Below, piece after piece: positions 1 to 18,718 of a stretch of DNA of 18,718 nucleotides; the first letter of the stretch is position 1, and every line of letters begins with the position of its first letter. Source of the stretch: Deltaproteobacteria bacterium (GTDB lineage: Bacteria; Myxococcota_A; JAADFL01); NCBI GenBank assembly GCA_013152945.1, contig JAADFL010000141.1, positions 1 through 18,718 on the forward strand, written 5' to 3'. The notes beneath the pieces were generated by a model, which was not told where the DNA came from, did not search any database, and saw nothing but the letters and a program-made list of their open reading frames with translations. The position numbers and the translations under genes were made by a program.

Positions 1-1196
1 GTGACCTGAATATGGAGTAAAGCGCTTTCCCCATCCTTTGGGCCGGACCCGGTATATTCCAGCTTGATGTCCTGGTGTCCGCCCGGAACTATTTCACCGT
101 TTCCTGGTTCTATGGACAACCATGGTTTATCCGAGCGGGCGATCCAGGGACCGGGCGCGCCGCCGCAATTTTCAAGCCTGAGCATGCGAAACCTTTCCGG
201 ATGCTTTGGATCAAGCTCGATGTTTGCAGGAAGGTTACAGAAATCCGCCTTATCCTGTTCCTGCATTTCGAATCGCATGGCCATGGAACCGATACCCGAT
301 GCCCAGTACTTGATTCGAAAGAATCCGTTTTCACCCCAATCAGGTCCCCAAGAATTCTTGACTATCCAGGCCTGGTCTTTTTCATTCCAGCCGATGAGGG
401 AGACGGCATGGTACCCTTCTATGGTGGCGTCTTGGCTTTCCATGTACACTCCTGATTTATAGAACCTGAAGTCGGAATATACTGCTAGAGAAACTGGGAC
501 AGGCCTCCAGAAGATTTCAGCCCTCAACCTGTCGATTATCTTCCTGTCATCCGGTCCCATGGGGCCGAGCAAAGCAATCGGCACATGACTTTGTGTCTTG
601 ACCCTGTCTGTGCACGAGGCTGCTCTGCAAGCATTATCTGCAGCCTTGTAAGGGTAGCACGATTCATATGACACACCGTAATTTTCCAGGTACGCCGGGA
701 GCTTGCCCCAAGTGCCGCCGCCGTTGCAACCTCCGGAATCAGAGCAATCAATGATGTCCTGTTCAGAGAGATCGACATCGTTTGTGCCGTCAAAAGGTGT
801 TTTATTGCGAATCAGGAAAATGGATTCGACAGCGGCAAGGGAGCCGAAGGCCCAGCATGATCCGCATTGCGCCTGGTCCCTGACCGGGGTGATGAAGGAA
901 ACCCCCCCGCGGTTCCTCCAATCCAAGGCATCCGGAAGACCTGTGGCCGGTATTTGAGGCGGAGTATAATCGCTGCTGCGGGTGAAGGAAGCAAGTGCCT
1001 TTTCCATCAGGCTTGGAGGTATAAGGAGCTTCCTGAATTCTTCGGGTTTTAAAGATGAAACAGGAGTTTCGCCTGCCTGCCAATCCAAGCCCTGGCTTTC
1101 TATGGCCTGTTGGACTTCCTCGAGTCCTGGTTCGCGGGTTAATGTATTGTCCAGGCCCGGCAACAGGCTGATTAACATAATAGTACATGAAAGCAT
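1..1196 (-). CDS. Papain-like (C1 family) cysteine peptidase, partial (3' end outside window)
   Basis: Reading the minus strand from an ATG at 1196 gives 398 codons with no stop before the left edge, so the C-terminus is missing. All papain catalytic elements are visible: oxyanion Gln108 and nucleophile Cys114 in QCGSCWAF, His263 in GYHAVSLIGW, and Asn281 in VKNSWGPDWGENG. A short prosegment (about residues 20-85) precedes the mature domain, which begins near LPDALDWRNRGGV. After the peptidase, from about residue 318, comes an Ig/BACON-like beta region (PWLSIEPGNGEIVPGG). The enzyme should be an exported endopeptidase. The ATG has AGAGGTG four bases upstream, but the signal peptide starting there (MLSCTIMLISLL) lacks a basic n-region. 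In-frame codons upstream, back to a stop at 1254, are rich in Lys and Arg, so a non-ATG start near 1230-1235 is possible. It is divergent from the phosphoesterase lipoprotein gene. Confidence 0.9.
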   Translation of the reverse strand, partial: MLSCTIMLISLLPGLDNTLTREPGLEEVQQAIESQGLDWQAGETPVSSLKPEEFRKLLIPPSLMEKALASFTRSSDYTPPQIPATGLPDALDWRNRGGVSFITPVRDQAQCGSCWAFGSLAAVESIFLIRNKTPFDGTNDVDLSEQDIIDCSDSGGCNGGGTWGKLPAYLENYGVSYESCYPYKAADNACRAASCTDRVKTQSHVPIALLGPMGPDDRKIIDRLRAEIFWRPVPVSLAVYSDFRFYKSGVYMESQDATIEGYHAVSLIGWNEKDQAWIVKNSWGPDWGENGFFRIKYWASGIGSMAMRFEMQEQDKADFCNLPANIELDPKHPERFRMLRLENCGGAPGPWIARSDKPWLSIEPGNGEIVPGGHQDIKLEYTGSGPKDGESALLHIQV

Positions 1197-1255
1197 GTGA
1201 CACCTCTTGATGAATTTTTTGAAAGAACGAATGATACGTTTCTTTTTCGAAAATT

Positions 1256-1284
1256 AATATAGCACCCGGAACAGGTTGTAGCAA
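1256..1284 (-). promoter_or_regulatory. Candidate sigma-70-type promoter of the C1 peptidase gene
   Basis: On the minus strand, TTGCTA (1284-1279) and TATATT (1261-1256) are separated by 17 bases. The -10 box matches the consensus at five of six positions and the -35 box at four of six. The -10 box lies about 60 bases upstream of the ATG at 1196. This rests on consensus matching only. Confidence 0.45.
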
Positions 1285-1288
1285 TGAC

Positions 1289-1316
1289 TTGAGTTTCATG
1301 TTAATTAGTCTATTGT
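1289..1316 (+). promoter_or_regulatory. Candidate promoter of the metallophosphoesterase lipoprotein gene
   Basis: TTGAGT (1289-1294) and TATTGT (1311-1316) are spaced by 16 bases, about 60 bases before the ATG at 1376. Its -35 box lies only four bases from the -35 box of the opposing candidate promoter, so the two genes may share one control region. The match is moderate. Confidence 0.3.
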
Positions 1317-1375
1317 CTATTCAAAGGAATGACGTGGAGAGGGCGCTGAAGGTAAAATCGACATGGAGAGGAAGG

Positions 1376-2656
1376 ATGCTGAAAAATATTTTTTCGGTTT
1401 TGTTTTTAACGGTATTCCCGGTACTGACCGTTCTTTCCTGCAGCAGAAGCGATTCCAACAATTCAATTGCCGAGTGCAATGACGAGAACAAGTACATCGT
1501 CCCTCAAGGCACTGCAGACGAGACTTTTCTGGTGGGCCCGTACCTCATGCATACAACCGGCAGCTTTGTAGCGCTTTCGTGGGAGACCAAGGCCCAGGCA
1601 GACACGGTTGTGGAATACGGGCTGAAAAGCACGGATGAATTTCGGGTCACCGGCCCTTCAGGAACCATGCACAGGGCTGTGATGACCCGGCTCGAACCCG
1701 GGAATGTATACAAGTACAAAGCTTGCTCGGACCAGAAGTGCACCGGAGAACTTACCTTTGCAACACCACCCCTCTTGGATACGCCGTTCAGGTTCGTGGT
1801 ATACGGAGACAGCAGGTCCAATCCGGACGAGCATGCAATCGTGGCCAAGGAAATCGCTGAATCTTCTCCGGCCCTTGTTTTCAATGTCGGCGACATAGTT
1901 GAAAGGGGTGAGTTCCGGGACCAGTTCAAGTCCATGCATTTCGATCCCACAAGGGAGTTGGGGCAACACGTGCCGATTTACGTATCAATAGGAAACCACG
2001 AGTTCAACGGAGATAGGAAAGGTACATACTTCAAGGAATACATGATGTATCCCGGAGACGAAAATCTTCCGGACAGGCCCTCTGAAAAGGATCTGCCGCC
2101 CCATCCGGAGTTCAGCTATGCTTTCAGGTACCAGGATGTCTTTTTCCTGATATTGGATGATACCATGGATGCCCTGGACATCTTCTCCCCGGTCAAAGGG
2201 TACGAACCTCCGTTATGGCTCTGGCTCAAGCGACAGGTTCAGTCAGAGGCTGCCAAAACCGCAAAGTGGAGATTCGCCTTTATGCACTATCCTCCGGATT
2301 CCAAGTGTATTTCGGATACGGATGCAAATTCGGCTCCTTTTTCCGCAGTCAGGGGTGATGTTGTTCCATTGTTGCGGGAAAATAACTTCGATGCCTTGTT
2401 TACAGGTCATGTTCATGATTACGAGAGGATGAACTTCAAGGGTTTCCCGGTTGTCATAACAGGTGGCGGCGGAGCAGGCTTGGAGCAGGCTGATTCCTGC
2501 ACCAGGGAATTTTCACAGTCCCAGAGCTTTACATCGGTGCATCATTATACTGTCGTGGATTTAAATTGTGAACAAGCAGATATCAGGGCCTTGGATGTTG
2601 ATGGCAACCTGCTGGATGAATTTACACTCAAGGGTCATGATGGGCATGTGAGATGA
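1376..2656 (+). CDS. Exported metallophosphoesterase lipoprotein, purple acid phosphatase-like
   Basis: A protein of 426 residues. The N-terminus is a lipoprotein signal (MLKNIFSVLFLTVFPVLTVLSC), so the mature protein should be lipid-anchored at Cys22. Residues 50-130 form a fibronectin-III-like domain (VALSWETKAQADTVVEYGL), as in the N-terminal domain of purple acid phosphatases. The rest carries the metallophosphoesterase signature in order: GDSRSN (about 144), GDIVERG (about 172), GNHEF (about 206), FMHYPP (about 303) and GHVHDYER (about 354). These are the ligands of a two-metal phosphate-ester hydrolysis site. The substrate cannot be read from the sequence. The start was chosen because GGAGAGGAAGG directly precedes this ATG and the signal peptide begins here; an in-frame GTG/ATG reading from 1289 would put 29 non-signal residues in front. 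It converges on the large TPR gene. Confidence 0.88.
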   Translation: MLKNIFSVLFLTVFPVLTVLSCSRSDSNNSIAECNDENKYIVPQGTADETFLVGPYLMHTTGSFVALSWETKAQADTVVEYGLKSTDEFRVTGPSGTMHRAVMTRLEPGNVYKYKACSDQKCTGELTFATPPLLDTPFRFVVYGDSRSNPDEHAIVAKEIAESSPALVFNVGDIVERGEFRDQFKSMHFDPTRELGQHVPIYVSIGNHEFNGDRKGTYFKEYMMYPGDENLPDRPSEKDLPPHPEFSYAFRYQDVFFLILDDTMDALDIFSPVKGYEPPLWLWLKRQVQSEAAKTAKWRFAFMHYPPDSKCISDTDANSAPFSAVRGDVVPLLRENNFDALFTGHVHDYERMNFKGFPVVITGGGGAGLEQADSCTREFSQSQSFTSVHHYTVVDLNCEQADIRALDVDGNLLDEFTLKGHDGHVR

Positions 2657-2660
2657 TGAT

Positions 2661-2689
2661 GGGTGAGATGGGGATGGGAATGATGGGGG
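2661..2689 (+). other. G-run cluster with G-quadruplex potential, just after the phosphoesterase stop
   Basis: Four G runs (2661-2663, 2670-2673, 2676-2678, 2685-2689) are separated by loops of 6, 2 and 6 bases, which fits the canonical G3+N1-7 pattern on the plus strand. They begin five bases after the stop codon at 2654-2656 and sit in a purine-rich tract of GATGATGGGGA-like units that continues to about 2714. In RNA this would be the immediate 3' untranslated region of the phosphoesterase. Folding is inferred, not shown. Confidence 0.45.
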
Positions 2690-2816
2690 AGGATACGGAT
2701 GATGGGGACGGAGGTTGAAAACCACCACGATAATCAAGGGTTAACGCGGCCGGCAGAGATGATTGCCTATGCTGTCCGGGGCCGGTTTTTCAGGGTACAT
2801 GGCCAATAATTATTAT

Positions 2817-2866
2817 TTGCCCCGTCCCGATAAATTGCCCCGTCCCCCGAGAAATCCCCGAGAAAT
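2817..2866. repeat. Short GC-rich direct repeats in the convergent gap
   Basis: TTGCCCCGTCCC occurs at 2817-2828 and again at 2835-2846. It is followed by two tandem copies of CCCCGAGAAAT at 2845-2855 and 2856-2866. The remaining gap between the two convergent genes (2657-2897) holds no plausible ORF and no clear GC-hairpin plus T-run terminator on either strand. Similar CCCCGTCCC / GGGGACGGGG elements are common in deltaproteobacterial intergenic DNA and often lie near REP-type transposases. That link is from general knowledge, and no transposase is seen here. Confidence 0.55.
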
Positions 2867-2897
2867 TGACCGGGAATAACCCAAAGCCCCTGTTTCG

Positions 2898-5800
2898 TCA
2901 CTCCAATGACATTCCGAGGTTTTTCCGTACCAGAAAATATTGATCGCTCAAGGCAAATTCCAGGAGTTTTGCTATCCTCTTGGACTTGGCAAGAGGACTT
3001 AGCATATTCACACTGTCGGAAATTCTTATTTGTCCGTCAGTTTCCTCATCTTGCAAGAGTGCTGATACGGCCACTCCAAGGTCGCCGCACAACACGAATC
3101 CTGCCCTGTCAGCAGTCGTTGTCAGGGCCTGCACATAGGATTCGAAATCCAGCTCACCAATCCTGTGAGCCAATGTTTTGATCATGGGTTCGAGGACTTT
3201 TCTGCTCTTTCTGGGCAGACCCTTGTATAGTTTTTTCGATATTTCATCGAGTTCCGCTTGGTCGATTCCGGGAAGGGGAAAGTCCGGTTCGAAATTGTGA
3301 ACCACTGCGGCAAACACCTTCCTTGTTGCATCCGCTCCTATCTTGGTGAATAGCGCTCCCCGGTTGACGAGCAGCTCTATTGCCCAGGCCAGGTGGAACT
3401 TCTGAACAGGCCTGGTCTGGCGTTCCAACTCTGAAGAAATGATCAGGATTGGAGGGGCGCCGATAAAGGCCTTAATCGGCTTATCGGAATTCGTATGTAT
3501 GTAAGCATCGTAACCCGGCAGTCCAAGTTGAGAAGCAAAGTCATCAAGGATTTTTCTCAGGTTGGCGTTAGACCTGGTAGACAGGCGGTTCGACCTTCCG
3601 AGCCCCAGGGTCTTCAAGGGGTTCTCCGGGTAGAGGCGCGTAAGGCCTTCCCCGATTATGGATGCGACATTGCGCAACAAGCCCCTTTCATCCTTGTGTG
3701 TGATGATGCTCTCGTGGTCTTCCTTGGTGAGCTTTGCCGCGGGTTCCTTGGGTATCTTCGCCCTGTTTTCGGAAATAAAGTCCATTTCCTCGTCATTTGC
3801 ATCCTTCAAGTACCGGATAAATGAAGTCACAAGATATGCCTTATCTGTTTCACCGAGTTCACGATAGAGCCTGCCTAGCGCGTGGAATGCCTCGTACTGC
3901 AGGGGATCCCGTGCAACTATTTCCTTGTAAGTCTCGATTGCCTCTTGCTTGCCGACCGGGGTCGCCGCCATGAGGTTTGCAAGGGTTATTTTCAGGTGAG
4001 TATTCGATGGGATATCATTGACCGCCCTCCTGTAGAGCCCGATGGCCTTATCCATGTCGTTCAATTGATTTATGTACAGGTCTCCCAACTCGTCGAAAAG
4101 TTCTATCGCCTCCTGTCTAACCTCGATAGGCGCTGTGGACAAGAAATTGTCATAAGCGGATGCAGCCTCTTGAATCCGGTTCTGGGCCTTGTACATCTCA
4201 ACGATGTTTTTGACTGCATCCAAGCTGGCTGGATCTACCTCGAGTGCTCTCTGGTAACAAATTTCTGCATTCGCAGTATCATTGAATCCTTCTTTGTATG
4301 CTATAGCCAACTTGAGGTAATGATCGACCAATCGTTTTCTGCTGGTCTCCTTGGTGATTAGTTTGTTGATGGTCTCGAGGGCATTTCTCCAGTCCTGGAC
4401 TTGCAGGTACAAGCCCCCCAGCTTTTCGAGGGCCGCCACATTATCAGGGTCGAAAGCAAGAACCGCCTTGAAATATTCCATCGCCCCTGTTGAATCGGAA
4501 AGTTTCTCTTCGAGTAAAGTGCCCTGTTTGAAATTCAAGGCAATAAGTTCTTCCCGGCTGCCGCCCAGTTGAATGAGCCTCTTCAGCAAGTCTTTTGCTT
4601 CCGACCATTTCTCGAAAGATATCTTCAGGTCACATAACGTATAGAGCGCCTGCTTGTTGTCGGAATCCTGCTCCAAAGCCTTTGCAAGATAATCCTGTGC
4701 CTTGTCCACGTCATCAAGCCGTTCCAGGCAAAGCCTGGCAGCCTTGTCGTACAGAGCAGCCAATTCACGTGGCTGTTGTTCGTTTCGAATTCTTGTCTCG
4801 TACAGTTCCAGGAGTTCCTGGTATTCTCCCTGTTGGGCCAGGAGAGCATCCAGCAATCTAAAGGATTCTCCATGAAGCGGGTCCAGTTCCAAGACCTTTA
4901 AGAATCCTTGCTTTGCCTTCTCCGGATCGGCGAGCTTGTTGAGGGAAATGAAACCTATCTGGAATTGCGTTGCCACGGCTTGATATGGAGATTGTGCGGC
5001 CTCGGCTTCTTTTTTCAGAATCGTGAGCAAGTCTTGCCAGCGTTTCAATCTTGTCAACATGCGTTTCAACGCCTTAATGGACGGTAGATAGGTAGGGTCG
5101 TTTTCCAGTGCTTCCGCATAATATGCAGCCGCCTTTTCCTTGTCTTCCGTATTCTTGTCCCAGAGGTCTCCGAGTTGATGAGCGAGTACACATCTTTCCG
5201 TGGGATCTTGCGCGGATTTCTTTTTCCGCTCCAGCGTCTCTGCAAGGCCCTCCCATACGCCGGCTTTCTTATACAGGTCCTCCAGGGCGTCCAGCGCCAT
5301 CTTGTTGAACGGATCGATTTCCAGCACCTTGAGATAATGGTCTCCCGGTGCTGCTTTGTCCTGCAACTTGTTTTCAACCAGTTTGGCCATCTCCAGTTGT
5401 AGCGCTACCTGTGAATCGCGGTCACCTACCAGCTCCGCCAAACGGGAGAGTACTAGGTAAAGCTTTTCCCACTGTCCTTTGCTTCGATAGGTCTCCTCGA
5501 GTATCCTTAAAGCGACCAGGTTGGATTGGTCGATCTCAAGGATTTGTTCGTAGCAGTACAAGGCCGCATCGGGGTTGGACAGTTTTTGATCATGTATTTC
5601 GGCCATTACTTGCAATAGGGTCACTTTTCGGTTGGCTGAAGTCGTGCCCGCCAACTCCGCCTCGTATACCGTTATCAGTTCGCTCCATTGCCCTGTTTTT
5701 ACGTATAATCTAATCAGGGATCGTATTGCAGGCAGGTAACCGGAGTTTGCATCCAGGGCCTGTCTATAGGCTTCGACCGCCTTTTCGGGATCATCCAGTC

Positions 5801-8279
5801 TTTCTTCGAAAATTTCGCCGATTTTGAAAAGTAGGAAAATCCTTTGATTATCATCCTTGGTTATTTCGATCTGCCGTTCATAGGTTTCGACCAGGTTGTT
5901 CCAGTCTCTTCTCGACGTGTATATTCTTGCCAAGGCTTCCAAGGCCGGTATGTACGTGGGTTCCAGGTCGAGTACTTTCATATATGAATCAATCGCATTC
6001 TCCTCGTTGAGCAACTTTTCTTCCCAGATTTCGCCAATCTTGTATTGCAGGCTGACCACGACTTCCGGGCTTTGGGTTACCTCGATCTCCTGGTAGTACA
6101 TGTTGATCAAATCTTCCCAGTTTCCCCTTTGGAGATAGAGCCGTCCCAGGTCGGACAGGGCGGGGAGGTAAGTAGGCTGTATGGCCAAAGCCCTGCGGTA
6201 ATACTCGGCCGCCTTGTCCTTGTCTTCCAGCTTTTCTTCGAATATTTCACCATTCTTATGATAGAGTGCTACGATCTGATTGGGGTCTTGCACTATGTTG
6301 GCCTCTTGTTCGTTGACATCGAGCAGGTCTTCCCATTGTCCCTGTTGAAAAAATATTCTACCAAGCAATCGAACTGCGGGAAGGTAATCAGGCACTTCCT
6401 GCAAAATGCGCCGGTAGGTCTCGATAGCCTTTTCTCTTTGGCCCAGCCTTTCTTCGTAAAGGTTACCCAGTTTCTCCAGGAGATGAGTCTTTTGTGCCTT
6501 GTCGTGAGTAACATTCAACTCGCCGAGGTACAAGACAGCCAGGTCTTCCCAGCGCTTGTACTTATTGTAATAACTTCCCAGCGCCTTCAGTGAGGGCAGG
6601 TGGTTTGGTATCAGCTCCAGGACCTTTGAGTACATCTCAATGGCCTTGTCATCGTTCGCTAGTTTCTCTTCGAATATCTCCGCCGCCTTGAAATACCTGT
6701 TGGCAATCTGTCTTTTTTCCTTGGTTGCTTCCGCCTCCAAAAGGAGCATGTCTATTTGGTTCTCCCAGTTCTTATTTTTTGCGTACAGCTTGCCCAATGA
6801 CTGCAAGGCCGGGAGATAGGAAGGAAATACTTCCCTGATTTTCGAAAATGCCTCTATTGCCTTTTGGTCGTCAAAGAGTTTTTCTTCCCAGAGCAGGCCC
6901 AGCTTGTAGTAAAGCGAGACCTTGTTATGTACGTCGGTGGTCGCATCGGCGAGCTTGTTATAAACATCTGCAAGATCCTGCCACATCTGGTTAACGTCGC
7001 AGACCTTCTCCAGTTCATTGAGTACCAAGAGATTGTCGGGAGCCAGGTCCGACGCCTGTTTGAGGAGTTGTATGGCCTTATCCGGATTTTCCAAGTGTTC
7101 CGTGCAAATTCGGGCGCTTTGGTACAACAATAGCGCCTTTTCCCGGTTATCTTCCGCCAGCCTGATTTCCGTGTTGAAAAGTGTTAGAAGATCCTCGAAT
7201 CTCCCTAGTTCGGCAAGTAGTTTACGCAATGCCCTTACTGTATTGGCATTTGTGGGATCTATCAGGAGACTTTGCCTGTACAACTCGAGGGCGGCTTCTT
7301 TTTTTTCAGGTGCCTGAATCAACAGGCTTGCAGCCTCGAAAAGGTGAAATGCCTTTAGTGAGGGCTCGGATGCGGCTTCAGCAATGCCCATTGCAGCCTC
7401 GGCCCATTTTTCCCCATTTCCCGATGCCTTTGCCTGTTGTTTCATTCGGTAAAGCGCCATCATGTTCTTGGGATCAAGTGAAACCGCTTCAGAGAGCGCA
7501 TCCGCCGCTTCATCCGGTTTATTTAGATGTTCCGAGAGGATCTCGGAATAGTCGAGTAACAGGAGGCTCTTGGAAGCGTCATCATTGGCATGTTCTATTT
7601 CTCTTTTCAGAAAGGTCGCAGCTTTTTCCCATTGGCGCGAGTCCATCAGCAGCCTTCTTGCCGCATTCAGGGGCGGTAGGTAGGTCTGGTCTGCAGAACA
7701 GGATTTTTCGTATGAATCCATGGCCTGTTTCAGTGCGCCGAGCCTTTGCTCCCAGAGCCTGCCCATCTCGAAATACAACTCGGCCCTGCGGCGTTTTGTA
7801 TTGGCTGCCGCTGCCTCACGTTCGAAGATCTGCACCAGGCGAACCCATTCATCCGATTCCTTGTCGGTGACAGCCAGTTCAGCAGGAAGATCTTCAGCCC
7901 CTCCATCCGGTTTTATCGATGCGCCTGCTTCCTCTCTTGCCTCATCAGGCGCTTCAAGTGATTCGGGTTGAACCTGGCCCGGCCCGGTATCCTCTTTTTC
8001 GTCCGATGAATCCCGGACAGTTTCCATCCCGGATTCGCCCGGCCGTGTATCCTTTAGGTTGATGGTTTGTTCGGGTTCGAGATCATTTTCGTTTTCTACG
8101 GTGGAATCGATTTCCCCGGATTTCCAGTCAAGGTCGGAAAAGTCATCGGGATCCGATTCTTCATTGCTGTCCTTGGGCGGAGACGAAAAAAAATCTTCTT
8201 CAATATTGTCTTGTGGGTTTTCGTCCTTGATGTCTTCGGATTTCTCGTTCTTGGGATCTTCGCCATCTCTATCAGGCAT
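2898..8279 (-). CDS. Giant tetratricopeptide-repeat protein with unassigned C-terminal domain
   Basis: A protein of 1,793 residues with no signal peptide or membrane segment, so cytoplasmic. Residues 1 to about 140 are very acidic and low in complexity. From about 150 to about 1480 there are roughly 17 related units of about 74 residues, each two TPR helix pairs. The core reads like EEKL.D..KAIE.Y.KVLEL.P..LPAL..LG.LY, followed by a helix marked W..L (KRWEDLAVLY, GQWEDLLDVN, GNWEDLINMY, GQWSELITVY). Such arrays are protein-binding scaffolds. The last 260 residues (from about ITHKDERGLL) are not TPR and have no motif I can assign firmly. Start choice: the ATG at 8279 has GGAGG eight bases upstream, while an in-frame ATG at 8294 has only a weak site, so five extra residues remain possible. 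It is divergent from the DivIVA-domain gene. Its partners are unknown. Confidence 0.9.
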   Translation of the reverse strand: MPDRDGEDPKNEKSEDIKDENPQDNIEEDFFSSPPKDSNEESDPDDFSDLDWKSGEIDSTVENENDLEPEQTINLKDTRPGESGMETVRDSSDEKEDTGPGQVQPESLEAPDEAREEAGASIKPDGGAEDLPAELAVTDKESDEWVRLVQIFEREAAAANTKRRRAELYFEMGRLWEQRLGALKQAMDSYEKSCSADQTYLPPLNAARRLLMDSRQWEKAATFLKREIEHANDDASKSLLLLDYSEILSEHLNKPDEAADALSEAVSLDPKNMMALYRMKQQAKASGNGEKWAEAAMGIAEAASEPSLKAFHLFEAASLLIQAPEKKEAALELYRQSLLIDPTNANTVRALRKLLAELGRFEDLLTLFNTEIRLAEDNREKALLLYQSARICTEHLENPDKAIQLLKQASDLAPDNLLVLNELEKVCDVNQMWQDLADVYNKLADATTDVHNKVSLYYKLGLLWEEKLFDDQKAIEAFSKIREVFPSYLPALQSLGKLYAKNKNWENQIDMLLLEAEATKEKRQIANRYFKAAEIFEEKLANDDKAIEMYSKVLELIPNHLPSLKALGSYYNKYKRWEDLAVLYLGELNVTHDKAQKTHLLEKLGNLYEERLGQREKAIETYRRILQEVPDYLPAVRLLGRIFFQQGQWEDLLDVNEQEANIVQDPNQIVALYHKNGEIFEEKLEDKDKAAEYYRRALAIQPTYLPALSDLGRLYLQRGNWEDLINMYYQEIEVTQSPEVVVSLQYKIGEIWEEKLLNEENAIDSYMKVLDLEPTYIPALEALARIYTSRRDWNNLVETYERQIEITKDDNQRIFLLFKIGEIFEERLDDPEKAVEAYRQALDANSGYLPAIRSLIRLYVKTGQWSELITVYEAELAGTTSANRKVTLLQVMAEIHDQKLSNPDAALYCYEQILEIDQSNLVALRILEETYRSKGQWEKLYLVLSRLAELVGDRDSQVALQLEMAKLVENKLQDKAAPGDHYLKVLEIDPFNKMALDALEDLYKKAGVWEGLAETLERKKKSAQDPTERCVLAHQLGDLWDKNTEDKEKAAAYYAEALENDPTYLPSIKALKRMLTRLKRWQDLLTILKKEAEAAQSPYQAVATQFQIGFISLNKLADPEKAKQGFLKVLELDPLHGESFRLLDALLAQQGEYQELLELYETRIRNEQQPRELAALYDKAARLCLERLDDVDKAQDYLAKALEQDSDNKQALYTLCDLKISFEKWSEAKDLLKRLIQLGGSREELIALNFKQGTLLEEKLSDSTGAMEYFKAVLAFDPDNVAALEKLGGLYLQVQDWRNALETINKLITKETSRKRLVDHYLKLAIAYKEGFNDTANAEICYQRALEVDPASLDAVKNIVEMYKAQNRIQEAASAYDNFLSTAPIEVRQEAIELFDELGDLYINQLNDMDKAIGLYRRAVNDIPSNTHLKITLANLMAATPVGKQEAIETYKEIVARDPLQYEAFHALGRLYRELGETDKAYLVTSFIRYLKDANDEEMDFISENRAKIPKEPAAKLTKEDHESIITHKDERGLLRNVASIIGEGLTRLYPENPLKTLGLGRSNRLSTRSNANLRKILDDFASQLGLPGYDAYIHTNSDKPIKAFIGAPPILIISSELERQTRPVQKFHLAWAIELLVNRGALFTKIGADATRKVFAAVVHNFEPDFPLPGIDQAELDEISKKLYKGLPRKSRKVLEPMIKTLAHRIGELDFESYVQALTTTADRAGFVLCGDLGVAVSALLQDEETDGQIRISDSVNMLSPLAKSKRIAKLLEFALSDQYFLVRKNLGMSLE

Positions 8280-8424
8280 TTGTTTGGCCTCCATAGCTTA
8301 CTCTACCGGCAAGCTGGGATTACCGCCGGTGCACACCGAAATTTTCAATGAAAGTACCAGGAGGTCAATCTACTATCAAGTGAAATTTGTTACAAGCCGC
8401 CCGGTGCGGTGTTTTTCCGAAAAG

Positions 8425-8486
8425 TTGACAATGTGGGAATATTTTTTTTGTAAACTTGCAGATCTTGTCAATGTGGTGCAAACTTG
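8425..8486 (+). promoter_or_regulatory. Direct-repeat control region upstream of the DivIVA-domain gene
   Basis: TTGACAATGTGG (8425-8436) and TTGTCAATGTGG (8465-8476) are 12-base copies with one mismatch, spaced exactly 40 bases. Each is followed by AAACTTG (8452-8458 and 8480-8486). The first copy starts with a perfect -35 hexamer, but no good -10 hexamer is found at the usual 16-18 bases (TAAACT is 20 away). The pair may be two promoter copies or two operator half-sites. It lies 35-96 bases before the TTG start and in the shared upstream region of the giant TPR gene. Confidence 0.4.
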
Positions 8487-8520
8487 TATCGATAGAACAC
8501 AAAGGATATGGAGGTGTGCC

Positions 8521-9030
8521 TTGAGGCTTACTCCGTTGGACATTCAGCAGCAGAAATTCAAGAAGGCTTTCCGTGGATTTGACATGAAGGAAGTGGACGC
8601 CTTCCTCGAGCTCGTAAAGAGGCACTACGAAGAACTAATACTGGAAAACAGGAAGCTCAAGGAGGAGGCCAGGGAACAATCCAGGAGAATCGAAGAATAC
8701 CGCGAGAGGGAACGGACCCTGAAAGAGACCATGATTACTGCCCAGAAGATAGTAGAGGATATCAAGAGTGCTGCCAGAAAAGAAGCCGATGTGGTTGTTT
8801 CCCAGGCCGAGATACAGGCGGAGAAAATCTTGCGAGGCGCCCAGGACAGGTTGGTGGGGGTCCTGGAGGATATCAGGGAGTTGAAGCGCCAGAGGGCGCA
8901 GCTCTGGTCGAACATGAAAGGCATATTGGATTCCCACTCGAAATTGCTCGAGGTGCAGGCCCGGGCCGAAGAAGAGGAAGACAAGCCCGAGGAAGGGCTG
9001 AAGGTCTTCGGTGAACACAAGAACCGCTGA
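8521..9030 (+). CDS. DivIVA-domain coiled-coil protein
   Basis: A protein of 169 residues. The N-terminus has the DivIVA/GpsB lipid-binding hallmark, LTPLDIQQQKFKKAFRGFD followed by KEVDAFLELV (residues 3-32). Most of the rest, about 33-155, is a charged, heptad-rich coiled coil, ending in an acidic tail. DivIVA proteins bind curved membrane at poles or septa and recruit cell-division or polarity factors; which partner it recruits here is unknown. The start is TTG, chosen because GGAGGTG lies just upstream and the family begins directly at this point. The frame stays open upstream to 8059, but that stretch antisense to the TPR gene has no coding look. It overlaps the next gene by 20 bases, and the DivIVA-YggU pairing is well known across bacteria. 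Confidence 0.85.
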   Translation: MRLTPLDIQQQKFKKAFRGFDMKEVDAFLELVKRHYEELILENRKLKEEAREQSRRIEEYRERERTLKETMITAQKIVEDIKSAARKEADVVVSQAEIQAEKILRGAQDRLVGVLEDIRELKRQRAQLWSNMKGILDSHSKLLEVQARAEEEEDKPEEGLKVFGEHKNR

Positions 9031-9337
9031 TAGTCTTGAACAGGACAAAGTGCTTGACCTGCACGATGTGCAGGATGGTGTGGTGTTTCGTGTTTATGCA
9101 AAGCCCAAGTCTTCGAGGAGCGGGATAAAGGGGATAGCCCAAGGCAGCCTTGTAGTGCGGCTTGCGGCTCCGCCGGTAGATGGCAAGGCAAACAAGGAAC
9201 TTGCAAAGGTGATTGCCCGCAAGTTCAAGGTGCCCCGGACATCCGTGCAAATAATTGCCGGGGAGCATGGAAAGCAAAAGACAATAAAGATAATGGGAAG
9301 CAACAGGGATGAAATCTTGAATATCCTTAAAGGGTGA
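9011..9337 (+). CDS. yggU: YggU / DUF167 family protein
   Basis: A protein of 108 residues, the usual size for the family. The diagnostic segment is SLVVRLAAPPVDGKANKELA (about 46-65), followed by a helix, the strand VQIIAG and the closing HGKQKTIKI. The family has an alpha/beta fold and no established biochemical function. It is often encoded with yggS, yggT and divIVA, and all of those are present here. The start is a GTG inside the end of the DivIVA-domain gene, with AAGG six bases upstream, so translation is probably coupled. A gap of 75 bases follows before the peptidase gene. It contains an imperfect palindrome, TTACCCGGCCGGTAA, near 9355-9369, but no terminator. Confidence 0.87.
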   Translation: MNTRTADSLEQDKVLDLHDVQDGVVFRVYAKPKSSRSGIKGIAQGSLVVRLAAPPVDGKANKELAKVIARKFKVPRTSVQIIAGEHGKQKTIKIMGSNRDEILNILKG

Positions 9338-9412
9338 AGACCTGTAGGATTTACTTACCCGGCCGGTAAAAGGCGGAGGTCTGCCGGCTTTGCCGTATGA
9401 GGGCCGGCGGCA

Positions 9413-10462
9413 GTGAAACGGACTGGGTTTGCCATGTTCCGACGGCGCGCAAACAGGCGGTTTTTTCAAAGTCATGGGTATGTTGTCGCATTCCTTGCAC
9501 AAAGCATGTTGTTGTACGCTTTACTGTGTTTATTTGCACATGCCGGGCTTGCCATGCCGAAAAACAACGTTTACAAACGTAAAGTCATCGGCAGCCTGAC
9601 CTTCGTGTACAAGTCATCTCTCGAGTCAGCCCTTTCAGATCTCTTTGACCACGGAATGTCCGAGTGCTCGAGGGTGGCAAAGGATCTTGGAGTCACCCGG
9701 CTGCCTGGAATTGAAGTACGGGTTGCAAAAGGACTTGCCGAGTTTATGTATCTTCAGCCCAAGGGCGCCGATGTCCCATCCTGGGCTGTTGGCGTGGCCC
9801 ATCCGGGGCTGGACATGATTGTCATTAATTTCGGAAGAACAAAGAGTGGAGACCTGGCGAATGCTGATAGTGTTCTTGCCCACGAACTTTCGCATGTCTT
9901 GCTGCACCATGCTGTCGGCGGGCAAAGAATTCCAAGGTGGTTCGACGAGGGAATGGCCATGCGTGAGGCCGGGGAATGGTCTTTCTGGAGGGCCCGCGCC
10001 CTCATGGGGCCTACACTTACAGGCGGGCTGATTCCTCTGAAAAACCTGGATCTGGGCTTCCCCTTGGACGAGGAGAAAGCCAGGTTGGCCTATGCAGAGA
10101 GCGTGGAGTTCGTAGCGTGGTTATTCGAGGACCAGGGTATAGACAAGGTGCACGCCCTGCTGGCCGGTTTACGGGACGGCAAGCCTTTTCTAAAAGCTCT
10201 TGTGAGTGCACTCGGCATGCCCTTGAGGAAACTGGAGGCCGAGTGGCGTTCGTACCTGAAGATGAGGTTCAGTTGGATCCCGCTTCTGACCAGCTCCGCT
10301 GTCATGTGGTTCCTGATTTCCATTGTCTTCCTGCTCGTGTACTTCACGAGACGAACCAAGTCCAGGAGGAGATTGGAGGCAATGGAACTGGAAGATACGA
10401 TGGAGGTTTTTTCAGGTTTTCCTGATGATGACGAGCCTCCCCCCGGAAGGGTATTGCACTGA
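9413..10462 (+). CDS. Membrane-anchored zinc metallopeptidase, peptidase MA-like (gluzincin)
   Basis: A protein of 349 residues. The N-terminus is Arg-rich and followed by a hydrophobic stretch (about 22-47) ending in AHAGLA, a long signal peptide or anchor. The zinc site is HELSH at 157-161 with Glu158 catalytic. The third ligand is probably Glu179 in WFDEGMAM, 18 residues after His161, the gluzincin spacing seen in peptidase MA-like proteins. A second hydrophobic segment at 298-321 is followed by TRRTKSRRR, so the catalytic domain should face the periplasm with a short acidic cytoplasmic tail. The start is GTG with GAGGG nine bases upstream; an ATG at 9434 is an alternative. Its substrate is unknown. 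Its stop lies five bases from the stop of the convergent yggT gene. Confidence 0.82.
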   Translation: MKRTGFAMFRRRANRRFFQSHGYVVAFLAQSMLLYALLCLFAHAGLAMPKNNVYKRKVIGSLTFVYKSSLESALSDLFDHGMSECSRVAKDLGVTRLPGIEVRVAKGLAEFMYLQPKGADVPSWAVGVAHPGLDMIVINFGRTKSGDLANADSVLAHELSHVLLHHAVGGQRIPRWFDEGMAMREAGEWSFWRARALMGPTLTGGLIPLKNLDLGFPLDEEKARLAYAESVEFVAWLFEDQGIDKVHALLAGLRDGKPFLKALVSALGMPLRKLEAEWRSYLKMRFSWIPLLTSSAVMWFLISIVFLLVYFTRRTKSRRRLEAMELEDTMEVFSGFPDDDEPPPGRVLH

Positions 10463-10467
10463 TTGAA

Positions 10468-10782
10468 TCATACTCCTGCCAACTTCGAGGCGAGCATGAA
10501 GAGGCTCTTGACAAGGAAGAGATCCAGGAAATACAGGATTAACAGGGCCACCAAGGGCGAGAGGTCGAAACCGCCCTGGACCAATGACAGTCTTCTGCGT
10601 AACGGTCCGAGGAGCCACTCGGTCGACTTGACCACGAGCTGGATGAAATGGGCGTATCGGTATAGTTGTTGGCTTGGAAGCCAGGACAGTACTGTCCTGA
10701 TGATTAGCAGGATTGTAAAAACATAAAGAACTATTCTCAGAATGTACGCAATGGCTGTAAGCAGGTTTACGATCACGAACAT
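10468..10782 (-). CDS. yggT: YggT family integral membrane protein
   Basis: A protein of 104 residues, about one YggT unit. Two hydrophobic segments (about 5-32 and 75-98) flank a conserved loop with RTVLSWLP (about 29-36) and GPLRRRLS...GGFDLSPLVALL. The Arg-rich loop followed by FDLSPLVA is the family signature. YggT proteins are inner-membrane proteins linked to osmotic stress and, with DivIVA or SepF neighbours, to division or envelope organisation; the exact role is not settled. A strong AGGAGGT lies nine bases before the ATG and overlaps the yggS stop codon, so it should be co-translated with yggS as the last gene of the maf-yggS-yggT operon. It converges with the peptidase gene with a five-base gap. 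Confidence 0.9.
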   Translation of the reverse strand: MFVIVNLLTAIAYILRIVLYVFTILLIIRTVLSWLPSQQLYRYAHFIQLVVKSTEWLLGPLRRRLSLVQGGFDLSPLVALLILYFLDLFLVKSLFMLASKLAGV

Positions 10783-10789
10783 GGGTCTG

Positions 10790-11482
10790 TTACCTCCTGG
10801 CTCCGAAAATCGCGGTGCCGACCCTTACCATGGTCGCGCCTTCTTCAATAGCGGCCTCGAAGTCATTGCTCATGCCCATGGACAATTCCTTGAATTGCGG
10901 CCCGGCGATTTTCTTTGCCTCTTCTAGCAGGGAGCGCAGTTGCCTGAAGTACGGCCGTACTTGTTCATCTGGCAGAAAGGGCGGCACAGCCATGAGTCCC
11001 ATGGGTTCAAGGTGCCGGAGAGAACACACCGACTCGACGATTTTTTTCACATTGCCCGGATCCACGCCATGCTTGGATTCTTCTGAAGCAATATTGACTT
11101 CTATCAGCACCTTGACGCTAATCCCGTTCCACGACGCCCGGCGATCGAGTTCCCTTGCCAATTTTTCCGAGTCAAGCGTGTGTATACTGTATGCTCTCCC
11201 AAGGACCTGTTTTACCTTGTTTCTCTGCAAATGGCCTATCATGTGCAGCCTGGGACCGACTCCCAGGGCCTTTGATTTTGCAACCAGTTCCTGCACATAG
11301 TTTTCGCCGAAATCAACCTGACCCGCCTTGATTGCCAATTCAATGTCTTGTATCGGCTTGGTCTTGGATACTGCTATAAGGGTAATGTCTTTTGGATTTC
11401 TTCCGGATCGGCGGGCAGCCCCTGCAATACGGTTATTTACGGATTCGATGTTTTCAGCGATCTGCCTTGCTCTGTCCGGCAT
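10790..11482 (-). CDS. yggS: PLP homeostasis protein YggS/PROSC family
   Basis: A protein of 230 residues, full length for the family. It is a fold-type III PLP-binding barrel. The PLP lysine is Lys40 in LIAVSKTK. Other signatures are FGENYVQEL (about 58-66), HMIGHLQRNK (about 80-89) and the phosphate-binding C-terminal part LSMGMSNDFEAAIEEGATMV followed by RVGTAIFG. The family buffers pyridoxal 5'-phosphate in the cytosol and has no known enzyme activity. The ATG lies three bases after the maf stop. Its ribosome site (GGGGGAG, six bases upstream) is inside the end of maf, indicating coupling. An intact yggS next to yggT is the classical arrangement. Confidence 0.95.
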   Translation of the reverse strand: MPDRARQIAENIESVNNRIAGAARRSGRNPKDITLIAVSKTKPIQDIELAIKAGQVDFGENYVQELVAKSKALGVGPRLHMIGHLQRNKVKQVLGRAYSIHTLDSEKLARELDRRASWNGISVKVLIEVNIASEESKHGVDPGNVKKIVESVCSLRHLEPMGLMAVPPFLPDEQVRPYFRQLRSLLEEAKKIAGPQFKELSMGMSNDFEAAIEEGATMVRVGTAIFGARR

Positions 11483-11485
11483 CTT

Positions 11486-12067
11486 TCACTCCCCCGGGGG
11501 AAAGCCCTTCCACCCGGCATGTGCCAGCAATTCCAATGTTTCTGCCAGCGGAAGACCGACCACATTGGTATAACTTCCATGGACAGACTTGACCAAAGCA
11601 GCGGCTTTACCTTGTATTCCGTATGCCCCGGCCTTGTCCATGGGTTCATCGGTTTTGATGTACCAATCGATTTCCTCCTTGCACAGGTTTTTGAACACCA
11701 CCTTTGTGGAAACGCTTTGAATTGACGTCTCGCCTTGCGGCGAGACCACTGCGAAGCCTGTAATTACCTGGTGCGAACGGCCCGAGAGGGCGCCAAGCAT
11801 TTGCCCGGCCTCGCCGATGGTCTTGGGTTTGCCCATGATCCTGCCGTTGCACACTACGATTGTGTCTGCAGCCAAAACGAAACGATCCGGATTCTCCTCG
11901 TGGCCTTGCACGGCCTTGAGGCGCGCCAGTCTTTGTACTGCTTGTTGCGGCGATTCATGGGCATGAATGGTTTCGTCCACGCAGACAGGCCTGATTTCTA
12001 TTTTCAAGCCAGTGGCTTCAAGAAGTTCCCTTCGTCTAGGTGATGCTGATGCAAGTACAAGCTTCAT
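11486..12067 (-). CDS. maf: Maf family nucleoside-triphosphate pyrophosphatase
   Basis: A protein of 193 residues, typical length. It begins with the Maf signature MKLVLASASPRRRELL, in which SASPRR binds the nucleotide phosphates. FVLAADTIVV near residue 67 carries the catalytic Asp. GAYGIQGKAA near 157 and SYTNVVGLPLAETLELL complete the family pattern. The QGKAA form fits the dTTP/UTP pyrophosphatase branch that cleaves non-canonical pyrimidine nucleotides to monophosphates; the branch call is inferred. The start at 12067 has AAAGGA five bases upstream. An in-frame ATG at 12103 would add 12 residues before the conserved N-terminus and is rejected. First gene of the maf-yggS-yggT operon. Confidence 0.93.
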   Translation of the reverse strand: MKLVLASASPRRRELLEATGLKIEIRPVCVDETIHAHESPQQAVQRLARLKAVQGHEENPDRFVLAADTIVVCNGRIMGKPKTIGEAGQMLGALSGRSHQVITGFAVVSPQGETSIQSVSTKVVFKNLCKEEIDWYIKTDEPMDKAGAYGIQGKAAALVKSVHGSYTNVVGLPLAETLELLAHAGWKGFPPGE

Positions 12068-12092
12068 ATCAATCCTTTCCCGGATGCAGCAA

Positions 12093-12119
12093 ATTACAAT
12101 CAAAATGCGGGTGTTTCAA
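12093..12119 (-). promoter_or_regulatory. Weak candidate promoter for maf-yggS-yggT
   Basis: On the minus strand, TTGAAA (12119-12114) and TGTAAT (12098-12093) are good hexamers (five of six each), but the spacing is only 15 bases. A second -35-like TTGACG lies at 12154-12149 with only a poor -10 partner. Either could serve maf, whose ATG is 26 bases downstream of the first -10 box. Confidence 0.25.
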
Positions 12120-12175
12120 GGGAATTGAATACGAACCAATGAAAAAAACGTCAAGGCAGTGACAGGGACCTGCCC

Positions 12176-12567
12176 CTACGGTCGGCCGGTGTAGCACGCC
12201 ACAGGATGGATCTGGTTATGGTCATTGACTGGATGCAGGGCATCGAATCCGCAGATTGTGGAGTCAAGGGCCTGGCCGGTTGCCTTGTACGCAAGCTCCA
12301 GGACTGTCTTGCCGAGTTCGAGCCTGAACGGTCCCAGCCTGGGCAGGCCATGGATGGCCAGGCAGACCGATCCGGGGACCTGCGGGGGCAAGGGCCTCTT
12401 CAGCCTCCAAGGCGACCTGGACGGCAGGTGGTGGAGCAGGAGCCTGCGTGCGCAAAGAAACCGAAGAACCCGGATGACAGCGCCAGGCTGAACTCTCCCT
12501 TGTCCAGCCATTCCGCCAGGGTAATGCGTGTGCTCCTGCCGTTGCCCATGGCACGTGCTTGTACCAT
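12176..12567 (-). pseudogene. Patatin-like phospholipase remnant with internal deletion
   Basis: From an ATG at 12567 the minus strand encodes LAEWLDKGEFSLALSSGFFG followed by FFAHAG (to about 12442). This resembles the N-terminal strand and glycine-rich oxyanion region of patatin-like proteins in myxobacteria-type genomes. That frame stops soon after. The next frame at once reads LLLHHLPSRSPWRLK, then LAIHGLPRLGPFRLELGKTV, then LAYKATGQALD. I recognise this as like the extreme C-terminus of the same family, and it runs to a TAG at 12176. The GxSxG nucleophile elbow and the catalytic Asp-Gly motif, which should lie between, are absent in all frames. The simplest reading is a deletion of well over 100 codons plus a frame change. 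Family assignment is from memory of related sequences, not a search. Confidence 0.5.
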
Positions 12568-12867
12568 ATCCCCCCGAGAGGCGCCACCCGAATATTGATG
12601 CAATGATCCCGTAAGGTTGGCAGGTACCAAGGGCCATGAGCGGATGAGATTGGACTATGGCTCTACATGCTTTTCCGGCAGGCGAGGGCCGCCGTTGGAG
12701 ACGGTCGGGGTATTCCGGTGGCGCCGGAGGCACCCGGCAATACCTTGATTTATCGGGAGAACCCCAAAAAAAGAACGCCGAGAAACCGGTGTTGGCCGTA
12801 TTTCAATGTGTATGGTAGAAAAGAAATGCACAGCCGAACTTACTATTAAGTTTTTTTTGGAGCATCC
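12568..12867. other. Non-coding leader between the patatin remnant and the sigma-factor operon
   Basis: I see no convincing gene in these 300 bases. They must contain the promoter of the sigma/anti-sigma/caspase operon, but no clear -35/-10 pair stands out. GAACCCC (about 12759-12765) and GAACGCC (about 12773-12779) resemble ECF -35 boxes without a well-spaced CGT-type -10. A small hairpin, TCCGG-TGGCG-CCGGA, lies at 12714-12728. A run of eight T residues ends at 12858, just before the GGAG ribosome site of the sigma gene. Confidence 0.4.
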
Positions 12868-13563
12868 GTGCCCAAATTAGTGGAAGACAAAGACCTGTTG
12901 GCAGCGTTTCAAAGGGGTGAGAAGTACGCCCTTGAGGAGGTTTACAGGGAGTATGCTCCGCTGGTGTTCTCTATTTTAAGAAAGGGCTTTGTTTTTACCA
13001 CGGATCGGGGCCCTATGCGGTTCCAGGGCTTTGACGACCCTTTTGACCTGGAGAACGCTATGCAGGAGGTGTTCGTAAGGGCGTTGTCCAAGGCTGCGAG
13101 GCAGGGTTACGACGGTCAAAGGCCTTTTGGGCGTTACCTGTCCGCCATTGCAAGGAACCTGGTGCACGACGAATTCAGGAAGAAGGAGAGGCTGTTCGAG
13201 GAGCTGGACCAGGCAAAGGTGGAGGAGATTTCCAGGCAGGAGCACGTTCAGTCCATACCCGGGCCTGACAGGCAGGCCCAGGAGCAGGAGGTGAGGGCGA
13301 GAGTCGGCGAGTTCAAGACGGCGTTGGATGGGCTGGAGCGCCGTATATTCGAGCACAGGTTCGAGATGGGCATGTCCATCGAGCGGACTGCAATGTCACT
13401 TGAGGTGACCGAGCACAGGGTCAAGAAGGTCGAGCGCCGCCTCAAGAAGCGCTTCTTCCTGCAAATGAAGGAGCACGGTTACTTCGAGGGGTACAGGCTC
13501 TCCAGGAACGGGGTGGAGAGGATAGGAGCCATGCTCTGCATGTGTCTTGGGGGCCGGCTATGA
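12868..13563 (+). CDS. ECF-type sigma-70 family RNA polymerase sigma factor
   Basis: A protein of 231 residues with a two-domain ECF layout. Region 2 spans about 9-106 (LLAAFQRGEKYALEEVYREY, then ENAMQEVFVRAL and FGRYLSAIARNLVHDEFRKK). Region 4 spans about 145-200 (ALDGLERRIFEHRFEMGMSI, then a helix-turn-helix around MSLEVTEHRVKKVERRLKKRF). There is no region 3. An unusual stretch (about 38-58, GFVFTTDRGPMRFQGFDDPF) is inserted inside region 2, and a 30-residue tail ending in a hydrophobic Cys/Met-rich segment follows region 4. The GTG start has GGAG five bases upstream. Its stop overlaps the anti-sigma start as ATGA. It should direct RNA polymerase to a specific regulon, probably including its own operon, and be held inactive by the next gene product. 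Confidence 0.88.
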   Translation: MPKLVEDKDLLAAFQRGEKYALEEVYREYAPLVFSILRKGFVFTTDRGPMRFQGFDDPFDLENAMQEVFVRALSKAARQGYDGQRPFGRYLSAIARNLVHDEFRKKERLFEELDQAKVEEISRQEHVQSIPGPDRQAQEQEVRARVGEFKTALDGLERRIFEHRFEMGMSIERTAMSLEVTEHRVKKVERRLKKRFFLQMKEHGYFEGYRLSRNGVERIGAMLCMCLGGRL

Positions 13564-14447
13564 AGCACGGTGAGGCAAGGCGGCTGGTTCACGCCCTGTT
13601 CGTTGATGGAGTCCTACCGCCCGGCTCGGCCTCCAGGCTGGACGAGCACTTGCGGCAATGTTCTGCGTGCGCGAGCCTGTACTCCAGGTACGCGCGACTC
13701 GAGGACGCACTGTGCAATGCTCCGGACAAGGGGACCGTGTTTTCCAGGGACAGGGTCATGGCCAGGGTCATGGAGCAGGTCCTGCCATGTGCCACAGGGT
13801 CGCCGAAAAGGACTTCTCGCCGGGCACGGCTTGCCTTGTCAGCAGCAGTGCTCGCCGCGGCTGCAAGCCTGGTACTGGTGCTCGCTCCACCTGGAAGAGA
13901 TGACTCCAAGGTAGACTTGCCTCCCGGCGCACGGCTCCTGGAGGTGGGGCCGGTGTCAAAGGGCGGAGAGGCAACCGATACCTCGAACGTAGGAATAAGG
14001 ATGTTCAAGGTCACTGACCGGTCCAGGCTCGAGGAGGCGGGCGAAAAAGGTCTTGACTTGAACGATGTGGTCACGTTTACATATACAAACGTTGAAAAAG
14101 GGATAGGTTATCTTGCACTGTTCGGCCTGCAGAGCGGGCCCGAAGTGCACTGGTATTACCCTGGATATGAGGGCAGCGAGAGCATTCGAATACGTAATGG
14201 CGTGGTGGACGAACCCTTGGGCCATGGATTCAAGCTTTGTGTAAACCACGAGCCGGGGCCCCTGGCGGTTGTAGCCGTGTTCTCGGGAAGGCCGCTTGAC
14301 AGGGAAGAGCTGGAGCGGATCGTGAAGAAAAAGATGCATTCCACCGTAGGGCTCGATCAGGTTTGCCCCATTGGAGTAAAGGGGGTGCTCGAGCACTGCC
14401 TGTTTACGGACATCGGGGAACCGGTAGGCCATGGAAGGTGCAATTAG
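13560..14447 (+). CDS. Membrane-bound zinc-type anti-sigma factor with extracytoplasmic sensor-like domain
   Basis: A protein of 295 residues. The cytoplasmic N-terminus (1-85) has a zinc anti-sigma signature, His30-x3-Cys34-x2-Cys37 (DEHLRQCSAC), with a possible additional ligand at His11. One membrane segment (about 89-110, LALSAAVLAAAASLVLVLAP) follows a basic stretch. The exported part (about 115-295) contains VVTFTYTNVEKGIGYLALFG and EVHWYYPGYEG, resembling DUF4384-type domains seen beside bacterial caspases, and ends without a second membrane segment. The ATG overlaps the sigma stop; a GTG at 13542 would add six residues and is less likely. It should sequester the sigma factor until a signal reaches the outer domain. 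Confidence 0.8.
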   Translation: MKHGEARRLVHALFVDGVLPPGSASRLDEHLRQCSACASLYSRYARLEDALCNAPDKGTVFSRDRVMARVMEQVLPCATGSPKRTSRRARLALSAAVLAAAASLVLVLAPPGRDDSKVDLPPGARLLEVGPVSKGGEATDTSNVGIRMFKVTDRSRLEEAGEKGLDLNDVVTFTYTNVEKGIGYLALFGLQSGPEVHWYYPGYEGSESIRIRNGVVDEPLGHGFKLCVNHEPGPLAVVAVFSGRPLDREELERIVKKKMHSTVGLDQVCPIGVKGVLEHCLFTDIGEPVGHGRCN

Positions 14448-14457
14448 GGGGTGCGGG

Positions 14458-16722
14458 ATGTCAAGGGCGGAAAGATTCTGTGCTGTCTTGGTGTTCGTCT
14501 CGGCCATGGGCGCGGCTTTTACTGCCGGCGCAGGCGAAAAGAGGCTGTACGCGGTTGTAATCGGCAACGACCAGAGCCTGGACAAGGGCGTGTCGCCTCT
14601 TTCGTACGCCGACGACGATGCTGCCAAGTACTTCGAGCTGTTCAAGGCCATGGGAGCAAGGGTGGCCCTGTTCGCGGTGCTGGACCCGGACGCGCAGAAG
14701 CGCTTTCCAGCCGCTGCCGAGGCATCGAAGCCGCCCAGGCGACGGGACGTGCTGCGGGCCGTCGACAGGTTCTTCGGAAGGATCGAGGCGGACAAGGAGG
14801 ACGGCCGGGAGACCCACTTCTACTTCGTGTACTCGGGCCATGGCAATATCGGGCCGAACCGGGAGGGGTACATAAATCTCCTGGATGCCAGGTTTCGGCG
14901 GTCCGAGCTGTACAAGGAGGTGATAGCAAGATCGCCTGCCGACTGGAACCACCTGCTCCTGGACGCGTGCCATTCGTACTTCCTGGTAAAGAAGCGCGGA
15001 GCAAAGCCGGACAGCCAAGGAGATTACCGTGACGTGGTCAAGGACTTCATGAGGAACGAGGACCTGGAGCATTATCCAAACGTGGGCGTGATCCTGGCTG
15101 CATCGAGCGAGTCCGAGACCCACGAGTGGAGCAAGTGGGAGTCTGGCATATTCTCGCACGAGCTGCGCAGCGCCATGCTTGGCGCGGCAGACGTGAACCG
15201 TGACGGCAAGGTCACGTACAAGGAGGCTGCCTCGTGCGTGGAGGCTGCCAACGCAGCAGTGGAGGACCCCAAGGCCAGGCTGAAGGTATTCTTCAGGCCC
15301 CCGCCTGCAAGGGTGGACCTGGCCCTGGTGGACCTGTCCTTGTTGAAAGCCAAGCCTGTGCTCGAGTTTCCAAAGGGCATGGAGGGAAGGTTTCACATCC
15401 AGGATTCGCGCGGGGTGCGCGTGGCGGACCTGCACCCGTCAGGCGAGCAGAACGTAGGGGTGCACCTTTTGGGCAAGGCGCCGTTTTTCCTGAGGATCAG
15501 GGGAATGGAGGCAATGGTCCCCGAGTCCAGGGCCAAGGTGGCGGTACAGGACTTGACCATGAGGAAGTACACGGCTTCCAGCAAGGGCAGCGTGGAGCAG
15601 AGCTTCAGGCGGCATCTGTACGAGCTGCCGTTCGGCCTCGGCTTTTTCAGGGGGCTCACTGCTGCTGTGCAAGGGGCGGGTCCCGCCAGTGGCCCGAGGC
15701 CTGACACAGCGGCCGATGCCGGCACACGGATCCCGCCTGCGCAACCTCCTTCAGGCGGTGAGAAGCTGGCGGTGCTGGACCTTACGGCATCTGGCGTGGA
15801 TAGGTCCCTTGCGTACAACCTTTCCGAGGTCATGGCTGACGCGGCTGGCAGGGCAGGCACGTACTCTGTGCTGTCCATGACCGACATAGAGAGGCTTCTC
15901 GCCTTCGAGGGAGAGAAGCAGAAGCTTGGGTGCGAAAGCGATGTATCCTGCCTGGCCGAACTGGGCGGGGCCCTGGGCGTGGACAAGCTGCTCACGGGCA
16001 GCGTGGGCAAGATAGGCAGCACGTACCAGGTGACATTGAAGCTCCTGGATATAGTGCGCGCAGATGTTTTGGACCGCAGGACCGAGACCGTGAAAGGCGA
16101 TGAGTCCAACCTGATAGACGCGGTCAGGCTCATGACAACAGTCATGCTGGCAGGCGCAGGGTCTGGCAAGGGTATGCTGTCGCTGGTTGTGTCCGTGCCC
16201 GGTGCAGCCATCATGGTGGACCACCGGAGCGTGGGCTATGCTCCTCTTTCCAAGCCAATAGAGCTTGCGCCCGGCAAGCACAGGGTGACTGTGCAGGCCC
16301 CGGGGTACGAGCCGTTTGCAAAAGACGCGGTCGTCCCGTCCGGTGACAGCGTGGACCTCGTGGTGGCGTTAGAGCCTGTAGCCAAGCCCGGTGGTGGTAT
16401 GAGCTTGAGCACGTGGGGTTACGTTTCGCTGGGCGTTGCCGCGGCACTGGGGGCAGGGGGAGCCGCAGCCGGGGTCCTAGCCAGGCAGTCACACGACGAG
16501 TTCATGAAGGCGGATGACCAGAACCGGGCATTGGATCTGAAGGACGAGACAGATGCCAGGGCCCTTGCAGCCAATGTGCTGCTTGGAACAGCAGGCACTG
16601 CTGCCGCGGCTGCCATGGTCCTGCTGATAATGGATTGGGTTAGTGACGAAGCCCCGAGTGCAGGCGCAGCGGTATTGCCGTCTGCCGGCGGTGCATTGGT
16701 GACCGGAGTCTTGGCATGGTGA
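14458..16722 (+). CDS. Exported caspase-like (C14) protein with EF-hand, CsgG/TolB-like and PEGA domains
   Basis: A protein of 754 residues. Residues 1-26 form a signal peptide (MSRAERFCAVLVFVSAMGAA). The caspase-like domain (about 28-235) starts with LYAVVIGND and has the catalytic His128 in YSGHGN and Cys171 in LLLDACHSYF. Residues 245-256 (DVNRDGKVTYKE) are a perfect EF-hand loop. About 260-395 is a beta-rich region, and 397-426 a Pro/Gly linker. Residues 427-556 (LAVLDLTASGVD to LKLLDIVRADVL, with one Cys pair) look like the CsgG/TolB-like domain that builds aggregate scores from envelope lipoproteins. Residues 552-620 are a PEGA domain (PGAAIMVDH, APGKHRVTVQAPGYEPF). Two hydrophobic segments (621-645 and 674-697) end the protein. 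The start with AGGGGGT upstream yields a proper signal peptide; an in-frame ATG at 14431 is the alternative. Third gene of the sigma operon. The substrate is unknown. Confidence 0.85.
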   Translation: MSRAERFCAVLVFVSAMGAAFTAGAGEKRLYAVVIGNDQSLDKGVSPLSYADDDAAKYFELFKAMGARVALFAVLDPDAQKRFPAAAEASKPPRRRDVLRAVDRFFGRIEADKEDGRETHFYFVYSGHGNIGPNREGYINLLDARFRRSELYKEVIARSPADWNHLLLDACHSYFLVKKRGAKPDSQGDYRDVVKDFMRNEDLEHYPNVGVILAASSESETHEWSKWESGIFSHELRSAMLGAADVNRDGKVTYKEAASCVEAANAAVEDPKARLKVFFRPPPARVDLALVDLSLLKAKPVLEFPKGMEGRFHIQDSRGVRVADLHPSGEQNVGVHLLGKAPFFLRIRGMEAMVPESRAKVAVQDLTMRKYTASSKGSVEQSFRRHLYELPFGLGFFRGLTAAVQGAGPASGPRPDTAADAGTRIPPAQPPSGGEKLAVLDLTASGVDRSLAYNLSEVMADAAGRAGTYSVLSMTDIERLLAFEGEKQKLGCESDVSCLAELGGALGVDKLLTGSVGKIGSTYQVTLKLLDIVRADVLDRRTETVKGDESNLIDAVRLMTTVMLAGAGSGKGMLSLVVSVPGAAIMVDHRSVGYAPLSKPIELAPGKHRVTVQAPGYEPFAKDAVVPSGDSVDLVVALEPVAKPGGGMSLSTWGYVSLGVAAALGAGGAAAGVLARQSHDEFMKADDQNRALDLKDETDARALAANVLLGTAGTAAAAAMVLLIMDWVSDEAPSAGAAVLPSAGGALVTGVLAW

Positions 16723-16753
16723 ACCAAGGTTTATTTTTCCATGGGTCTTTTTA

Positions 16754-16791
16754 TCACCGAGCGCGTATCGGCAATACGTATATAACGGTGA
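16754..16791. repeat. Nested inverted repeat between the caspase and Kelch lipoprotein genes
   Basis: TCACCG (16754-16759) pairs with CGGTGA (16786-16791). Inside it, CGTAT (16764-16768) pairs with ATACG (16774-16778) around the loop CGGCA. It begins 31 bases after the caspase stop and ends 53 bases before the lipoprotein start. It has no T-run after it, so it is not a classical terminator. It could be an operator or an RNA hairpin that tunes expression of the downstream gene. Confidence 0.4.
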
Positions 16792-16844
16792 CAAGGTCTT
16801 GCATGCCGTAGGATCGCTGGGGCAATTTGCGGGAGGGAGTGAAC

Positions 16845-18718
16845 ATGACCAGGAGAGTTTTTACATCGCTTTTACTGATATACTTGGCTGGCTGCAGCTT
16901 CGACTTCAACAACCCCGTGCTGGACCTTCCCCGCGGTTCCGTGATGGGCAAGGTGGTCAAGGAGGTGGAAGGCAGCGGTGGCTCCCAGCCTGTAAAGGGC
17001 TGCGTGGTGAGGCTTCGCGGCTCTCCCCTTGCTGTTCTTACCGGCTCTGACGGTTCGTTCCTCCTGGAGCACGTCCCGGATGGCAAGCATGTGTTGGACG
17101 TTGTCTTGGATCAGGACGGGGACGGCGAGGCGGAACTCAAGGCAGAGCGTGATGTTAGCGTTCATGGTCACAGCTCCAGGGATGTGGGCAAAATCCTGTT
17201 GAAGTGGACCGGCACTGTCAAGGGGCATGTTCTTCTCGATGGTAAGGTGCCGGGGCGGCCGGGGGTGACCGTGTTCGTGCCTGGGGATTTTGGCGTTTCA
17301 TTGGCTGACGAAGAGGGATTGTTTGCACTGAGATATCTTTCGCCCGGTAACAAGCGGGTCTGCGGTTACGAGCCTGGCTACAAGGTTTCCTGTGTGCAGG
17401 TGGTTGTTGAGGCCAGGAGTGACAAAGACGTGGGCGAGATAGATCTTGTAAAGGAAGAGGGGGAGCCTCCGAAGGTTTTGGTGAAGGGTGTGGCCGGGCT
17501 CCTCGGCGATATTGGGGAGTCTGGCCATGCCGGTATCCTGGTTCGTTTGATGCACGGCCAGGAGGAGCAGGGCAGGGCGGTGACAGGTGGTGATGGGGGT
17601 TACAGCATAAGTGGCGTTGCACCTGGTTCGTACGAGGTCGTTGGGACATTGGACGGATACAAGGAGGGCCGTAGCTTCACCTTCTTTGTTGCCGGCGACG
17701 TGGACCCGGTCCATGCGCCGTCGATCTGGCTTGCGCCTGTTGACGGCTCATCAGGCAAGCCTGACTGCGACCTGGACGGCAAGCCGGACGACGAGGACGA
17801 TGACGACGACAACGATGGGGTATTGGATGGAGATGATGCATTCAGGTGCGATCCAGGGGAGTGGAAGGACACGGACAACGATGGCATCGGCGACAACCAG
17901 GACGATGACGATGATGGGGACGGAGTGAAGGACTTCGAGGACCTGTGCCCGAAGAAGAAGGGCTTAGTGGAGAATGATGGTTGTCCTGAAGGGGATGCAG
18001 ATACTGATACGGACACGGACACCGGCACGGATACCGGCACGGATACGGATGTTGATACGGATACTGACACGGATACGGATGTTGATACGGATACTGACAC
18101 GGATACGGATATTGATACGGATACTGACACGGATACGGACACGGATACGGACACGGATACGGACACCGATACAGATACTGATACAGACACAGATACAGAC
18201 ACAGATACAGACACAGACACAGACACAGACACGGATACGGATACCGACACGGATACTGATGCGGATACGGATACGGATACTGATACGGATACCGATACAG
18301 ACACGGACACTAATCAACAGTGCCAGGGAGGATGCCCGGAAGGGCAATATTGTATTGACGGCAAGTGCTCATCAATTTGGGTGGAATATCATGACTTGGA
18401 TATCCATTATCCAGGAACTGTCGAAACATGTTGTTTCGCGAACCCTTCGTGCGCGCAAGGCAATGGCAAATTGTATTGTAGCGGGGGCCCGTATCCTTCG
18501 GCTATGCGAGATTTCAAAATATTCGATTTAGAAAACAACCAATGGTCCGATGGACCCACCAGGGATAGATCATCATATTCTCATGCCCCTGTGTGGTTCG
18601 ATGGCTTGTTCTGGAATATTGCCGGGTATACCGGCACCGCTGGTACCGGGGCGGTTTCTGTATATGATCCAACAGAACAGGTTTGGAAAACAAAGCCCAG
18701 CTTGCCATGGGGTATGGG
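16845..18718 (+). CDS. Surface lipoprotein with regulatory-like beta domains, Asp-Thr tract and Kelch repeats, partial (3' end outside window)
   Basis: The ORF runs 624 codons from an ATG with GGGAG five bases upstream to the right edge without a stop. The N-terminus MTRRVFTSLLLIYLAGC is a lipoprotein signal with lipobox LAGC (Cys17). Three carboxypeptidase-regulatory-like domains follow (about 31-125, 127-205, 214-300; e.g. GGDGGYSISGVAPGSYEVVG). Then comes an Asp-rich, thrombospondin-type-3-like region (about 310-383; DTDNDGIGD, DGDGVKDFEDLCP). An Asp-Thr dipeptide stalk covers 386-489, then a Cys-rich knot, CQGGCPEGQYCIDGKC (about 492-508). The start of a Kelch propeller follows (about 515 onwards; KLYCSGG, IFDLENNQWSDGP, VSVYDPTEQVW). 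It is probably outer-membrane anchored, with the Kelch head displayed on a calcium-binding stalk. It follows the caspase gene by 122 bases on the same strand. Confidence 0.88.
   Translation, partial: MTRRVFTSLLLIYLAGCSFDFNNPVLDLPRGSVMGKVVKEVEGSGGSQPVKGCVVRLRGSPLAVLTGSDGSFLLEHVPDGKHVLDVVLDQDGDGEAELKAERDVSVHGHSSRDVGKILLKWTGTVKGHVLLDGKVPGRPGVTVFVPGDFGVSLADEEGLFALRYLSPGNKRVCGYEPGYKVSCVQVVVEARSDKDVGEIDLVKEEGEPPKVLVKGVAGLLGDIGESGHAGILVRLMHGQEEQGRAVTGGDGGYSISGVAPGSYEVVGTLDGYKEGRSFTFFVAGDVDPVHAPSIWLAPVDGSSGKPDCDLDGKPDDEDDDDDNDGVLDGDDAFRCDPGEWKDTDNDGIGDNQDDDDDGDGVKDFEDLCPKKKGLVENDGCPEGDADTDTDTDTGTDTGTDTDVDTDTDTDTDVDTDTDTDTDIDTDTDTDTDTDTDTDTDTDTDTDTDTDTDTDTDTDTDTDTDTDTDTDTDADTDTDTDTDTDTDTDTNQQCQGGCPEGQYCIDGKCSSIWVEYHDLDIHYPGTVETCCFANPSCAQGNGKLYCSGGPYPSAMRDFKIFDLENNQWSDGPTRDRSSYSHAPVWFDGLFWNIAGYTGTAGTGAVSVYDPTEQVWKTKPSLPWGM
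18000..18311 (+). repeat. Hexanucleotide GAYACN tandem array encoding 52 Asp-Thr-type dipeptides
   Basis: The 312-base tract is made of six-base units (GATACG, GACACG, GATACT, GATACA, GACACC), each encoding Asp-Thr. A few variants give Gly-Thr (GGCACG), Asp-Val, Asp-Ile and Asp-Ala. Within it, a 30-base higher-order unit starting GTT/GTT/ATT-GATACGGATACTGACACG repeats three times with near identity (18051-18080, 18081-18110, 18111-18140). A second block at about 18170-18235 uses mostly ACA for Thr. All changes in copy number stay in frame. Confidence 0.95.

Follow-up and report, generated by a model that had tools for sequence, protein, structure and literature searches.

A conserved sigma factor, anti-sigma factor and exported caspase gene unit in Myxococcota with a predicted role in envelope signalling

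Bacterial caspases tend to be discussed as enzymes of cell death or defence. The locus analysed here raises the question of what such an enzyme does when it is exported and encoded directly behind an ECF sigma factor and a membrane anti-sigma factor. The window, i.e. the whole stretch of DNA analysed (18,718 nt), is the entire contig C141 and contains the ORFs of four genes, with the positions and identities that had been proposed in a first-pass annotation:

12868..13563, + strand: ECF sigma factor, 231 aa, GTG start (TIGR02937 and PF04542 over cut-off)
13560..14447, + strand: membrane anti-sigma factor with zf-HC2 (over cut-off) and a periplasmic DUF4384-like ectodomain (AF2 model)
14458..16722, + strand: exported caspase with signal peptide, caspase domain, beta domain, TolB_N-like and PEGA domains and a predicted C-terminal TM hairpin (PF00656 and PEGA over cut-off; AF2 model and fold matches)
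16845..18718, + strand: lipoprotein with lipobox LAGC, regulatory-like domains, calcium-type stretch, DT repeat and the start of a Kelch region, cut by the contig end

The sigma factor, whose GTG start is closely preceded by GGAG, scored 74.7 bits against TIGR02937 (cut-off 42.9) and exceeded the cut-off of PF04542, with PF04545 slightly under (21.7 versus 24.1); it consists of regions 2 and 4 only, as is characteristic of ECF sigma factors. The anti-sigma factor combines an HxxxCxxC zinc finger (zf-HC2, 27.8 bits versus a cut-off of 22.2) with one TM helix (residues 87-108), placing it in the zf-HC2, ASDI type, and its ectodomain is modelled by AF2 as a beta structure; zf-HC2 was matched at E<=0.01 in only 17 of 50 anti-sigma relatives. 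DUF4384 was rejected as a firm label for the window ectodomain, where it is under cut-off (E 0.087), its support coming through the relatives (10/50 at E<=0.01), and a fold search with the ectodomain gave no significant match.

The 4-base ATGA overlap between the sigma and anti-sigma genes was as previously described, with the anti-sigma ATG at 13560. The longest caspase ORF begins at ATG 14431, overlapping the anti-sigma gene by 17 nt; ATG 14458 has a good Shine-Dalgarno sequence (AGGGGG) and yields a clean signal peptide, and if translation starts there the 10-base gap noted earlier is correct. No sigma-70 promoters were found, and terminators did not rise above shuffle level, with none between caspase and lipoprotein. 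The sigma-binding motif that had been anticipated upstream of both 12868 and 16845 failed to emerge, the two regions sharing only a nine-base match, CGGCAATAC, that chance could give.

The arrangement of the first three genes is not peculiar to this contig, its order recurring across Myxococcota. Linkage to a sigma/anti-sigma pair holds for each of the six caspases detected in this genome and for 55 of 58 evaluable caspase loci in the phylum. Starting from the anti-sigma family, a caspase lies within 4 kb of 156 of 166 matches, some of which are redundant. Of 114 complete modules, 111 show the order sigma, anti-sigma, caspase, and the anti-sigma and caspase genes overlap or lie <=20 bp apart in 95%. 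Conservation across the phylum excludes chance for this grouping and upholds the earlier view of the three genes as one unit. At locus L317 the anti-sigma and caspase genes are on opposite strands, which breaks the operon, and the two are still neighbours, so their proximity persists. Three window-family caspases from one genus (L131, L132 and L136) have no linked sigma factor. A plasmid search with the window caspase returned no module, and one with the C199 query returned a single weak Runella caspase.

The lipoprotein, which follows the caspase after 122 bases and is presumably located at the cell surface, contains domains of the carboxypeptidase-regulatory-like kind and one Kelch motif, besides a calcium-type stretch rich in Asp and a long DT repeat; since the contig stops where the window does, the gene is incomplete. 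A lipoprotein neighbour with a similar N-terminus was present in a close relative (L310). Elsewhere this position is filled by unrelated lipoproteins, found at 13 of 38 same-strand downstream positions versus 25 of 389 background ORFs; lipoproteins are thus over-represented next to the module, yet one can stand in for another. The Kelch lipoprotein is a loose companion of the three-gene unit and not a conserved fourth member, and on this point the first-pass annotation was not supported as it stood.

The caspase domain exceeded the PF00656 cut-off over residues 40-253 (34.2 versus 21.4 bits) and has the His-Cys dyad of Peptidase C14. The features relevant to its activity are as follows (residues numbered from ATG 14431):

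14839..14841, + strand: catalytic His137 (SGHG), invariant in 52 relatives
14968..14970, + strand: catalytic Cys180 of DAC, with Asp178 as the expected S1 acid, both invariant in 52 relatives
14995..15000, + strand: R189-G190 in the flexible post-Cys loop, proposed self-processing site (R 96%, G 90%)
15190..15225, + strand: EF-hand-like loop DVNRDGKVTYKE (D254 and E265 invariant, D258 94%)
15583..15588, + strand: K385-G386 in a tail loop, second [R/K]-[G/S] site ([R/K] 49/49 and [G/S] 48/48 ungapped relatives; pLDDT about 66)

The Asp of DxC, invariant as D178 in alignment A2 and present in all detected caspase relatives except one, corresponds to the acidic S1 residue expected in basic-P1 orthocaspases and metacaspases. 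We take its S1 role to carry over from metacaspases and MALT1, in which case it would be expected to provide a pocket for Arg or Lys. The AF2 model matched caspase-fold proteases, and MALT1, compared for its combination of a caspase fold with a downstream Ig-type beta domain, gave the best Foldseek matches (E 1.5e-7; TM-scores <0.45 over the whole model), sequence identity to eukaryotic enzymes in the structural alignments being only about 12-16%. Residues 181-210, which include R189-G190, are modelled with a pLDDT of about 50-75, and an [R/K]G pair occurs in the post-Cys loop of 108 of 114 caspases versus 23 in shuffles. EF-hand Pfam models matched 12 of 52 caspase relatives at E<=0.01 and the window caspase at sub-threshold level; a PDB sequence search returned chiefly calmodulin-type EF-hands together with Geobacter GSU0716. 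Export of the window caspase, claimed in the first-pass annotation, is backed by the signal peptide, and a test for export signals was positive in 99/115. The anchor is a predicted inner-membrane hairpin here and an outer-membrane barrel in several relatives.

What is new at this locus is a near-invariant [R/K]-[G/S] pair in the periplasmic, predicted-disordered linker of the anti-sigma factor:

13956..13967, + strand: S133-K134-G135-G136, linker [R/K]-G, proposed site-1 cleavage site (column R52/K9 then G55/S5/A1 of 61)

The pair was found from alignment A1 (61 anti-sigma factors, 18% mean identity) without a pattern search; it is basic in 61/61 and Gly or Ser in 60/61 sequences, and its columns are among the four of lowest entropy. 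It lies in a stretch (residues 114-139) with pLDDT <50 between the TM helix and the first ectodomain strand, at a variable distance from the helix (sd 8), and in K-type families near the first beta strand. An [R/K]G pair within 40 residues after the TM helix was present in 102 of 114 caspase-linked anti-sigma factors versus 7 of 17 unlinked zinc anti-sigma controls, most of which carry other ectodomains (Fisher p 2e-5). The more specific RxKG occurred in 48 of the 114 linked proteins (2.1 expected by shuffling) and in none of the 17 unlinked ones, and in one relative (L383) the motif is repeated three times in tandem. Controls with the same ectodomain and no caspase are few: the related L302 and L280 have neither the motif nor a nearby sigma factor, and L253 retains the motif (TRIKGG), with caspases elsewhere in its genome. 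[R/K]-G pairs like that of the linker are those seen in the post-Cys loop and tail of the caspase. Covariation of R and K between caspase and anti-sigma sites, scored with matching rules that were modified along the way, was discarded as evidence since its Fisher p of 8e-13 reflects mainly one deep split, with only 3-4 independent contrasts that are not significant; the window pair itself is mismatched, with R in the caspase loop and K in the anti-sigma factor.

The conserved motif just outside the membrane, together with a caspase made with the switch and its brake, points to the caspase as the site-1 protease, and we consider it rather likely, judging from sequence and predicted structure, that the products of the three genes work as a single envelope-signalling device in which the caspase cuts the anti-sigma factor. 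The latter would retain the sigma factor at the inner membrane, and the exported, anchored caspase would have its active site in the periplasm, the same compartment as the linker. Upon an envelope disturbance, possibly relayed in part by calcium at the EF-hand-like loop, the caspase would cut its own loop at R189-G190 and then the anti-sigma factor at K134-G135 (site-1 cleavage), after which a site-2 protease, one being encoded in this genome (PF02163, E 1.6e-57), could free the sigma factor to act on its regulon. Such cutting of the brake would probably turn the switch on. The annotation's suggestion that the caspase cleaves the anti-sigma factor has therefore gained sequence evidence in the conserved linker pair, within a circuit that we still infer. 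We see an even prospect for the wider proposal that a large class of exported, membrane-anchored Myxococcota caspases are dedicated site-1 proteases, each recognising a similar hydrophobic-x-x-[R/K]↓G (or xRxK↓G) signature in two places, its activation loop and the linker of the preceding anti-sigma factor. Caspases would then take part in envelope signalling in bacteria. For this widespread set, the partner, the compartment, the site of cutting and the output can all be predicted.

The operon coupling would also fit an autoregulated output, in which a sigma factor freed by another protease drives the operon and the caspase acts solely on other envelope proteins, and the enrichment of downstream lipoproteins agrees with this; we consider it unlikely, as it leaves the linker pair and the similar caspase pairs unexplained. 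Were the pair instead a structural or folding feature of the ectodomain family, unrelated to the caspase, its placement near the first beta strand in K-type proteins and its occurrence in L253 without a linked caspase would be accounted for, but its predicted disorder and variable spacing, and its lack in the two same-ectodomain proteins that have no sigma factor or caspase, make this distinctly unlikely.

The same motif evidence could also mean that the anti-sigma factor has an inhibitory or anchoring role towards the caspase. The active site would then be occupied by the [R/K]-G linker or by the DUF4384-like ectodomain, acting as pseudosubstrate, and the signal would pass from anti-sigma factor to caspase. 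DUF4384 and caspase domains do share a polypeptide in other proteins, but a motif in a long flexible linker, at a variable distance from the TM helix, is to be expected of a substrate more than of a fixed inhibitor, and we hold this to be very unlikely. A role of the caspase as an effector of cell death or defence, incidentally under envelope sigma control, would accord with how bacterial caspases are often discussed and with the link of Myxococcus metacaspase operons to developmental lysis in the portion of PMC3501461 available here; the export signal and envelope anchors, the lack of any PADLOC match for the window proteins and the six caspase copies in one genome render it highly improbable.

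Among known systems, sigma-70/metacaspase operons have been described in M. xanthus (four) and in Anaeromyxobacter, Haliangium, Sorangium, Ralstonia and Fibrobacter (Asplund-Samuelsson, 2012; PMC3501461), and as here place a caspase gene in a conserved operon with a sigma gene; the available portion of that account suggests developmental lysis and mentions no anti-sigma factor, mechanism, envelope placement or cleavage motif. Caspase genes also adjoin ECF sigma genes in the bacterial EACC1/EACC2-caspase conflict systems (Kaur, 2021; PMC8195603), but these centre on EACC domains and TRADD-N, and the window caspase is far below the cut-off of the EACC1-associated caspase model NF047832 (19.1 versus 140 bits). 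The proposed mechanism resembles RseA/DegS/RseP-type regulated intramembrane proteolysis, in which a membrane anti-sigma factor holds an ECF sigma factor and a periplasmic site-1 cut is followed by a site-2 protease; it differs in that the site-1 enzyme would be a caspase of the same operon, not of DegS or PrsW type, so that, if true, caspases would join the site-1 proteases controlling ECF sigma factors.

In the Csx29-Csx30-CASP-sigma system (type III-E CRISPR; PMC10028731) a caspase-like protease likewise cuts the inhibitor of an ECF-like sigma factor. Csx29, however, is a TPR-CHAT protease activated by RNA-guided Cas7-11, whereas the enzyme here is an exported C14 caspase, in which Pfam found no CHAT or TPR domain, and its proposed substrate a membrane zinc anti-sigma factor; by eye no CRISPR gene was recognised among the window ORFs, and the Craspase arrangement of TPR-CHAT beside type III-E CRISPR was thus not seen in the window. 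As for the cut site, MALT1 prefers LVSR with almost only Gly, then Ser, at P1' (PMC6207715), and the optimum of AtMC9 is VRPR (PMC4713714). Despite being eukaryotic and of the low identity given above, both share the caspase fold and have a basic P1, as is proposed here, LVSR↓G resembling FxxR↓G and LVxxR↓G, and VRPR resembling xRxK↓G. If the proposal is true, the module would be a parallel to Csx29 without CRISPR and would bring a MALT1-like R↓G preference into bacterial signalling.

All four genes and spacings that the first-pass annotation had claimed, including the ATGA overlap and a ten-base gap from ATG 14458, are present on C141, a complete contig of a 4.84 Mb draft genome that makes up the whole window:

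12868-13563, + strand: ECF sigma factor; TIGR02937 and PF04542 over cut-off
13560-14447, + strand: zinc-finger membrane anti-sigma factor, overlapping the sigma gene (ATGA); zf-HC2 over cut-off
14431-16722 (longest ORF), + strand: caspase; PF00656 at 34.2 vs 21.4 bits, PEGA over cut-off
from 16845, running off the contig, + strand: lipoprotein; regulatory-like domains and a single Kelch motif, both over cut-off

The most likely caspase start is ATG 14458, ten bases past the anti-sigma stop. The PF00656 match came from the 420-aa N-terminal part, and was absent from the output for the whole 763-aa protein and for the whole-genome search. By eye, an apparently also exported papain-like cysteine protease (DQAQCGSCWAF), cut by the contig start, lies at 3-1196 on the - strand.

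Five more caspases are encoded in this genome, each linked to a sigma/anti-sigma pair, and a lipoprotein gene adjoins or lies within several of these modules. When only the caspase part was searched for across the phylum, with no regard to neighbours, 76 of 377 genomes gave matches; of 60 fetched loci, 55 lay close to a sigma and/or anti-sigma gene, two ran into a contig edge and three, from two genomes of a single genus, had neither. These three (L131, L132 and L136) encode caspases of the window's family, with a second caspase ORF close by in L131 and L132. Conversely, a profile of the anti-sigma TM and ectodomain matched 147 of the 377 genomes, with a caspase within 4 kb of 156 of 166 hits (fetched, partly overlapping loci). 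The proposed gene order recurs across Myxococcota: sigma, anti-sigma, caspase in 111 of 114 distinct complete modules. In 95% of these 111 the anti-sigma and caspase genes overlap or lie no more than 20 bp apart (median -4; overlaps are upper bounds, as first in-frame starts were used). In 80 loci from a named collection (titled Myxococcota, Deltaproteobacteria, Proteobacteria or unspecified bacteria, with genera including Archangium, Hyalangium, Enhygromyxa, Plesiocystis, Paraliomyxa and Nannocystis), sigma and/or anti-sigma were detected in 73; in one of the seven others (L317) an HxxxCxxC anti-sigma gene adjoins the caspase on the opposite strand. The anti-sigma at 4712-5377 of locus L039 has apparently lost its zinc finger, and a lipoprotein gene is inserted between it and the sigma gene.

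The lipoprotein, proposed as a fourth member, is outside the conserved core; a target and a hitch-hiker are both possible roles for it. The position immediately downstream of caspases is enriched in lipoprotein genes (13/38 vs 25/389, p 3e-6), but these differ in kind. That of the close relative L310 starts GCFGFDNP, similar to GCSFDFNNP in the window. Long Asp-Thr dipeptide repeats occur in lipoproteins near modules (window 18000-18310; L038 12075-15200; L287 330-3428).

An alignment of the TM and ectodomain of 61 anti-sigmas (mean identity 18%) contains a conserved basic-Gly pair, with R (52) or K (9) in the column of window K134 and G (55), S (5) or A (1) in the next. Of the well-filled columns, these two rank in the four with the lowest entropy, and basic residues make up at most 53% of any other column. 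Of 114 linked anti-sigmas, 102 have [R/K]-G no more than 40 residues from the TM (55.6 by shuffling), 82 have hydrophobic-x-x-[R/K]-[GSA] (29.3) and 48 have RxKG (2.1), compared with 7, 4 and 0, respectively, of 17 caspase-free zinc anti-sigmas with a TM, drawn from the window's genome and six others. The distance from motif to TM is variable (sd 8 residues), and the AF2 model of the window protein places the TM helix at 87-108, the first ectodomain strand from 144 and pLDDT below 50 at 114-139. On alignment and model, a conserved pair in a disordered, length-variable linker looks like a recognition or cleavage site, though this is not proof. In L383 the linker has three tandem copies of the motif (FRVKSDAPAST repeats), and the caspase loop of that locus has K (LVYDKG).

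In the caspase, D85, G136, H137, D178, C180, E232, W233, D254, E265 and others are invariant among 52 relatives (numbering from ATG 14431). The core is modelled at a pLDDT of about 97. Its nearest structural matches are MALT1 and, at VIA Z 17-19, Geobacter GSU0716, metacaspases and legumain. All detected relatives but one have the Asp of DxC, to which metacaspases and MALT1 owe their basic S1 pocket. R189-G190 (96% and 90%) sits in a low-confidence loop past the catalytic Cys, the classical processing region of caspases, where [R/K]G occurs in 108 of 114 modules (23 in shuffles); in the tail loop, K385-G386 is [R/K] in 49/49 and [G/S] in 48/48. R-type families have LVxxRG in the post-Cys loop and FxxRG in the anti-sigma, K-type families TRxKGG and xRxKG. 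Covariation of R and K between the two proteins failed once corrected for phylogeny, and the window's own pair is mixed, with R in one site and K in the other. An EF-hand-like loop (254-265) suggests possible calcium dependence. A hydrophobic N-terminal segment is present in 99 of 115 caspases; many end in Phe, like outer-membrane barrels, one paralogue passes the OMP_b-brl cut-off, and the window caspase ends in a predicted TM hairpin. Its C-terminal half (15680-16722; TolB_N-like/PEGA/TM-hairpin) recurs about 25 times elsewhere in the genome, mostly without a caspase (L009-L034), and these proteins are a large unexplained envelope family.

The caspase could be the pure output of the switch or a death effector, and the [R/K]-G pair a structural motif or a pseudosubstrate through which the anti-sigma inhibits the caspase. 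A caspase acting as site-1 protease on its own anti-sigma would explain gene coupling, common compartment and motif in one step, and is the most likely reading; a site-2 protease, found in the window's genome, would then act on the cut anti-sigma. This yields a sharp, testable prediction.

The sigma-caspase link is not new, since Asplund-Samuelsson et al. (2012; PMC3501461) already noted that four metacaspase operons of Myxococcus xanthus include a sigma factor, and found the same in several further genera. A limited literature search, covering few subscription papers, found no description of the anti-sigma, of a placement in the envelope or of the R/K-G site. The module's motif resembles both the MALT1 preference (LVSR, with P1' Gly, then Ser; PMC6207715) and the AtMC9 optimum VRPR (PMC4713714), and Csx29/Csx30 (PMC10028731) provides a precedent for a caspase-like protease that frees a sigma factor.
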